Under the pieces are notes generated by a model. The model did no database searches. It was not told the origin of the DNA and saw nothing but the letters and a program-made list of their open reading frames with translations. 64,000 bases of DNA from Sulfurospirillum sp. 1612 (GTDB taxonomy: Bacteria; Campylobacterota; Campylobacteria; Campylobacterales; Sulfurospirillaceae): the NCBI RefSeq assembly GCF_036556685.1, contig NZ_CP140614.1, positions 1,054,001-1,118,000 of the forward strand, in the 5' to 3' direction. Position numbers and translations under genes: made by a program. Positions 1 through 64,000 of the stretch are shown one piece after another; positions within the stretch are counted from its first letter, which is position 1, and each line of letters starts with the position of its first letter.

Positions 1-66
1 GAGCACGATAAATGGCACGCGCATCTTCTGCAAGATTAAAAACAAAGAACTATTCTTCATTTCCAT
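1..66 (-). CDS. N-terminal fragment of a probable potassium channel / TrkA-N protein (runs off the window)
   Basis: Only about 22 codons are visible. They read MEMKNSSLFLILQKMRVPFI and onward, a basic, hydrophobic start that resembles the first membrane helix of two-helix ion channels carrying a C-terminal TrkA-type NAD-binding domain in Campylobacterota. The start at 66 is preferred because an AAGG element lies about 10 bases upstream; the in-frame ATG at 60 is an alternative. It follows the DUF6394 gene by 7 bases and is probably co-transcribed with it. The family call rests on a short stretch and on remembered similarity, so it is tentative. Confidence 0.5.
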   Translation of the reverse strand, partial: MEMKNSSLFLILQKMRVPFIVL

Positions 67-73
67 TGTGATA

Positions 74-451
74 TTACCTTTTGGACTTTACAGTATCACC
101 TACGTACAAAATAACAGACGTGATATTAGCAAGCAATGCGCCTCCTGATAAAGAGACAATGAGAACAGAAACATGAGATCCCATGACTTGATTATAAGTC
201 GCAATAGTCCATATCGTCGCCGCTGTGATAAGTTGTATATCTGCGACTAATGAAGTCGCCAATAAGACAGAGCCCATCTGTGTTCGATCTCCTAACTTGA
301 GGATGGTGGCAATCAGATTGATAACAATGGCGGCGAGAAGTTCATACTTATCATGATGGGCAATGGAATCAATATCCCCATAAAAAAAACCAAAATTTAA
401 TGTCATGGCCAGGATTATAAAAAATCCCGCTCTTACTTTTTCTAAATTCAT
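74..451 (-). CDS. DUF6394-type small integral membrane protein
   Basis: A 125-residue protein with about four hydrophobic segments: roughly residues 8-24, 38-55, 60-90 and 95-117. It has a short basic C-terminus ending VKSKR and no signal cleavage site. It matches the DUF6394 family, small membrane proteins mostly known from Campylobacterota and of unknown function. It sits immediately upstream of the ion-channel-like gene. That pairing suggests, but does not prove, a role in ion homeostasis or channel assembly. Confidence 0.65.
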   Translation of the reverse strand: MNLEKVRAGFFIILAMTLNFGFFYGDIDSIAHHDKYELLAAIVINLIATILKLGDRTQMGSVLLATSLVADIQLITAATIWTIATYNQVMGSHVSVLIVSLSGGALLANITSVILYVGDTVKSKR

Positions 452-472
452 CTTTAATCCTTGTTATAGGGT

Positions 473-721
473 TTATTCAAACAGCTTCGGATGATTTTTC
501 TTGACATATTCGATGATTTTGATAATCTCATCTCTGCCCATTTCACTATCTTCATCATCTTTGAAAACAATGTCTATCGCGTTGACATAAGCATCGACGG
601 CCTCTTCAAGTTTCTCTTTTTTAACCCCTGCAAAATAAAGCGCAACATTTAACATATCGGTCAATTGTATTGCCAACTCTTCAATCTCAGACTCTATATT
701 TTGAATTTCGTTATCTTGCAT
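473..721 (-). CDS. Small acidic helical protein, unknown function
   Basis: An 82-residue, strongly acidic protein with no cysteine, no membrane segment and no recognisable domain. Its sequence pattern (IESEIEELAIQLTDML, then an EKLEEAVDAYVNAI stretch) predicts mostly amphipathic helix. The start codon overlaps the end of the DHH phosphoesterase gene by 11 bases, so the two are likely translationally coupled. It may be a partner of the phosphoesterase, but nothing in the sequence assigns a function. Confidence 0.6.
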   Translation of the reverse strand: MQDNEIQNIESEIEELAIQLTDMLNVALYFAGVKKEKLEEAVDAYVNAIDIVFKDDEDSEMGRDEIIKIIEYVKKNHPKLFE

Positions 722-1754
722 TTTTCCCTCCTAGTTTTTTTGTTATCAAATTCATGATTTGGCTTCTGATTCCTTCATAGACAAAACCGTCTTTGAATCC
801 GCCCAATAAACCGCCGCTAGCATTTGCATGCCCCCCACCGTTGGCTATTTTTGCTGCCATCTTACTGACATCGATTTTGCCATCAGCTCTCAAACTGATG
901 GTTTTTTTAGATGTCACATCCATGAAAAAATCAAAATTTGGATTGGCTTTTAGAAATGCATTGCCAATAACAGAGACGTTTCCGATGTTATAGGTCAAGA
1001 TTCCTAGATGCCCATCGTATTCAATTTTCATGAACTCTTTATTCTTGTTCAACATTTTAACATTATATTCGGAAATTAGATTACTTAATGTGTCGTTTTT
1101 ATCTTGCATGAGGATTTCTTTTTTGATTTTATGTATATTTTCATCCAAAACAATGTGCGGGTCTTCATAATCAAAGTAGGGCTGTATCTTGGTAAGCAGT
1201 TCAAATATGTATTGGCTGTTTTCTTTGGGGAACATAATACGGTTGATTTCTTTTGCTCCACTGACCAATCCCAAGCAGACTTTTCCTAGCTCAAATTCTG
1301 CTTTATCTTCGAGCCATATATCCACAGCATTGACGACATTGACAAATTTGTTGAGCTTCTCATCACGGCCATATAACTTAGAAAAGAAATCATAAGTGAT
1401 TTTAGTCGCACATCTTGTATCATCAAGATAATACCAATCAAACTCTTGCGCGCAATCTTGACCTGATTTATGATGGTCAAGTAATAAGATCATGATGTTT
1501 TCTTGCGTATTCATAATCTTGGAGTCAAACTCTTTGGCTTGCTCAGGCGTGAGATTTAAATCTGTGATTAAGATGATATTTTTTTCAAAACCATCATTTT
1601 GAATATCGGCAAAGATTTGATTGAATCTTTCGTTGATTTCTCTACCATAATTTGAGTTATAAAAGGTGACGGAGTCAAAATATCTTCGTGTGACCATTTG
1701 ACACCCATAACCGTCCAAGTCTGTATGTGAGAGGTGATATAGCTTATAATCCAT
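711..1754 (-). CDS. DHH/DHHA1 family phosphoesterase
   Basis: A 347-residue cytoplasmic phosphoesterase of the DHH superfamily (NrnA/oligoribonuclease B or pAp-phosphatase type), which hydrolyses short oligonucleotides or nucleotide phosphates using bound Mn. The N-terminal metal motif HTDLDGYG is at about residues 10-17. A second aspartate motif (ITDLNLT) and the defining LLLDHHKSG follow. The C-terminal DHHA1 substrate-binding domain carries GGGHANASGG near residue 307. It lies between flhA (9 bases upstream) and the small acidic gene. Substrate specificity (nanoRNA, c-di-AMP breakdown products or pAp) cannot be decided from sequence. Confidence 0.85.
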   Translation of the reverse strand: MDYKLYHLSHTDLDGYGCQMVTRRYFDSVTFYNSNYGREINERFNQIFADIQNDGFEKNIILITDLNLTPEQAKEFDSKIMNTQENIMILLLDHHKSGQDCAQEFDWYYLDDTRCATKITYDFFSKLYGRDEKLNKFVNVVNAVDIWLEDKAEFELGKVCLGLVSGAKEINRIMFPKENSQYIFELLTKIQPYFDYEDPHIVLDENIHKIKKEILMQDKNDTLSNLISEYNVKMLNKNKEFMKIEYDGHLGILTYNIGNVSVIGNAFLKANPNFDFFMDVTSKKTISLRADGKIDVSKMAAKIANGGGHANASGGLLGGFKDGFVYEGIRSQIMNLITKKLGGKNAR

Positions 1755-1762
1755 GTATTTCC

Positions 1763-3940
1763 TTATAAATTTTCAATTTCAATGGCTCCTAATACTTCAA
1801 ATTTCGCATTTGAGTCGATTTCTGCGTGGCTTAAGACAACCACATCGAGGTTGAATTTTTCAAAGATATCATTGAGCGATTTGCGTAGTAATGGATCGAC
1901 GACAATCACAACAGGAGCGATGCCTTTTTGCAAGACCTTTCCTGCCTCTTCACTGATAACTTGAACCAATTGGTTGATTTGTCCGATATTCAAGATAAGA
2001 TCACGTACGCCATCTCTATCATGAACCGCATCCAATAGCTTTTGTTCGGTTTGTGCATTAAAGGTCAACAATTTGATGACACCCTCATCATCTTTATAGA
2101 GTTTGGTGATGATTCGTGAGAGTTTGGCCCGAACTTGTTCGACGATGATATCGACATTTCTCGTGATTTCTGCAACATCACTAATTGTTTCTAAAATTGT
2201 AAGCATGTCTTTGATGGGAATGCGCTCATGTAAGAGTGCTTTGAGCACCTTTTGTATGAGACCAATACTGGCAACTTTCATGCAATCTTCGACTACAACG
2301 GCATAATTTTCTTTTGTCTTATCGATGAGTGCCTGGACATCTTGTCTGGTCAAGAGTTCTTCTGAGTATTTTTTGATTAATTCACTCAGGTGCGTGGAGA
2401 TAACCGTAGAGGGATCTATTGTTGTATAGCCTTTGATAATGGCATCCTCTTTTTTATCGGCATCAATCCACAAAGCATCCAGTCCAAAAGCTGGCTCTTT
2501 TGTTGGGATTCCTTGAATGTCATCCGCAACCAATCCGCTATCCATCGCAAGAAATTTGTCAGGTAAAATTTCGCCACTGCCTATCTCTACTCCTTTGAGC
2601 AAGAGTTGATATTGCGTTGATTTGAGATGCAAATTGTCTCGAATTCTCACTTGTGGGATAATATAACCATAATCGGTGGCAATTTTGCGTCTCATACTTT
2701 TGATTCTATCCAATAAATCTCCACCTTGCGAAGGATCAGCGAGTTTGATTAATTGATAGCCAAGGTCAAGCTCTAAAATCTCGAGTTTTAAAATCTCATC
2801 CAAGGCTTTTTCTTCTTCCTCTTTTAGCTCTTGTTTTGTCTTCTTTGGTACACTTGGCGTTGGTGCGGCATTGGCTGCTTCTTTAGGTGTTTTTTGTTCT
2901 TTTGGAAAGAGGTTTCCGATAGAAAATCCCTCTTCAACGGTACGCTTCATGATATAGCCCAGTGTTAAAAATATAGCACCGACAAGGCTCAAAGATATCG
3001 TAGGAAGACCGGGGACCAATGCAAAAAGTACCAAGATGAAGCCTACAATAAACAGTGTTTTGTAATCTCCAAATAGTTGATCGATGGCGCCAGTAGCAAA
3101 GTTTTGGTCATCTTTATTAGCGCGTGTGATGATGATACCCGTAGCGGTGGAGCTAATCAATGCTGGTAATTGGGAGACCAACCCATCTCCAATGGTCAAA
3201 ATCGTATAGGTTTTGGCGCTGGTCGCTAAGTCTAGGTTATACTGAAAGGCTCCGATTAAAAATCCTCCGATAATATTAATAATCGTGATGATGATTCCGG
3301 CGATGGCATCACCTTTTACAAATTTACTAGACCCATCCATCGCCCCATAAAAACTCGCCTCTTGCAGGATATCTTCACGACGTTCTCGTGCCGTTTTTTC
3401 ATCAATCAATCCGGCATTGAGATCCGCATCAATCGCCATTTGTTTTCCAGGCATGGCATCGAGTGTAAATCGTGCAGCGACTTCAGCAACTCTGGTGGAA
3501 CCTTTGGTGATAACCATAAAGTTGATGAGTACCAAAATGGAAAAAACGATAATTCCAATGACATAGTTACCACCGACAACAAATTCTCCAAAACTAGAGA
3601 TGATTTGACTCACTGCATCAGGTCCTTTGTGTCCATTGCTCAAAATCATCCTAGTCGTCGCGATATTCAGAGACAATCGATACAGCGTAATGATAAGAAT
3701 CAAAGTAGGGAAGGTGGTCAAATCCGTCGGTCTTGGGATATAGAGTGCAATTAAGATAATTAAAACCGATACAGATAAAGAGATGGTAAGAAAAAAATCC
3801 AGTACAGGGCTAGGTAGCGGGATGATAATAATCGCCAAAATAGCGATAATCATTACGACCATAGTGAGATCTTTGGCTCGAAGGATTGGTCCTAATATAG
3901 GTGTTAAGCTAGAAAATATTTTATTTCTATTTTGTTTCAA
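1763..3940 (-). CDS. flhA: FlhA, flagellar type III export gate protein
   Basis: A 725-residue protein matching full-length FlhA, the inner-membrane export-gate component that takes up flagellar substrates and uses proton motive force. The N-terminal half (about residues 25-330) has multiple membrane helices and the FHIPEP-family signature around LYRLSLNIATTRMIL. A charged linker (about 350-380) leads to the large cytoplasmic domain that docks chaperone-substrate complexes. The start is a TTG at 3940 with AAGGTG just upstream. It follows the Rrf2 gene by 9 bases, so the two probably share a transcript. No other flagellar gene adjoins it; flgH is 7.5 kb away on the other strand. Confidence 0.96.
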   Translation of the reverse strand: MKQNRNKIFSSLTPILGPILRAKDLTMVVMIIAILAIIIIPLPSPVLDFFLTISLSVSVLIILIALYIPRPTDLTTFPTLILIITLYRLSLNIATTRMILSNGHKGPDAVSQIISSFGEFVVGGNYVIGIIVFSILVLINFMVITKGSTRVAEVAARFTLDAMPGKQMAIDADLNAGLIDEKTARERREDILQEASFYGAMDGSSKFVKGDAIAGIIITIINIIGGFLIGAFQYNLDLATSAKTYTILTIGDGLVSQLPALISSTATGIIITRANKDDQNFATGAIDQLFGDYKTLFIVGFILVLFALVPGLPTISLSLVGAIFLTLGYIMKRTVEEGFSIGNLFPKEQKTPKEAANAAPTPSVPKKTKQELKEEEEKALDEILKLEILELDLGYQLIKLADPSQGGDLLDRIKSMRRKIATDYGYIIPQVRIRDNLHLKSTQYQLLLKGVEIGSGEILPDKFLAMDSGLVADDIQGIPTKEPAFGLDALWIDADKKEDAIIKGYTTIDPSTVISTHLSELIKKYSEELLTRQDVQALIDKTKENYAVVVEDCMKVASIGLIQKVLKALLHERIPIKDMLTILETISDVAEITRNVDIIVEQVRAKLSRIITKLYKDDEGVIKLLTFNAQTEQKLLDAVHDRDGVRDLILNIGQINQLVQVISEEAGKVLQKGIAPVVIVVDPLLRKSLNDIFEKFNLDVVVLSHAEIDSNAKFEVLGAIEIENL

Positions 3941-3949
3941 CTATCACCT

Positions 3950-4354
3950 TTAACTTTCTATAATATCTTTAAGCGTCAAATCATCTAAAAAATGATCGAT
4001 TTTTTTCTGTAACTTGGTCAAAACGGGTAAAATCTTGCAAAATTCATCTTTGCCACTGGGACATTGTGATTCTGGTGTCGAACACTCAAAGACCTTTGTT
4101 GGCCGCTTTTCTGCAGCCTCTATGATGTCCTTAAGCGTCAGATGTTCGGCATCTTTTGCCAATAGAAAACCACCTTTTGTTCCTTTAAAAGATTTTAATA
4201 TTCCATTTTTTGCTAATGCTTGTAGTATTTTAGCCAAAAAACTTTTTGAAATAGCAAGTTCGGTAGATAATGTTTCCACATCTTGTGGTGAATTTTTCTT
4301 GGCAATGATTATCAAAGACAATAATGCATATTCACTGGCTTTTGTTAATAACAT
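3950..4354 (-). CDS. Rrf2-family regulator with IscR-like cysteines
   Basis: A 134-residue winged-helix Rrf2 protein. The N-terminal recognition region (about residues 8-60) includes ALAKNGILKSFKGTKGGFLLA, the typical wing. The effector region holds three cysteines in the pattern C-x6-C-x7-C (ECSTPESQC then CKILP) near residues 90-106. This resembles, with slightly different spacing, the Fe-S ligand set of IscR and NsrR, so an iron-sulfur-sensing regulator (iron status, NO or redox) is likely. It is first in an operon with flhA. The AGAAAGG upstream of ATG 4354 supports the start. Its targets are unknown, and a link to flagellar export is only positional. Confidence 0.85.
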   Translation of the reverse strand: MLLTKASEYALLSLIIIAKKNSPQDVETLSTELAISKSFLAKILQALAKNGILKSFKGTKGGFLLAKDAEHLTLKDIIEAAEKRPTKVFECSTPESQCPSGKDEFCKILPVLTKLQKKIDHFLDDLTLKDIIES

Positions 4355-4676
4355 AGGATAACCTTTCTTTTATAATTACCTAAAACGGTCAAAATATCAC
4401 TATGTGCTACTTTGATGATGCTCATGATAAAGATTATTTCATCTTATTCTTAATGAACAAATCCATGTATTTTAGTAATAAGACTAATATTGTACTAAAT
4501 ATAAACTAGATTTTCCTTTAAGGGCAAAAAGCAACAGATATTCTCATGAAAAAAGAGTCGATTTTGTTTTTTTATTTTGAAAATGAAGAATCAGGGTGAC
4601 TTTTTTGATTTTTTTCGCTATAATTTCTGGCTTTAAAATATTGAGGAAACTCAAAATACCAATCAAGGAGGTCATT
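4355..4676. other. Divergent intergenic region between the Rrf2 gene and rpsO
   Basis: This 322-base AT-rich stretch separates two divergent genes. It holds the rpsO promoter and ribosome binding site (annotated separately) and, on the other strand, must carry the promoter for the Rrf2-flhA operon, which could not be placed confidently. No tRNA, coding ORF or strong hairpin was seen. An open frame running upstream of rpsO from 4596 is judged non-coding because a perfect AAGGAGG precedes the ATG at 4677. Confidence 0.6.
4596..4624 (+). promoter_or_regulatory. Sigma-70-type promoter of rpsO
   Basis: GTGACT at 4596-4601 and TATAAT at 4619-4624 are separated by 17 bases, with T-rich spacing typical of Campylobacterota promoters. 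They lie about 50 bases ahead of the rpsO start. AAGGAGG at 4665-4671 follows, five bases before the ATG. Confidence 0.65.
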
Positions 4677-4949
4677 ATGGCTTTAGGTTCGGCGGAAAAG
4701 TTAGAAATCGTCAGCAAATTTGGAAGAAACGAGGGTGACACTGGTTCCCCTGAGGTGCAAATCGCAATATTATCAAAAAGAATTTTAGATTTAACAGAAC
4801 ATCTAAAAATCAACAAAAAAGATCACTCATCACGATTGGGTCTATTGAAACTTGTTGGACAAAGAAAACGATTGATGCGATATCTTAAAAAGACGAATTT
4901 TACGAAATACACAGAAATAGTTAAAGAACTGTCAATCCGAGACAAATAA
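4677..4949 (+). CDS. rpsO: 30S ribosomal protein S15
   Basis: A 90-residue protein of standard S15 length. It binds the central domain of 16S rRNA early in 30S assembly. The conserved segment [17 protein letters not shown] and the following [21 protein letters not shown] block are diagnostic. The start at 4677 is fixed by AAGGAGG five bases upstream; an open frame reaching back to 4596 has no such site. The gene is monocistronic, followed by a 10-bp hairpin. In other bacteria S15 autoregulates through its leader; no such structure was recognised here. Confidence 0.97.
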
Positions 4950-4955
4950 GCATTG

Positions 4956-4979
4956 TGAGCCTATAATTATATAGGCTCA
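4956..4979 (+). terminator. Hairpin terminator after rpsO
   Basis: TGAGCCTATA (4956-4965) and TATAGGCTCA (4970-4979) form a perfect 10-bp stem with a 4-base loop directly behind the rpsO stop. The downstream sequence is C-rich rather than a U-tract, so termination may be weak or may rely on 3'-end stabilisation by the hairpin. Confidence 0.7.
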
Positions 4980-5194
4980 TCCCCACACTCCGACTCCATC
5001 ATCACCTATACCCCCTTCAGATATACAGATTAACGTATAAAATATATAGAAAAAGTATGTAAAATTGTAATAAATAGCATAAAATATTCATTTTACTATG
5101 TATAAATACACTTATATTGAATATTTTAGATATAATAACTTATGTTTTGCATATATTTAGGTGTAATTAATTTTCTCTTAGTTAAAATAGAAAT

Positions 5195-5446
5195 ATGAAA
5201 ACTAATGATATATTTAATCTCCTTCATAATGCCGTAGAATCAAAATTCTTAGGAAAAAAGATTAGCCAACGTGAGATGGCAGATCGTCTTGGCATTTCTA
5301 TGCGGACATATCAAGATTGGCGATTGGGAAATTCTCAACCCCAAGCGGCCACTGCCATATTTAAAATGTTGAGTGAACTTGATGACGATGAAGTGTTAAG
5401 AATCACCAAGCGTATCCGAAACGGTCTCAATCAGGAGGGAAAATGA
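5195..5446 (+). CDS. Small HTH (XRE-like) DNA-binding protein
   Basis: An 83-residue protein consisting almost entirely of a Cro/C1-type helix-turn-helix. Residues about 22-50 (KKISQREMADRLGISMRTY, then DWRLGNSQP) match the helix-turn-helix-x-recognition pattern. The remaining C-terminus is a short acidic helix. Its stop overlaps the start of a 54-residue gene (ATGA at 5443-5446), so the two form a coupled pair. Such compact HTH plus small basic protein pairs occur as regulators or remnants of mobile elements, but no toxin or phage neighbour is present. Target unknown. Confidence 0.7.
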   Translation: MKTNDIFNLLHNAVESKFLGKKISQREMADRLGISMRTYQDWRLGNSQPQAATAIFKMLSELDDDEVLRITKRIRNGLNQEGK

Positions 5447-5607
5447 GCACATTATCTCAAAAAGAAAAACAAGCACTAAATGAATTATTTGTGACACTCA
5501 GCAAAAAGCAAAAGACGTGTTTCAAAATGCAGCAAATCAAAGATTTCCTTACTTTGAGATTGAAATATCTTTTTAAAAACAAAAAAGTCAAACACCAGAT
5601 AAAATAA
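5443..5607 (+). CDS. 54-residue basic protein coupled to the HTH gene
   Basis: The frame begins ATG AGC ACA TTA at 5443, overlapping the HTH stop as ATGA, with AGGAGG ending five bases upstream. It encodes a very basic peptide starting MSTLSQKEKQALNELF and ending KVKHQIK, with one cysteine and no membrane segment. The excellent ribosome binding site and the overlap argue that it is real despite its size. No family is recognised. A nucleic-acid-binding or adaptor role with the HTH partner is speculation from charge and position. Confidence 0.55.
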   Translation: MSTLSQKEKQALNELFVTLSKKQKTCFKMQQIKDFLTLRLKYLFKNKKVKHQIK

Positions 5608-5721
5608 AGTCTTAATCAATTACCCCCTTTTTTCTAAACCTTCTACTACAATATTCACTTTTTATCGACCATTCCTTATGACAATAACGCAGATAAACCC
5701 CTAGAATGCGACTAAATATAG

Positions 5722-5740
5722 TTGAGTCTAATAGACTAAA
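5722..5740. promoter_or_regulatory. Candidate operator upstream of hrcA
   Basis: TTGAGTCTA and TAGACTAAA are near-perfect inverted repeats (one mismatch in nine) around a single central A. They end nine bases before the -35 box of the hrcA promoter. The placement fits a transcription-factor site. It does not resemble the CIRCE element expected for HrcA, so the binding protein is unknown. Confidence 0.45.
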
Positions 5741-5749
5741 GAAATATAC

Positions 5750-5779
5750 TTGACAAAATGACACTCAATGTTGTATAAT
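5750..5779 (+). promoter_or_regulatory. Promoter of the hrcA-grpE-dnaK operon
   Basis: TTGACA at 5750-5755 and TATAAT at 5774-5779 are both perfect consensus hexamers with an 18-base spacer. The leader to the hrcA start is about 90 bases. A strong vegetative promoter fits a heat-shock operon controlled by repression rather than by an alternative sigma factor. Confidence 0.8.
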
Positions 5780-5877
5780 TTCATCAGCAATTAAAAGAAG
5801 AGAGTGACAAGAGACGTCATGAAGGCTGGATAAGGTAAGACACAAGAAGAGCCAAAGCTCATGTGAAGGAATATGTG

Positions 5878-6672
5878 GTGAAGATATCCAAAAGAGATGT
5901 AATTTTAGAATCGATAATCAAAGAGTACTTGAAATCAAAAAGTCCTATTGGTTCGAGTGAATTAAAAGGTCGTATGAGACTGGATATTTCGCCATCGACG
6001 ATTCGAATCTATTTCAAACAACTCTCTCAAGAGGGTGCATTGATACAATTGCATGTCAGTAGTGGTAGAATCCCAACACAGAGTGCTTTAAAAGAGTATT
6101 GGCTGAATCGTATTAATCCAGAAGATTCCATCATGATAGAAGATATTGACAAGATACAAAATGCAATCCGTGATTATGGTTTGTATTGTATTGTCAAAAA
6201 AAACAAAAATGACACTTTTAATGAGTTGATGAAAGTCAATGGAAGATTTTTGATTTTGGTTTTTGATGAAGATGAGATTGTTTTGAAATATCATCCCAAA
6301 ATTGAAAAGTTTCTAAGCAGTCTAGTCGGATGTAGTATGCAAGATTTGAGTCATATTGCTTCTGCGGTTGGATTGTACGAATTGCGACATAAATTGGAAA
6401 TGATTTTTTCAAGTTCGTCCCTCCTAAAAGAGGGCAAAGATGAATTATACAAAATTGCAGAAGAGCTTCATAACGAAGAGTTTATCGATAAAATCATAGA
6501 ACCAGGATTTTTTGATTCTTTGAATATTGGAGTTTATTTTGATGGTTTTGTTCCCAATGGCTGTATGGCTGTCAAGCGCAATGCCAATATGAATAATGAT
6601 GACTTACAAATGTTTTGTCTAGGAAAACTAGACAGTGACTTTGAAGGTTTTTTTAAAAATGCAAAGGAGTAA
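5878..6672 (+). CDS. hrcA: HrcA, heat-inducible transcription repressor
   Basis: A 264-residue HrcA, short compared with the roughly 340 residues of Bacillus but usual for Campylobacterota. The N-terminal winged helix (KRDVILESIIKEYL, PIGSSELKG, then SPSTIRIYFKQL and GALIQLHVSSGRIPT) is the conserved DNA-binding part. HrcA represses chaperone operons and depends on GroEL for folding. The frame is open from a GTG at 5863, but the GTG at 5878 is preferred because AAGGA at 5866-5870 sits seven bases before it. grpE begins three bases after the stop and dnaK follows, so autoregulation of the operon is expected. Confidence 0.92.
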   Translation: MKISKRDVILESIIKEYLKSKSPIGSSELKGRMRLDISPSTIRIYFKQLSQEGALIQLHVSSGRIPTQSALKEYWLNRINPEDSIMIEDIDKIQNAIRDYGLYCIVKKNKNDTFNELMKVNGRFLILVFDEDEIVLKYHPKIEKFLSSLVGCSMQDLSHIASAVGLYELRHKLEMIFSSSSLLKEGKDELYKIAEELHNEEFIDKIIEPGFFDSLNIGVYFDGFVPNGCMAVKRNANMNNDDLQMFCLGKLDSDFEGFFKNAKE

Positions 6673-6674
6673 CA

Positions 6675-7247
6675 ATGGATTCGGAAAAAGATAAGCAAGA
6701 AGAGATTATTCAAGATGAAGAACAATTAGAGACAACAGAAACAGAAAATACGACAGAAGAAGTGGAAGAAAAAGAAGAGCAAGAAGATGAAGTGACGCAA
6801 CTAAAGAATAAAATTCTGGAATTGGAAGATCAACATCTTCGATTGACTGCTGATTTTGACAATATAAGAAAAAGAATGGAAAAAGAAAAGTTGATGGCAA
6901 TTGCTTATGCTCATGAGACTTTTGCAAGAGATTTGTTACCGATTATTGATGCCTTGGAAATGGCGAAAAATTCTAGTGAAGCAGAAGAAAATCAAAATAG
7001 TGATGAGTTACTGAATAAAATCAAGGAGGGAATAGATTTAACCATAGAACAATTTAAAAAGACCTTTGAAAAACATGGTGTTGAATTGGTCGATATGAGT
7101 GGGGAATTTGATCCAAATTTTCATGAAGCTGTCATGCAGTTAGAGAGTGAAGAGAAAAAATCCGGAGAGATATTAGAAGTATTTCAAAAAGGATATAAGA
7201 TAAAAGATAGAGTGCTTCGTCCAGCAATGGTCAGCATCGCAAAATAA
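6675..7247 (+). CDS. grpE: GrpE, nucleotide exchange factor of DnaK
   Basis: A 190-residue GrpE. The first 45 residues are a highly acidic, low-complexity tail rich in E and T. A long coiled coil follows (about 40-110, containing [16 protein letters not shown]-type sequence), then the beta domain with [20 protein letters not shown] and [11 protein letters not shown]. GrpE dimers release ADP from DnaK. It lies between hrcA and dnaK, 25 bases from the latter, the standard order. Confidence 0.96.
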
Positions 7248-7272
7248 AACAAAAAACAAGAAAGGATTTAGT

Positions 7273-9162
7273 ATGGGAAAAGTAATAGGAATAGATTTAG
7301 GAACAACAAACTCATGTGTTGCTGTATATGAACACGGAGATAGCAAAGTAATACCAAATAAAGAAGGAAAAAATACAACCCCTTCAATCGTGGCATTTAC
7401 AGATAAAGATGAAGTATTAGTAGGGGATACTGCAAAAAGACAAGCCGTTACCAATCCAAAAAGAACCATTTATTCTATCAAAAGAATTATGGGTTTGATG
7501 AGTGATGAAGAAAAAGCAGAAGAAGCGAAAAAAAGACTTCCTTACGAAATCGTCAATAGAAATGGTGCGTGTGCAATCGAAGTAGACGGTAAAGTCTATA
7601 CTCCACAAGAAATCAGTGCAAAAGTATTGATGAAATTAAAAGAAGATGCGGAATCTTACTTCGGTGAAGAAGTGACCGATGCGGTAATTACCGTACCAGC
7701 ATATTTTAATGACTCACAAAGAAAAGCGACACAAGAAGCAGGTACAATTGCAGGCTTGAATGTGTTGAGAATCATCAACGAACCAACCAGTGCGGCACTT
7801 TCTTATGGTCTTGAGAAAAAAGAAGCTGAAAAAATCGTCGTTTACGATCTTGGTGGTGGTACCTTTGATGTCACGGTTCTAGAAACCGGTGATAGTGTTG
7901 TTGAAGTATTGGCAACCGGTGGTGATGCATTCTTAGGTGGTGATGATTTTGATAACCGCTTGATTGATTATTTGGCTAGCGAATTCAAAAATGAAAATGG
8001 AATCGATTTAAAACAAGATGTGATGGCGTTGCAACGACTAAAAGAAGCTGCTGAAAATGCAAAAAAAGAGCTATCAAGTTCAACAGAAACAGAAGTCAAC
8101 TTGCCATTTATCACAGCAGATGCATCCGGTCCAAAACACTTAGTGAAAAAAATCACAAGAGCGAAATTTGAATCAATGATTGAAGACCTTGTTGAAGAGA
8201 CCATTACAAAAATCCAAGAAGTTGTCAAAGAATCAGGATTAGACAAAAATGAAGTCAAAGAGATCGTATTAGTCGGTGGTAGTACACGTGTACCATTGGT
8301 TCAAGAAAAAGTTAAAGCATTTTTTGGCAAAGATTTGAACAAATCTGTAAACCCTGATGAAGTCGTTGCTATTGGTGCAGCAATCCAAGGTGCTGTTATC
8401 CGTGGTGATGTTAAAGATGTGCTATTGCTTGATGTGACTCCATTGAGTTTGGGAATTGAAACATTGGGTGGCGTGATGACGAAGTTGATCGAGAAAGGAA
8501 CCACAATACCGGTGAAAAAAACACAAGTATTTTCAACCGCAGAAGACAATCAATCAGCCGTTACCATTCATGCCCTACAAGGGGAACGAGAATTTGCAAA
8601 AGATAATAAATCTTTAGGTCAATTTAATCTTGAAAATATTTCTCCAGCTCCTCGTGGTGTCCCTCAAATCGAAGTGGCCTTTGATATTGATGCCAATGGT
8701 ATCCTTACTGTCAGTGCTACGGATAAAGCAACCGGTAAAGCCCAAGAAATTAAAATTACCGGTAGTAGCGGATTGGATGAAAAAGAGATCGAAAAAATGG
8801 TAAAAGATGCAGAATTGCATAAAGAAGAAGACGAAAAAAGAAAAGTAGCAGTAGAAGCTAGAAATCAAGCCGATGCCCTAGCACATCAAACAGAAAAATC
8901 TCTCAGTGAAATGGGTGATGCCGTTGATGCAGGTGAAAAAGCGAAAATTGAAGCGGCATTAAAAGACCTCAAAGACGTCTTGGCTAATGATTCAGCGACA
9001 AAAGAGCAAATCGATGAAAAAGTCAAAGCCTTGACTGAAGTCAGCCACAAATTAGCAGAAGCAATGTACAAAAAAGATGAAGCTTCTAAAGCAGGTGGTG
9101 CGAGTGATGCTGGCAAAAAAGATAAAAAAGATGATGACGTCATCGACGCAGAAGTAGAATAA
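7273..9162 (+). CDS. dnaK: DnaK, Hsp70 chaperone
   Basis: A 629-residue Hsp70. The ATPase domain opens with [15 protein letters not shown] and carries the phosphate loop [15 protein letters not shown] near residue 195 and the adenosine motif [13 protein letters not shown] near 335. The substrate-binding domain starts after the [17 protein letters not shown] linker, followed by the helical lid and the disordered tail ending [10 protein letters not shown]. It refolds stress-damaged proteins with DnaJ and GrpE. It is last in the hrcA operon and followed by a strong hairpin. A separate J-domain protein lies at 30276-31175; a canonical dnaJ is not in the window. Confidence 0.98.
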
Positions 9163-9172
9163 TGACTACGCA

Positions 9173-9195
9173 GGGGTTAGGTTAATCTTAACCCC
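9173..9195 (+). terminator. Terminator after dnaK
   Basis: GGGGTTA (9173-9179) pairs with TAACCCC (9189-9195) across a 9-base loop, ten bases after the dnaK stop. The loop can extend pairing slightly. There is no uninterrupted U-tract downstream. Confidence 0.7.
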
Positions 9196-9304
9196 TACAA
9201 ACTCTCATATCCCCCAAAAAACCGCACCAAAAAGATGACATATTAAACTAATATTTATAATTTTTAGTTAAAATACTGATATCTAATTATGAAGGTTAAT
9301 GTAC

Positions 9305-11110
9305 ATGAAGCTATTTTTAAAATTGTTTTTGGTTCTTGTGATTTCCGTAGTCTCATTGTCTGCCTTAGAGCAGAGGAAGATTTTATCTCCGGATGAAGCT
9401 TTTGTCGTCAATGCGAAAATGGAGCAAAAGAGTGTTAATGTGGATATTAAACTAGGGCAAGATATTTATATCTACTCTAATAAATTAAAGTTTGAGATTC
9501 TAAAGCCACTTCAGGTCTCTTTGGATAAAGAGATTACAAAACCAAAACCAATGAAACATGAAGAGTTTTTGGTTTATGAAAAAGAGGTGAAGATAGCCAT
9601 TCCTCTTTCTGTCATTAAAACCCATGTAAAGTCTGGAAAATTTACCCTTCGTGTCAATTACCAAGGATGCTCTGCACAAGGTGTTTGTTATCAACCACTA
9701 AGCAAAGACTTTGACTTTGATTTGGGTGCTGCAAGTGCTGCAAAAACTACCCCTGTTGCACAGCAAGATGTTGCAAAACCAGAGGCGGCCGCAAGTCAAA
9801 ATATCTCTGAAGAGAATCAAATTGCAGATAGCTTTACCAATAAAAGTATTGGATTGGTCTTATTGACATTCTTTGGCTTTGGTTTGTTGCTTTCTTTAAC
9901 TCCATGTGTTTTTCCAATGATACCTATCTTGTCATCGGTGATTGTGTCTCAATCTTCTTCTAGTATGAATACTAAAAAAGCTTTTTTTCTCTCTTTAGTC
10001 TATGTGCTTGCGATGTCTTTGGCTTATACCATTGCTGGTGTTTTGGCTGGGTTGTTTGGTGCTAATATTCAAGCCGCACTTCAAAATCCATGGGTGATTT
10101 CGATTTTTAGTCTTATCTTTGTACTACTGTCTTTCTCGATGTTTGGGTTTTATGAATTACAAATGCCAAGTTTTATCCAATCAAGATTATCAAAAAATAG
10201 TGAAAACTCTAACAAAGGTGGTATTGTAGGTGTGGCTATTATGGGATTTTTATCCGCTTTAATAGTTGGCCCTTGTGTTGCGGCTCCTTTGGCAGGCGCT
10301 CTTGTTTATATTGGACAAAGTGGTGATGCATTGCTTGGTGGATTGGCACTCTTTTTTATGAGTCTTGGTATGGGGGTTCCTCTCTTGATCGTCGGAGCCG
10401 GTGCTGGTAAATTTATGCCACGTCCTGGTATGTGGATGGATGCTGTCAAATCGATTTTTGGTGTTTTGATGTTAGGTGTTGCCATCTGGATGCTTGCTCG
10501 TATCGTTTCTCCTATGACAACGATGCTCTTGTGGATGACACTCTTTTTAATATCCTCAATTTATATGGGTGCATTAGAACCTCTAAAAGAGAATGCCAGC
10601 GGATGGAGAAAGTTTTTCAAAGGCTTGGGCGTCATTTTATTTGTTTATTCGATTATGTTGTTTGTCGGTGCTATGAAAGGTTCTACCAATCCTTTACAGC
10701 CACTACAAGAATCAGGAGTCGTTTTACAACAAGCTCAAGGGGTACAAAGTACGGAACCGGTATTTAAAAAAGTAAAAACCATGAGTGAACTCAATGCGGT
10801 CATTAAAACATCTAAAAAGCCAGTTTTTATAGATTTTTATGCGGATTGGTGTGTGAGTTGTAAAGAATTCAAAGAGTATACTTTTAGTGATAGCAATGTG
10901 CAAAAAAGAATGGCAAAATTTACCTTAGTTCAAGTGGATGTTACTAAAAATAGTGCAGATGACAAACAGATTCTAAAGCGTTTTAATATATTTGGTCCTC
11001 CTGCGATTGTGTTTTTTAACAATAACCAAGAATTGAAATCTTATAAAGTAGTAGGCTTCAAAAAAGCGAAAGAATTCGCAGATCATTTAGATAAAGTGCT
11101 TGGTGAGTGA
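9305..11110 (+). CDS. dsbD: DsbD, thiol:disulfide interchange protein
   Basis: A 601-residue full-length DsbD, which carries electrons from cytoplasmic thioredoxin across the membrane to periplasmic thiol proteins, including cytochrome c maturation. It has a signal peptide (MKLFLKLFLVLVISVVSLSA), a periplasmic alpha domain to about residue 150 with C-S-A-Q-G-V-C, and eight membrane helices with LTPCVFPM and VGPCVAAPL as the redox cysteines. A C-terminal thioredoxin-like domain has FYADWCVSCKEF near 515. ATG 9305 is preferred over ATG 9299 because AAGG lies nine bases before it. The next small gene follows closely. Confidence 0.95.
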   Translation: MKLFLKLFLVLVISVVSLSALEQRKILSPDEAFVVNAKMEQKSVNVDIKLGQDIYIYSNKLKFEILKPLQVSLDKEITKPKPMKHEEFLVYEKEVKIAIPLSVIKTHVKSGKFTLRVNYQGCSAQGVCYQPLSKDFDFDLGAASAAKTTPVAQQDVAKPEAAASQNISEENQIADSFTNKSIGLVLLTFFGFGLLLSLTPCVFPMIPILSSVIVSQSSSSMNTKKAFFLSLVYVLAMSLAYTIAGVLAGLFGANIQAALQNPWVISIFSLIFVLLSFSMFGFYELQMPSFIQSRLSKNSENSNKGGIVGVAIMGFLSALIVGPCVAAPLAGALVYIGQSGDALLGGLALFFMSLGMGVPLLIVGAGAGKFMPRPGMWMDAVKSIFGVLMLGVAIWMLARIVSPMTTMLLWMTLFLISSIYMGALEPLKENASGWRKFFKGLGVILFVYSIMLFVGAMKGSTNPLQPLQESGVVLQQAQGVQSTEPVFKKVKTMSELNAVIKTSKKPVFIDFYADWCVSCKEFKEYTFSDSNVQKRMAKFTLVQVDVTKNSADDKQILKRFNIFGPPAIVFFNNNQELKSYKVVGFKKAKEFADHLDKVLGE

Positions 11111-11117
11111 AACTCGG

Positions 11118-11408
11118 ATGAAAGTCGCCTTAGTAGTTGATGTGCAAGGTCTTGAAAATAGACCATTATTTGAAAAACACCTCAAGCGGGAGGGATTTCT
11201 TCCAATCGAGGGGGAAGAGTTTGCATATCTCGGTGAGGCGACTTCACATATCTTTAATACGAGAGCTTACATTCTCGAAGTCGTTTCAAAAGGGCTTAAA
11301 AAGACTACTTTTGAAACGTGCAGAATCATTTTTGAAATCGGAGAAAATCCGATGGAACTCTATATCTTTGATAAAACACGTCATGAATTTGTACCACAGC
11401 AAGTGTAA
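11118..11408 (+). CDS. Small conserved protein, unknown function
   Basis: A protein of about 96 residues starting MKVALVVDVQGLENRPLFE. It has no signal peptide, membrane helix or known motif; the alternating pattern suggests a small alpha/beta fold. The frame is open from a TTG at 11100 that overlaps the dsbD stop, but the ATG at 11118 with GGTGAG ten bases upstream gives a more natural start. Its placement suggests co-transcription with dsbD. One cysteine (ETCRIIFEI) is present. No function is assigned. Confidence 0.6.
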   Translation: MKVALVVDVQGLENRPLFEKHLKREGFLPIEGEEFAYLGEATSHIFNTRAYILEVVSKGLKKTTFETCRIIFEIGENPMELYIFDKTRHEFVPQQV

Positions 11409-11470
11409 ACTCTATATGGAACCTTTTTTGCTTTAAATAAGGTGTTGCAATTTATAAAATAAGGTAAATG

Positions 11471-12181
11471 ATGAGAAAAATCTTGTTCGTCTCAGGTACT
11501 GCATTACTGTTGATTGGATGTTCAACCCATCCTGTGGATCCAAAGATTACGATGAAGCCACCTGTTTATGTGGACCAAACGCCATCACGTGTCAATGATG
11601 CTCCCCAATCAAATCCCGGAAGCCTTTTTGGTCAAGGGGACAACCCTCTCTTCTCAGATTTAAAAGCCATGCATGTGAATGATATTGTGACGGTGACGAT
11701 TAGTGAAAATATAGCACAAAGTTCAAGTGCTGCAAAATCTCTATCAAAAAGTAGCAAAGACTCACTCGGTGGTGGTTTGGTCACTAACAATGGTTCCAAT
11801 AGTACCTTGAAAAAAGTGACCGATACTATTAATGGTGTTGCAAATATTGGATTTAGTACTGATTCTTCCAACTCATTTTCAGGATCAGGAAGTAATACTC
11901 GGGATGAAACTTTTACCACTACCATATCTGCTAGAATTATTAAAATCTTAAACAATGGTAACTATTTTATTGAAGGAAGTCGTGAATTGTTACTCAATGG
12001 CGAGAAACAGATTATTCAAATTAGCGGCGTCATCCGTCCTTATGATATTGACCAAGCCAATACGATTGATTCTAAATATATTGCTGATGCTAAGATACTT
12101 TATAAAACACAAGGGGATATGGACCGTAGTACTACAAAACCTTGGGGTACAAAATTCTTAGAATCTATTTGGCCTTTTTAA
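11471..12181 (+). CDS. flgH: FlgH, flagellar L-ring lipoprotein
   Basis: A 236-residue outer-membrane ring protein of the flagellar basal body. The lipoprotein signal ends LLLIGCSTHP, giving a lipid-modified cysteine near residue 18. The mature part has the family core SLFGQGDNPLFSDLKAMHVNDIVTVTISE and the C-terminal INGEKQIIQISGVIRPYDI-type block near 175-200. ATG 11471 has AAGG six bases upstream; ATG 11468 is an in-frame alternative. It stands alone among non-flagellar genes, as is common for flagellar genes in Campylobacterota. A stem-loop terminator overlaps its last codons. Confidence 0.95.
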   Translation: MRKILFVSGTALLLIGCSTHPVDPKITMKPPVYVDQTPSRVNDAPQSNPGSLFGQGDNPLFSDLKAMHVNDIVTVTISENIAQSSSAAKSLSKSSKDSLGGGLVTNNGSNSTLKKVTDTINGVANIGFSTDSSNSFSGSGSNTRDETFTTTISARIIKILNNGNYFIEGSRELLLNGEKQIIQISGVIRPYDIDQANTIDSKYIADAKILYKTQGDMDRSTTKPWGTKFLESIWPF

Positions 12182-12197
12182 AGCGTCATAGATTCTA
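12159..12197 (+). terminator. Intrinsic terminator of flgH, possibly bidirectional
   Basis: TAGAATCTAT (12159-12168) and ATAGATTCTA (12188-12197) make a perfect 10-bp stem with a 19-base loop. A run of six T follows on the plus strand. The left arm lies inside the flgH coding end. As it sits between converging genes it may also end the minus-strand pilus operon. Confidence 0.75.
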
Positions 12198-12201
12198 TTT
12201 T

Positions 12202-13443
12202 TTAGTTTTTAACGGCTTTGGCTAAATCCCACATTGGCATAAAGATACCCAATGCCATCAATAAAACCATAGCGGCAATAAATCCGAGTAAAATGGGCTC
12301 AATATAGCTTGAGATATTATCAATGAGGTCATTAAATCTCGATTTAAAGTAGTTTGTCACTTTATCTAGCATTTTATCCAAGGTACCACTACGCTCACCG
12401 GCATGAATCATTTGAATCAACATGCCCTCAAAAAGTTGTGTATCGCTAAAACTTTGAGTGAGAGATACCCCGCGTTGTACCGAGACATTAACAGAACTTA
12501 GTTTATGTTTGAGGTGCATATTGTCCAATGTCAAAAGAGAGGTCTCAAGTGCATCGGCGATAGGAATACCTGAGCGAATTAGTTCTGTAAAAACAAGGGT
12601 AAATCTTGACATCGTAGCATAGAATGAGATGCTTCCAATCAAATAGACTCTCAAAATGTATTTATCAAAATTATATTTGAATTTTTCATTGTTGACGAGC
12701 ATGTATTTGACGAAGACAATCACAATGATGATAAATCCTAGCACATAAAATCCATAGTTATGGATGACATTTTCCAAAAATAGTAAAATTTTTGTTGGAA
12801 GGGGTAGTTCTGTTTTGAATTTTGAGAAGATATCTTTGAACTTTGGAACAACATATACCATCAAGATAGTAAACGCGATGGCGATGGCTATCATGACGGT
12901 GATTGGGTATCGCATGGCTTTTTTAAATTTGGCACGGTTCTCTTCGATTTCTTCAAGTATTTCGGCCAATTTTTCCAAAGATTCAGACATATTACCCGTA
13001 CTTTCACCGAGTTCAACCATAGCCAACGTGACATCTCCGAGTTCTTTTCGGTAAGGCATCATTGCTTGGGTGAGACTAAGACCCGAGTTCAAATCGTCAT
13101 TGAGTTCAGAAAATATAATCTTAAGCGCTTTATCAACACTGGCATCTTTGACCTCTTTAATACTATCATGAATAGAGATACCAGCATCAGTCATAACGGC
13201 AAGTTGACGAATGGCCGCAATGAGTGCTTTTGAATTAATCTTCTTTTTGATAACAGATTTAAAAAACTTTTCTTTAAATTCTGAAAATTGATCTTCTAAT
13301 GGGGCTGATGTTATTTTGATATTGAGTAAAATACCCGGGATTTTTGTCTTGGCTATGGTAATAGCATCTTTTTTGTTTGGTGCTTTTATGGTTTTCGTCT
13401 CTTTTTTCCCTTTAAATAGGGAGGTTACTTCATAATACTTCAT
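12202..13443 (-). CDS. mshG: MshG/PilC-type inner-membrane platform protein
   Basis: A 413-residue T2SS-F family protein, the membrane platform on which the pilus assembly ATPase acts. Two homologous F domains (about 65-190 and 270-390) each contain the family pattern, for example RQLAVMTDAGISIHDSIKEV and FTELIRSGIPIADALETS. Each is followed by membrane helices near 175-200, 225-250 and 380-405. Its start overlaps the ATPase gene by four bases. It is last of the pilus operon and the MSHA order supports MshG over general-secretion GspF. Confidence 0.88.
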   Translation of the reverse strand: MKYYEVTSLFKGKKETKTIKAPNKKDAITIAKTKIPGILLNIKITSAPLEDQFSEFKEKFFKSVIKKKINSKALIAAIRQLAVMTDAGISIHDSIKEVKDASVDKALKIIFSELNDDLNSGLSLTQAMMPYRKELGDVTLAMVELGESTGNMSESLEKLAEILEEIEENRAKFKKAMRYPITVMIAIAIAFTILMVYVVPKFKDIFSKFKTELPLPTKILLFLENVIHNYGFYVLGFIIIVIVFVKYMLVNNEKFKYNFDKYILRVYLIGSISFYATMSRFTLVFTELIRSGIPIADALETSLLTLDNMHLKHKLSSVNVSVQRGVSLTQSFSDTQLFEGMLIQMIHAGERSGTLDKMLDKVTNYFKSRFNDLIDNISSYIEPILLGFIAAMVLLMALGIFMPMWDLAKAVKN

Positions 13444-15188
13444 CCTTTTGCCACCCTTATAACTTCATCTAGAGTCGTCACACCATTGGCTGCTCTTAGT
13501 ATGCCATCTCTATACATATTGACAAAACCTTCTTTGAACGCTTGCTCCGTGATTTGTTCTTTACTTTTCCCTTGTGCAATCATACTCGATATGGTCTCAC
13601 TTACTACTAGTATTTCAGAGAGCATTTCCCGTCCCATATAGCCTGTTTGTGCACATTTTTCACATCCGTTGTTTTTATAAAACTGATAATCATTAGGTAA
13701 AAATTCTTTTATTTCATCATAGGCTGTTTTCGGTAACGTCACTTTTGTTTTACAATGTGGACAGAGTTTTCTTACGAGTCGTTGTGCTTCGATGGCGACG
13801 AGTGAACCACTGAGTAGATACGGTTCAATTCCCATATCCATAACCCTTGTTACCGCGCTGATTGCATCATTGGTGTGCAGTGTTGAGAAGACTAGATGCC
13901 CCGTGAGTGCAGCTTGTACGGCAATACGGAGTGTTTCTTGATCCCTAACCTCACCAATCATGATAATATCAGGATCTTGTCTTAGAATCGATCTCAATGC
14001 GCCTGCAAATGTCAAATGTGCTTTTTCATTGACTTGGACTTGTTGTATGAGATTTAATTGGTATTCAACAGGATCTTCTACCGTGATGATTTTCGTTTCG
14101 ACACTTTTTATGGCATTTAGTGCCGCATATAAGGTCGTCGTTTTACCACTTCCTGTCGGTCCTGTAACAAAGATGATACCATAAGGAGCTCGCATAGCAT
14201 CATTAAATTTTACAAAATTTTTATTTTGCATTCCCAAATCTTCGAGTCGAATCATGACCTTTGATTTATCCAAAATACGCATAACAATAGATTCACCATT
14301 TAAAATAGGAAGGGTTGAAATCCTAAAATCAAATTCTCTACTGAGAATGGTGGCAGAAAATCTGCCATCTTGTGGTTTTCTCTTCTCTGCAATATCCATA
14401 TTGGAGAGTAGCTTCAACCGTGATGCTAAGGGTGGATAAATATCTTTATCAAATATAAATGTTTCTGTTAAAATGCCATCAATCCTACTTCTGACAACAC
14501 AGTTATTGATAGTAGGCTCTACGTGAATATCACTGGCGCGTGAGAGAATAGAGGTTTTTAAAATCACTTCAATCAGCTTCATGATACCGGATAATTCTTG
14601 CGGATTATCGGTAGCACTTGAAGAGATTTCTTTTCTAATGTCAGCGATCAAATCTTTGATACTATCGCCGAGTTCGATTTTATTTAGATATTTCTCAATC
14701 AAGGAGGGTTCACTGATGACCGTTTTGACTAATTTCCTTGGAAATAAACGTTGAATTCCCTCTTGTGCATTGATATCAATCGGATCTTTAAATGCAACAT
14801 AGATATTGATTTCATCTTCTTTTATTGGCAGGGCTTTAAACTTTCTTAATTGACCAAAAGGCAACTTGTTCACCATGCGATGGTTTATATCTATTGAATC
14901 GAGATCAATATATTCTGCATTCAAATTACCTGCAAGTGCCTTTAGAAACTCTTCAATTTGAATAGCAAAGTATTTATTGATATCTTCTAAGTCAACATTG
15001 CCTTTTTTATAAAATTCAATGATCAGCGTGATGAGATCTTGCTTATCAAAGATATTTCTATCTAATAAAATTTGAAATATATTTTTTTTCTTACCTTCTG
15101 CTTCTTCTTTTATCAAACTAGCCGTTTGATTGTCAATAACGCGATTTTTTATAAGATAAGCAGAAAAATTATTAAGTACATCTTCCAT
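13440..15188 (-). CDS. mshE: MshE/PilB-type pilus assembly ATPase
   Basis: A 582-residue GspE/PilB hexameric ATPase. The N-terminal domain (about 1-180) is of the MshEN/T2SSE-N type that in several homologues binds c-di-GMP. The core has Walker A FVTGPTGSGKTTTLYAA near residue 340, an Asp box, Walker B-like DIIMIGEVRDQET and a His box. A four-cysteine zinc knuckle (CPHCKTK and CEKCAQTGY) lies near 475-520. ATG 15188 is preferred; a TTG at 15200 lacks a good ribosome site. A GGDEF cyclase occurs in the window (35736-38087), but no direct link is shown. Confidence 0.9.
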   Translation of the reverse strand: MEDVLNNFSAYLIKNRVIDNQTASLIKEEAEGKKKNIFQILLDRNIFDKQDLITLIIEFYKKGNVDLEDINKYFAIQIEEFLKALAGNLNAEYIDLDSIDINHRMVNKLPFGQLRKFKALPIKEDEINIYVAFKDPIDINAQEGIQRLFPRKLVKTVISEPSLIEKYLNKIELGDSIKDLIADIRKEISSSATDNPQELSGIMKLIEVILKTSILSRASDIHVEPTINNCVVRSRIDGILTETFIFDKDIYPPLASRLKLLSNMDIAEKRKPQDGRFSATILSREFDFRISTLPILNGESIVMRILDKSKVMIRLEDLGMQNKNFVKFNDAMRAPYGIIFVTGPTGSGKTTTLYAALNAIKSVETKIITVEDPVEYQLNLIQQVQVNEKAHLTFAGALRSILRQDPDIIMIGEVRDQETLRIAVQAALTGHLVFSTLHTNDAISAVTRVMDMGIEPYLLSGSLVAIEAQRLVRKLCPHCKTKVTLPKTAYDEIKEFLPNDYQFYKNNGCEKCAQTGYMGREMLSEILVVSETISSMIAQGKSKEQITEQAFKEGFVNMYRDGILRAANGVTTLDEVIRVAKG

Positions 15189-15193
15189 TTTGG

Positions 15194-15745
15194 CTACCAA
15201 TACGTTCTTGTTTTTATCAAAATACCATCTTTATAAGTTCGAAGATACATCTTTTTTACTTGGCGTACCTCTTCGATAGAAAGTTGATATTTTAGTGTTG
15301 TGTCATGATCATCATCAAACCAGTATGAATTTCCTTTAAAGCGGTATTTTTTTTGAACATATTTGTCAAAAATATTTGATAATATGTAATTTGTCTTTGG
15401 TAAGCGAACATATGAGATATCAATATGGTCGATGAGGGCATAATAGAGCAGTTTCTTTTTGTATAAAATCGTCGCATAATAAGCAGCATTTTCTCTATCC
15501 GCTTTTGTTTTGTAGAGTTTAATAATGGGTACCATGAGTTTGTTAATCATGTCAGAATTGAGACATGAAACTGCAAAAATATTCAAGAAATTACTGTTAT
15601 GTTTGTGGTGCGGGTATAGTACAACAGATTTTGAACAAACTTTGGCATATTGTTTTTTTAAAAACATTGTTTTGAGATCATTAAAATCATTGGCCGCTGT
15701 ATAGCTAACGAGTAGAATCATAATTAATAAAATTTTCTTAGTCAT
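15194..15745 (-). CDS. Exported protein of the pilus operon, unknown
   Basis: A 183-residue protein with a signal peptide (MTKKILLIMILLVSYTAA), then a helical, lysine- and tyrosine-rich region and a C-terminal stretch ending KDGILIKTRTYW. Two cysteines (AKVCSKS, VSCLNSD) could form a periplasmic disulfide. Repeated helical segments around residues 30-110 hint at a TPR/SEL1-like shape without a clear consensus. ATG 15745 has GGAG six bases upstream and is preferred over ATG 15757. It overlaps the MshN-like gene and sits between mshN and mshE positions, where the Vibrio operon has no equivalent. Confidence 0.7.
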   Translation of the reverse strand: MTKKILLIMILLVSYTAANDFNDLKTMFLKKQYAKVCSKSVVLYPHHKHNSNFLNIFAVSCLNSDMINKLMVPIIKLYKTKADRENAAYYATILYKKKLLYYALIDHIDISYVRLPKTNYILSNIFDKYVQKKYRFKGNSYWFDDDHDTTLKYQLSIEEVRQVKKMYLRTYKDGILIKTRTYW

Positions 15746-16631
15746 ACAATTCTCCATTTATAATATCATGCAAAAGCGATTTTATTTTGCTTGAATTATT
15801 GGTTTTTAAAAAAGCTTTTAAGGCTTCAATAGCATCATCTCGTTTGCCTAATTTATATTTTGATTTTGCAAACCAAATCCAACTTTTTTCACTAGTATTA
15901 TCAATATCGTTTGCAATAATAGACCATTTTAAAGTATTGGCAAAATCTTTTTTCTGATAATACTCTTTGCATAGCATCAATGCAAATATAATACTGTGAT
16001 TTTCATTAAACCTATCTTTGAGATAGGTGATAGAATCGATTGGTCTTGATTCAATTTTAATCAAATCTTCTTTTTTTGCTACGGGTTTCTTGACCTCTTG
16101 TGTCACTTTGACACTCTTTGCTTTTGGTTTCTCTTTTTTTACAATCGGTGCAACCTTCTTTTCAGGTTCTAATTCAACCGTTGGTAATTTTAATACTAAT
16201 GTATCGCTATTCATCGCATCTTGATGATTTTCTTGTGTTTTTGGGGGCACCATAGCATGGCTTTGTGTTGTATTGATATCGGGTGTATTGCTGATACTTA
16301 ATGTATGAGCGGGCACTTGTTTGGTTTGGTTTTTATCATGAGATGTTGATATTGGTGGTTGTGAACTCTTTGATTTTAACTCAGCTTTGGGCGCAGAAGG
16401 CAGAGTAGCACTCGTGGTAGGCGCTTCTTTGAGATTTTTTTCAGTTTGTGTTTGGTTGATTTCTTGGGTTTTGAGTGTGCTTGGCGTAGCTTTTTGATAC
16501 CAAAAAAAATAAATCAATGAACCTATAATAATAAGGAATACAAGAAAAAAGAGTAAAAATTTTATTATTCTTTTTTTGATATATGTGGAATATTTTTTTT
16601 CAAGTTCTGCTATATCTCCGGCACTATACAT
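15738..16631 (-). CDS. MshN-like membrane-anchored TPR protein
   Basis: A 297-residue bitopic inner-membrane protein. A short cytoplasmic head is followed by one helix (about residues 22-45, IKFLLFFLVFLIIIGSLIYF) and a long low-complexity periplasmic linker rich in P, T, S, Q and K (about 50-195). The C-terminus is a helical repeat (about 200-297, with CKEYYQKKDFANTLKWSIIA and KYKLGKRDDAIEAL) fitting TPR units. This layout and its place after the MshM-type ATPase match MshN, which supports secretin or pilus assembly. The linker diverges fast, so the assignment rests on architecture and gene order. Confidence 0.7.
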   Translation of the reverse strand: MYSAGDIAELEKKYSTYIKKRIIKFLLFFLVFLIIIGSLIYFFWYQKATPSTLKTQEINQTQTEKNLKEAPTTSATLPSAPKAELKSKSSQPPISTSHDKNQTKQVPAHTLSISNTPDINTTQSHAMVPPKTQENHQDAMNSDTLVLKLPTVELEPEKKVAPIVKKEKPKAKSVKVTQEVKKPVAKKEDLIKIESRPIDSITYLKDRFNENHSIIFALMLCKEYYQKKDFANTLKWSIIANDIDNTSEKSWIWFAKSKYKLGKRDDAIEALKAFLKTNNSSKIKSLLHDIINGELYD

Positions 16632-17436
16632 GAATCATTCCTTGTGCAATTCCTGCCATCAGTATGTATTTTGTTTTGAGTGTTTCTGAATTGACCTTAG
16701 AGGGACTGTATGTGTCATAATATTCTAAAATTTCAAATAATTTAAATAATAATTTATTAATAGTTCTAAGGTTTCCATCTGTGAGTTTTGTGATCAGTTT
16801 AAAATGTCGCGTGTTGAACAAACGTAAATATTCAAATTTACTATGAAAAATCAGCTTTTTTTCTATATACGTTTGAATTTCTTTATGAGATAGATTTTTG
16901 ATTTCTATACTTTCCCAAATCCTAGTTTGAAAATAATCTTTTGCCAAAACATCTTCCTCATCCGTTTTGTGGACGGTAAAAAAGAATTTAAATCTTCTTG
17001 AGTCTGCCATCAGCCTAATTTTTTCAATCAGTTCATCTGGATAGAGCTGTGATTCATCGATCAAGACAGTAATTGCTTCTTCTTTTGGGTCGAGTTTTGC
17101 TACGATTTTTTTGAGAAATTGATCGTATCCATTAAATTCAGGAGATTCCTCATCAAATATTTTACTGTACAATGCTTTGATAAATTCTATTTCATTGAAA
17201 TAGGGACGAGGAAAAAAGATGATTCTTTTCTTGTTTTTAAAATCGTTATAAATCTTTTGTAATAAAAAGGTTTTACCCGTGCCGGGTTTCCCATAAAACA
17301 AAATCAATTTCAACGGCTTATCGATGGCTTGCACCAATTTTTCATAAGCCGTTGATGATTTATCTAGATTGATATAATCAAACAATCCACCATCAAGAAA
17401 TATATTTTTTAGATGATAATATTCACTTTTACTCAT
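16624..17436 (-). CDS. mshM: MshM/ExeA-type AAA ATPase
   Basis: A 270-residue AAA ATPase of the ExeA/GspA group. Walker A FYGKPGTGKTFLL is near residues 43-53 and Walker B TVLIDESQL near 121-129. Downstream are the sensor region FFFTVHKTDEED and the conserved NLRTINKLLFKLFE C-terminal block. ExeA-type proteins help assemble or place the secretin across the peptidoglycan; MshM is the pilus-operon version. It overlaps both neighbours by 8 bases. No peptidoglycan-binding domain is fused, unlike Aeromonas ExeA. Confidence 0.85.
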   Translation of the reverse strand: MSKSEYYHLKNIFLDGGLFDYINLDKSSTAYEKLVQAIDKPLKLILFYGKPGTGKTFLLQKIYNDFKNKKRIIFFPRPYFNEIEFIKALYSKIFDEESPEFNGYDQFLKKIVAKLDPKEEAITVLIDESQLYPDELIEKIRLMADSRRFKFFFTVHKTDEEDVLAKDYFQTRIWESIEIKNLSHKEIQTYIEKKLIFHSKFEYLRLFNTRHFKLITKLTDGNLRTINKLLFKLFEILEYYDTYSPSKVNSETLKTKYILMAGIAQGMIHV

Positions 17437-18928
17437 ACAATCTCTTGGAAAATCCTAACTCTCTTAGTGATGTTTTTGTAGATCCTTTAACACCGACAAT
17501 TTTTGGTGTGATGACAAAAATTAATTCTTGAGATGTCAAAGAGTTGCCATCATATTTAAACGCACTACCTAAGAGTGGAATATCACTCAAAAGTGGAACA
17601 CTAGAGTGATCAACACCTTTTGAATTGGTGATGAGTCCTCCTAAAATCAGAGTGCTACCATCTTTTACTCTGACAACAGTAGAGAGCTTTTTCTCAGATG
17701 TATCCGGAGCTATTTCTCTTGGTAATACTTGTTTCCCATCATCTTCTGTATATTTAAAGTTACTGACTGAAGGATTAATTCTCAAAATAATCTCATTATT
17801 ATCTGAAATTTCTGGTGTAATATTCAGTAGTACTCCAATAAAGATTGAGTAGTTGGTGTAAGTTGTGGTCGTGGTCGTGGTGGCTGTGGCATTATTGGTC
17901 GTATCTTCTGGTACTCTGTAGTTAATATTGTCACCGACTGTGATTAATGCTTGTTGATTATTGAGCGTTAATACTTTTGGACTTGATACGACTTTGGTGT
18001 CACCATTTGTAGCCAAAAAGTCCATAAGACCGGCCATTGAAAATACTCCTGAACCTACAACCGTATATGAATTTGCATAGGTGAGTGATTTGAGAGGATT
18101 CGTTCCGGTACCATTGATGTTGTACGTAGCCGTATTAGGATTGCTATCGGTACCTAATGTCAAATCAAATTTACTCCAATCAATACCTGTTGAAGATTTA
18201 TTTTCAAGATCCACTGAGATGATTTTTACATTAATCAAAACTTGTTTGTGGAGCCTCTCTCTTATGATATCAATATATTGTGCGACGCGATCTAACTGTT
18301 TTTTAGTAGCCGTAATAGTAATGACGCCAGCATTTTCATTGATAATAGGTTTCTCAGCTTTGTATTCATCCGCGCCGGTATTGAGAACTGAGACAAGTTC
18401 GCTAGAGATTTTAGCCCAAAAATCAAAAGTTTCAGTTGATTTGATAGAGTTATCTCCAGTTACTGACCGTGTGGAGCCTTCTTCTGTTGGCGTTGCATCA
18501 ACGGAAGCATTTAATACAGACGTTCCATTTCTAATTGATGTAATATAATCGATTTTGAAAGTTTTTGTTTTCAAGCCATAAATTTTTAGAATATTTTTCT
18601 TGAATTTATAGTAGAGGTCATTATCGCTAATGAGTACATCAAACAACTCATCTAAGGTCAAATTGTTGATATTGATACTGCTAAGTTTGTTTTTAAGAGA
18701 TTTTTTTGCAATATCATCTTGTACTACAATCGTGAAGTTACAAGTATCGGCAATCTGAGACAATAAGTCTATGTTAGATACTCTATTACTTGTTTTAATA
18801 TTAAAAGTTCTGTATTCACACGATTTTGCGCTTTTAAAAGCATAAAGAGGAGTGAGTGAAAACAATACTAATACAAAGAGTATCGATAATTTTCTATTAT
18901 TTTGATGAAAATATGATTTTAGGCCCAT
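17429..18928 (-). CDS. mshL: MshL-type outer-membrane secretin
   Basis: A 499-residue secretin forming the outer-membrane pore for the pilus. A signal peptide (about 1-30) is followed by an STN/N0 domain (LLSQIADTCNFTIVVQDDIA through LYYKFKKNILKIYGL) and an N1-like ring domain near 195-235. The C-terminal secretin domain (about 290-485) ends with SSVPLLSDIPLLGSAF and ELIFVITPKIV, the family hallmarks. A threonine/alanine/asparagine-rich insertion (ATATTTTTTYT) lies near residue 350. The start has AAGGA four bases upstream and overlaps the MshK-like gene by 32 bases. Confidence 0.92.
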   Translation of the reverse strand: MGLKSYFHQNNRKLSILFVLVLFSLTPLYAFKSAKSCEYRTFNIKTSNRVSNIDLLSQIADTCNFTIVVQDDIAKKSLKNKLSSININNLTLDELFDVLISDNDLYYKFKKNILKIYGLKTKTFKIDYITSIRNGTSVLNASVDATPTEEGSTRSVTGDNSIKSTETFDFWAKISSELVSVLNTGADEYKAEKPIINENAGVITITATKKQLDRVAQYIDIIRERLHKQVLINVKIISVDLENKSSTGIDWSKFDLTLGTDSNPNTATYNINGTGTNPLKSLTYANSYTVVGSGVFSMAGLMDFLATNGDTKVVSSPKVLTLNNQQALITVGDNINYRVPEDTTNNATATTTTTTTYTNYSIFIGVLLNITPEISDNNEIILRINPSVSNFKYTEDDGKQVLPREIAPDTSEKKLSTVVRVKDGSTLILGGLITNSKGVDHSSVPLLSDIPLLGSAFKYDGNSLTSQELIFVITPKIVGVKGSTKTSLRELGFSKRLYE

Positions 18929-19328
18929 TGTGCTTCCTTATAAAAATTTCTCTTATCTTATTAGATTTTTTTAGCAGTACGCTACTTCGTTTGATTTTAA
19001 TCAATTTGTACGTTCCTATCTTGTGATAGAGCGCAACCCAGCGCCCATTTATTTTGGCTTTATTAGTAAAAATAGCATCCAATCTAAAGTAGACTCTGCG
19101 TTTTCCTGCACGTTTTTTTAGTTTTGGATCCACTTTTTCTACAATAAATGGATTCGCAATTTTATCGATAGCTTTTTGATTAATACCCGTTCGAGTCTCA
19201 CTCACTTTCTCAAAAATCTTATCGTATTTGAGCATCTCGTTTTGAGGTGGCTCTGTATTGTTTGCATATACAAAACTTGTAAATATTATTGTTAATATTA
19301 ACGCTTTGATGACATTTGTTTTTTTCAA
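18897..19328 (-). CDS. PilP/MshK-like periplasmic pilus protein
   Basis: A 143-residue exported protein with a signal sequence (MKKTNVIKALILTIIFTSFVYA). The mature part is small and basic, with a beta-rich C-terminus (FRLDAIFTNKAKINGRWVAL and YKLIKIKRSSVLLKK) like the PilP/MshK/GspC homology domain that bridges the inner-membrane complex and the secretin. The TTG at 19328 overlaps the PilO-like stop as TTGA and follows a GGGGGA ribosome site by seven bases; an in-frame TTG at 19343 is less likely. The identity is from architecture and position. Confidence 0.65.
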   Translation of the reverse strand: MKKTNVIKALILTIIFTSFVYANNTEPPQNEMLKYDKIFEKVSETRTGINQKAIDKIANPFIVEKVDPKLKKRAGKRRVYFRLDAIFTNKAKINGRWVALYHKIGTYKLIKIKRSSVLLKKSNKIREIFIRKHNGPKIIFSSK

Positions 19329-19975
19329 TATTTCATCCCCCAAACGGCTATATTTACATAACCATCAATTCCGGCTGCGCCTTTTAGGTTTAAATCATAA
19401 ATATCGACTACCAGTTTACTCTCTTCAATCTCATTGATAAATTTCATGACATTTTTGAATTTTCCATTGAACTCTACTTTTAAGGTCAGGATCTGTTCAA
19501 TTTTCTGTAAATTTGGTTTGTTGATACTGTTTTCAATAATCTTAACTTTGACTTTATTTTTTTGAGCTAGGAGGGTAATGGAATCAAGAAACTTAGCCCA
19601 GTTTTGGTTGTTGAAAAGTAAATAAGATAAATTTTTTAATTTATTGTCAATATAGGTATTCATGTTCGTAGTATCGGTCAAATGAGTTTTGGCCTTTTCT
19701 ATATCTTTTCTTGCTTGATTGACATAATAGTGTGTATCACCATTTCTTGTGACAGACCGTAGATAATTTTTTTCGGCCGCCACCTTTTTTTCCATTGTAT
19801 TGAGATTTCTTTTTGTGTATTTTAGCTTTTTATCCGTGATAGGGAATACATAAGCATAGGATATAAATCCGATAAAAACAAATATCATCAATAAAATCAG
19901 CGATACTTCACTACTTTTCTTAGTAGATAGCGCGATATCGAGTTTCTCAAATATACTTCTAGAACTACTCATCAT
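19325..19975 (-). CDS. PilO/MshJ-like inner-membrane pilus protein
   Basis: A 216-residue bitopic protein. One membrane helix lies at about residues 24-44, then a coiled coil (KYTKRNLNTMEKKVAAEKNY and KARKDIEKAKTHL-type sequence) and a periplasmic ferredoxin-like domain (about 120-216) with LKVEFNGKFKNVMKFINEIEE. This is the PilO/GspM/MshJ layout that forms the alignment complex with PilN and PilP. It overlaps the PilMN-like gene by 11 bases. Confidence 0.75.
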   Translation of the reverse strand: MMSSSRSIFEKLDIALSTKKSSEVSLILLMIFVFIGFISYAYVFPITDKKLKYTKRNLNTMEKKVAAEKNYLRSVTRNGDTHYYVNQARKDIEKAKTHLTDTTNMNTYIDNKLKNLSYLLFNNQNWAKFLDSITLLAQKNKVKVKIIENSINKPNLQKIEQILTLKVEFNGKFKNVMKFINEIEESKLVVDIYDLNLKGAAGIDGYVNIAVWGMKY

Positions 19976-21485
19976 TTAATCCTATATAAATTTTAGACAA
20001 ATAGATGTTTTTCTTCTCATCCTTGACTATTTTGTCTGTATTGATTTTATATTTATTTAAATCGGTTAATTTCTTGATAAATTCAGTGATTTTCTTATCG
20101 CTACGATTTTGTATATCAAAAGTGAAGATATCTTTGTTAAATTCAACATTTTCAATCTTTGATTTTGTTTTATTGGTGATATTGAAAAGTTCACTGAGTA
20201 TGACAGCTTTCATTGGATAAGAGATTTTTTTTGCATAAATTTCATCCAAAAGTTTTTTTCTAAATTCCAGTTTGGTGCTCTCTTTTTTTAGGAGCGCATT
20301 GATTTTATTTTTTTCATTTTTCAGGGACGCCAATTGATTTTTGATGGCTGTCGTTTGACGGCTTAGTTTTCTAAACTCTGTTGAAGTCTGTCCCAGTTTT
20401 ATTTGTGAAATATAATTTAATCCCAATTGATAGGCTGGATACGCTAAGGAGATGACAATACTCGCAGCGACAGTTGCGATCAATTTCCCTAATGGTCGCT
20501 TAAAGAGTGGAGGTGGTCTTTTGAATGGTGAAAAGTTGAGGCCATCATCTCTCTCATCAAAATAAACTTGAGCCGATAACATCATCAATATATGAATTTG
20601 ATCGATATACCATTCTTTTGAATTGATGGCAATATTGAAATTAAACTCGTGAGATTCAAGTCCCAAATAACTCTGAGCATACTCTTCAATACCTAAGAGA
20701 TCACCAATCTCTGAGCCAATATAGATTTTATTAATGGCATCAAGCGTGTAGGATCTTTTGGCATACACTAATACATCATTGATATATAAGAATATTTCTC
20801 CAAAAAGCTTCATGAGATGTTTTTGGTACTCTAAGTTTGTTCCTTTGAGTCCATCATTTGTTAATAAATCATTGAAATCTTTTTCATCGACACGTTCTCC
20901 TACTAATTCACAAAACTTTTCATTAATCTGAGTGAGTGAGTAGTGCAATGATTTAGAGTATAAGTATTCACCATCACGATAGATTGCCAAAAAGGCATCT
21001 TCTTTTTGAAAATAGATAAAACAATTAACGCCATCACTCTCTAATAGGTTTTTCTTATAGAGAGCTTTTAATAAGAAAGGGGTGCCGGTTGCATAATCAA
21101 TATGCTTTGTATGCTTTTTGATAGGCCCTAACCGCTCACTTACCAGTGATGAATCCATAACAAAAACATTATAGATTCTATTTTTAGCGTCATTGGTTTC
21201 AGTTTCTAAATAGGTAATGGAGTAATTAATCGCAGAATCAAGTCCTAATTCGTCATAGACTTTTACCTCAATCGCATCTTTTAAATCCTCAGGCGGAATA
21301 TTTCTGCTCATCTCTATGGTTGCATTGATAATATCCTTAGAGGGAATGTATGAGGTGATAAATGCATCTTTTTTACTTTTTTCAAGCTTATTGACATTGA
21401 TTTCATTCTTGTTGTATTCATAAGAGATTAGTGTTATCGGGTCAACGGAGATGATACTTGAGTAGTTATTTTTATTTTTTGCCAT
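19965..21485 (-). CDS. PilM-PilN fusion (MshI-like) pilus alignment protein
   Basis: A 506-residue protein that appears to join two pilus components. Residues about 1-315 resemble an actin-like PilM/MshI ATPase fold, with IPPEDLKDAIEVKVYDELGL and YATGTPFLLKALY regions. One membrane helix follows (about 330-352, LIATVAASIVISLAYPAYQL), then a coiled coil (about 360-410) and a small periplasmic domain as in PilN. It is the first gene of the operon, with TAGGAG before ATG 21485. In Pseudomonas PilM and PilN are separate and interact through the PilN N-terminus; here they are covalently linked. Confidence 0.75.
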   Translation of the reverse strand: MAKNKNNYSSIISVDPITLISYEYNKNEINVNKLEKSKKDAFITSYIPSKDIINATIEMSRNIPPEDLKDAIEVKVYDELGLDSAINYSITYLETETNDAKNRIYNVFVMDSSLVSERLGPIKKHTKHIDYATGTPFLLKALYKKNLLESDGVNCFIYFQKEDAFLAIYRDGEYLYSKSLHYSLTQINEKFCELVGERVDEKDFNDLLTNDGLKGTNLEYQKHLMKLFGEIFLYINDVLVYAKRSYTLDAINKIYIGSEIGDLLGIEEYAQSYLGLESHEFNFNIAINSKEWYIDQIHILMMLSAQVYFDERDDGLNFSPFKRPPPLFKRPLGKLIATVAASIVISLAYPAYQLGLNYISQIKLGQTSTEFRKLSRQTTAIKNQLASLKNEKNKINALLKKESTKLEFRKKLLDEIYAKKISYPMKAVILSELFNITNKTKSKIENVEFNKDIFTFDIQNRSDKKITEFIKKLTDLNKYKINTDKIVKDEKKNIYLSKIYIGLNDE

Positions 21486-21553
21486 TGTTGATAACTCCTA
21501 ATTTTAGTCGATTTCTTTAATGAATATTTTAATTGTACCATAAAATCTAAGAT

Positions 21554-22453
21554 TTATTCAAAATCATAGCCTAATTTTTTCAAAATCTCTCTATTTTGGC
21601 TCCATCCGGGCTTTACGGTGACGAAAAGTTTCAAAAAAACGTTTTTGTTGGATAGGGCTTTAATCTCATTACGAGCGCTACTTCCGATTCGTTTGAGCGT
21701 TTGACCGTCTTTTCCTATCAGTACGCCTTTTTGACTCTTTTTCTCTACGATAATACTCGCATGTACAACCTCAATATCATCTTTCTCTTCAATTTTATCA
21801 ATGACTACATCGGCAAAATAAGGAATTTCTTCACTAGTATTGTTAAAAATCGATTCTCGAATGTATTCTTTATAAATATCTCTGATGTTTTCAGTCGTTA
21901 AAATCTCAGGGTCATATAGGTAGGGATGTACGGGTAAATATTTGGAAATCTCTTCCAATAAATACTCTTTTTTTGTGCCTCTTTTGATTGAGACTGGCAT
22001 GATGGCTAGAAATTTGTCTTGATAGCGACTAAATTCTTGTAATTTTGCCAAGATTTTTTCATTGCTGACATTGTCAGTTTTGGTAAGCAGGACGATATGG
22101 GGTCTATTTTTTTTGTTTTTTTCTAAGAAATCAAGATAATAGTCTAATTTATCTGTGATTGGGGATAAAAACAAAATTAAATCACAATCTCCCATGGCTT
22201 TGAGCGCTTCATCAAGCATGAATTGGTTGAGGAGCCTCTCACGCTCATGTAAACCTGGCGTATCCACAAAGATAATCTGAGTATCATGATGCATCGCAAT
22301 AATTTTAGAACGCCTTCTTGTGGCATTGGCCTTGTGAGAGACCATAGCAATTTTTTCGTTCACAAGCCAATTAAGGAGTGAACTTTTTCCTGCATTGGGT
22401 CTCCCAATGACCGAAACGAAGCCGGACTTCGTTTCTACAATATTATCAGCCAT
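21554..22453 (-). CDS. era: Era GTPase, 30S ribosome assembly
   Basis: A 299-residue Era with both standard domains. The GTPase has G1 GRPNAGKSSLLN near residue 17, G3 DTPGLHE near 64 and G4 LLTKTDNV near 128. The C-terminal KH domain contains KKSQKGVLIGKDGQTLKRIG near 235-255. Era binds the 3' end of 16S rRNA during 30S maturation. Its start overlaps the hslU stop by one base (TAATG), and it ends the argG-hslVU operon. Confidence 0.96.
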   Translation of the reverse strand: MADNIVETKSGFVSVIGRPNAGKSSLLNWLVNEKIAMVSHKANATRRRSKIIAMHHDTQIIFVDTPGLHERERLLNQFMLDEALKAMGDCDLILFLSPITDKLDYYLDFLEKNKKNRPHIVLLTKTDNVSNEKILAKLQEFSRYQDKFLAIMPVSIKRGTKKEYLLEEISKYLPVHPYLYDPEILTTENIRDIYKEYIRESIFNNTSEEIPYFADVVIDKIEEKDDIEVVHASIIVEKKSQKGVLIGKDGQTLKRIGSSARNEIKALSNKNVFLKLFVTVKPGWSQNREILKKLGYDFE

Positions 22454-23778
22454 TATAATATGTACCTACTGCTATCTTCGTCTTCAACAATATCATCGAG
22501 TTTTTCATGAATTAATTCTTTTGTGACACGAACTTGCTGTCCTGCAAATTCATCTGCGCTATAGCTAATATCTTCTAAGACTTTTTCTATGACAGTATGG
22601 AGTCTTCGTGCTCCAATGTCTTCGGTCTTTTCGTTAGTGATTTGTGAAATTTTTGCGATGGCTTTGATGGCATCATCTTCAAAGACCAAATCAACATCTT
22701 CAGTTTTTAAGAGTGCTTGATATTGTTTTAAAAGTGAATTTTTTGGTTGGGTTAATATCTTGTAAAGAATCGTTTCACTCAGCGAACTCAGCTCTACGCG
22801 CAATGGAAATCTTCCTTGGAGTTCTGGAATCAAATCACTCGGTTTGCTTAGATGAAAAGCACCCGCTGCAATAAATAGGATATGATCGGTTTTGATAATA
22901 CCATATTTTGTATTCACATCGCTACCTTCTACGATTGGCAATAGATCGCGCTGAACGCCTTCTTTGCTTGGGTCGCTTCGATTAGAAGAGTGTGAACTGA
23001 CCGCAACTTTATCGATTTCATCTATAAAGATAATACCACCGTTTTCTGCTCGGTCTTTGGCTTCGTTTTTAATGGCTTCATTATCGAGAAGTTTTTCACT
23101 GACTTCATTTTTCAATGCCTCTTTAGCATCTTTGACTTTGATAGTTTTTTTGATGTTTTTTTGATTTGAACCGAGTATTTTTATAAAAGATTCTTGAACT
23201 TTGACAATTTCTGGTGGCAATGATGAGTCTGACATATCGCTATTGGCATTTGAAATTTCAATTTCAATTTCCAAATCGTCCAATTCATTATCTCTGAATT
23301 TTTGGCGCATTTTTTCATAACTGCGTTGATAATCATGCTTTTTTTCTTCACTCGCACCTTTAGGTAAAGGTGGCAATAGTTTTTCTATAATCTCTTTTTC
23401 GACATGTGTCATGATGGTATCTTTATTCTTTTCTCGGTGCTGTGCTCGAACCAAATTAAATGAAGCGACCATCAAGTCTCTTACCATAGATTCCACATCT
23501 CTTCCGACAAAACCCACTTCTGTGTATTTGCTCGCTTCGACTTTGATAAACGGAACGCCCATCATCTTAGCCATGCGTCTTGCGATTTCTGTCTTTCCTA
23601 CCCCGGTTGATCCTATCATGAGGATGTTCTTAGGCATGACTTCTTCTTGCATATCTTTTTCAAGTTTTAATCGTCTGTATCGATTTCTCAATGCTACGGC
23701 TATTGATTTTTTGGCTTCAAATTGACCGATAATATACTCATTAAGATACTCTACAATCTCTTTTGGTTTTAAATTCAT
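22453..23778 (-). CDS. hslU: HslU, ATPase of the HslUV protease
   Basis: A 441-residue AAA+ unfoldase. Walker A MIGSTGVGKTEIARRMAKM is near residues 52-68. The inserted I domain (about 110-235) is acidic and low in complexity. Walker B GGIIFIDEIDKVA is near 247, followed by sensor and C-terminal helices including IGARRLHTVIEKVLEDISY. It feeds unfolded proteins into HslV. hslV ends three bases upstream, the usual arrangement. Confidence 0.97.
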   Translation of the reverse strand: MNLKPKEIVEYLNEYIIGQFEAKKSIAVALRNRYRRLKLEKDMQEEVMPKNILMIGSTGVGKTEIARRMAKMMGVPFIKVEASKYTEVGFVGRDVESMVRDLMVASFNLVRAQHREKNKDTIMTHVEKEIIEKLLPPLPKGASEEKKHDYQRSYEKMRQKFRDNELDDLEIEIEISNANSDMSDSSLPPEIVKVQESFIKILGSNQKNIKKTIKVKDAKEALKNEVSEKLLDNEAIKNEAKDRAENGGIIFIDEIDKVAVSSHSSNRSDPSKEGVQRDLLPIVEGSDVNTKYGIIKTDHILFIAAGAFHLSKPSDLIPELQGRFPLRVELSSLSETILYKILTQPKNSLLKQYQALLKTEDVDLVFEDDAIKAIAKISQITNEKTEDIGARRLHTVIEKVLEDISYSADEFAGQQVRVTKELIHEKLDDIVEDEDSSRYIL

Positions 23779-23780
23779 CT

Positions 23781-24320
23781 CTATTTGTCCTCAAGTGAAA
23801 ATAATTTAATATTGTTATTGGTGTAGATACAAAGTTCTCCTGCGATATTTAGGCTCTCTTTGACCAGTGTTTCTTCATCAAGATGGGCGTGACGATCGAG
23901 TGCACGCGCTGCTGAAATGGCAAAGTTTCCACCACTGCCAATCGCTGCGATTTTACCATCTTCTGGTTCGACGACATCGCCGGTGCCGCTTAATATAAAA
24001 ATATGTTTGGTGTTGAGTACGATCATCATCGCTTCAAGACGGCGTAGCATCTTATCTTTGCGCCACTCTTTTGAAAATTCTATGACAGATTTGTATAAAT
24101 CCCCTTTTTTTTGTTCCAAAATTCCTTCAAACATATCAAAGAGATTAAAGGCATCAGCGGTACTTCCGGCAAATCCAGCAAGGATTTTTCCATTATATAA
24201 TTTTCTGATTTTGGTGGCATTACTCTTTAGGACACTATTGCCAAATGTGACTTGTCCGTCTCCGCCGATGACGGCTTTCTTGTCTCCACGGCATGCTAAT
24301 ATTGTTGTGGCTTCAAACAT
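23781..24320 (-). CDS. hslV: HslV, proteolytic subunit of HslUV
   Basis: A 179-residue threonine protease of the proteasome beta family. The N-terminus [14 protein letters not shown] carries a four-residue extension before the catalytic Thr5, as in Helicobacter and Campylobacter; many bacteria have Thr at position 2. It must be cut off to expose the nucleophile. The conserved [11 protein letters not shown] and [19 protein letters not shown] blocks and the [17 protein letters not shown] metal-binding loop are intact. Confidence 0.97.
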
Positions 24321-24329
24321 TTTATTTGC

Positions 24330-24776
24330 TTACTCCCCGATGATTTCTAAGGTCAAATCTGCATGGATACCATGACCTAATTTTGCAGAAATTGTAAAAT
24401 CTCCCGTTGTTTTGATGGCTTTATCCATTTCTATCTGTTTTTTGTCAATTTTGACTTGGTGTTGACTGAAAAGTTCTTGAGAGATTTCATCTTTTGTGAC
24501 GGCACCAAAAAGACTGCCATTGGCTCCTAACTTGCGTGTAATAACAAGTTTTTTATTGGCCAAATCTTCTTTTAATTTGGTCAATGTTTCAATCTCTTCA
24601 GCTTCGGCTTCAGCCTTTCTTTTTTGGTCGGCTTCATATTTTCTAAGTACTTCATTGGTAGCATGAAGTGCCAAACCTTTGCCGATTAAAAAGTTTCTTC
24701 CATAACCATCTTTGACTTCTTTAATCTCCCCTTTTTTTCCGAGGGATTTAACATCTTTAATTAATAATACTTTCAT
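24330..24776 (-). CDS. rplI: 50S ribosomal protein L9
   Basis: A 148-residue L9 of standard length. The N-terminal 23S rRNA-binding domain starts [20 protein letters not shown] and has [14 protein letters not shown] long connecting helix (about 45-75) leads to the C-terminal domain ending [10 protein letters not shown]. It lies between the rhodanese gene and hslV. rplI outside an rpsF-rpsR cluster and next to hslVU is a known Campylobacterota arrangement. Confidence 0.97.
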
Positions 24777-24794
24777 ATCAGTCGCTCCTTGTTA

Positions 24795-25190
24795 TTATAA
24801 TTTATTGGGAATTTTTGCGTGGCTACACTTTTCTCCGCGATACGCCACAATGCCATCTGTTAGATGGGCAATCTTGGTAAATCCCATCTGTTGCTTCAAG
24901 ATTGCCAGTACATGACCGGTTCGATTGCCGGTACGACAATACAAAATAATCGGGTCATGTTTCAACGTTTCTAATGTCTCAATGTGAACATGCAACAATG
25001 TTGTGGGAAATAAATAATCCGTACCGACAATACTCTGGTCCGTATATTCTAGGATTTCTCTAATATCAATTAAGTGAAAATCAATCTCTTTATTTGCGCG
25101 TGATGCAAGCAATGCTTCCAAGTCCGCACTGCTTGCATTTGCAGAAGAAAAAACACGCGTTTTTATGGCTTCAAGTTTATCGTTTTTCAT
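24795..25190 (-). CDS. Rhodanese-like sulfurtransferase
   Basis: A cytoplasmic protein of about 131 residues with a single rhodanese domain in its C-terminal two thirds. [20 protein letters not shown] is the N-terminal rhodanese motif. The active-site loop [12 protein letters not shown] has the persulfide cysteine and a six-residue cradle typical of sulfur-specific rhodaneses. The frame is open back to 25304 inside argG, but the ATG at 25190, overlapping the argG end by only 14 bases, gives a normal-length protein. It may handle sulfane sulfur; the partner is unknown. Confidence 0.82.
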
Positions 25191-26406
25191 GAGCTTTTTT
25201 ATTTTTGCCACTGATGATAAATCGTAGTGCATTGAGCTTGATAAATCCGCCTGCATCTTTTTGGTTGTATACTTCATCGGCTTCAAACGTACAAAACTCT
25301 TCATTAAAGAGATTATTTTTTTCTGAACTTCTACCCACTACGGTCACATTGCCTTTGTAGAGTTCGAGTCGGACTGTTCCATTGACATTTTCTTGTGATT
25401 TATCAATCGCCGCTTGCATCATCTCGCGCTCAGGTGCAAACCAAAATCCATTATAAATCGTCGTCGCATAACGTGGCATTAATTCATCTTTGAAGTGCGC
25501 TGCTTCTTTGTCTAGGGTAATACTCTCTATAGCGCGATGTGCTTTGAGCATAATCGTACCACCGGGTGTCTCATAACAGCCACGACTTTTCATACCGACA
25601 AAACGGTTTTCAACAATGTCAATTCTGCCGATACCATGTTTGCCGCCGAGGTCGTTGAGCGTTTTTAACATCGTAGCAGGGCTTAATCTTTTGCCATTGA
25701 GTGCGACAGGGTCCCCTTTTTCATATTCTATTTCTATGGTTTCACTCTCATTAGGAGCCTCTTGTGGACTGCAGGTCCAGCGCCACATATCATCGTCTGG
25801 TTTGGCATTTGGATCTTCTAGTATCAAACCTTCATACGAGATGTGAAGTAAGTTTGCATCCATAGAATAAGGAGATTTATTGCCTTTTTTCTCAATAGTA
25901 ATACCATTTTTTTGTGCATAAGCCATGAGTTTTTCTCGTGAATTAAGATCCCACTCTCTCCATGGTGCAATAATCGTAAGATCTGAGTTCATACTCAAAT
26001 ATCCCAATTCAAATCTGATTTGATCGTTGCCTTTTCCCGTTGCCCCATGACTGACGGCATCAGCACCTGTTAAGGCGGCAATCTCAGCTTGTCTTTTTGC
26101 AATCAAAGGTCTTGCGATTGAGGTACCTAATAGATACTCACCCTCATAAATTGTATTGGCTCTAAACATAGGAAAAACATAATCTCTTACAAACTCTTCT
26201 TTTAAATCTTCGATAAAAATATTTTCAGGTTTAATACCGAGTTGAAGTGCCTTTTTTCTAGCAGGCTCTAACTCTTCTCCTTGTCCGATATCTGCTGTGA
26301 ATGTGACGACTTCACAGTTAAATTCATCTTGTAGCCATTTTAAGATAATACTCGTATCCAATCCTCCAGAATACGCTAAAACGACTTTTTTTACATTTTT
26401 TTTCAT
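25177..26406 (-). CDS. argG: Argininosuccinate synthase
   Basis: A 409-residue ArgG, joining citrulline and aspartate with ATP in arginine synthesis. The ATP-pyrophosphatase P-loop [18 protein letters not shown] is at the N-terminus. Conserved blocks include [30 protein letters not shown] and [12 protein letters not shown]. The start at 26406 has AAGGAG nine bases upstream; the 11 codons open before it are not likely translated. It appears to be first in a minus-strand operon running to era. The last residues (KKAHEKR) overlap the rhodanese gene. Confidence 0.96.
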
Positions 26407-26599
26407 AATTGTTTCTCCTTTTGTCAAGGCTAATGCCATTAAGGAAAGTATTTTATCGAAAAATATTAAAAATAGAGCTTAGAAAATGAAGAGATAATGA
26501 TTTTGCAAAGTCTTCACAATAGCAAAAATCGTTCCATACAATGATAATTTAAAATTTGTTTTGATACAATTTCGTAGATTAATTGGTAAGGCTTATACA

Positions 26600-26848
26600 T
26601 TGAGAATAGATAAATTTTTAAACAGTGTGAATATTACGAAAAGACGATCAATCTCTGAGGATATGTGTAAAAGTGGCGTCGTGAGCATCAATGACACGGT
26701 AGTGAAACCTGCTAAAATGACAAAAGTGGGGGATATTATTAGTGTAAAATATCTCGATAAAATCGTGCGATATGAAGTGTTACAGATACCACAGACCAAG
26801 ACCATTCCCAAAAGTGCTCAAAGTGAGTATGTTAAAATATTAAATTAG
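26600..26848 (+). CDS. S4-domain RNA-binding protein
   Basis: A protein of about 82 residues that is essentially one S4 RNA-binding domain: LRIDKFLNSVNITKRRS, then DMCKSGVVSINDTVVKPA and VGDIISVKYLDK. Such small S4 proteins (Hsp15/YlmH/RqcP-like) act on ribosomes or stalled 50S subunits. The TTG at 26600 is chosen because TAAGG ends eight bases before it and the S4 motif begins at once; an in-frame TTG at 26561 adds 13 unlikely residues. It heads the trpD-tsaE-lptB-rpoN group and is divergent from argG. Confidence 0.82.
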   Translation: MRIDKFLNSVNITKRRSISEDMCKSGVVSINDTVVKPAKMTKVGDIISVKYLDKIVRYEVLQIPQTKTIPKSAQSEYVKILN

Positions 26849-26879
26849 AATTTTAGAGACGTGAGTAAAGGATAGCAAT

Positions 26880-27860
26880 ATGTTTGAAGTACCAAAAGAA
26901 AATTTTCAAAAAATATTTACCAATGAAATGGGTTTTGATGAAGCAAGAGCCTATTTGATTGATATTTACAAAAGAGGGGAGACAGCCGAAGAGATTGCTG
27001 CGGCCACTGAGGTCATGCGTGAACATTCAATCAAGCTGATTCTCCCCGAAGCATTGCGTGATAAACTAATCGATATTGTCGGTACTGGTGGTGATAAGAG
27101 TAATAGCTTTAACATCTCCAGTACGGTTTCACTGTTACTGCCGACATTTGGATGTTTTGTTGCCAAACACGGTAATCGTGCGATTACCAGTAAATCAGGA
27201 AGTGCTGATATGCTTGAAGCCATTGGCATCAATCTAGACCTTGATACCCAAAAACAGACGAAAATGTTGAGTGAGTGCGGGTTTGCATTTTTATTTGCAA
27301 TCAATCATCATCCTGCGATGAAATACATCATGCCCCTTCGTAGAAGTATCGAACATCGAAGCATTTTTAATATCCTAGGACCCCTAACAAATCCAGCCGG
27401 CGCTAAAAAATATCTTATCGGTGTCTTTAGTGATGCCTTTCTCAATCGCATTATCGTAGGACTTAGTATGCTAGATACAACCAGTGCGGTAGCGATTAGT
27501 AGTCGTGATAAGATGGATGAGATTAGTATCTCAGATATTACCTATGCGACCATGCTCAAAGATAATCGTACGAAGGATTTTATCATTGATCCACAAGAGT
27601 ATGGCATCAAGTTAGCCCCTCGCGAATCAATTGTCGGAGGCAGTGCGAAAGATAATGCCCAAATTACTTATAACATTTTAAAAGGCGAAGAGAACGGCCC
27701 AAAACGTGATATCGTACTACTCAATACCGCGATGGCGCTTGTGGTGGATGACAAAGCACGAGACATACAAGAGGGTATCGAGATGGCAAGAGATTCTATT
27801 GATAGCCATAAGGCTTTCAAAAAACTCGAAGAAATTATAAAAGTTTCCAATACGATATGA
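26880..27860 (+). CDS. trpD: Anthranilate phosphoribosyltransferase
   Basis: A 326-residue TrpD, transferring phosphoribose from PRPP to anthranilate in tryptophan synthesis. The PRPP loop IVGTGGDKSNSFNIST is near residue 65, KHGNRAITSKSGSADMLEA near 95 and RRSIEHRSIFNILGPLTNPA near 155. No other trp gene is in the window. Its stop overlaps the tsaE start by four bases (ATGA), so it is translationally coupled to an unrelated pathway. Confidence 0.94.
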   Translation: MFEVPKENFQKIFTNEMGFDEARAYLIDIYKRGETAEEIAAATEVMREHSIKLILPEALRDKLIDIVGTGGDKSNSFNISSTVSLLLPTFGCFVAKHGNRAITSKSGSADMLEAIGINLDLDTQKQTKMLSECGFAFLFAINHHPAMKYIMPLRRSIEHRSIFNILGPLTNPAGAKKYLIGVFSDAFLNRIIVGLSMLDTTSAVAISSRDKMDEISISDITYATMLKDNRTKDFIIDPQEYGIKLAPRESIVGGSAKDNAQITYNILKGEENGPKRDIVLLNTAMALVVDDKARDIQEGIEMARDSIDSHKAFKKLEEIIKVSNTI

Positions 27861-28276
27861 GTCAGATACACGCCATTTGCTCTTTGAATACTTTGGATGA
27901 TTTTATCGATGAAGTACGCACTTTTTTAGGCGATTGTCGTATCATTTTATTGCAAGGAGACCTCGCTAGTGGCAAAACGACTTTTGTACAAAAATTTGCA
28001 CAACATATTGGTATTAAGGCGTGTGTGACATCGCCGACATTTTCAGTTCAAAATGAATATGAAAACCGACTGTTTCATTATGATATTTATCAAAATGGCA
28101 CCGCTGCTTTTATTGCGCAGGGGTTATTAGAAGAACTCGATAAAGAGGGGTGGCATCTGATTGAATGGGGAGATGCCGAATTGGAGCAGATTTTAGAGCG
28201 TTATTTACTAGATTATGCTCGCATTACAATAACAAAACATGACAAAGATACAAGGAATTATACGTGCATACACTAA
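27857..28276 (+). CDS. tsaE: TsaE, ATPase of tRNA t6A synthesis
   Basis: A 139-residue P-loop protein that works with TsaB and TsaD to form threonylcarbamoyl-adenosine at position 37 of ANN-decoding tRNAs. Walker [19 protein letters not shown] is near residues 33-48. Conserved [11 protein letters not shown] and LFHYDIYQ follow, with HLIEWGD near 103. It overlaps trpD by 4 bases and lptB by 13. Confidence 0.93.
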
Positions 28277-28986
28277 AAGCCGACAAGCTGATGAAGTCTA
28301 TCAAAAATACAAAAATTATCAATGAAGTTTCACTTGAAGTTAAAAGTGGAGAAATTGTAGGGCTTTTAGGACCCAATGGTGCTGGTAAAACCACCATGTT
28401 TTATATGATATGCGGCATCATCAAACCCGATAGCGGTGATATTTATCTTGATAATATCAATATTACCAAAATGTCAATGCACAAACGCTCTAAAGAGGGC
28501 ATTGGATACTTGCCTCAAGAGTCGAGTATTTTCAAAGAATTAAGCGTAGAAGAGAATCTCATGTTGGCTTCAGAAATTGTTTATGATAATCAAGAAGAGA
28601 TGGAATCACGCGTAGAAAAACTGTTAGAACTTTTGAATATTGAACCCATTCGAAACCGCAAAGGAATCAGCCTCAGCGGGGGAGAACGACGTCGCTGTGA
28701 AATCGCACGATCTTTGGCCAATCAACCAAAATTCCTACTTTTAGATGAACCATTTGCCGGAGTAGATCCCATCGCAGTGGCGGATATTCAGGCGATTGTA
28801 CGTGATCTTGTGAAATTCAATATTGGTGTCTTGATTACCGATCATAATGTTCGAGAGACATTGGGTATTTGTAACCGAGCTTATGTCATGAAGGATGGAC
28901 AGTTATTAGCTAGTGGTAATGCCGAAGATGTCGCCAATGACAAATTGGTCAAGACGCATTATCTTGGAGAAGATTTTAAATTTTAA
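28264..28986 (+). CDS. lptB: LptB, ABC ATPase of LPS export
   Basis: A 240-residue ABC ATPase that powers extraction of lipopolysaccharide from the inner membrane with LptF, LptG and LptC. Walker [16 protein letters not shown] is near residue 38, the signature [16 protein letters not shown] near 140 and Walker [16 protein letters not shown] near 160. The switch histidine is in [12 protein letters not shown]. The start is a GTG at 28264. It directly precedes rpoN (15 bases), a linkage widely conserved in Proteobacteria, which supports LptB over other ABC ATPases. Confidence 0.94.
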
Positions 28987-29000
28987 AAAGGTAAATCACC

Positions 29001-30275
29001 GTGAAATTAAGAGTAAACACAGAGCTTGCCACCAAACAAAAACTCTCATCTACTCTTAGGAGTTGGTTGCCAATTTTACAATCAGATCTTGAATCACTAC
29101 AAGAGACGCTTGAGCCCTTCGTTCAAGAAAATCCTTTTATTGAAGTCAAAGCAGGCCAAGAAAAAGTCGCCCCGCAATATCAGAAAAAAAGTTTTTTTGA
29201 ACAAGTTTCAAAGGATTCAGTTTCTACTATTATAGAGGCATTAAGTGTTGATAAAAAGTCCTTATATGAGGTGCTTTATGAACAAATTAATCCACCGCTT
29301 TTCCCGACACAAATCTCTCAAAATATTGCGTATGATATTTTAGAAAATATTGATCATGAGGGATATTTTGATGTCACGATGCAAAGGCAAATAGCTGAAA
29401 AAAATCATTGTGATATCGCTACTGTTGACAAAATACGCAAAAGGTTTGCGTATCTCTCACCATCAGGCGTGGGAGCTTTGGATTTTAAAGAATCTTTCTT
29501 ATTTCAACTTGAAGAGTTGGAAGTCGAAGATGCGACCTACAAGCTTGTTTGTAAGATTATGGAGAATTTTGAAGCCGTTGAGTCTTTTGCTTCAGACCCC
29601 AATTTCAATAATGCGCTAAAAATTTTGAAAAAATTCAAAAATCCTCCGGCTATTGATTTTATGGAAGAAAATACCCTTATTATCCCTGATATTTTTATTT
29701 TCAATACCGACGGTAATATTGAAGTGCGATTAAATGATGCCTATTATCCTGATATATTACTAGACACAACAGGACTTGATGATAAAGAAGAATTTGTCTC
29801 CAAAAAAATCAAAGAAGCCAAAGATTTGATTGATGCTTTAGAGATGCGCAAAGCAACGCTTTATAAGATTGGGCTGTTGATTGTAGAGTATCAATATGAC
29901 TTTTTCTTTGGTTCTGCCATCAAACCGATGAAACTCAAAGACCTCGCTGTGGAATTAGGGCGAAATCAATCGACAATCTCGCGCGCGATATCGGGTAAAT
30001 ATATCTCTTGTGACCGGGGTGTTATTCCTTTAAAACACTTCTTTGCCACAGCCGTTGAAGAAAACCTCTCCAACAGTGCAATCAAAGATTATATGTGCGA
30101 ACTGGTCAAATATGAAGATCGTAAAAAACCACTCAGCGATATGAAACTCTTAGAAGCGATAGAAAAAAAGTTTGGCATCAAAATCGTGCGACGTACCATC
30201 ACAAAATATCGCCAACAATTCAATATCGCAGGCTCATCGGAGCGCAAAAAACTTTATGCGTTAAAATGCCTGTAA
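29001..30275 (+). CDS. rpoN: RNA polymerase sigma-54 factor
   Basis: A 424-residue sigma-54. Region I has the activator-interacting pattern LRSWLPILQSDLESLQETLE. The core-binding domain spans about 85-260. The HTH region near 325-350 includes KLKDLAVELGRNQSTISRAI, and the RpoN box is VRRTITKYRQQ near 397-407. In Campylobacterota sigma-54 drives rod and hook flagellar genes through FlgR. The start is a GTG at 29001 after AAAAGG. The stop abuts the stop of the convergent J-domain gene with no gap. Confidence 0.95.
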   Translation: MKLRVNTELATKQKLSSTLRSWLPILQSDLESLQETLEPFVQENPFIEVKAGQEKVAPQYQKKSFFEQVSKDSVSTIIEALSVDKKSLYEVLYEQINPPLFPTQISQNIAYDILENIDHEGYFDVTMQRQIAEKNHCDIATVDKIRKRFAYLSPSGVGALDFKESFLFQLEELEVEDATYKLVCKIMENFEAVESFASDPNFNNALKILKKFKNPPAIDFMEENTLIIPDIFIFNTDGNIEVRLNDAYYPDILLDTTGLDDKEEFVSKKIKEAKDLIDALEMRKATLYKIGLLIVEYQYDFFFGSAIKPMKLKDLAVELGRNQSTISRAISGKYISCDRGVIPLKHFFATAVEENLSNSAIKDYMCELVKYEDRKKPLSDMKLLEAIEKKFGIKIVRRTITKYRQQFNIAGSSERKKLYALKCL

Positions 30276-31175
30276 TTACGCCACAAAAAGACTCTTTTTT
30301 TCATGATCATGATGCAGTTTGATGATATTGTAAGCATGTTGAATATGATAGAATTTTTTCGTATAGTATTTATTCAAAAAGCGGCTGGTTGATTCAAATC
30401 TATCAGGATGATACTTCTTGGCTAATTTTAAATAATGTGCTCTGACTACTTTGAAACTATCGGTTCTCACACATCCTAAGACTCTATAATGCTCTTCTAA
30501 AAACTGATGTAGAGAATCTTGTATGACATCTTGGTAGGATTTGTTTTCTAGAAATTTTTGATAAGCACTGTATCGTTTTTTATCATATTTAAAAGTAACA
30601 AAAGCGCCTAATAACTCTTTTTGTTCGAGTAAATTACTCAACAAGCGTGCAGTTTTTGAAGCCAACGGTGAGATGGTGAGTGTTTTATCATGATAAGAGT
30701 ACTCTGTGGCATGATCTTTGAAATAGATTTTTAAGTAATTAATGAGTAGCAAAGGAGCGGTATCAAAAACAAATTTGACACGAAAATCTTCCTCAAACAC
30801 CATCGAGATATTGATACATTGGGATATTTGATTGGCTTTAATTAAGGATATTTTGATGTTTTTGTCCACAGAATTTTGTATGGATTGCAGTGTGGTGTCT
30901 GTGAAATTTTTGTTTTTTGATGCATACATTTTACTAATCAATTTCAAAAAATACCGTCGTTGGACGTGCTCTTCTGCTTGCTGAAAGATGATAAATTTAG
31001 ATTTTTTACCAATCGTTTTTGCAAATTTTTTCTCCGCGAGATTTTGAAGAAAATAGAATGCTTTGGTATCTTCTATGATGTGAATTGATATAGAATTTCG
31101 AGAACATAATATCTGCATTGACCCCAATCCTCTTTTGTATTTCAAAAAATAAAGCAAGAAGTATTCCGTTTTCAT
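30276..31175 (-). CDS. Protein with C-terminal J domain
   Basis: A 299-residue cytoplasmic protein with a J domain at its C-terminus rather than its N-terminus. Residues about 230-299 include LGCVRTDSFKVVRAHYLKLA and KKYHPDRF, the HPD motif that stimulates Hsp70 ATPase. The first 220 residues match no family I can name; they lack cysteine-rich and Gly/Phe regions, so this is not canonical DnaJ. It probably recruits DnaK to a specific client. It is convergent with rpoN and divergent from the PepSY gene. Confidence 0.78.
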   Translation of the reverse strand: MKTEYFLLYFLKYKRGLGSMQILCSRNSISIHIIEDTKAFYFLQNLAEKKFAKTIGKKSKFIIFQQAEEHVQRRYFLKLISKMYASKNKNFTDTTLQSIQNSVDKNIKISLIKANQISQCINISMVFEEDFRVKFVFDTAPLLLINYLKIYFKDHATEYSYHDKTLTISPLASKTARLLSNLLEQKELLGAFVTFKYDKKRYSAYQKFLENKSYQDVIQDSLHQFLEEHYRVLGCVRTDSFKVVRAHYLKLAKKYHPDRFESTSRFLNKYYTKKFYHIQHAYNIIKLHHDHEKKSLFVA

Positions 31176-31235
31176 ACTCTTTTCATTTCCATTTTTTATA
31201 ATTTCACCAAGAAAAAATTATCGAAGGAGTGATAG

Positions 31236-31655
31236 ATGAATATTATCAATTGTTTTGTAAAGGGTATTATCTCCCTTAGTTTAATCGCTACTTTTGCTTT
31301 GGCAGAAGGAGATCATGAGGCTCATGATGTTAGTTTTCAAGATTTGAGTATGAAAAGCTCTATTCAACTGAAGCAAGATACCACAGAAATGCAAGAGCAA
31401 CAACACGCCAAACTTGGTGTCTCAGATATCATTCCGACACTAAAATCGAAATTTTCTGGTAAGATTACAACCGTAAAGCTAGAAAATATTGATGGAAACT
31501 TGGTCTATACAGTAGAAGTATTAGCACAAGATAATAGCCGTAGCAATGTCTTGATAGATGCCGGTAACGGCAAGATATTGGCACACCAATTCAATAAAAA
31601 GGATCATAATCATGAAGAAAGTAATGATCAAGAAAATGAACACGACGATAGCTGA
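31236..31655 (+). CDS. Periplasmic PepSY-domain protein
   Basis: A 139-residue exported protein. A signal peptide ends near FALAEG (residue 24). The middle holds a PepSY-like domain (about 65-115, with GKITTVKLENIDGNLVYTVE and SNVLIDAGNGKIL). Both ends of the mature protein are rich in His, Asp and Glu (GDHEAHD and KKDHNHEESNDQENEHDD), which could bind metal ions. AAGGAG precedes the ATG. It lies 28 bases before a two-component system. Small PepSY proteins next to such systems often act as periplasmic sensors or inhibitors, an inference here. Confidence 0.75.
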   Translation: MNIINCFVKGIISLSLIATFALAEGDHEAHDVSFQDLSMKSSIQLKQDTTEMQEQQHAKLGVSDIIPTLKSKFSGKITTVKLENIDGNLVYTVEVLAQDNSRSNVLIDAGNGKILAHQFNKKDHNHEESNDQENEHDDS

Positions 31656-31682
31656 GACTATCTTGTGGGAAGCATTTAGATT

Positions 31683-32339
31683 ATGAAGTTACTGATTATT
31701 GAAGATGACGCACAAATCCTCGCTTTTTTAAAGCGGGGATTGCTCGAAGATGGCTATTTGGTGGAGAGTGCAACAGAGGGAGAAGAGGGACTTTATATGG
31801 CCATGCATCATGCTTATGACATCATCGTGCTCGATTGGATGCTCCCTGGCAAAGATGGTCTGGAAATCATCGCCTCCCTACGGGCTCAATACATCAAGAC
31901 GCCCATCATCATGCTCACGGCAAAAGACGGTATCAAAGACCGCGTCAATGGACTGCGGTGTGGTGCGGATGATTACGTGCCCAAACCCTTTTCTTATGAA
32001 GAACTAGTAGCAAGAATTGAGGCATTACACCGAAGAGATGTGACACAAGGCTCTAATACGATTGAAATTGGAGATTTACTTATCAATCTCAATGCGAAAA
32101 TCGTAAAAAAAGCGGATGAGACGCTAGAACTCACAGCCAAAGAGTATGAATTACTGCTCTTTTTAATCAAACACAAAAATGCCATTGTTTCTAATACGAT
32201 GATAGAGAGTGGTCTTTGGGGAGATGAAGAGTATATCAATAGCAATGTCATTCAAGTGACGGTGTATCACTTGCGTAAAAAAATCGGCAAAGATTTGATT
32301 AAAAGCTACCGAGGGTTGGGGTACAAAATTGAAATTTAA
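31683..32339 (+). CDS. OmpR/PhoB-family response regulator
   Basis: A 218-residue regulator. The receiver domain (1-115) has acidic residues in LLIIEDDAQ, the phospho-acceptor in IIVLDWMLPGKDG near D51, and the switch Thr/Lys in MLTAKDG and VPKPFSYEE. The C-terminal winged helix (about 125-218) contains LTAKEYELLLFLIKH and VTVYHLRKKIGKDLIKSYRGLGY. It most resembles the CusR/QseB/PmrA subgroup. The following kinase gene begins 11 bases before its stop, so the two are coupled. Confidence 0.93.
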   Translation: MKLLIIEDDAQILAFLKRGLLEDGYLVESATEGEEGLYMAMHHAYDIIVLDWMLPGKDGLEIIASLRAQYIKTPIIMLTAKDGIKDRVNGLRCGADDYVPKPFSYEELVARIEALHRRDVTQGSNTIEIGDLLINLNAKIVKKADETLELTAKEYELLLFLIKHKNAIVSNTMIESGLWGDEEYINSNVIQVTVYHLRKKIGKDLIKSYRGLGYKIEI

Positions 32340-33654
32340 AAGTCTTAAAACAAGAGTATTACTCTGGTTTGGTAGCATCGTGGCTCTTTTGTTGATTCTC
32401 TTTAGTTTTTCGTTTTATTATTTTTATAACAAAAGTATCAATCTCTCACTTGAAACACGACTGTATAATCAAGCACGCTATCTTCATGAAACGGTTTTGC
32501 CACATTTAAAAAAAGGGGAAATAATCGATGATGATCGCTATGATTCGTTACAAATTGCCATTGTTCGAGGAGATGATATTGTTAATCAAACAAAAAAATT
32601 CCATTTGAAACATTTTGATACCTATCTCAATGCGACAAAACCTTTTACTAGTATTGCGGATGATGAACATATGAGCGTGATTTATGATTTCAAATTTCAA
32701 AAGCCTTTTGAAGGTGATATCTTATTGTATCAAAAAGAGATTGATGATAAGGCGGAAAATGTCGTCGATACGCTTTTGGTTCTCAATCCTATTTTATTAC
32801 TGGTTTTGTTATTTTTAGGCCATCAATTAATCGAAAAAGTTTTAGTTCCCATCCGCAGCGTCACGCAGATTGCGAAAAATGTTTCCGTGACAAATTTTGC
32901 GACGAAAATTCCTCTACCAAAGGGAGAGCACGAACTCAAAGATCTCGTGGATTCTTTCAATACGATGACCGATCGACTCAAAGAAGGTGTTGAGAAGATT
33001 GATCGATTCAACAGCGATGTCTCACACGAGCTCAAAACTCCCTTGACGGTGATCAAAGGAGAGATAGAAGTCTCATTGAAAAAGAAGCGAACGTCTGAAT
33101 ACTATCAACAAACATTGCATACAATTTTCGATGCAGCCCATCAAATTCAAAGAATCATTGATGATTTACTCTTTTTGACTAAATTTTCAAAAAAAAATAT
33201 TAAAACAACGTACCGTTTGAGTGATTTGGATGCGATTTTACTCAAAACCGTCGACAAATATGCCCCCATTGCCGCAAAAAAATCTATCAAAATTCATCTC
33301 GATCGTTTGGAACCTGTGGCTTATCTTGTCAATCCCCTCTTGATAGAGCGTATATTTTCCAATCTCTTGGATAATGCGATTAAATACACACCGTGTGATA
33401 AAAATATCCATCTCTCAATCTATCAAGACAATCAGGTGCATTTTAAGATTGAGGATGAGGGCATTGGTATCGCTGAGAAATTTTTGGCCAAGATAACCGA
33501 TCGTTTTTTTCGGGTAGATGCATCACGAAATAAAAGTATCGATGGTTTTGGTATCGGGCTCTCTATTGTAGAAAATTGCGTCAACCTTCACGATGGCACA
33601 CTCAAAATCACTTCCAAAGAGGGGGTTGGTACGACTGTCGAAGTGCTTTTATGA
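32329..33654 (+). CDS. Sensor histidine kinase
   Basis: A 441-residue membrane kinase partnered with the upstream regulator. It has two membrane helices (about 10-31 and 145-167), a periplasmic sensor of about 110 residues and a HAMP segment. The HisKA domain has phospho-acceptor DVSHELKTPLTVIKGE near H232. The ATPase domain shows SNLLDNAIKYTP (N box), EDEGIGIAEKF (G1) and GFGIGLSIVEN (G2). The start is a TTG at 32329 overlapping the regulator gene. The signal is unknown; the His/Asp-rich PepSY neighbour makes metal sensing a reasonable guess. Confidence 0.92.
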   Translation: MKFKSLKTRVLLWFGSIVALLLILFSFSFYYFYNKSINLSLETRLYNQARYLHETVLPHLKKGEIIDDDRYDSLQIAIVRGDDIVNQTKKFHLKHFDTYLNATKPFTSIADDEHMSVIYDFKFQKPFEGDILLYQKEIDDKAENVVDTLLVLNPILLLVLLFLGHQLIEKVLVPIRSVTQIAKNVSVTNFATKIPLPKGEHELKDLVDSFNTMTDRLKEGVEKIDRFNSDVSHELKTPLTVIKGEIEVSLKKKRTSEYYQQTLHTIFDAAHQIQRIIDDLLFLTKFSKKNIKTTYRLSDLDAILLKTVDKYAPIAAKKSIKIHLDRLEPVAYLVNPLLIERIFSNLLDNAIKYTPCDKNIHLSIYQDNQVHFKIEDEGIGIAEKFLAKITDRFFRVDASRNKSIDGFGIGLSIVENCVNLHDGTLKITSKEGVGTTVEVLL

Positions 33655-33755
33655 TGCGCTACTTTTTATAATTGCCTCATTCATCCTGATTTCATTTTTA
33701 CCTCTTATAATATCGCCAAGCAAAAAAAATGCTAAAATCATATGAGGAGTTTTCA

Positions 33756-34535
33756 TTGGAAACGACTGGAAAAAAATTGTTGCGGGTTCCTGAGGTGACC
33801 TTTTTGTTTTGGGTGGTAAAATCACTTTCAACAACCGTGGGCGAAACCACGTCAGATTTTTTTGTCAATCTGGGTTTAGGGATGCCATTGATGGCAGTGA
33901 TTGTCGCTGTGCTGATGGGTGGATTATTTTCTTTACAGTTTAAAAAATACCAACAATATGTCCCGGTGATTTATTGGAGTCTTGTTGTCTTGATGAGTGT
34001 TGAGGGTACGTTGATTACCGATATGTTGGCAGATAATCATCTTGCGAGTTTACAGACTTTGACGATTGTATTTACCTTGGCGATGTTGATTGGCTTTACG
34101 CTGTGGTATCAGAGAGAAAAAACGCTTTCGATACACTCGATTGATACTGCTTCTCGTGAAGCCTACTATTGGATAGTGATTTTGATGGCATTTGCGCTAG
34201 GAACTGCTGCTGGTGATTTGATATCTGAAGCTCTATCGCAAGGTTATGGTGTTGCATTATCGTTATTTAGTAGCTTGATTGTATTGGTGGCGGTAGCTTA
34301 TTACGCCTTGAAGCTCAATGCTGTTTTGGCATTTTGGCTGGCTTATATCTTGACACGACCTTTTGGTGCTTCATTGGGTGATTATCTCTCTCAATCCCAA
34401 CAAGATGGTGGCTTAGGTTTTGGTTTAGGTGCTATTAATGGTTTGTTTTTTATGATTATTATCCTCTGTGTTATTTGGATGCATCAGCAAATTAGCCAAA
34501 AAACAGAGAATGTGGCACGTAGAAAAAAAATATAA
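33756..34535 (+). CDS. COG4705/DUF347-like multi-helix membrane protein
   Basis: A 259-residue integral membrane protein with about eight hydrophobic helices. The repeated pattern VPEVTFLFWVVKSLSTTVGE and TTSDFF, echoed later as GTAAGDLIS and RPFGASLGDYLS, fits the COG4705/DUF347 repeat family of uncharacterised membrane proteins. TTG 33756 is preferred, with AGGAG six bases before it; an in-frame ATG at 33729 lacks a ribosome site. It follows the two-component system by about 100 bases and may be its target. Function unknown. Confidence 0.72.
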   Translation: METTGKKLLRVPEVTFLFWVVKSLSTTVGETTSDFFVNLGLGMPLMAVIVAVLMGGLFSLQFKKYQQYVPVIYWSLVVLMSVEGTLITDMLADNHLASLQTLTIVFTLAMLIGFTLWYQREKTLSIHSIDTASREAYYWIVILMAFALGTAAGDLISEALSQGYGVALSLFSSLIVLVAVAYYALKLNAVLAFWLAYILTRPFGASLGDYLSQSQQDGGLGFGLGAINGLFFMIIILCVIWMHQQISQKTENVARRKKI

Positions 34536-34557
34536 AATTTTAATTTAGGATGAACCT

Positions 34558-35655
34558 ATGATGAAACACGCAAAAGGGTACTTTGGTTTGATGGTGATAA
34601 TCTCAATTTTCTCACAGAACTTGTGGGCTTATAACACCAATAGCATGAAAAAAAATTATCATGAAGCCGTGCGCCTGCCAGATACCATCTTGAAGCCTTT
34701 GATTGAAGATAAAAAAATCACAAAGATTAAAACGACAGTGGCGTATCAACCTCAGTATTTAGGAATGGACGCGATTTATGTGAAAGAAAATATCGATAAT
34801 CTTGGCAAATATCGCTGGAATAAAAAATCCAAAACTTATATCAATGCGCTCAATCATCGTGCCTTAAAATTCAAAAAAAATCATATCTATTTGATTTCAA
34901 AAGTGCAGTATGCCAAAATATCACAGCTTGATGATGCCCTCAAAACCATCGGCAAAAAAAATATCTCTGCCCAAAAATTAAAAGATTTATTTGAAAATTA
35001 CAATAACCGAGATATAACAAAACGCAACTTGTCGTTTTATCATGAGCTTGTGCAGACATTATTGGCTGATCGTCTGATTTGGCTGAAAAATAGAGAGTAT
35101 CTTTTTATTGTTGATAAAAAGACACAACGAGCTTATATCTTTACATTTCAAAAATCTCTTGATACGATAGAGTTCATCGGCAGTGATAAAATCTCAACCG
35201 GGAATCCTCGCTATAACAGTAGAAATAACCGCTACTTTGAGACGCCTATTGGCATCATAAATCGAGCCAAATATCGACGGGGTGATTGGCGAGCTGTGAG
35301 TAAAAATGCCTTTAAATATGGAGAAAAATCCGATCGTGTTTACTATCTTGGTACCTATACGATTCCCATAGCGTATCAATCAAAATTCAAGAGAGAAGTG
35401 CATCTGGCGATTCATTCGACCACACCGATTGATGCTATGCTTTTGGGACATAAAGTCTCCAAAGGGTGCATCCGAATTAGTCGCCATCTCAATAAAATTT
35501 TAAATAAAAGTGCGCTTTTAGATGGTAAAAATGGTAAATATGTCATCATCATTGACTCAAGTCTTCCTATGGCTGAAAATATTAGACAGATGATGCTATT
35601 TTCAAGTAAATCACTCAAGAATAGAAGTAAAAAATACGCAATGCATTTTTATTAA
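34558..35655 (+). CDS. L,D-transpeptidase (YkuD family), exported
   Basis: A 365-residue periplasmic enzyme with a signal peptide (about 1-24). The catalytic YkuD domain lies at about 175-335, where FIVDKKTQRAYIF starts the fold. The active site is the histidine in HLAIHSTTP followed by HKVSKGCIRIS with the nucleophilic cysteine. Such enzymes form 3-3 cross-links in peptidoglycan or trim it; in Helicobacter and Campylobacter relatives (Csd6/Pgp2-type) they affect cell shape. The N-terminal 170 residues are a family-specific extension. AGGA seven bases upstream supports ATG 34558. Confidence 0.88.
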   Translation: MMKHAKGYFGLMVIISIFSQNLWAYNTNSMKKNYHEAVRLPDTILKPLIEDKKITKIKTTVAYQPQYLGMDAIYVKENIDNLGKYRWNKKSKTYINALNHRALKFKKNHIYLISKVQYAKISQLDDALKTIGKKNISAQKLKDLFENYNNRDITKRNLSFYHELVQTLLADRLIWLKNREYLFIVDKKTQRAYIFTFQKSLDTIEFIGSDKISTGNPRYNSRNNRYFETPIGIINRAKYRRGDWRAVSKNAFKYGEKSDRVYYLGTYTIPIAYQSKFKREVHLAIHSTTPIDAMLLGHKVSKGCIRISRHLNKILNKSALLDGKNGKYVIIIDSSLPMAENIRQMMLFSSKSLKNRSKKYAMHFY

Positions 35656-35735
35656 TACTTAAAATAACACATATTTATGACATTTTCAATTTTTTGTGCT
35701 ACAATATAAAGATATAATGCAAGATGAGGGAAGGG

Positions 35736-38087
35736 ATGCTTGGAAAAAATATATCTACAAAATTAGATAGTTTTTATTTATTTTTCATCATTTTGATTTG
35801 GGCGATTGCATTATTTGCTTTATACTTCATCTACTACTATAAAAACCAAAAAAAATCTGATTATTTTAATGAAAATATTATCACACTTGAGATTGCTTAT
35901 AAGGCCAGTCGTGATAAATATAGTCTACTGGCTGATTACATTTTTGCCAACTCTATCAATAACAAGACCATTTTATCTCTTTTTGAAAAAGGGCTTGATG
36001 CTCGTGGTGAACAACGCCATAGTGAGCGCTATAAACTGTATCAAAAATTGTTACCCTTGTATCAGAAATTGCAACAAAATGGCATACGTCAGCTTCATTT
36101 TTTTACACTTGAAAATAGGAGCTATTTGAGGTTTCATAAACCTGAGCATTATGGTGATGACCTATCAAAATTGCGCCAAACTGTGGTGTTTGCAAATCAA
36201 AAAAATCAAAATGTCTCCGCCTTTGAAACCGGGAGAGTGGTCTCAGGTTTTCGCAATGTCTTTCCTCTAAATTATAATCATCGACATTTAGGAACTGTAG
36301 AGATTAGTGTCACGACAAAAGCAATATTAGATACCTTGCATGTGTTAGACCCCCGTCGAGAATACCGCTTTATCTTGAGTAAAAATGTCGTATTGCCTAA
36401 ATTATTCAAAGAACAAAAACATCACTATACCCTATCCCAAATCGATTCTGATTTTGTTTTGGAAAACTATCAAGATAGTGCGCGTGATGCACCAACAAAA
36501 CTGATTAAATTAACACAGAAAATCAATCAACAATTGCACCAAAATAAAAATTTACACCAAGCCTTGGCAGATGGAAAACATTTTGGAGTGTTCTCAAAAA
36601 TCGGTACTACTTTTTATGATGTCTCTTTTGTCCCTATGCGCGGAATCACCGGAGGAGTTGAAGGATACTTGATAGCATATAAAAAGAGTGCCAATATTCC
36701 TGTGATTTTAAAAATCTACTCTTTGTTGTATTTTAGTGTTATCTTGGTGGCTTTATTGATGACTTTGTTGTTGATAGTGATTCGGCGCAACCATACCACG
36801 ATACAATATCAAAGAGAGTGGTTTAAATCGATCAATGATAGCTTAGGAGAGGGACTCTATGTGATGGATTTGGATGCCAATATTGTCTATATTAATCCTG
36901 TAGCTTGTGAAATTTTAGGCTATGATGAAGCTGAGTTGTATGGCAAAAGTGCTCATGATATTTTCCACTCACACGCTCTAAATCATGATGTACCCCAACA
37001 AGAGTGCCCGATATTTAAAGGAGTGTTAGAACATCAAGCCATGACAAGCGAACACGAATATTTCACCTGTAAAAATGGTGCAGTTATTCCCGTACAATTG
37101 ACCAGTCGTCCCATTTACAAAAATGGTACGATTCATCAGATTGTGACCTCATTCCAGGATATGAGTGAAAAGCGCAAACTTGAAGAGCAAAGTGATTTAT
37201 TGTTGCGTGCTTTGGAAGTGAGTGCGAGTACGGTGGTGATTACAAATAAAGATGCCATCGTAGAGTGGGCCAATCCTGCCTTTGAAAAGCTCACCGGATA
37301 TAAAGCAGAAGATGTCATGGGCAAAAATCCTAGTGATTTTATAAACTCTGGAAAACAAACGCCTGAGTTTTATGAACACATGTGGCAGACGATTTTAAGT
37401 AAAAAACCGTGGCGGGGTGAGCTTATCAATAAGCGAAAAGATGGAACACTGTATTATGAAGAATTGACCATTACACCTATTTTAAATGCAGAAAAAGAGA
37501 TTAATCATTTTGTAGCAGTGAAACAAGATATTAGCCAAAGAAAGAAACTTGAAAATAACCTTGAACATTATGCGATGCACGATGCGCTGACCAATTTGTC
37601 AAATCGAAGATATTTGACTGCTTATTTAGAGCGATTGTTTATCACCCTTTCTGATGAGAGCCAATATGTCGCGATTTTATTTTTAGATTTAGATGATTTT
37701 AAACAACTCAATGACAAATATGGTCATGATATAGGCGATGCCATACTCATAGAAGTAGCCAACAGATTGCAGCGTAGTGTCCGCAAACAAGACCTTGTCT
37801 CACGATTAGGTGGGGATGAGTTTGTGATTGTACTAGAAGGTTTGCCTCCTAACTTTGAAAAGGCAAAATTCAATGCGCAAGCCATTGCTCAGAAGATAAA
37901 ACTAAATATTTCTTCATCTTTGAATCTTGACTCACAGACTTTTCATATCGGTATTAGCATCGGAGTGACACTATTTCACAATAATTCCAAAACAGTCAAT
38001 CAACGTATCAAAGAGGCTGATGATTCCCTCTATCACGCAAAAGCACAAGGAAAAAATCTCATCTATTTCTACCAAGATATCTTTTAA
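35736..38087 (+). CDS. PAS-PAS-GGDEF diguanylate cyclase with periplasmic sensor
   Basis: A membrane protein of about 783 residues making cyclic di-GMP. One helix near the N-terminus and another near 330-352 enclose a Cache-like periplasmic domain. Two PAS domains follow (about 365-480, with YVMDLDANIVYINPVACEILGY; and 490-605, with AIVEWANPAFEKLTGY), then GGDEF (about 620-783). The catalytic loop is RLGGDEFVIVLEG, and RKQD five residues before it is a product-inhibition I-site. No EAL domain is present. A TATAAT lies at 35713-35718; ATG 35736 follows AGGG by five bases and is preferred over ATG 35724. Confidence 0.9.
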   Translation: MLGKNISTKLDSFYLFFIILIWAIALFALYFIYYYKNQKKSDYFNENIITLEIAYKASRDKYSLLADYIFANSINNKTILSLFEKGLDARGEQRHSERYKLYQKLLPLYQKLQQNGIRQLHFFTLENRSYLRFHKPEHYGDDLSKLRQTVVFANQKNQNVSAFETGRVVSGFRNVFPLNYNHRHLGTVEISVTTKAILDTLHVLDPRREYRFILSKNVVLPKLFKEQKHHYTLSQIDSDFVLENYQDSARDAPTKLIKLTQKINQQLHQNKNLHQALADGKHFGVFSKIGTTFYDVSFVPMRGITGGVEGYLIAYKKSANIPVILKIYSLLYFSVILVALLMTLLLIVIRRNHTTIQYQREWFKSINDSLGEGLYVMDLDANIVYINPVACEILGYDEAELYGKSAHDIFHSHALNHDVPQQECPIFKGVLEHQAMTSEHEYFTCKNGAVIPVQLTSRPIYKNGTIHQIVTSFQDMSEKRKLEEQSDLLLRALEVSASTVVITNKDAIVEWANPAFEKLTGYKAEDVMGKNPSDFINSGKQTPEFYEHMWQTILSKKPWRGELINKRKDGTLYYEELTITPILNAEKEINHFVAVKQDISQRKKLENNLEHYAMHDALTNLSNRRYLTAYLERLFITLSDESQYVAILFLDLDDFKQLNDKYGHDIGDAILIEVANRLQRSVRKQDLVSRLGGDEFVIVLEGLPPNFEKAKFNAQAIAQKIKLNISSSLNLDSQTFHIGISIGVTLFHNNSKTVNQRIKEADDSLYHAKAQGKNLIYFYQDIF

Positions 38088-38111
38088 TTTATACTTTTCC
38101 GATAAAGTTAC

Positions 38112-38140
38112 TTGACATTAATGCATTTTTAGTTTATAAT
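38112..38140 (+). promoter_or_regulatory. Promoter of the metY-cysK operon
   Basis: TTGACA at 38112-38117 and TATAAT at 38135-38140 are perfect consensus boxes with a 17-base spacer, ending 35 bases before the metY start. A promoter this close to consensus is normally held in check by a repressor, and an Rrf2 gene lies in the operon. Confidence 0.85.
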
Positions 38141-38172
38141 TCCTTAAATATTACATTAATTTATAAGGAATT
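38138..38172 (+). promoter_or_regulatory. Inverted repeat over the metY start region
   Basis: AATTCCTTA (38138-38146) and TAAGGAATT (38164-38172) are perfect 9-base inverted repeats 17 bases apart. The left arm overlaps the -10 box and the right arm contains the ribosome binding site. It could be an operator for the Rrf2 regulator or, as RNA, a hairpin covering the ribosome site. Confidence 0.55.
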
Positions 38173-38175
38173 CAA

Positions 38176-39438
38176 ATGACACAAGAAACATTAGCATTGC
38201 ATTTTGGTTACGAAAAAGGGGATTTTGGTACGATGGCTGTGCCTCTTTATCAAACATCCGCTTATGATTTTGGCAATGCTCAAACCGCAGCAAACCGTTT
38301 TGCTTTAAAAGAACTCGGACCCATTTATACACGCCTAAACAATCCAACTACAGAAATTTTTGAAAAAAGAATAGCTGCAATCGAAGGGGGTGAAGCCGCC
38401 GTAGCCATTGCTAGCGGTCAAGCTGCTACATTTTTTGCGATTGCCAATCTGGCAGAAGCTGGTGACAATGTCATCTTGGCAGAGAAAGTTTATGGCGGTA
38501 CGACGACATTAATCACGCATACACTCAAACGATTTGGTATCAAAGCGAAAGTTTTTAATAGTGATACTGCTGATGATTTGGAAGCATTGATTGATGAGAA
38601 GACCAAAGCGATCTTTTTTGAATCTCTCTCAAATCCACAAATTGCTATTCCAAATATTGAGAAAATTGTCGCCATTGCTAATCAACACAATGTGGTTACC
38701 ATCTGTGATAATACCGTCGCAACACCGATTTTATTTCGTCCGTTTGATTATGGCGTCGATGTTATCATTCACAGTGCGAGCAAATACATCTCAGGACAAG
38801 GATTGAGTATCGGAGGTGTGGTTGTTGCACGAAATAATCTGAATGAAAAATTGATTAAAAATGTGCGTTATCCACAATTTAATGAGCCAGATGAGAGTTA
38901 TCATGGTTTGGTTTATGCAGATATTCCATTACCACTTTTTACACTTAGAATCGTGCTTTCGTTGATTCGTGATATTGGTGCTACCATCGCACCATTTAAC
39001 TCATGGTTATTAATCCAAGGACTTGAAACCTTGAGCGTGCGAGTCAAGCAACATTCTCGCAATACATTAGAAGTGGCCAGATTTTTAAAATCACATCCAA
39101 AAGTCAAAAACGTCAATTATCCAGGATTAGAGGGAGATGTACAACATGAGAAAGCCAAAAAATATTTTAAAGATGGCTTGACTTCTGGATTATTGAGTTT
39201 TGAAGTAGAAGGATTAGAATTTGCAAAAAGCATCTTAGATAATACCAAAATCTTCTCCGTTGTTGCCAATATCGGGGATACCAAATCTATCATTACCCAT
39301 CCTGCGAGCACCACGCACATGCAAGTGCCAGCAGATGAGTTGGAAAAAGCAGGCATTAGCCAAGGATTGATTCGATTAAGTATTGGATTAGAGAGTCCTG
39401 AGGATTTAATCGCTGATCTCAAACAGGCCATAGGATAA
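38176..39438 (+). CDS. metY: O-acetylhomoserine sulfhydrylase
   Basis: A 420-residue Cys/Met-metabolism PLP enzyme that makes homocysteine (or methionine with methanethiol) from O-acetylhomoserine and sulfide. N-terminal TLALHFGYEKGDFGTMAVPLYQTSAY is typical of this group. The PLP lysine lies in HSASKYISGQG near residue 208. Length (about 420-430) favours MetY over MetB/MetC (about 380-390). The operon with an Rrf2 regulator and cysK fits direct sulfide assimilation. Confidence 0.93.
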   Translation: MTQETLALHFGYEKGDFGTMAVPLYQTSAYDFGNAQTAANRFALKELGPIYTRLNNPTTEIFEKRIAAIEGGEAAVAIASGQAATFFAIANLAEAGDNVILAEKVYGGTTTLITHTLKRFGIKAKVFNSDTADDLEALIDEKTKAIFFESLSNPQIAIPNIEKIVAIANQHNVVTICDNTVATPILFRPFDYGVDVIIHSASKYISGQGLSIGGVVVARNNLNEKLIKNVRYPQFNEPDESYHGLVYADIPLPLFTLRIVLSLIRDIGATIAPFNSWLLIQGLETLSVRVKQHSRNTLEVARFLKSHPKVKNVNYPGLEGDVQHEKAKKYFKDGLTSGLLSFEVEGLEFAKSILDNTKIFSVVANIGDTKSIITHPASTTHMQVPADELEKAGISQGLIRLSIGLESPEDLIADLKQAIG

Positions 39439-39442
39439 TCTT

Positions 39443-39856
39443 ATGGCTCTTATTTCAAGCAAAGGGATGTATGGGCTCAGTGCTATGTATGAATTGTCGC
39501 TTATCGAATCAGACAAACCAACGCAAATCAAAGATATTTCAGAGCGCGCATCCGTCCCTCAAAATTATTTAGAACAACTCCTCGTCGTGCTCAAAAGGGC
39601 AGACTTGATTACTAGTGTCAGAGGTGCACACGGGGGTTATTTTTTAGCACGCAGTGCGAGTGATATCATGATAAAAGATATCTTAATTGCCCTTGAGGGT
39701 AATCTCAGTGTTGTGGATTCGGATATTCAAAATCCTGTTTTAAAAATGTTTTATGATGAGAGTAACAAAAAGCTTGAAGATATTTTTAATATTCCTCTTT
39801 CAAAACTCGGCGAATACGAAGAGATTCTAAGAGGACAAATACATTATGTTATATAA
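39443..39856 (+). CDS. Rrf2-family regulator without cysteines (CymR-like)
   Basis: A 137-residue winged-helix protein. It starts MALISSKGMYGLSAMYELS, and the wing is TSVRGAHGGYFLARSASDI. It has no cysteine at all, so it cannot bind an Fe-S cluster in the IscR manner. This matches the CymR branch, which controls cysteine metabolism and in Firmicutes senses the state of CysK by forming a complex with it. Its position between metY and cysK, five bases after metY, strongly supports sulfur control. The perfect inverted repeat at 38138-38172 is a candidate operator. Confidence 0.85.
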   Translation: MALISSKGMYGLSAMYELSLIESDKPTQIKDISERASVPQNYLEQLLVVLKRADLITSVRGAHGGYFLARSASDIMIKDILIALEGNLSVVDSDIQNPVLKMFYDESNKKLEDIFNIPLSKLGEYEEILRGQIHYVI

Positions 39857-39867
39857 AGGAAATACTC

Positions 39868-40788
39868 ATGAATTATGCACAAAATGTCACCGAATTAATC
39901 GGTAACACCCCTTTAGTAAAATTAGGTCAAATCTCACAAAAAAGTGGTGCGACGATACTAGGAAAATGTGAATTTCTCAATCCAACTCACTCAGTTAAAG
40001 ACCGTATCGCTTACAATATGATAAAAACCGCATTGGATGAGAAGCGCATCAGTAAAGATTCTATTATTATTGAACCCACAAGTGGCAACACCGGTATAGG
40101 GTTGGCTTCTGTGTGCGCCAGCTTTGGCTTGAAACTCATCTTGACGATGCCAAGTTCCATGAGTTTGGAACGACGGAAACTACTCGCCGCACTTGGTGCA
40201 GAATTAGTCTTGACTGAGCCAAAATTTGGGATGCAAGGAGCCATCGATAAAGCGCAAGAGATTGCACAATCTACTCCAAATTCATTTATCCCACAACAAT
40301 TTGCCAATGAAGCCAATCCTGCCATCCATGCAAAAACCACTGCAGAAGAAATTTGGCGTGATACTGATGGAAAAGTCGATATCTTTATCGCAGCAGTAGG
40401 TACCGGTGGTACTCTTACTGGTGTCGGACAAGCATTGAAAAAGAAAAATCCGAATATCAAAGTATATGCAGTCGAACCGGATGTCTCAGCGGTACTCTCA
40501 GGTGAGAAAGCCGGTCCTCACAAAATACAAGGAATCGGTGCAGGATTTGTCCCTAAAGTGCTTGATACCAAAATTTATGATGGCGTTATCAAAGCCAGTT
40601 ATGAAGATTCAGTGTCCGCTTCTCGAGCCGTAGCAAAAGAAGAGGGATTATTGGTAGGTATTAGTGCCGGAGCCAATATTTTTGTCTCACAAGAACTTGC
40701 ATCTTTACCTGAAAATAAAGACAAAATAATCGTGACAATCCTTTGTGATACGGGGGAACGATATTTGAGTTCTGGACTCTATGAATAA
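39868..40788 (+). CDS. cysK: Cysteine synthase A (O-acetylserine sulfhydrylase)
   Basis: A 306-residue PLP enzyme forming cysteine from O-acetylserine and sulfide. The PLP lysine is in NPTHSVKDRIAYNMI near residue 41, the substrate loop is TSGNTGIGLA near 70 and the phosphate-binding loop is VGTGGTLTGVG near 175. It is last in the operon and followed by a hairpin terminator. With a CymR-like regulator in the operon, CysK may also be the sensing partner. Confidence 0.95.
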   Translation: MNYAQNVTELIGNTPLVKLGQISQKSGATILGKCEFLNPTHSVKDRIAYNMIKTALDEKRISKDSIIIEPTSGNTGIGLASVCASFGLKLILTMPSSMSLERRKLLAALGAELVLTEPKFGMQGAIDKAQEIAQSTPNSFIPQQFANEANPAIHAKTTAEEIWRDTDGKVDIFIAAVGTGGTLTGVGQALKKKNPNIKVYAVEPDVSAVLSGEKAGPHKIQGIGAGFVPKVLDTKIYDGVIKASYEDSVSASRAVAKEEGLLVGISAGANIFVSQELASLPENKDKIIVTILCDTGERYLSSGLYE

Positions 40789-40812
40789 TTAAAATAAACT
40801 AAAAACTACAAC

Positions 40813-40845
40813 AATCGGCTTGCATATTAAGTTTTCAAGCCGATT
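40813..40845 (+). terminator. Terminator after cysK
   Basis: AATCGGCTTG (40813-40822) pairs with CAAGCCGATT (40836-40845) as a 10-bp stem with a 13-base loop. A T/C-rich stretch (TTCTCTCTC) follows. Confidence 0.8.
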
Positions 40846-41116
40846 TTCTCTCTCATTGCGTTACAAATTTACACAGGTTTTATGACTATCATGATGCTCA
40901 TTTATTGTATGAAAGTCTGTAGATTTAGCCGCAAACCCTTGTAATATAGTGCTAATTGTTCACATAGCAAATTATTAATAATGATTATAAAATTAAATTT
41001 AAGATTAAATAATTATTTAATTGTCACAACTATTTTAAAATTAAGTATCTTCGTACTATATTTTATACAGTGTCAAATGACATATTTTTGACATATCAAT
41101 ATAAAAAGGAGAATCA
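40846..41116 (+). promoter_or_regulatory. Upstream region of the sulfide dehydrogenase-like operon
   Basis: The gene-free stretch from the cysK stop to 41116 is about 330 bases, including the terminator. The part after it is AT-rich with no coding frame or RNA gene seen. TGTCAAATGACA at 41071-41082 is a perfect TGTCA/TGACA palindrome. TTGACATATCAA at 41088-41099 is a second near-palindrome sharing the TGACA core. These tandem sites lie 20-50 bases before the FccB-like start, with AAAGGAG as ribosome site. They look like a regulator site; the promoter boxes could not be fixed. Confidence 0.45.
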
Positions 41117-42454
41117 ATGAATAGACGTGATGCATTAAAATTGGCTGGGGCAACTGTTGCAGCGGCTAGTGTTTCGGGTTATGCTTCAGATACCACCAAT
41201 GTATTATCTGATGTCAAAGTTGTCGGGTCTGCTGCGACGCTTCCAAAAAATGGAGCCGGTGCACGAATCGTGATTGTCGGGGGTGGATGGTCTGGATTGT
41301 CTGTGGCAAAAAGGTTGAAGCAGTATGTCCCTGATAGTGATGTTGTTTTGGTAGAACAAAGGACGACGTTTATCTCGTGTCCGATTAGTAACCTTTGGTT
41401 GGTCGGTGGTGTTACATTAGAGTTTTTGACGCATAGTTTCTTGGATGCTGCCAATAACAACGGCTATACTTATTTTAATGCAACAGTGTTTGATATTGAC
41501 AGAAAAGAGCGTAAAGTCTATACCAATGAAGGGCATATCGGTTATGATTATCTCGTCTTGGCACCGGGCATTGATTATGATTACTCTCAATGGACAAAAG
41601 GTGACAGTGCCCTTGAATACGAACTGCGCACCAAATATCCAGCTGGATATAAAAATCACAGTGAACATGCCACTATCAAAGAAAAGATTGAAAACTTTGA
41701 AGAAGGCAATTTTATTTTGACTGTGCCAGGCGGTAATTATCGTTGTTTGCCTGCTCCTTATGAGCGTGCATGTCTGATTGCTGATTATATGAAAAAAAAT
41801 GAGATTGAAGGCACAGTGATTTTGATGGATGAAAATCCAGATATTACCATCAAGAAAAAGGGTTTTCATTCTGCTTTCAATGAAATGTATAAAGATTATA
41901 TAGAGTATATGCCCGATACCAAAATCGAAACATTTGATTTGAAAAATAAAAAAGTGACGACGGAATTTGGCGATGAAATTGAGTTTGCCGATGCCTCTTT
42001 TTATCCACGCGTAAGAGGAAGTAAACTCTTAGAAATCGCAGGCGTTGCAAAAGATGCTATCAATAAAGGCGAAGCCCATATTGACCCATTTACCTATCAA
42101 GTGATTGGTGACCCGCATGTCTTTTGTTCGGGTGATGTTAGACCGATGGCTTTTAGTAAATCGGGTAATACCTCTAATTCAGAAGGTCATATCGTTGCGC
42201 GTAGTATTAGTGATCGTATCTTGGGTAAAAAATATGTCTGGAAATCTCCTCATACGACCTGTTACTCTGCTGTGGCACTTGATCCAATGCGTGCGATTTT
42301 CGTAAATGCGGATTATAAATGGAGCGATTCCAACAAATCGTTTGCATTTTTTCATGCCTCAACGATGGAAGATTGGCACGGTAAAAGTGGCACCAATGCA
42401 GGTAAAGGCTTGATTGAGTGGGGCAGTGGCATGTATCGAGACATGTTCGCTTAG
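41117..42454 (+). CDS. FccB/SoxF-like sulfide dehydrogenase flavoprotein, Tat-exported
   Basis: A 445-residue periplasmic flavoprotein. The N-terminus MNRRDALKLAGATVAAA is a twin-arginine signal. The FAD-binding fold starts RIVIVGGGWSGLSVAKRL near residue 51. Features of the flavocytochrome c sulfide dehydrogenase family are present: FISCPISN, C210 in YRCLPAPYERA, the second FAD motif FCSGDVRPM, and C382 in HTTCYSAVALDP. The two cysteines match the redox-active pair that attacks sulfide. Instead of a standard FccA diheme partner, a Rieske protein and a monohaem cytochrome follow, so the electron path is unusual. Confidence 0.85.
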   Translation: MNRRDALKLAGATVAAASVSGYASDTTNVLSDVKVVGSAATLPKNGAGARIVIVGGGWSGLSVAKRLKQYVPDSDVVLVEQRTTFISCPISNLWLVGGVTLEFLTHSFLDAANNNGYTYFNATVFDIDRKERKVYTNEGHIGYDYLVLAPGIDYDYSQWTKGDSALEYELRTKYPAGYKNHSEHATIKEKIENFEEGNFILTVPGGNYRCLPAPYERACLIADYMKKNEIEGTVILMDENPDITIKKKGFHSAFNEMYKDYIEYMPDTKIETFDLKNKKVTTEFGDEIEFADASFYPRVRGSKLLEIAGVAKDAINKGEAHIDPFTYQVIGDPHVFCSGDVRPMAFSKSGNTSNSEGHIVARSISDRILGKKYVWKSPHTTCYSAVALDPMRAIFVNADYKWSDSNKSFAFFHASTMEDWHGKSGTNAGKGLIEWGSGMYRDMFA

Positions 42455-42509
42455 AAAAATACGACCATAGTCTCAGAAGCTATGGTCACAAATTATTGAT
42501 GGATTTTAT

Positions 42510-43235
42510 ATGGATAGAAGAAATTTTTTAAAAATTTTGAGTGCTACAACAGTGGTCGCCATCAATCCTGCGCTGATTTCACAGAAACTCTATGCAGATG
42601 ATGGATCGATGTACCAAACGTATGAAAAAGTGCTCTTAGTGGGTGATGATGGCAAACCGATTTTGGCATCATCTTTGAAAAAGGAGACCAACTATATCTT
42701 TATGTATCCCTATAAGGGTACGCCTGTGTTACTCGTGGATTTAGGGGTTCCAACTCACAAAAATGTGAAGTTGCATGCCGAAGATGGCACGGAATATCTC
42801 TTTAAAGGTGGTGTGGGTAAAAAGGGCTCTATCGTCGCAGTTTCGGCAATCTGTCAGCATCAATTGACGCACCCAAAGCCAAGTGATAGTTTTCTAAACT
42901 ATCTCCCAAGAGGTGCTAAAACAGCAGCTTATCCACATGGCGGAGTCTTTGTTTGTTCTTCTCATTTGAGTGTTTTTGACCCAATGGATGGTGGCAAAAA
43001 TGTGGCAGGACCAGCAGCACAGGGATTAGCAGATATTGTATTGGATGTGGATGATAAGGATCAGATTTGGGCGGTTGGTGTGTTGGGACCAGATCGCTTT
43101 CATGATTATTTTAAAGCATTTAAACCTGAATTCAAGCAGATTTACGGCAATTGGAGAAAAGCGAAGAAAATCGTCAAAATCCATGCTCCGGTGACGTTGC
43201 TGAGTGAATATTCAAAAGACATTATAGAGTACTAA
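42510..43235 (+). CDS. Tat-exported Rieske-type [2Fe-2S] protein
   Basis: A 241-residue protein with a twin-arginine signal (MDRRNFLKILSATTVVA). It carries a Rieske ligand set: C115-x-H117 in ICQHQLTH and C149-x2-H152 in FVCSSHLSVFDP, 31 residues apart. The extra disulfide cysteines of bc1-complex Rieske proteins are missing from both loops, which usually goes with a lower potential. The protein lacks a membrane anchor beyond the signal. It lies 55 bases after the flavoprotein and 9 bases before a cytochrome c, which suggests a relay between them. Confidence 0.8.
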   Translation: MDRRNFLKILSATTVVAINPALISQKLYADDGSMYQTYEKVLLVGDDGKPILASSLKKETNYIFMYPYKGTPVLLVDLGVPTHKNVKLHAEDGTEYLFKGGVGKKGSIVAVSAICQHQLTHPKPSDSFLNYLPRGAKTAAYPHGGVFVCSSHLSVFDPMDGGKNVAGPAAQGLADIVLDVDDKDQIWAVGVLGPDRFHDYFKAFKPEFKQIYGNWRKAKKIVKIHAPVTLLSEYSKDIIEY

Positions 43236-43244
43236 AGGAAAAAA

Positions 43245-43649
43245 ATGAAACCAATACTTTTATGTTTATCACTCGCATGCTCTTTGTCGCTTTTTGGTGC
43301 TAATTACACCAAAGTTCAAAGGCTTGATGATATGCACAAGATGGCCTCAGGTATGGAGATGATTCAAAAAGGTTTTTTGTATCGCTGTCCTGATGGGAGT
43401 TGTTTCAAAGAAGGTGCAGATAAAATTCTCACAGTAGTCAAGACATTAGAAACCCAAGAAGTCAAAGATTTCTTGCCCGCACATCAAAAATATGCCTACA
43501 AATTTGGAGAGAAATCTGCCAAGATGATTGCGCTTTATGCCAATGATCTGAAAGAGTCGATTGATCATAAAAATCAAGCCGATGCGCTAGAAGATTATAA
43601 TCAAATGCTGAGACAATGTGCCTCTTGTCATCTACGTTTGAGACAATAA
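43245..43649 (+). CDS. Periplasmic monohaem cytochrome c, C-terminal haem
   Basis: A 134-residue exported cytochrome. The signal peptide covers about residues 1-19. The only haem site is CASCH at 125-129, at the extreme C-terminus, with a helical body before it. This is the c'/c-556 type four-helix layout rather than class I. Two further cysteines (YRCPDGSCFKEG, residues about 48-54) could form a disulfide. It ends the flavoprotein-Rieske-cytochrome operon and is the likely electron exit. Confidence 0.8.
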   Translation: MKPILLCLSLACSLSLFGANYTKVQRLDDMHKMASGMEMIQKGFLYRCPDGSCFKEGADKILTVVKTLETQEVKDFLPAHQKYAYKFGEKSAKMIALYANDLKESIDHKNQADALEDYNQMLRQCASCHLRLRQ

Positions 43650-43675
43650 TTATAATATTTTCATTTATATTTCAT

Positions 43676-43714
43676 TTTCGCTCCCTATAATTTTAAAAAT
43701 ATAAGGGAGCGAAA
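43676..43714 (+). promoter_or_regulatory. Hairpin covering the ribosome site of the PAP2 gene
   Basis: TTTCGCTCCC (43676-43685) pairs perfectly with GGGAGCGAAA (43705-43714), and inner TATA/TATA arms extend it with one bulge. The right arm holds the AAGGGAG ribosome site, six bases before the ATG at 43716. It may end transcription of the cytochrome operon and also restrict translation of the next gene. Confidence 0.6.
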
Positions 43715-43715
43715 T

Positions 43716-44288
43716 ATGGAGCACTTCAACATACTTTGGTATCAAGATATCAATACCTATGCGGGAGTTTACCCTTGGATTGATTTTCTTATGCAAAGTG
43801 TTGCCACGGTTACGCCCTATCTTTTTATTGTTATGTTATTTTATTTATGGTTTAGCAAAAGAAAAAATTTAGCATTGTTTGCGGGATATGCTGCAATTCT
43901 CGGGGTTTTAATCAACCAAATCATTGGATTATTTTACTTTCATCCGCGCCCTTTTATGGAAAATTTGGGACATGTTCTTTTGTCTCATAGTGCAGATTCT
44001 TCGTTTCCTTCTGATCATGTTAGCTTTACCGTAAGCATTGCATTGACGCTCACCGCTTTTAAAACAACAAGAACATTGGGTATAATTGCCTTTATATTGG
44101 GATTATTTTGTGGTGTTGCGAGGATTTATTGTGGTGTTCACTGGCCTTTTGATATTATAGGGGCGGTGATGGTCGCAGGATTGGCTTCTTTTTTGGTATT
44201 ACGATATCAAACGCAATGGTCAGAATTAAATCATGTTATTATCACAATGTATCATAAAATTATAAAGAAGGAATTTCTTGCTAAGTGA
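43716..44288 (+). CDS. PAP2-family membrane phosphatase (BcrC-like)
   Basis: A 190-residue protein with about five to six helices. Phosphatase motifs are [10 protein letters not shown] near 78-87, FPSDHVSF near 103-110 and [16 protein letters not shown] near 142-157, with the catalytic histidines in PSDH and VHWPFD. It fits undecaprenyl-pyrophosphate phosphatases of the BcrC/YbjG type, which recycle the lipid carrier, though other lipid phosphates are possible. The lysine of the first motif is not in its usual place. It overlaps the DedA gene by 11 bases. Confidence 0.85.
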
Positions 44289-44889
44289 AATCGTAAATTG
44301 GATTATTAGTACTGTGGGTACTTTAGGTTATATGGGGATTGTTGTCATGATGTTTTTGGAGAGTTCGTTTTTTCCTTTTCCGAGTGAAGTGGTGATGATT
44401 CCGGCAGGGTATTTGGCATCACAAGGTGAGATGAGTTTGACGATGGTACTCTTTTGCGGCATCTTGGGTGCGATATTAGGGTCTTTATTTAACTATTGGT
44501 TGGCTTATAAATTTGGTAGAAAGGTAATTTTAAAATTTGGAAAATACTTTTTTATGGATGAAAATAGATTGATGGCAATCGAAAATTATTTTTACAAACA
44601 CGGCCACATCTCTACTTTTATTGGGAGATTGATTCCAGGTGTACGACAATATATCTCTTTGCCTGCGGGTTTGGGCAAGATGGATTTGCGACTGTTTACA
44701 ATTTTCACAGCATTGGGAGCAGGATTATGGGTGATTGTTTTAGTTTTATTAGGATACTTTATCGGACAAAATCAAGCCCTAATCAAAGAATATTTGCATC
44801 TGGTGATGGCCGTCTTGGCATTTGTCTTGATTATCATGAGTGTTTGGTATATCAAAAGAAATAAAAAGCATCATGAGACTTTACAATAA
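44278..44889 (+). CDS. DedA-family membrane protein
   Basis: A 203-residue DedA/SNARE-associated protein. Signature parts are [20 protein letters not shown] near 28-47, [15 protein letters not shown] near 73-87 and [20 protein letters not shown] near 112-132, with the conserved R, P and G. DedA proteins flip undecaprenyl phosphate or phospholipids. The start is a TTG at 44278 with AAGGA upstream. Next to a PAP2 phosphatase, a role in lipid-carrier recycling is a good inference. Confidence 0.88.
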
Positions 44890-46687
44890 AAAACTGCTTT
44901 TTGCAATCAGTTCACTGGGATTGGGGCATGCGACTCGAACACTTGCTCTGATTCACCATCTCAAAGAGAACAATGAGATTACGATTATTTCCTATGGTAA
45001 TGCGCTAAATTTTTTAAAAAAAGAGCTCGATGGCTGTGCTATTCATTTTATCTCTATGGTGGATTATCCTAATTTAGAGCGGGGTAGGGGAATTCGCTTT
45101 TATTACTATCTGGTGTTAGATTTGATACAAACGAGTCGTATCATCAAGCAGGAGCGAAAACAAACCAAAGCGATAGAAAAAGAGTATGATTTTATCATCT
45201 CGGATGGACGCTATGGTATTTGTTCGACACAGATTCCCTCTTTTTTGATTAGTCATCAAATCTCATTTGTTCCACCAGCGGGGTTGTCGCTCTTTTCTTT
45301 TGTAAGTGATCTTGGTAATTATCTCTCTTTTAGAACATTTGATCGATTGTTGATTCCTGATTTTCAAGATTTCGACCACTCGCTTGCTGGCAAGCTATCT
45401 CATACCAAAATGCTACAATATTTGCATCATGATTATATTGGATTGCTTTCTTCTTATCATGATGAAAAAATATGTGATGAAAATCGTGAAGCTATTGATT
45501 ATCTTTTTGTGATTAGTGGCTATTTGCAGGAGCATAAAGAGCATTTTGTTACCGTACTTATGGAGCAGGCTAAAAAGCTCACAGGCGTGAAAATCTTCGT
45601 CTTAGGAGATGCGAGTCATGATGAGATTTCATATATGCCAGAATATAACATCACCATCTACCCTTCCGTCTCTAGCGAAATACGAAAAGAGCTCTTTGCT
45701 CGGGCTAAAGTCATCATCTCACGCACAGGATATACTACGGTGATGGATTTGGCAGAATTAGGCAAAAAAGCGATTTTGTTTCCTACGCCCAACCAAACAG
45801 AACAAGAGTATCTCGCAGAATTTCACCAGGGCAAAATGCATTTTGTGATTGGCGAAGAACATCATGGCTTTGATTTGAGCCGTTTTGTCTCACAATTACC
45901 TCAAACGACGCCAGTCCCTGTGCGCACCAAGACAAAAGAGGCGCTAGCATACGTCGAGAATATGATGCAATCGTATCTTGAAACGCACTTTTTTTCTATT
46001 ATCATTCCCGCTTATAATGAAGAAAAATACATCATCCATACCTTAGAGAACCTCTCCCGTATGGAATATGAAAATTTTGAAGTCATCGTCGTAGAAAATG
46101 GCTCAGATGATTGCACCTACAAAGTAGCAAACACGTACAAAGAAGAGATGTCAAATCTCAAAGTTTTACAAAGTCATAAAGGCGTCTCCAAAGCCAAAAA
46201 TCTTGGTCTGAGCAAAGTCGATGAGCGATCAGACTGGGTGGTGTTCTTGGATGCTGATACTATTTTGAAGCCAGGATTTTTACACAATCTCAATCACTAT
46301 CTCAACAAACACAAAGATGACAATCTTAGTGTGGGAACATGTGAGATTTCAGCATACGATTCCACGCGTTTGTACACTAAATGGTGGCTCAAATTTTATG
46401 ATTTGGGACACCGTCTAAGCAAGACATCTTACTCTTTGCAAATCGCCAAAACTGACATTGCTCAAAGTATCAAATTTGATGAGGCGTTGAACTATTCTGA
46501 AGATTTGAAATTTATCAGACAGATGCAAGTCTTTGGCAGATTTTTCTTTTTAGAAACCAAAAATGTCCAAACTTCGGTGCGCCGATTTGAAAAAGATGGC
46601 TATTTTCGTACACTAATGTATTGGAATATCCAAGCGCTCACACCAGAATTTTTGAAAAAAAATAAAAACTATCGATCAATCAGGTAG
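44873..46687 (+). CDS. Two-domain glycosyltransferase (GT28/MJ1255-like plus GT2)
   Basis: A protein of about 604 residues joining two transferases. The N-terminal half starts [20 protein letters not shown], the GT-B opening of MurG/MJ1255-type enzymes, and has [19 protein letters not shown] and [14 protein letters not shown] near 285-320 as the nucleotide-sugar end. The C-terminal part (about 370-595) is a GT2 domain with [19 protein letters not shown] and the DxD motif [16 protein letters not shown] 44873 is preferred because the GT-B fold starts right after it; the open frame from 44840 is longer. It overlaps dedA by 17 bases. The product is likely an envelope glycolipid or polymer. Confidence 0.8.
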
Positions 46688-46689
46688 CG

Positions 46690-48087
46690 ATGGATTTCTC
46701 TTTCTTAGACCACTTTATCAAATTTTTGATTGCCTATAAGACACTTGCTTATGGGATTCTATTTTTAGGCTCTATGTTGGAAACTGTCATTGGTTTTTCA
46801 TTTTTTATCTATGGTGAAGTCTTTTTTCTAGCTGGGAGCATGATGGCGGGTATGGGTATTTTAAATATCTGGGAAGTCATCATCGTTTTGTATCTAGGAG
46901 GAATACTTGGAGATAGTCTCAGCTATTTTCTAGGAGTGCGATACGGACTGCGGATTTATAAAAAGCTCAAAAAAATCCGACTTTTTAAGCGCTTTATTAA
47001 TGAGCAAAACTACAACAAAGGGGTGAAGTTTTTCCAAAGAAGAGGGGCGGTGAGTCTGTTTTTTGCCCGATTGTTGGGGCCGATTTCTTGGATTACGCCT
47101 TTTGTTGCGGGTATCTACAAATTGCCATATCGCAAATTTTTGATCTACAATATCCCCGGTGTCATCATTGGAATCGGTCAGTTTATTATCATCGGGTATT
47201 TTTTTGGAAAGCATGTCGATGTAGTGTTGAAGGTGGTATCGACTTATATCATGATAATATTATTTTTGCTCTGTTGTGTGGGTGTTTTGTACTATTATCT
47301 CAAAAAGAAGAAGATGCTACACCAAATCAAAGAGCTCCTTGCACAAAACAAAAGACAAGCCATTCGCTACATCGCAAAAAACTTTTTTTTCAGTAGTGCG
47401 ATATTGCTACTCATCTATCTATTGTTTTTGTTTTTGATATTTTTTACGGATATGGATCATGAAATTCATCCTGTGAAGCACTCAGTACACATCTCTGTGG
47501 ATTTGAATCAGTGCCGCTCTTTGCAGCTATATTATAAAATCGACAAGACCAATATCATCCAGCCGATTAATGTGATTTTACAAAGTCCTCTGAGACTTTC
47601 TGAGATTTTTAACCAAGAGTGGGATCAAAATAAGATATTTGATATCAATAATATCTCATTTATAGAGTATATTAAATTATTGAAAAATAAAATTCCACCG
47701 ATTAGTTCTCTATATTTTGATGGAGTTGCGCAAGATGCGGCGTATCAGTTTCATTCAGATTCCATCGAGAAAAGAGAGCATATTAGGATTTGGAAGTATC
47801 AAAAAGCAGCTGATTATCTCTATTATGCATCGATTACTTATGATGATGGCTTTGGTTTTAATTTTTACAATTACTTTTACTCGCCTATTCATCATGTAGA
47901 CAAAGATATCGATAGAAGCAGAGATTTCTTGTATCGTTATTTGATAAGTCGAAAAGATTTAAATGTACAATGCCATTATATTCAAACACGGTGTACTATC
48001 CCAAAAATCATTGATGATGATGAACGTGACGAGGAACAGCCTTATTATAGCGATGGTAAAATCCTATTTTGTAACGTTTCAAAATAA
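46690..48087 (+). CDS. DedA-LssY fusion membrane protein
   Basis: A 465-residue protein. Residues about 1-215 are a DedA domain (FLGSMLETVIGFSFFIYGE, GDSLSYFLGVRYGLR, FFARLLGPISWITPFVAG). A further helix at about 235-255 leads to a soluble C-terminal domain (about 265-465) of the LssY_C type, with HISVDLNQCRSLQLYYKI and IRIWKYQKAADYLYYAS. LssY proteins in Legionella have PAP2 domains too; here the PAP2 is a separate gene three positions upstream. It probably works with the preceding transferase on a lipid-linked sugar. Confidence 0.78.
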   Translation: MDFSFLDHFIKFLIAYKTLAYGILFLGSMLETVIGFSFFIYGEVFFLAGSMMAGMGILNIWEVIIVLYLGGILGDSLSYFLGVRYGLRIYKKLKKIRLFKRFINEQNYNKGVKFFQRRGAVSLFFARLLGPISWITPFVAGIYKLPYRKFLIYNIPGVIIGIGQFIIIGYFFGKHVDVVLKVVSTYIMIILFLLCCVGVLYYYLKKKKMLHQIKELLAQNKRQAIRYIAKNFFFSSAILLLIYLLFLFLIFFTDMDHEIHPVKHSVHISVDLNQCRSLQLYYKIDKTNIIQPINVILQSPLRLSEIFNQEWDQNKIFDINNISFIEYIKLLKNKIPPISSLYFDGVAQDAAYQFHSDSIEKREHIRIWKYQKAADYLYYASITYDDGFGFNFYNYFYSPIHHVDKDIDRSRDFLYRYLISRKDLNVQCHYIQTRCTIPKIIDDDERDEEQPYYSDGKILFCNVSK

Positions 48088-48115
48088 GTGAGAATCTTTG
48101 TTATAAATTTTGGGA

Positions 48116-48121
48116 TATAAT
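48116..48121 (+). promoter_or_regulatory. -10 element before the hydroxylase gene
   Basis: A perfect TATAAT at 48116-48121 lies about 30 bases ahead of the ATG at 48153, with AAGGAA between. No good -35 box is seen, which is common in Campylobacterota where upstream T-rich periodicity replaces it. Confidence 0.5.
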
Positions 48122-48152
48122 CAGCATATTGAAACCGAGATAAGGAAATGTC

Positions 48153-48758
48153 ATGAAAAATTTGATTTTGAAGATGACTGCTAGCAAGTGGAATTACTAT
48201 CTCAGTCTCATAGCAGATGGTATGACTGGCTTAGTATTTTTGATCTTCAGTTTTCGTACGTCAGATGATATTTGGGCAAGTTGCGCTCTTTTTATTGTCG
48301 GAGTAGTGAGCTTTTCGTTTGTGGAATACGCGGTGCATGCATGGCTTTTTCACAAAAATCATTTTTTGAAGATTTTCATAGAAGGACATGCACATCACCA
48401 TCAAAATCCTTTTGGTTATGATGCCTTGCCGTTTTTTGCTTCAGCGTTGATGGGATTCCTCGCGGTTGAATTGCTCTCTCCTATTATGCCACAGCGTGAT
48501 GCATTTGCTCTAATCGGCGGTCTGGCGATGGGATATTTTAATTATGGTTTGACGCATCACCTCATGCACCGAAGAGAGTTTACGCTCCCATATTATCGCT
48601 ATCTTCAACAGTTTCATTTTGTACATCACAAAAAACCGAGAAAAAATCATGGGATGACCACAGATATCTTTGATCGGATTTTTGACACCTATTATCAATG
48701 GGATGAAGCAGACCTCAAAGGCATCGAACAACTCAAAAAAATCCGAACAAAACACTAA
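48153..48758 (+). CDS. Fatty acid hydroxylase / sterol desaturase family protein
   Basis: A 201-residue membrane di-iron protein. Four hydrophobic segments are seen, with histidine clusters typical of the family: HAWLFHKNHF near 63-72, HAHHHQNPFGYD near 77-88, HHLMHRRE near 136-143 and HFVHHKKPRKNHG near 154-166. It would hydroxylate or desaturate an acyl or isoprenoid chain in the membrane using oxygen. It closes the envelope-lipid region and forms the left edge of the defence island. Confidence 0.82.
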   Translation: MKNLILKMTASKWNYYLSLIADGMTGLVFLIFSFRTSDDIWASCALFIVGVVSFSFVEYAVHAWLFHKNHFLKIFIEGHAHHHQNPFGYDALPFFASALMGFLAVELLSPIMPQRDAFALIGGLAMGYFNYGLTHHLMHRREFTLPYYRYLQQFHFVHHKKPRKNHGMTTDIFDRIFDTYYQWDEADLKGIEQLKKIRTKH

Positions 48759-48885
48759 CGCAACCACAAGATTTTACCCAATTGCCCACTTTTGCATGAT
48801 TGATGCTGTGATCTTAGCAATGTTTTATGGTTTTAATTTTACTTTTGATAGAATGAACTAATAGAAATTCTAAGGCAAAATTTAC

Positions 48886-51546
48886 ATGAGTATTATGGCA
48901 ATTGAAAACAACTTAAATACGCTCATCTCACACTTTACTCAAGAGCGCTTTATCTTTGATCTACTTTTGGCTTATGAGACCCCAAAATCAACCATCAAAC
49001 GCCTTCGAGGAAGTGATCATGATAATCTAGTCTCACGTGGTGAGTTAATGGTGCGAAAAAAACTATTTTTTAAAGTCAAAGAGGCATCTTTGCATGCCAC
49101 GATAGATGAAATCAAAACATCTAAAGAAGTCATAAAACATCATCCCCGGTTTATCATCGTAACTGATTATGAAACACTTCTTGCTTATGATACAAAAACA
49201 GAGGATACCCTCGATATAGAGTTGCTAAATATCCCCAATCATTATGATTTTTTTCTCCCACTTGCCGGCATGGAAAAGGCTACCTATCAAGATGAAAATC
49301 CTGCTGATGTCAAAGCCTCCATCAAGATGGCACGTCTTTATGAGGAACTCCAAAAAAACAATCATTTTGAAACAGAAGAAGATATCCATGCACTCAATGT
49401 ATTTTTGACGCGTCTTTTGTTTTGCTATTTTGCAGAAGATACGAATATCTTCGAGGATAATCTTTTTACTGCATCTCTCTCCTCTCATACACAGCTCGAT
49501 GGAGGTGACCTTGATAGCTATCTTCAGAGACTTTTTGGCATGTTTAATACCCCAGAGAAAAAAAGAGACCCAAGTACACCAGCGTATCTGAATAAATTTC
49601 CCTATGTAAATGGTGGACTTTTTGCCAGATCACTGAAGCTGCCCATCTTCACGACGCGCTCTCGTGCTCTCATGATAGAGATAGGCCAGCTCCAATGGTC
49701 GCAGATAAATCCAGATATATTTGGTAGTATGATCCAAGCGGTGGTCACACCTGAACATCGTGGTGGCATGGGGATGCACTACACAAGCGTGCCAAATATC
49801 ATGAAAGTGATCGAGCCACTTTTTTTAGATGAATTCTACAAAGAGTTAGAAAAAAGCTTTGATAGTAAAACAAAACTACAAAAACTACTGAAAAGACTAA
49901 GCATGATCAAGATATTTGATCCAGCTTGTGGAAGTGGGAACTTTCTCATCATAGCTTACAAAAAGCTGCGTGAACTTGAGATGAGCATACTAAAACGTAT
50001 GGATGAGTTGAGTAAGGAGCTGACTTTTGTATTTAGTGAGATAAAACTAACACAGTTTTACGGCATAGAGCTAGATGACTTCGCCCATGAAGTCGCAATG
50101 CTCTCCCTTTGGCTTGCAGAACATCAAATGAACCTAGAGTTTTACAAAGCCTTTGGCAGAACAAGTCCAGCCCTGCCACTGCACGATGGTGGAAATATAG
50201 TCCATGGAAATGCCACTAGAATAGACTGGGAAGAGGTTTGCCCAAAAGTAGATGGTGATGAGATCTATATACTTGGGAATCCGCCTTATTTGGGTACTAG
50301 AAATCAAGAAAAAGAGCATAAAGAAGATATGGCTTTTGTATTTAAAGGTATTAAAAATTATAAGAATTTAGATTATATTGCTTGTTGGTTTTATAAAGGT
50401 GCTAATTATATAAAAGGAATTAACTCTAAATATGCTTTTGTTTCTACAAACTCAGTAACACAAGGAGACCAAGTAGCATTACTTTGGTCAAATATTTTTG
50501 ATAAAGAACTAGAAATTAATTTTGCATATCATTCTTTTAAATGGCAGAATAATGCAAAAAATAATGCTGGAGTAACAGTTGTAATTATTGGTATTGCAAA
50601 TATAAATACAGAATTAAAAAAGTTATATACAAATAATTTGATAAAAAGTGTTAAAGAAATAAATGGTTATTTGATAGCAGCTCCTAAAGTTTTTATAAAT
50701 AGAAGAAATAAACCTTTGTTAAATATTCCCAAAATGTCCTATGGTAATTATACTGGTGGCTGTAATGAACTATTATTATCTCCAAGTGAAAAAAATGCTA
50801 TTTTATTAGAAAATAAAAATGCAAGTAAATTTATAAGAAAATTAAGTGGTTCTGCAGAATTTATACAAAATAAAGAACGGTATTGTTTATGGATTAGTAA
50901 TGCAGATTTAGATGAGGCTTTGAAAATTCAAAATATACAAAAGAGAATTGAAAGTGTTAAACAAAATAGGTTATCAAGTAAAGATGAAGCATTGCAAAAA
51001 CTTGCAACTAGACCACATCAATTCCGTGATATTAAAGAAGCTAAAAAGTCCTCTATAATTGTACCTATAGTCTCATCTGAAAGAAGGAAATATATTCCAA
51101 TGGGTTTTTTAGATAAGGAGTATATTATTCCAAATTCAGCACAGGCTATTTACGATGCAGAACCTTGGATTTTTGGTTTTATTTCATCTTATATGCATAA
51201 TATTTGGGTAAAAGCAGTTGGTGGAAGTTTAGAAACACGTATTAGATATTCATCTGTACTTTGTTACAACACTTTCCCATTTCCAAATATATCTGAAAAA
51301 CAAAAAGAAGAGATAACAGAACTAGTATATGGTGTACTAGATGAAAGAGAACAACACTCAGAAAAAACCCTAGCCGAGCTTTACGATCCAAACAAAATGC
51401 CACAAGGACTAAAACAAGCCCACCACGCCCTAGACCTAGCCATAGAAAAATGCTACCGAACCAAACCATTTGAAAATGATGAAGAAAGACTAGAATACCT
51501 TTTTAAAATGTATAAAGAGATGACCGCGAAGGAGAAAGAAAAATGA
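48886..51546 (+). CDS. MmeI/YeeA-type N6-adenine DNA methyltransferase
   Basis: An 886-residue methyltransferase of the large type IIG/YeeA kind. The N-terminal region (about 1-150) has the SAM-independent pattern RFIIVTDYETLLAYDTKTED seen in MmeI-like proteins. A helical spacer (about 150-310) precedes motif I FDPACGSGNFLIIAY near 344 and the catalytic ILGNPPYLGTRN near 463. The target-recognition region and C-terminal helix follow. I do not see a clear D...ExK nuclease motif in the first 100 residues, so restriction may come from another gene. DNA from about 50330 to 51330 is far lower in GC than either side. AAGG precedes ATG 48886. Confidence 0.85.
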   Translation: MSIMAIENNLNTLISHFTQERFIFDLLLAYETPKSTIKRLRGSDHDNLVSRGELMVRKKLFFKVKEASLHATIDEIKTSKEVIKHHPRFIIVTDYETLLAYDTKTEDTLDIELLNIPNHYDFFLPLAGMEKATYQDENPADVKASIKMARLYEELQKNNHFETEEDIHALNVFLTRLLFCYFAEDTNIFEDNLFTASLSSHTQLDGGDLDSYLQRLFGMFNTPEKKRDPSTPAYLNKFPYVNGGLFARSLKLPIFTTRSRALMIEIGQLQWSQINPDIFGSMIQAVVTPEHRGGMGMHYTSVPNIMKVIEPLFLDEFYKELEKSFDSKTKLQKLLKRLSMIKIFDPACGSGNFLIIAYKKLRELEMSILKRMDELSKELTFVFSEIKLTQFYGIELDDFAHEVAMLSLWLAEHQMNLEFYKAFGRTSPALPLHDGGNIVHGNATRIDWEEVCPKVDGDEIYILGNPPYLGTRNQEKEHKEDMAFVFKGIKNYKNLDYIACWFYKGANYIKGINSKYAFVSTNSVTQGDQVALLWSNIFDKELEINFAYHSFKWQNNAKNNAGVTVVIIGIANINTELKKLYTNNLIKSVKEINGYLIAAPKVFINRRNKPLLNIPKMSYGNYTGGCNELLLSPSEKNAILLENKNASKFIRKLSGSAEFIQNKERYCLWISNADLDEALKIQNIQKRIESVKQNRLSSKDEALQKLATRPHQFRDIKEAKKSSIIVPIVSSERRKYIPMGFLDKEYIIPNSAQAIYDAEPWIFGFISSYMHNIWVKAVGGSLETRIRYSSVLCYNTFPFPNISEKQKEEITELVYGVLDEREQHSEKTLAELYDPNKMPQGLKQAHHALDLAIEKCYRTKPFENDEERLEYLFKMYKEMTAKEKEK

Positions 51547-52763
51547 GTGATTTTATAGATGAGTATAGGTTGATAGATAGAATACAAGATAGCAATATAA
51601 ATTTTTTATTTGGTTCTGGCATGTCAGCAGGTTATCTTGAAATATTGGGAAATATTGAGCAACTACTTACAGATTTAAATAATGATGAAACTATTGAAAA
51701 TGAAAATCAAAGGGAGTTAATAAGGGCATCAATCTTAAATAAATATTTTGAAGGCGTAATTGAAAAAAATTTAAATATTTTAGATTATTCACATTTAGAA
51801 CCTGAAGAAATTTTATCAATACAATGGACACTAGAGAGTTATATAAACTTTTTTAAGACTATAAATCAATTGATCTTATCTAGAAGGAATAAACTCTTAA
51901 GTAAACAAGTGAATATTTTTACTACAAATATAGATATTTTTCTTGAGCGTGCTATTGAACAAATTGGATTAGAGAGTAATGATGGTTTTGGAAAAGGTTT
52001 TAAGCCAAAATATGATTTGAGTAATTTTAAAAAATCCATCTTTCAAAAAAGCCTCCATTTTGATAATAGTTCAGAAATACCAATATTTAATATTTTAAAA
52101 ATACATGGCTCTTTAACTTGGAAAAGTGAAGATAAAAATATATATTTTGATAGTTCATTACAGGGAATTCAAAAAGTACAAAAAGTAAAAAGAAGATCTT
52201 TGATAGATGTTGATACATCAAAAGATAACCTAACTAGTTTAAAAGCAAAATTGCCTAAAAGAATTCATGAAAGCAATTTTAGTAGGTTCTTAGAAGAATA
52301 CAATCAACTTGCTATTGTAAACCCTACAAAAGGAAAATTTCAACAAACTGTGTTAGATCAAAAGTATTATGATCTTCTTAGAATTTATGCAAATGAGCTT
52401 GAAAAAGAAAATACTTTACTTTTTGTAATGGGCTTTTCTTTTGCTGATGAACATATAAGAGATTTAACGATAAGAGTTGCTGATTCAAACCCTACTTTGA
52501 TGATTTATATTTTTGCATTTGATAAAAAATCTCGAAGACGCTTGAACTGTATACTAGGACTTTATAAAGATAAAATAAAAAATAATAATATAAAAATAAT
52601 ATCGCCTAATAGAATTAAAGAAGAAGATAAATACAAGGATGAATTTCAATATACATTTGATCAAATTAATGAAAGGGTTTTCAAAAAAATACTAGAAAAG
52701 ATTTCAAAACCTATGACTAAAAAAATATTTAAAGCTACACTTGAAGGCTTTGGAAATGAATAA
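51543..52763 (+). CDS. SIR2-like NAD(P)/nucleotide hydrolase of a SIR2-HerA pair
   Basis: A 406-residue protein with a SIR2-like fold. Family motifs are NFLFGSGMSAG near 19-29, VNIFTTNIDIFLERA near 121-135 (catalytic Asn) and ILKIHGSLTW near 184-193 (catalytic His). The C-terminus has FVMGFSFADEHIRDLTIRVA, usual in defence SIR2 proteins. Such proteins degrade NAD and similar nucleotides after phage infection. It overlaps the methyltransferase by 4 bases and the HerA gene by 8, so it is translated with both. Base composition is clearly AT-richer than the chromosome around it. Confidence 0.88.
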   Translation: MSDFIDEYRLIDRIQDSNINFLFGSGMSAGYLEILGNIEQLLTDLNNDETIENENQRELIRASILNKYFEGVIEKNLNILDYSHLEPEEILSIQWTLESYINFFKTINQLILSRRNKLLSKQVNIFTTNIDIFLERAIEQIGLESNDGFGKGFKPKYDLSNFKKSIFQKSLHFDNSSEIPIFNILKIHGSLTWKSEDKNIYFDSSLQGIQKVQKVKRRSLIDVDTSKDNLTSLKAKLPKRIHESNFSRFLEEYNQLAIVNPTKGKFQQTVLDQKYYDLLRIYANELEKENTLLFVMGFSFADEHIRDLTIRVADSNPTLMIYIFAFDKKSRRRLNCILGLYKDKIKNNNIKIISPNRIKEEDKYKDEFQYTFDQINERVFKKILEKISKPMTKKIFKATLEGFGNE

Positions 52764-54612
52764 TCAACAAGTTTTAGATGATTCAATTTTTAAAATTGGT
52801 GAAGTGCTATCAGTCGATGGTAGAAAAGTAAAAATCAAAGTTGATAAAACTAAAAATAGCTCACATATTATGTATAAAGGTGAACTACTTAAAAATACTT
52901 CTGTTGGAAGTTATGTAAAAATTATCAAAGGTTACACTAAAATAATTGGAAAAGTCGAAGGTGAATTTGTTGAAGAGGATAAAAACTATAGTCCAAAAGA
53001 GTATACAGCTGAAGCAAATAAAATAAATAGAAATCTTATTGTAAGTATGTTGGGTTTTTTTGATGGGGAAAGATTCAAAAGAGGAATAAAAGAGCTACCT
53101 TTAGTATTTAATGAATGTTTTTTACTTGATAACCAAGAGTTTGAACAAGTCCATGATTTTATAGAAAAAGATGATGAACCACTTGAAATTGGTGTTTTAT
53201 CACTTGAAAAAGGTCAAAAAATTCAAATAGGTGTAAATAGTCTATTTGCTAGTCATATTGGTATTTTTGGAAACACAGGAAGTGGTAAATCATATACATT
53301 GGCAAAGCTTTATAATGTTTTTTTTGATAAATATATACAAAATCAAAAATTTTTGAAGCAAGCTAAATTTTATTTATTTGATTTTAATGGAGAGTATTTG
53401 GATAGCAAAAAGTCTAAAGAAGATTCAGTAATTGTAGATATAAAATATAAGAATGTATATAATTTATCAACAAGAAATGGAGAAGGTAATAAATTTCCAG
53501 TACTTGAAAAAGAGATTTATGATATCAATTTTTGGTCAATTTTTTTATCTGCTACGGAAAAAACACAAACTCCTTTTTTAAAAAGAGCTATTGAAAATGA
53601 CTTTTATGCAAACAAATTTAATAGTAAAGAAACGATAGTTGATGCTATTAAAGATTTAATAAAATTAATGATCGAAAAGCATATTGAAAAAGGTGATATT
53701 TTATCTTTTTTAAGAGATATAGAAAAAGCAATAAATAAGAAACTTAGTAATCTAAATGATATTATTACTTATTTTCAACAGAAACTACATTGGCATGGGA
53801 ATGGAAATGATAATTTTTTTGTTTATACAACAAGTGGTAAAATTTATGAAGATAAACAATCATTTTATCCAGAATTATTTCAAATGTTTTCAAATACACA
53901 ATTTATTAATTTGAGTGATTTTGAGAAAATTAGATTACAAATTATTTTTCAATACTATGATGAATTAGTAAAGTATGATTTGAATTCTGAACATATATCC
54001 CCACTTCTTAAAAGACTTAAAAAAATAGAAGATATTGATAAAGTTTTAAAAATTGACAATACAACTAGTACAAAAAATATCAATGTGATTTCTTTAAAAA
54101 ATGTAAATACTGAAATGAAAAAAATATTGCCACTTCTAATTTGTAAACAAATATATGATCAACAAAAACAATTACAAAATAAATCAAGCTATCTAAATAT
54201 CATTGTTGATGAAGCACATAATGTTTTATCTCACAATTCAAATAGGGAAAGTGAAACTTGGAAAGATTATAGGCTAGAAACTTTTGAAGAGATCATAAAA
54301 GAGGGTAGAAAATTTGGTGTATTTTTGACAATTGCTAGTCAAAGACCATCAGATATTTCTAGCACTATTATCTCACAATTACATAATTATTTTTTACATA
54401 GACTTATAAATAATAAAGATATTGAAGCGGTAGAAAAAACTATCTCATATCTTGACAAAGTCTCTTTTGAAGCCTTGCCAATTTTACCAACTGGAAGTTG
54501 CATATTTGCAGGACTTGCTGCACAAGTTCCTGTTATGGTAGATATTGGAAAAATCAATGACGGGCATGAACCTAAAAGTGATACTATTAAGTTAACTAAG
54601 AATTGGAAGTAA
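52756..54612 (+). CDS. HerA-type hexameric ATPase of a SIR2-HerA pair
   Basis: A 618-residue HerA/FtsK-like ATPase. A small N-terminal beta-barrel (about 10-75, VDGRKVKIKVDKT) is the HAS-barrel. Walker A IGIFGNTGSGKSYTLAK lies near 168-184, Walker B YLNIIVDEAHNVL near 478-490, and the arginine-rich end FGVFLTIASQRPSDISSTI near 512-530. HerA forms a hexamer that assembles with SIR2 effectors into a large antiphage complex. ATG 52756 overlaps the SIR2 stop; a TTG at 52741 in frame is less likely. Confidence 0.88.
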   Translation: MNNQQVLDDSIFKIGEVLSVDGRKVKIKVDKTKNSSHIMYKGELLKNTSVGSYVKIIKGYTKIIGKVEGEFVEEDKNYSPKEYTAEANKINRNLIVSMLGFFDGERFKRGIKELPLVFNECFLLDNQEFEQVHDFIEKDDEPLEIGVLSLEKGQKIQIGVNSLFASHIGIFGNTGSGKSYTLAKLYNVFFDKYIQNQKFLKQAKFYLFDFNGEYLDSKKSKEDSVIVDIKYKNVYNLSTRNGEGNKFPVLEKEIYDINFWSIFLSATEKTQTPFLKRAIENDFYANKFNSKETIVDAIKDLIKLMIEKHIEKGDILSFLRDIEKAINKKLSNLNDIITYFQQKLHWHGNGNDNFFVYTTSGKIYEDKQSFYPELFQMFSNTQFINLSDFEKIRLQIIFQYYDELVKYDLNSEHISPLLKRLKKIEDIDKVLKIDNTTSTKNINVISLKNVNTEMKKILPLLICKQIYDQQKQLQNKSSYLNIIVDEAHNVLSHNSNRESETWKDYRLETFEEIIKEGRKFGVFLTIASQRPSDISSTIISQLHNYFLHRLINNKDIEAVEKTISYLDKVSFEALPILPTGSCIFAGLAAQVPVMVDIGKINDGHEPKSDTIKLTKNWK

Positions 54613-54615
54613 ATC

Positions 54616-55104
54616 ATGCAAAAAATAGCCAACCTAAACATCTATGTAGGCACAAAAGAAGAATACCACATAGCGATTAGTCAAAATATGAAAATCGTGT
54701 GTGCACTCAATCGTGCAAATGGTTTTGTGACACATCAGTCTCAAGTCGGGTGGACAGGTAGAGGTTGCAATAAAGATAACCCTTATTATCTTTATAAAGA
54801 GGAAGAGGATGCTATTTATCTAAATATGTTTGATGGGGAAGATCCTATCTATGTAAATGACAAAATGATAGATGCCGCCTTGAGCTTTATGAAACGGCAT
54901 TTGGATAATGATGAAACAATCTTTGTGCATTGTAGCTTAGGGGAATCTCGAAGTCCTTCTATCTCACTTATGTATATGTTAGAACACAACCTTATAGATG
55001 TGACAGACGATGCTTTGAGAGTATTTAGAGATAAGGTTTATGGAAACTACCAGCCTAAAAGAGGCAATGCGGAGTATATTATTAAAAGATGGTTGAGTAA
55101 GTGA
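54616..55104 (+). CDS. Dual-specificity phosphatase-like protein
   Basis: A 162-residue protein with the cysteine-phosphatase signature FVHCSLGESRSPSISLMYML, where C-x5-R lies near 106-112. The general acid region could be the aspartates of NMFDGEDPIYVND. This is the compact eukaryotic-like DSP fold. It starts four bases after herA and ends 13 bases before fic, so it belongs to the island operon. Its substrate could be a phosphoprotein, a nucleotide or RNA 5' end; nothing decides this. Confidence 0.8.
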   Translation: MQKIANLNIYVGTKEEYHIAISQNMKIVCALNRANGFVTHQSQVGWTGRGCNKDNPYYLYKEEEDAIYLNMFDGEDPIYVNDKMIDAALSFMKRHLDNDETIFVHCSLGESRSPSISLMYMLEHNLIDVTDDALRVFRDKVYGNYQPKRGNAEYIIKRWLSK

Positions 55105-55117
55105 AAAAGGAGCAAGA

Positions 55118-56254
55118 ATGAACATAAAAGATTTTAAATCAGGAACACTTAGACAAGAGTATCAATATAAAAGTTTTATGCCTGAAAAGATAAACCATAC
55201 ATTTACTTGGGATGATCCACAAATCAATACTATGTTGGAAAATGCTACAAGAGCATTAGGTGAGCTAAATGCTTTTACTATGATAGTTCCAAATGTAGAT
55301 ATTTTCATACAGATGCACATCACCAAAGAAGCAAACACTTCAAGTAAGATTGAGGGTACAAAAACAGAGATGGATGAAGTACTTATCGCGAAAAATCAAA
55401 TAGATCCAGAAAAAAGAGATGATTGGCAAGAAGTGCGAAACTATATTGATGCCATGAACAGCGCAATAAAAGAGCTTGAAACGCTGCCTATCTCAAATCG
55501 CCTTATCAAAAATATTCATGCAATACTGCTAAATAGTGTAAGAGGTGAAGCAAAACAACCAGGGGAGTTTAGAAAATCTCAAAACTGGATAGGTGGAGCG
55601 AGTTTAAGTACAGCTTATTTTATCCCTCCACATCATAATGAGGTGGGCGAGCTTATGAGTGATTTAGAGATGTTTCTACATAATGAAGAGATATTTGTAC
55701 CACATCTTATTAAAATTGCTATTGCCCACTATCAGTTTGAAACCATTCACCCATTCTTAGATGGTAATGGAAGAATCGGAAGGCTTTTGATAACGCTTTA
55801 TTTAGTAAGTAATGGATTACTTAAAAAACCATCTTTATACTTATCTGATTTTATAGAAAAAAATAAATCAGTTTATTATGAAGCATTGACAAGAGTACGA
55901 ACAGATAATGATTTGATTCATTGGATAAAGTTTTTTCTTGAAGCTGTTATATCTACTGCTAATAGTGGAGTAAGAACTTTTCAAAATATTTTGAGTTTGA
56001 AACAAGAGATGGATACCATAATAGTAGGATTTGGTAAAAAAGCACATAATGCAAGTAAACTTATAGAGTTTTTGTATCAAAAGCCTATAATATCGATTAA
56101 CGATATTATAAAACCATTAAATGTAAGTAAACCTACGGCAAACTCTTTGGTTAAAGAGTTTGAGGGAAAAGGGATATTGAAAGAGATTACAGGATACGAA
56201 CGAAATAAGCTTTTTGTATTCAATAGATATTTAAATATTTATAGTCAAAGTTAA
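55118..56254 (+). CDS. Fic-domain protein, class II (N-terminal inhibitory motif)
   Basis: A 378-residue Fic protein. The N-terminal helix carries the inhibitory motif S-S-K-I-E-G near residues 76-81. The Fic domain has the active site ETIHPFLDGNGRIGRLL near 208-224 with catalytic histidine and full ATP-binding loop. A C-terminal winged helix (about 310-365, ISINDIIKPLNVSKPTANSLV) may bind DNA. Fic enzymes attach AMP or other nucleotides to protein hydroxyls; this layout (Fic/DOC_N plus HTH) is common and self-regulated. The last 21 bases of the gene are part of a 40-bp tandem repeat. Confidence 0.9.
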   Translation: MNIKDFKSGTLRQEYQYKSFMPEKINHTFTWDDPQINTMLENATRALGELNAFTMIVPNVDIFIQMHITKEANTSSKIEGTKTEMDEVLIAKNQIDPEKRDDWQEVRNYIDAMNSAIKELETLPISNRLIKNIHAILLNSVRGEAKQPGEFRKSQNWIGGASLSTAYFIPPHHNEVGELMSDLEMFLHNEEIFVPHLIKIAIAHYQFETIHPFLDGNGRIGRLLITLYLVSNGLLKKPSLYLSDFIEKNKSVYYEALTRVRTDNDLIHWIKFFLEAVISTANSGVRTFQNILSLKQEMDTIIVGFGKKAHNASKLIEFLYQKPIISINDIIKPLNVSKPTANSLVKEFEGKGILKEITGYERNKLFVFNRYLNIYSQS

Positions 56255-56315
56255 GACTCTAAATTTTACTAAGAATATTTATAGTCAAAGTTAAGACTCT
56301 AAATTTTACTAAGAA
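56234..56315. repeat. Tandem 40-bp direct repeat
   Basis: Two perfect, adjacent copies of a 40-base unit span 56236-56275 and 56276-56315, with two matching bases before. A third, partial and diverged copy (TTTATAGTTAAACTTGG) follows to about 56338. The first copy contains the fic stop codon. The gap before the helicase gene is therefore mostly repeat. A recent duplication by slippage is likely; it could hold a repeated operator. Confidence 0.9.
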
Positions 56316-56359
56316 TTTTTATAGTTAAACTTGGAAGAGATTCTAAAAAAAGAGGGATA

Positions 56360-58282
56360 ATGACAAACATAATAGAAGTAAACTACTCACACACAGGTGA
56401 AAGTAAAACAACAAACAACTATGGTATGCGACAGATGCAAGCAAAGGCTTATGAGGCTAGAGATGAACAATATCTACTCCTCAAAGCACCTCCTGCTTCT
56501 GGAAAGTCACGTGCGTTGATGTTTATAGCACTTGACAAACTTCACAATCAAGGAATCTCGAAAGTTATAGTTGCGGTACCCGAACGCTCCATCGGTGGAT
56601 CCTTTGACACAACCGATTTAAAATCCAACGGTTTTTTTGCCTCATGGCAACCAAACCCACGGTATAATCTTTGCACTCCCGACGGAGAAAAGAGCAAAGT
56701 TGCTGCATTTAAAAAGTTTATGACAAGTGATGAGAAAATCCTTATCTGTACTCATGCCACTCTGCGTTTTGCTTTTAAGGAGCTTGACGAGTCCAAGTTT
56801 GATAACTGTTTACTTGCGATTGATGAGTTCCATCATGTGTCAGCCGATGGCGAAAATCAGCTAGGAGAGTTAATCAGATCCGTTATGGAAAACTCTACGG
56901 CTCATATAGTGGCGATGACAGGATCGTATTTTCGAGGTGATAGTGTTCCAGTTTTACTCCCTGAAGATGAAGCTAAATTTGCAAAAGTGACATATAATTA
57001 TTATGAACAGTTAAATGGTTATGAACATTTAAAATCTCTTGGCATAGGGTATCACTTTTATCAAGGGAAATACACAAGTGCTATAGGTGATATACTTGAT
57101 ACTGATAAAAAGACGATCCTTCACATACCGAATGTCAACTCTGGAGAATCTACAAAAGATAAATATAAAGAGGTAGATACTATCCTAGATATTATTGGTG
57201 ATGTTGTTCAAACAACAGAAGATGGAGTTATTATTGTCAAAAGGCATAGTGACGGGAAACTTATCAAAGTGGCTGATTTGGTAGAAGATGATGCAAAATC
57301 AAGAGCAAAGATAGACGCATATTTAAGTAAAAACACAAAAGTCGATGATATGGATTTGATCATAGCATTAGGAAAAGCGAAAGAAGGGTTTGACTGGCCA
57401 TACTGTGAACATGCTTTGACAGTCGGATATCGATCTTCATTGACAGAAATCATCCAGATTATAGGACGGGCCACAAGGGATAGCAAGAACAAAACTCATG
57501 CACAGTTTACAAATCTCATAGCACAACCAGATGCTGATAATAATGAGGTGCAAGTATCTGTCAATAATATGCTCAAAGCAATCACCGCATCACTTTTGAT
57601 GGAGCAGGTTTTAGCACCCAACTTTAAATTTAAACCGCGATTTGAAAACGATGATGAACCAAACAAAAAAGGCGAACTCAAAATAAGAGGTTTTAAACTG
57701 CCGACAAGCGAGCGAGTCAAAGATATCATCGAATCAGACCTAAATGATTTAAAAGCGACTATTTTGCAAGATGACATCATGATAAAAGCAATCCCCGGAA
57801 ATCTAGATGCTGAGGTTATCAATAAAGTTTTAATTCCCAAAATCATCAAAGTCAAATATCCCGATTTGGATGATCATGAAGTAGAAGAATTGCGTCAGCA
57901 TGTTGTCATAGACAGTGTTGTAAAAAATGGGCATATCATAGAAAACGGCGATAAGAAGTTTATCAAAATGTCGGATAAATTTGTAAATATCGATGAACTT
58001 TATATTGACTTGATTGATCGGATAAATCCATTCCAAAGAGCTTTTGAGATTTTATCTAAATCTGTTACTGCTCATGTCCTCAAACTCATACAAGAGAGCA
58101 TCGAAGCCACTAGAATAGAGATGACACAAGAAGAAGCGGTGATTTTATACAAAAAAATCCCAGCGTTTCAAAATGAACATGGAAGAATGCCAAATATAAA
58201 TAGCAACGACTTTACAGAAAAAAGGATGGCCGAAGCACTGATATATCTAAACAAACTAAGACGGGAAAGAGCCAATGGATAA
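56360..58282 (+). CDS. DEAD/DEAH (SF2) helicase of a restriction-like module
   Basis: A 640-residue SF2 helicase. N-terminal RQMQAKAYEARDEQYLLL resembles a Q motif; Walker A KAPPASGKSRALMF is near 43-56. Motif II is AIDEFHHVSADGE (DEFH) near 153-165 and motif III IVAMTGSYFRGD near 185. The second RecA domain has LIIALGKAKEGFDWPYCEHA and motif VI IIQIIGRATRDSKNKTHA near 355-378. About 230 C-terminal residues match no family I know. It resembles the translocases of type I/III restriction enzymes. It overlaps the nuclease gene by 8 bases, and AGAGGGA precedes ATG 56360. Confidence 0.85.
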   Translation: MTNIIEVNYSHTGESKTTNNYGMRQMQAKAYEARDEQYLLLKAPPASGKSRALMFIALDKLHNQGISKVIVAVPERSIGGSFDTTDLKSNGFFASWQPNPRYNLCTPDGEKSKVAAFKKFMTSDEKILICTHATLRFAFKELDESKFDNCLLAIDEFHHVSADGENQLGELIRSVMENSTAHIVAMTGSYFRGDSVPVLLPEDEAKFAKVTYNYYEQLNGYEHLKSLGIGYHFYQGKYTSAIGDILDTDKKTILHIPNVNSGESTKDKYKEVDTILDIIGDVVQTTEDGVIIVKRHSDGKLIKVADLVEDDAKSRAKIDAYLSKNTKVDDMDLIIALGKAKEGFDWPYCEHALTVGYRSSLTEIIQIIGRATRDSKNKTHAQFTNLIAQPDADNNEVQVSVNNMLKAITASLLMEQVLAPNFKFKPRFENDDEPNKKGELKIRGFKLPTSERVKDIIESDLNDLKATILQDDIMIKAIPGNLDAEVINKVLIPKIIKVKYPDLDDHEVEELRQHVVIDSVVKNGHIIENGDKKFIKMSDKFVNIDELYIDLIDRINPFQRAFEILSKSVTAHVLKLIQESIEATRIEMTQEEAVILYKKIPAFQNEHGRMPNINSNDFTEKRMAEALIYLNKLRRERANG

Positions 58283-59441
58283 GTTACCCGAGTTTTCGCT
58301 TGATGAGATTTTAGAAGCTGATCCACTTGGTCTTTTAGGCGAGCTAAAACCACGTACAAAAGCTTTAACTGAAGATGATAGATTGATTACTAGTTTTGAA
58401 GAGATCAATGCTTTTATAGAAAAACATGGATGCGAACCTAAAAAATCATCAACTATGAGTGAACGCAATCTTTTTTCAAGACTCAATGGAATACGACAAA
58501 ATCCTCAAAAGATAGAAGTGCTTAAACCTTATGATAAATATAATATTTTACAAGAGGTAAAGATAAACTCTATAGATGATATTTTAAATGATGATGCTTT
58601 TGGATTGCTTGATGATGTAAATAGTGATGATATATATACCCTAAAGCATATACCCAAAAAGAGGGAAGAAGCTGATTATATTGCCCAGAGAAAGCCATGT
58701 AAAGATTTTGAAAAATATAAATCTCTATTTCAAGAGGTTCAAGATGATCTCAAGAAAGGAACTAAAAAATTAGTAAAATTTAATGAGAGATTTTTTGAGG
58801 AGGGAAATTTCTTTGTTTTAAAAGGGGTCTTAGCTTATTTGGAGAAAATAAAGAAAACTAAAAAAGATCGATTTAATAAACTAGATGGAAGAACAAAAAT
58901 CATCTTTGAAAATGGTACTGAGTCCAATATGCTTTTCAGGTCATTTGCCAAAGGATTGTATGAAGATGGCTATTTTGTAAGTTTGCAAGATGATAGAGTT
59001 TTAGATAAATTATCGCAAATTTCAGATAAAGATCAAAAAAGTGGATATATTTATATACTAGAGTCATTAAGCCAAGATGATCGTATAGCCTCTATAAAAG
59101 ATTTATACAAGATAGGTTACTCGACCATTCCTGTCGACCAAAGAATCAAAAATGCACAACATGAACCAACGTATCTCATGGCTCCTGCCAAAATCAAAAG
59201 CATTTATGAAACCTACAATATGAATACTCAAAAATTTGAACAACTCATTCATAGATTTTTTGGAAAAGTTTGCCTCAATATTGATATTTTTGGAGATGAT
59301 GGCAAGCGATATACACCAAGAGAGTGGTTTATTGCACCTTTTGAAGTTATCGAAGAGGTAATCTATCTCATTATCAGCAAAAAAATAATAAATTATAGAT
59401 ATGATGACGAAAAAGAAAAATTAATTCAAGAACGAAGATGA
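58275..59441 (+). CDS. T5orf172 (GIY-YIG-like) nuclease
   Basis: A 388-residue protein. The first 250 residues are charged and unmatched; within them an EILEADPLGLLGEL stretch near 12-25 is echoed by DILNDDAFGLLDDV near 102-115, a possible duplicated docking motif. The C-terminal domain (about 255-375) is a T5orf172/MUG113 nuclease: SGYIYILESL (GIY), DLYKIGYSTIPVDQRIKNAQ (YIG and catalytic Arg) and FEQLIHRFFGKVCL (catalytic Glu). It is probably the cutting subunit for the coupled helicase. Its stop overlaps the hypF start by ATGA. Confidence 0.82.
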   Translation: MDKLPEFSLDEILEADPLGLLGELKPRTKALTEDDRLITSFEEINAFIEKHGCEPKKSSTMSERNLFSRLNGIRQNPQKIEVLKPYDKYNILQEVKINSIDDILNDDAFGLLDDVNSDDIYTLKHIPKKREEADYIAQRKPCKDFEKYKSLFQEVQDDLKKGTKKLVKFNERFFEEGNFFVLKGVLAYLEKIKKTKKDRFNKLDGRTKIIFENGTESNMLFRSFAKGLYEDGYFVSLQDDRVLDKLSQISDKDQKSGYIYILESLSQDDRIASIKDLYKIGYSTIPVDQRIKNAQHEPTYLMAPAKIKSIYETYNMNTQKFEQLIHRFFGKVCLNIDIFGDDGKRYTPREWFIAPFEVIEEVIYLIISKKIINYRYDDEKEKLIQERR

Positions 59442-61651
59442 TGAAAAAAAACTATAAATACAAAATCGAAGGTATTGTACAGGGTGTTGGCTTTAGGCCA
59501 TTTGTGTATCAGTTGGCGCATGCGCATGAGCTTTTGGGTTATGTCCTCAACAACTCTTTAGGCGTTGAGGTCGAAGTCGAGGGAACGCCTGAGGCTTTAG
59601 AAAAGTTTACCAGTGACCTATCGGCAAAACTGCCACCTTTAGCGCGAATTGACCGCATCACAAAAGAGGAGCAAGCGCTAAAAGCGTACCAAAGCTTTGA
59701 AATTCGAGCGAGCGATGAACAAGCACGCAAGCAAACTTTGATCTCTCCTGATATGTCGATTTGCGATGATTGTCTCCGTGAACTTCGAGATAAAAACAAT
59801 TTCAGATATGATTATTTCTTTATCAATTGCACCAATTGTGGCCCGAGATACTCCATCATCAAAACCGTACCTTATGATCGGAAAAATACCTCCATGAGTA
59901 CCTTTACAATGTGTCCGGTGTGCGAGCATGAATACAAAGACCCGATGAACCGCAGATACCATGCCCAGCCGATTAGCTGTCCTGATTGTGGGCCGGAACT
60001 TTTTTTAAAAGATATGCACGGTAATCTGTTGGCCAAAAATCATGATGCCCTCAATCAACTCACCACATTGATCAAAAAGGGGCATATCGTCGCCATGAAA
60101 GGCATGGGGGGATTTCATCTCATCTGTGATGCGACGCAAGATGCTACGGTTTTGAAACTGCGCCAGCGCAAAAGTCGTCCGAGCAAACCTTTTGCGGTGA
60201 TGTTTCGCACCATCGAGGAGATTGAGAAGGCGTGTGAGATTAGCAAAGCGGAGCGCCAAGCCATCACTTCGCAACAGCGCCCCATCGTTTTGGTGAAAAA
60301 ACGCACCCAAAGACTCAGCCCAAAAGTCGCACCAAATATCGATCGTTTGGGTGTATTTTTACCTTATACCCCTTTACATGTACTCCTTCTCGATAGGCTA
60401 GATTCTCCTTTGATTGCCACTAGTGCCAACCGATCGGGTGAGCCCATCGTGACGTGTGCAGAGGATCTTGTGGATTCTTTGGGCGAGGTGATTGATTATT
60501 ATCTTGATTACAACCGTGACATTATCAATTCAAGCGATGATAGTGTCTTGCAGATGATTGGCGATAAACCGCTCATGATGCGCTCATCGAGAGGATTTAC
60601 ACCAACAAGTTTCAGATACCAATCTTCCGCCCTCCAAACACTCGCCCTTGGAGCACATCAGAAAAATGCCATCGCGCTTTATCTAAACAATCAAGTCATC
60701 TTCAGCCCATATATTGGCGATTTGGAGAGTGTCAAGAGTTGTGAAGCGTTTGAGCGTACTATCGCAGTGTTCAAAAGACTCTACAATTTTGAGCCGACTC
60801 AAATCATCTGTGATATGCACCCCAATTACTTTAGCACCCAATGGGCCAAAAAACAAAACTGTGAAGTGCACCAAGTCCAACATCACTATGCGCACATACT
60901 CGCGTGTATGTTTGAACACCAAATTGATCATGAAGTCTTAGGCGTGGCATGGGATGGCACGGGTTATGGAGATAATGGTACGATTTGGGGTGGAGAGTTT
61001 TTGCGCTGTGATCGCAGTGGATATGAGCGAGTAGCTCATTTTGAGCCATTTTGTCTCTTAGGTGGTGACAAAAGTGTCAAGGATATCAAAAGAGTCGCAC
61101 TCTCTATGATTTTTGATGTAGCCCAGGATGAATCGCTCAGTGGATTTGAAGATTTTACGACCCTCTTTAATGCACAAGAAATCTCACTCCTGCGTCAAAT
61201 GCATGAGAAAAAAATCAACGCTCCAAAATGCAGCTCAGTAGGGCGTATTTTTGATGCTGTTGCTGTTTTTAGCGGAGTTTGCTCTCGTGTGAGCTATGAT
61301 GGGGAGAGTGGTTTGATTTTAGAGAGTCTTTATGATGAGACGATTCAAGGTGCTTATGAGTTTTATCTCGATGATGGCGTGATTTATTATAAGCATATCT
61401 TTGCGCAAATGCTAAAAGACAAAGACCCCAAAATCATCGCGAGCAAATTCATCAATGCTTTGGTCGATGTTTTTTTCACAGTCTCAAATCAGTATGATTT
61501 AGACATCGTACTCGGTGGTGGGGTTTTTCAAAATCGCACACTTTTGGAAAAAATTTCGAGCAGGTTAACAAAAAAGACGCTATACTTTCCTCATAAATTA
61601 CCTATCAATGACAGCGCTATCGCGATAGGGCAGTTGTATAAAGTTTTGTAG
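59438..61651 (+). CDS. hypF: HypF, carbamoyltransferase for [NiFe]-hydrogenase maturation
   Basis: A 737-residue HypF, slightly shorter than the E. coli protein. It makes the carbamoyl group that becomes the cyanide ligands of the active site. The acylphosphatase domain has KIEGIVQGVGFRPFVYQLA. Two zinc fingers use C-DD-C, CTNC, CPVC and CPDC pairs (about 109-185). A YrdC domain (about 200-385, with KGMGGFHLICDA) and a Kae1-like domain (about 405-737, VQHHYAHILACM and AWDGTGYGDNG) follow. Its start overlaps the island nuclease by four bases; no other hyp gene is present. Confidence 0.95.
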   Translation: MMKKNYKYKIEGIVQGVGFRPFVYQLAHAHELLGYVLNNSLGVEVEVEGTPEALEKFTSDLSAKLPPLARIDRITKEEQALKAYQSFEIRASDEQARKQTLISPDMSICDDCLRELRDKNNFRYDYFFINCTNCGPRYSIIKTVPYDRKNTSMSTFTMCPVCEHEYKDPMNRRYHAQPISCPDCGPELFLKDMHGNLLAKNHDALNQLTTLIKKGHIVAMKGMGGFHLICDATQDATVLKLRQRKSRPSKPFAVMFRTIEEIEKACEISKAERQAITSQQRPIVLVKKRTQRLSPKVAPNIDRLGVFLPYTPLHVLLLDRLDSPLIATSANRSGEPIVTCAEDLVDSLGEVIDYYLDYNRDIINSSDDSVLQMIGDKPLMMRSSRGFTPTSFRYQSSALQTLALGAHQKNAIALYLNNQVIFSPYIGDLESVKSCEAFERTIAVFKRLYNFEPTQIICDMHPNYFSTQWAKKQNCEVHQVQHHYAHILACMFEHQIDHEVLGVAWDGTGYGDNGTIWGGEFLRCDRSGYERVAHFEPFCLLGGDKSVKDIKRVALSMIFDVAQDESLSGFEDFTTLFNAQEISLLRQMHEKKINAPKCSSVGRIFDAVAVFSGVCSRVSYDGESGLILESLYDETIQGAYEFYLDDGVIYYKHIFAQMLKDKDPKIIASKFINALVDVFFTVSNQYDLDIVLGGGVFQNRTLLEKISSRLTKKTLYFPHKLPINDSAIAIGQLYKVL

Positions 61652-61677
61652 GTGTCAATCGAACATAGAGGAGTCTG

Positions 61678-62334
61678 ATGATGCATTTAAAAAAATTCCT
61701 TATTTTATTGGGGTTGAGCGTGGCGCTTTTCTTTAGTGGATGTGCGACGACATTTTCAGGTGCGTATAGTCAAAAAGTTGATCCCAATGAGGTCATTAAC
61801 CCTCATGATACGATTTTGGTCACGACTAACAAAGATGATATTGCCTCTAAATATTATGTGGATGATGTGATATATCACCTGAATAAACGTGGTTTTGACA
61901 TGGTTTATTCCTACACAGATGCAAATATTCCACCCGTGAAATACAAGATGGTGATACGCGTCTACAAAAAAACAACCTCTTATAAATATAACTCAGCAGA
62001 TTATGGCCCGATCAGCACCGGAACAGTGAGAACGAATTGCTATAAAGAGGGGAAAGTGACCCGTTGTGTAACGACACCAAATCAAACTTATGGCATCATC
62101 GGCTACTCTCAAAAAATCCGATATCTCCACGGACACTACTTTATCATGACCGTTTATAATACGCAAACACAAGAGAAAGTTTTTGTAGCAAAAAGCTCGA
62201 CGTTTGAAACTTCTTGCGATAATATGACGTTGTACCGATTTTTGATTGATGAGACCATCAAACGGATGAATTTTCACAGGCCGATGGAGTACAAATTCTC
62301 AGTCAAGATGCCTGATGGCTTTACGTGTCAGTAG
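61678..62334 (+). CDS. Lipoprotein, unknown function
   Basis: A 218-residue lipoprotein with lipobox LFFSGCATTF, giving a modified cysteine near residue 21. The mature part has short beta segments and a Tyr-rich middle (VYKKTTSYKYNSADYGPIS). Four further cysteines include NCYKEGKVTRC and TSCDNMT. It resembles no family I can name. AGGAG lies four bases before ATG 61678 and seven before the next codon, ATG 61681. It ends 14 bases inside the end of the convergent transposase-like gene. Confidence 0.7.
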   Translation: MMHLKKFLILLGLSVALFFSGCATTFSGAYSQKVDPNEVINPHDTILVTTNKDDIASKYYVDDVIYHLNKRGFDMVYSYTDANIPPVKYKMVIRVYKKTTSYKYNSADYGPISTGTVRTNCYKEGKVTRCVTTPNQTYGIIGYSQKIRYLHGHYFIMTVYNTQTQEKVFVAKSSTFETSCDNMTLYRFLIDETIKRMNFHRPMEYKFSVKMPDGFTCQ

Positions 62335-62995
62335 TTTCTTGATTGTAGAGTTGTTGTAAAATCGCTTCTTGTTCTTCTTGTGAGTAGTTGAATTTGAATT
62401 CGATTTCTTTGAGATAGTAGAAAAAATTCTCAGCCCTGATACCTTTATAGCGCACAATGGATGCCTCAAAAAAGACCCAAAATTTTGTGATAAGATTATC
62501 GATGTTTTGGATTTTGGCGATTTTATTGAACATCATGAACTTTGAGAGCTCTTTGAAATAGGATTTTTGTGCGCCATCTTGGAGAAAGTCATCTTTGTAC
62601 TTGTGCAAACTGGGCATGGGTAGATTGAAGATTTTGTCTTCATAGTGAAAAGTCAAAAAGTTTTGTGAATCAAAAATATTTTCTTCTACCTTTTTTTTAC
62701 TCTTTTCCAAATAGAGATATTCATCATACTCCAATACATCTTTGTCGATATAAGCCTCTTGTGCAAAATTGGCGATGAGCATCCTAAAGAGTTCGTAGCG
62801 ATTTTTAACCGTGAGATAATTAAAACCTAGTGTGATACTCGCTTCTCTTGCGCTAAGATTTTCGCAGAAAGCTTTGATGATTTTGTGGTTTTTTTCAATT
62901 TTCTTAGGACTGAATTTTTTACCACATTTACTACATTTTAATTGTCCCGTTTTTAAAGTATAGAGTTTTGGATGATGACAATAAATACAATTCAT
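62321..62995 (-). CDS. IS1595-like transposase-derived protein, probably inactive
   Basis: A 224-residue protein. It starts with a zinc ribbon (C3, C6, C21, C24 in MNCIYCHHP and LKCSKCGKKF), then a helix-turn-helix (LSAREASITLGFNYLTVKNRY, about 48-68). The middle has YDEYLYLEKSKKK, like the DE-x-Y motif of IS1595 transposases. The end has TKFWVFFEA and ENFFYYLKEIEFKFNY, like the family's C-terminal helix. The expected catalytic Glu before FW appears replaced in NIDNLITKFW, and the central catalytic segment is short. No terminal inverted repeats flank it. A domesticated DNA-binding regulator is plausible. Confidence 0.6.
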   Translation of the reverse strand: MNCIYCHHPKLYTLKTGQLKCSKCGKKFSPKKIEKNHKIIKAFCENLSAREASITLGFNYLTVKNRYELFRMLIANFAQEAYIDKDVLEYDEYLYLEKSKKKVEENIFDSQNFLTFHYEDKIFNLPMPSLHKYKDDFLQDGAQKSYFKELSKFMMFNKIAKIQNIDNLITKFWVFFEASIVRYKGIRAENFFYYLKEIEFKFNYSQEEQEAILQQLYNQETTDT

Positions 62996-63104
62996 ACAAA
63001 ATTATACCATATTTTGTGCCAAAAATATATAAGAAATATCTCAATTAATGATACTTTTATGTAAAAGTTGTAGAATATGAACAATTATTCATAAAGGGTT
63101 GAAC

Positions 63105-63746
63105 ATGCACATAGCTGATGGATATCTTTCTCCTGAAACCGTAGTCGTTTCTTTTGCGGTTGCTATCCCATTGTGGGTTTATGCATTTCGTAAATTAAAA
63201 GCGAAAATGAACGAAGAGACGATTCCTGTCTTGGGTGCTCTGAGTGCTTTGAGCTTTGTTATCATGATGTTTAATATTCCCATTCCTGGGGGTACAAGCG
63301 GACACGCGGTGGGGGCGACTTTGATCGCCATCATGATTGGGCCTTGGGTCTCTTTTATTGCGGTGTCTTTAGTCTTGTTGATTCAAGCAGTCGTATTTGG
63401 AGACGGGGGCATTTCAGCACTGGCTGTCAATGCGCTAGGTATGGGATTGATTGCTTCATTTAGTGGCTATTATTTGTTTGAACTCCTTAAAAAATATAAG
63501 TTTGCTCCTTTTATCGCTGGATACACTTCTTTAGTTTTTGCTTCCTTTTTTGTTGCACTTATTTTGGGTATCCAGCCTCTTTTTTGGTCTCACGATGGCA
63601 CGCCACTTTATTTTCCTTTTGATTTGAAAGTTACCATACCGATGATGGTAGGGGGACACTTGCTTTTTGGAATTGCCGAGGGGATTTTTACACAAGTTGT
63701 GTATGCATTGTTAAAGAAAGAGAAGAAGGTGACTTATGAAATCTAA
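63105..63746 (+). CDS. cbiM: CbiM-type substrate-binding membrane protein of a Ni/Co ECF transporter
   Basis: A 213-residue membrane protein. The exact N-terminus MHIADGYLSPETVV is the metal-chelating end of CbiM/NikM proteins, which binds Ni or Co through the amino group and His2. About six helices follow, with conserved PIPGGTSGHAVGATLIA and QAVVFGDGGISALAVNALGM. ATG 63105 is chosen because AAAGGG lies six bases upstream and the His must be residue 2; a TTG at 63099 is open. Near hypF, nickel for hydrogenase is more likely than cobalt. Confidence 0.9.
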   Translation: MHIADGYLSPETVVVSFAVAIPLWVYAFRKLKAKMNEETIPVLGALSALSFVIMMFNIPIPGGTSGHAVGATLIAIMIGPWVSFIAVSLVLLIQAVVFGDGGISALAVNALGMGLIASFSGYYLFELLKKYKFAPFIAGYTSLVFASFFVALILGIQPLFWSHDGTPLYFPFDLKVTIPMMVGGHLLFGIAEGIFTQVVYALLKKEKKVTYEI

Positions 63747-64000
63747 TGTTTTTAAGATTTTGGCGGTGATGGTACTTTTGGTGCCACTAGGACTTTTGAC
63801 CCAAAACCCTGCATGGGGAGAATGGGAATCAGATTATTACATTAAGATATTAGGATACCTGCCAAAAGGGATGGCTGATGCCAAAGGGGTGACTCCCTTA
63901 TTGCCAGATTATTCGATGAAAGGCGGTAATGAAGTCTTGTGGTATTATCTTAGTGCATTGATTGGTATCGTGTTGATATTTGCGATTTTCTACGCCGTGT
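63736..64000 (+). CDS. CbiN/PDGLE-type component of the Ni/Co transporter (incomplete)
   Basis: The first 88 codons of a membrane protein running off the window. It starts MKSNVFKILAVMVLLVPLGLL (membrane helix), followed by a loop (GEWESDYYIKILGYLPKGM) and a second helix at about 68-88. This fits the PDGLE/CbiN-like small subunit that follows cbiM in ECF metal transporters. Its start overlaps cbiM by 11 bases, so the two are translated together. Confidence 0.75.
   Translation, partial: MKSNVFKILAVMVLLVPLGLLTQNPAWGEWESDYYIKILGYLPKGMADAKGVTPLLPDYSMKGGNEVLWYYLSALIGIVLIFAIFYAV

Follow-up and report, generated by a model that had tools for sequence, protein, structure and literature searches.

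Which protein takes up the electrons of an FCSD-type flavoprotein that has no FccA cytochrome beside it? The question is raised by three genes of Sulfurospirillum sp. 1612, which we analysed within a window of 64,000 nucleotides (contig NZ_CP140614.1, positions 1,054,001 to 1,118,000). An FCSD-type flavoprotein resembling FccB and SoxF (positions 41117..42454 of the window, 445 residues), a Tat-exported Rieske [2Fe-2S] protein (42510..43235, 241 residues), and a small exported mono-haem cytochrome (43245..43649, 134 residues) are all encoded on the plus strand, with gaps of 55 bases between the first two genes and 9 bases between the last two.

Properties of the three proteins

Comparison of the window flavoprotein with Pfam gave 84.8 bits for PF21706 (FCSD_central, cut-off 27) and a weak match to PF09242, under its cut-off. 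Its nearest solved relatives, 1fcd, 5n1t, and 3vrd, are all FCSD flavoproteins. Alignment to the A. vinosum protein equates C210 with C161, C382 with C337, and C88 with C42, the covalent carrier of FAD. The FCSD_central match, the redox cysteine pair, and the covalent-FAD cysteine place the protein among the FCSD flavoproteins (FccB). C210, C382, E216, and W435 are invariant in 45 trio flavoproteins and C88 is kept in 39, the remaining six (loci L009, L056, L057, L063, L069, and L073) having glycine at this position, which suggests that their FAD is bound non-covalently. The Tat-type start MNRRDALK can be read directly, with a score of 16.6 bits for the NCBIfam Tat model (cut-off 16.7). Sulfide:quinone reductase (SQR) was rejected as the identity of the flavoprotein, the best PDB matches being FCSD and those to SQR far weaker. 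A neighbouring SQR-like protein of Sulfurimonas, used as query against the genome of Sulfurospirillum sp. 1612, returned weak matches only, a result that says nothing firm on other SQR types. Within 1066-10644 of contig L009, a second Tat-exported flavoprotein gene is found on the opposite strand, ~5.5 kb from a complete trio.

The Rieske protein begins with a Tat motif, MDRRNFLK, and its cluster ligands, C115-x-H117 and C149-x2-H152, are invariant in all 45 homologues. Cysteine is found in none of these homologues at positions 120 and 151, those of the disulfide. Ser154 is present in 41 of them, and position 156 is occupied by Phe in 22 and by Tyr in 23. The sequence-only reading had described an FccB-like flavoprotein with redox cysteines C210 and C382 and a Tat signal, next to a Tat-exported Rieske protein devoid of disulfide cysteines, and both descriptions are borne out. 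The window copy has no match in Pfam, and one homologue passes PF00355 (20.6 bits, cut-off 20.3). In NCBIfam, the window protein is distantly related to AioB and SoxL2, both under cut-off. SoxL2 was rejected with 81.2 bits for TIGR03171 against a cut-off of 582.1, and the arsenite oxidase small subunit AioB with 60.1 bits for TIGR02694 against 95.65 and no Mo subunit nearby; a Rieske protein of the bc1/b6f type was rejected in view of the missing disulfide cysteines and of the absence of cytochrome b nearby. The AlphaFold model (pLDDT 91) matches AioB across the Rieske domain, with target TM values up to 0.81. AioB is a Rieske protein placed between a periplasmic oxidase and cytochrome c, and among the fold matches is 8ed4, a solved complex of this oxidase with its cytochrome. 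Plasmid matches to the trio Rieske are mostly AioB. Past the Rieske domain, a C-terminal tail of ~48 residues is conserved, and we suggest, as a conjecture, that it may dock the flavoprotein.

The small cytochrome starts with what resembles a signal peptide and has a single CxxCH motif (CASCH) right at the C-terminus. An additional cysteine pair, C48/C53, is seen in this form in the window copy and at L008 and L061. Pfam and NCBIfam gave no family match, and the profile of the cytochrome family matches c-prime weakly (E 0.5). The predicted structure is a four-helix bundle (pLDDT 86), for which Foldseek ranks cb562 and c-prime first with TM ~0.6 and a probability near 1 at E above 0.1. The protein had been called a small c'-like cytochrome: the CASCH cytochrome itself stands, and its likeness to c-prime is one of predicted fold, not of sequence family. 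At L050, a second cytochrome of this family (L050:968-1375) adjoins an HlyD-like gene.

Relation to described enzymes

The trio flavoprotein resembles that of A. vinosum FccAB (1fcd) in its fold, redox cysteine pair, covalent-FAD cysteine, and C-terminal tryptophan. It differs in its neighbours, a Rieske protein and a four-helix cytochrome standing in the place of FccA; as no class I cytochrome (mono- or di-haem FccA) adjoins the window flavoprotein, membership in heterodimeric FccAB was rejected. SoxF of Paracoccus and Chlorobaculum is also an FCSD-type flavoprotein, and its link to sox genes is shared by some of the trio loci; SoxF is monomeric, however, and we know of no Rieske partner for it. 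AioB, the nearest solved fold to the trio Rieske, relays electrons to cytochrome c, and the NT-26 protein likewise lacks the disulfide. The trio Rieske is longer, however, with a C-terminal tail of its own, and is partnered with a flavoprotein instead of a Mo enzyme.

Tamazawa et al. (2012) described a gene cluster of an uncultured member of the Aquificota, the large sausage-shaped bacterium of Nakabusa, in which two FCSD-type flavoprotein genes flank a Rieske gene, accompanied by cytochrome-like genes and then by soxXYZAB (PMC3504083). One of the products, recombinant DhsU1, is a monomeric flavoprotein that catalyses the sulfide-dependent reduction of horse-heart cytochrome c with a Km of 16.5-16.7 uM, and the Rieske protein of the cluster was assigned no role (PMC3504083). 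Compared by published description, the DhsU cluster resembles the trio in having a flavoprotein beside Rieske, cytochrome-like, and sox genes, and contains a proven sulfide dehydrogenase; it differs in its two flavoprotein genes around the Rieske gene and in soxXYZAB downstream. For the Campylobacterota, FCSD-type flavoproteins were proposed for sulfide oxidation in Sulfurimonas pluma, as a non-canonical fcc (PMC10066037), and in Thiomicrolovo, whose two Fcc types cluster with Aquificales (PMC12403661); the main texts of these two papers make no mention of a Rieske partner. A full-text search of the open-licence literature returned no description of the Campylobacterota trio and no role given to its Rieske protein. 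The claim that the trio is not a described enzyme thus holds for the Campylobacterota but has to be narrowed in view of the similar Aquificota cluster of 2012 and its active flavoprotein (PMC3504083).

A flavoprotein gene adjoins the trio Rieske gene at every locus

Using a Rieske profile threshold of E < 1e-80, we found the trio Rieske in 39 of 397 Campylobacterota genomes, at 40 loci. Seven more genomes match the profile at ~1e-5 to 1e-4 over ~60 residues; these were treated as other Rieske proteins, and the tally of 16 genera with profile matches includes them. A flavoprotein gene neighbours the Rieske gene at all 40 loci, close by and on the same strand at 39 of them and on the other strand at L085, which excludes chance neighbours. 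The gene order differs among loci: L061 reads Rieske-cytochrome-flavoprotein-soxYZ and L080 begins with Rieske. The cytochrome gene is present at 27 loci and missing from 13, a few of which are contig ends. The neighbourhood search that had been proposed as a check therefore finds the trio conserved elsewhere, with the flavoprotein and the Rieske protein as its core and the cytochrome as an accessory. The wider cytochrome family occurs in 115 of the 397 genomes, and the cytochrome was not retained as a defining part of the module.

FCSD-type flavoproteins (E < 1e-30) are more widespread: 87 of the 397 genomes encode them, among these every one of the 39 that have the Rieske protein. The other 48 lack it, and DhsU1 reduces cytochrome c on its own, so the Rieske protein is not mechanistically obligatory. 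The trio flavoprotein could accordingly reduce a soluble cytochrome c directly, the co-transcribed Rieske protein having another job such as redox sensing or the service of another donor. Besides the activity of DhsU1, this is favoured by close relatives of the window flavoprotein, 75-80% identical, that have no Rieske gene at their locus (L005 and L007); the genome of L007 (G310), whose flavoprotein is 75% identical, has no trio Rieske at all. We nonetheless consider direct reduction quite unlikely, since the adjacency at 40 of 40 loci and the re-pairing of the Rieske protein with another lineage of flavoproteins speak for a functional tie that is direct.

The two lineages of trio flavoproteins are ~31% identical to each other and are both paired with one Rieske family, which supports the Rieske protein as the constant partner in a sulfide dehydrogenase. 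Mapping the flavoprotein lineages on the Rieske tree requires 6 changes; well-supported branches force no fewer than 3 of these. Partners have thus been exchanged at least three times, the Rieske protein being the constant member and the flavoprotein the replaceable one. The 9 changes counted in the flavoprotein tree overstate losses, because some of its apparent orphans (L006, L010, L012, and L014) are contig ends.

Sox genes and the substrate

At 11 of the 40 loci, the window not among them, soxY and soxZ are found within the trio operon, which ties the module to sulfur oxidation. Their products pass the Pfam cut-offs; at its C-terminus, SoxY has GGC or SGC with one or a few residues after it (GGCG, GGCS, or SGCS), the cysteine being intact. 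The genome of Sulfurospirillum sp. 1612 itself has a soxCDXYZAB cluster ~1 Mb from the trio, named from gene order, sequence, and haem motifs and, for SoxY only, from Pfam. Orphan flavoprotein paralogues, without a Rieske gene, often lie in or near soxCDYZ clusters (L119, L132, and L138).

These observations speak for a SoxF-like helper of the Sox system, in which the flavoprotein would oxidise or reactivate SoxYZ-bound sulfur (a persulfide or mixed disulfide) instead of free sulfide, the Rieske protein and the cytochrome serving as the electron exit. On the other hand, SoxY is absent from 7 of the 39 trio genomes, each 97-100% complete, the window trio is remote from its sox cluster, and free sulfide is the substrate of DhsU1 (PMC3504083). 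As those seven genomes show that SoxYZ cannot be a requirement, free sulfide is the simplest substrate, and we regard the helper function as rather unlikely.

Proposed electron path

Taken together, the locus is best read as a periplasmic sulfide dehydrogenase module with a path from FAD through [2Fe-2S] to haem, to which we give a probability of about 0.58. Besides the conserved residues, the constant adjacency, and the partner exchanges, this reading is supported by soxYZ inside 11 operons, by the sox cluster of the genome itself, by the AioB-like fold of the Rieske protein, and by the proven sulfide:cytochrome c oxidoreductase activity of an Aquificota flavoprotein encoded beside Rieske and sox genes (PMC3504083). 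The flavoprotein, with its FAD and C210-C382 redox disulfide, would oxidise sulfide to sulfane or zero-valent sulfur and pass the electrons singly to the Tat-exported Rieske cluster, which would take the place of the bound FccA cytochrome. The Rieske protein would hand them to the small cytochrome of c-prime fold where present, or else to another periplasmic cytochrome c, and from there they could reach a terminal oxidase or other acceptors. In operons that bear soxYZ, SoxY may receive the sulfane product. We infer sulfide as the substrate of the Campylobacterota trio from the homologous enzymes, and the Rieske protein as the immediate acceptor from gene linkage; the order of the path and any sulfur transfer to SoxY are likewise putative. 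Such a FAD/[2Fe-2S]/haem chain had been put forward from the window alone: the trio is conserved, and this chain is the most economical reading, with the cytochrome as an accessory. Most likely, this Rieske-relay wiring is kept across many sulfur-oxidising Campylobacterota and differs from that of the textbook enzyme.

A stronger version, which we put forward tentatively as a possibility still more doubtful than probable, sees the module as a class of sulfide dehydrogenase in its own right: the Rieske protein would be the constant electron-accepting subunit, the flavoproteins would be interchangeable, and the systems with soxYZ in the operon would load sulfide sulfur directly onto SoxY, as a sulfide entry into the Sox cycle. 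Sulfur reduction is a trait of many Campylobacterota, and the module could also run in reverse, drawing electrons from periplasmic cytochromes to reduce polysulfide or sulfur. The potentials of Rieske centres and c-type cytochromes are, however, normally far more positive than that of the S0/sulfide couple, and no quinone-linked subunit recurs at the trio loci, making reverse operation highly improbable.

Many sulfidic vents and sediments are dominated by Campylobacterota, whose FCSD genes are annotated in papers from the flavoprotein only. Should the Rieske protein be the true partner in the proposed dehydrogenase, a widespread sulfide oxidase has had its electron path misdrawn, enzymes assayed as monomers have lacked their acceptor, and a cultivable genus offers the means to test an iron-sulfur relay between flavin and haem.

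Genomic context of the window locus

A plus-strand leader of 328 bases (40789..41116), in which a ribosome site, AAAAGGAG, can be read directly, precedes the flavoprotein gene. Transcription of the trio probably starts from a separate promoter; promoter and terminator scans at the window trio gave no signal above shuffles. Directly upstream, metY, an Rrf2 regulator, and cysK (38176-40788) form a run conserved in the family. Rrf2 proteins are able to sense sulfur or redox state, and regulation of the trio by this one is conceivable. Four genomes of the family, including one from the same genus, keep the metY-rrf2-cysK run but have no trio after it, and the window flavoprotein was not found in other sampled genomes of the family. 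The trio was likely gained by transfer from another Campylobacterota family, loss elsewhere being the alternative.

Between the cytochrome and PAP2 genes, an inverted repeat, CGCTCCCT...AGGGAGCG (43679-43711), has an AT-rich loop and is without a T run; it was not scored as a terminator. Farther along the window, a run resembling a defence island (48886-56254) holds a type IIG restriction-modification enzyme (1019 bits in PADLOC), a SIR2 and HerA pair (202 and 587 bits, respectively), a dual-specificity-phosphatase-like gene, and a SoFic-type Fic protein.
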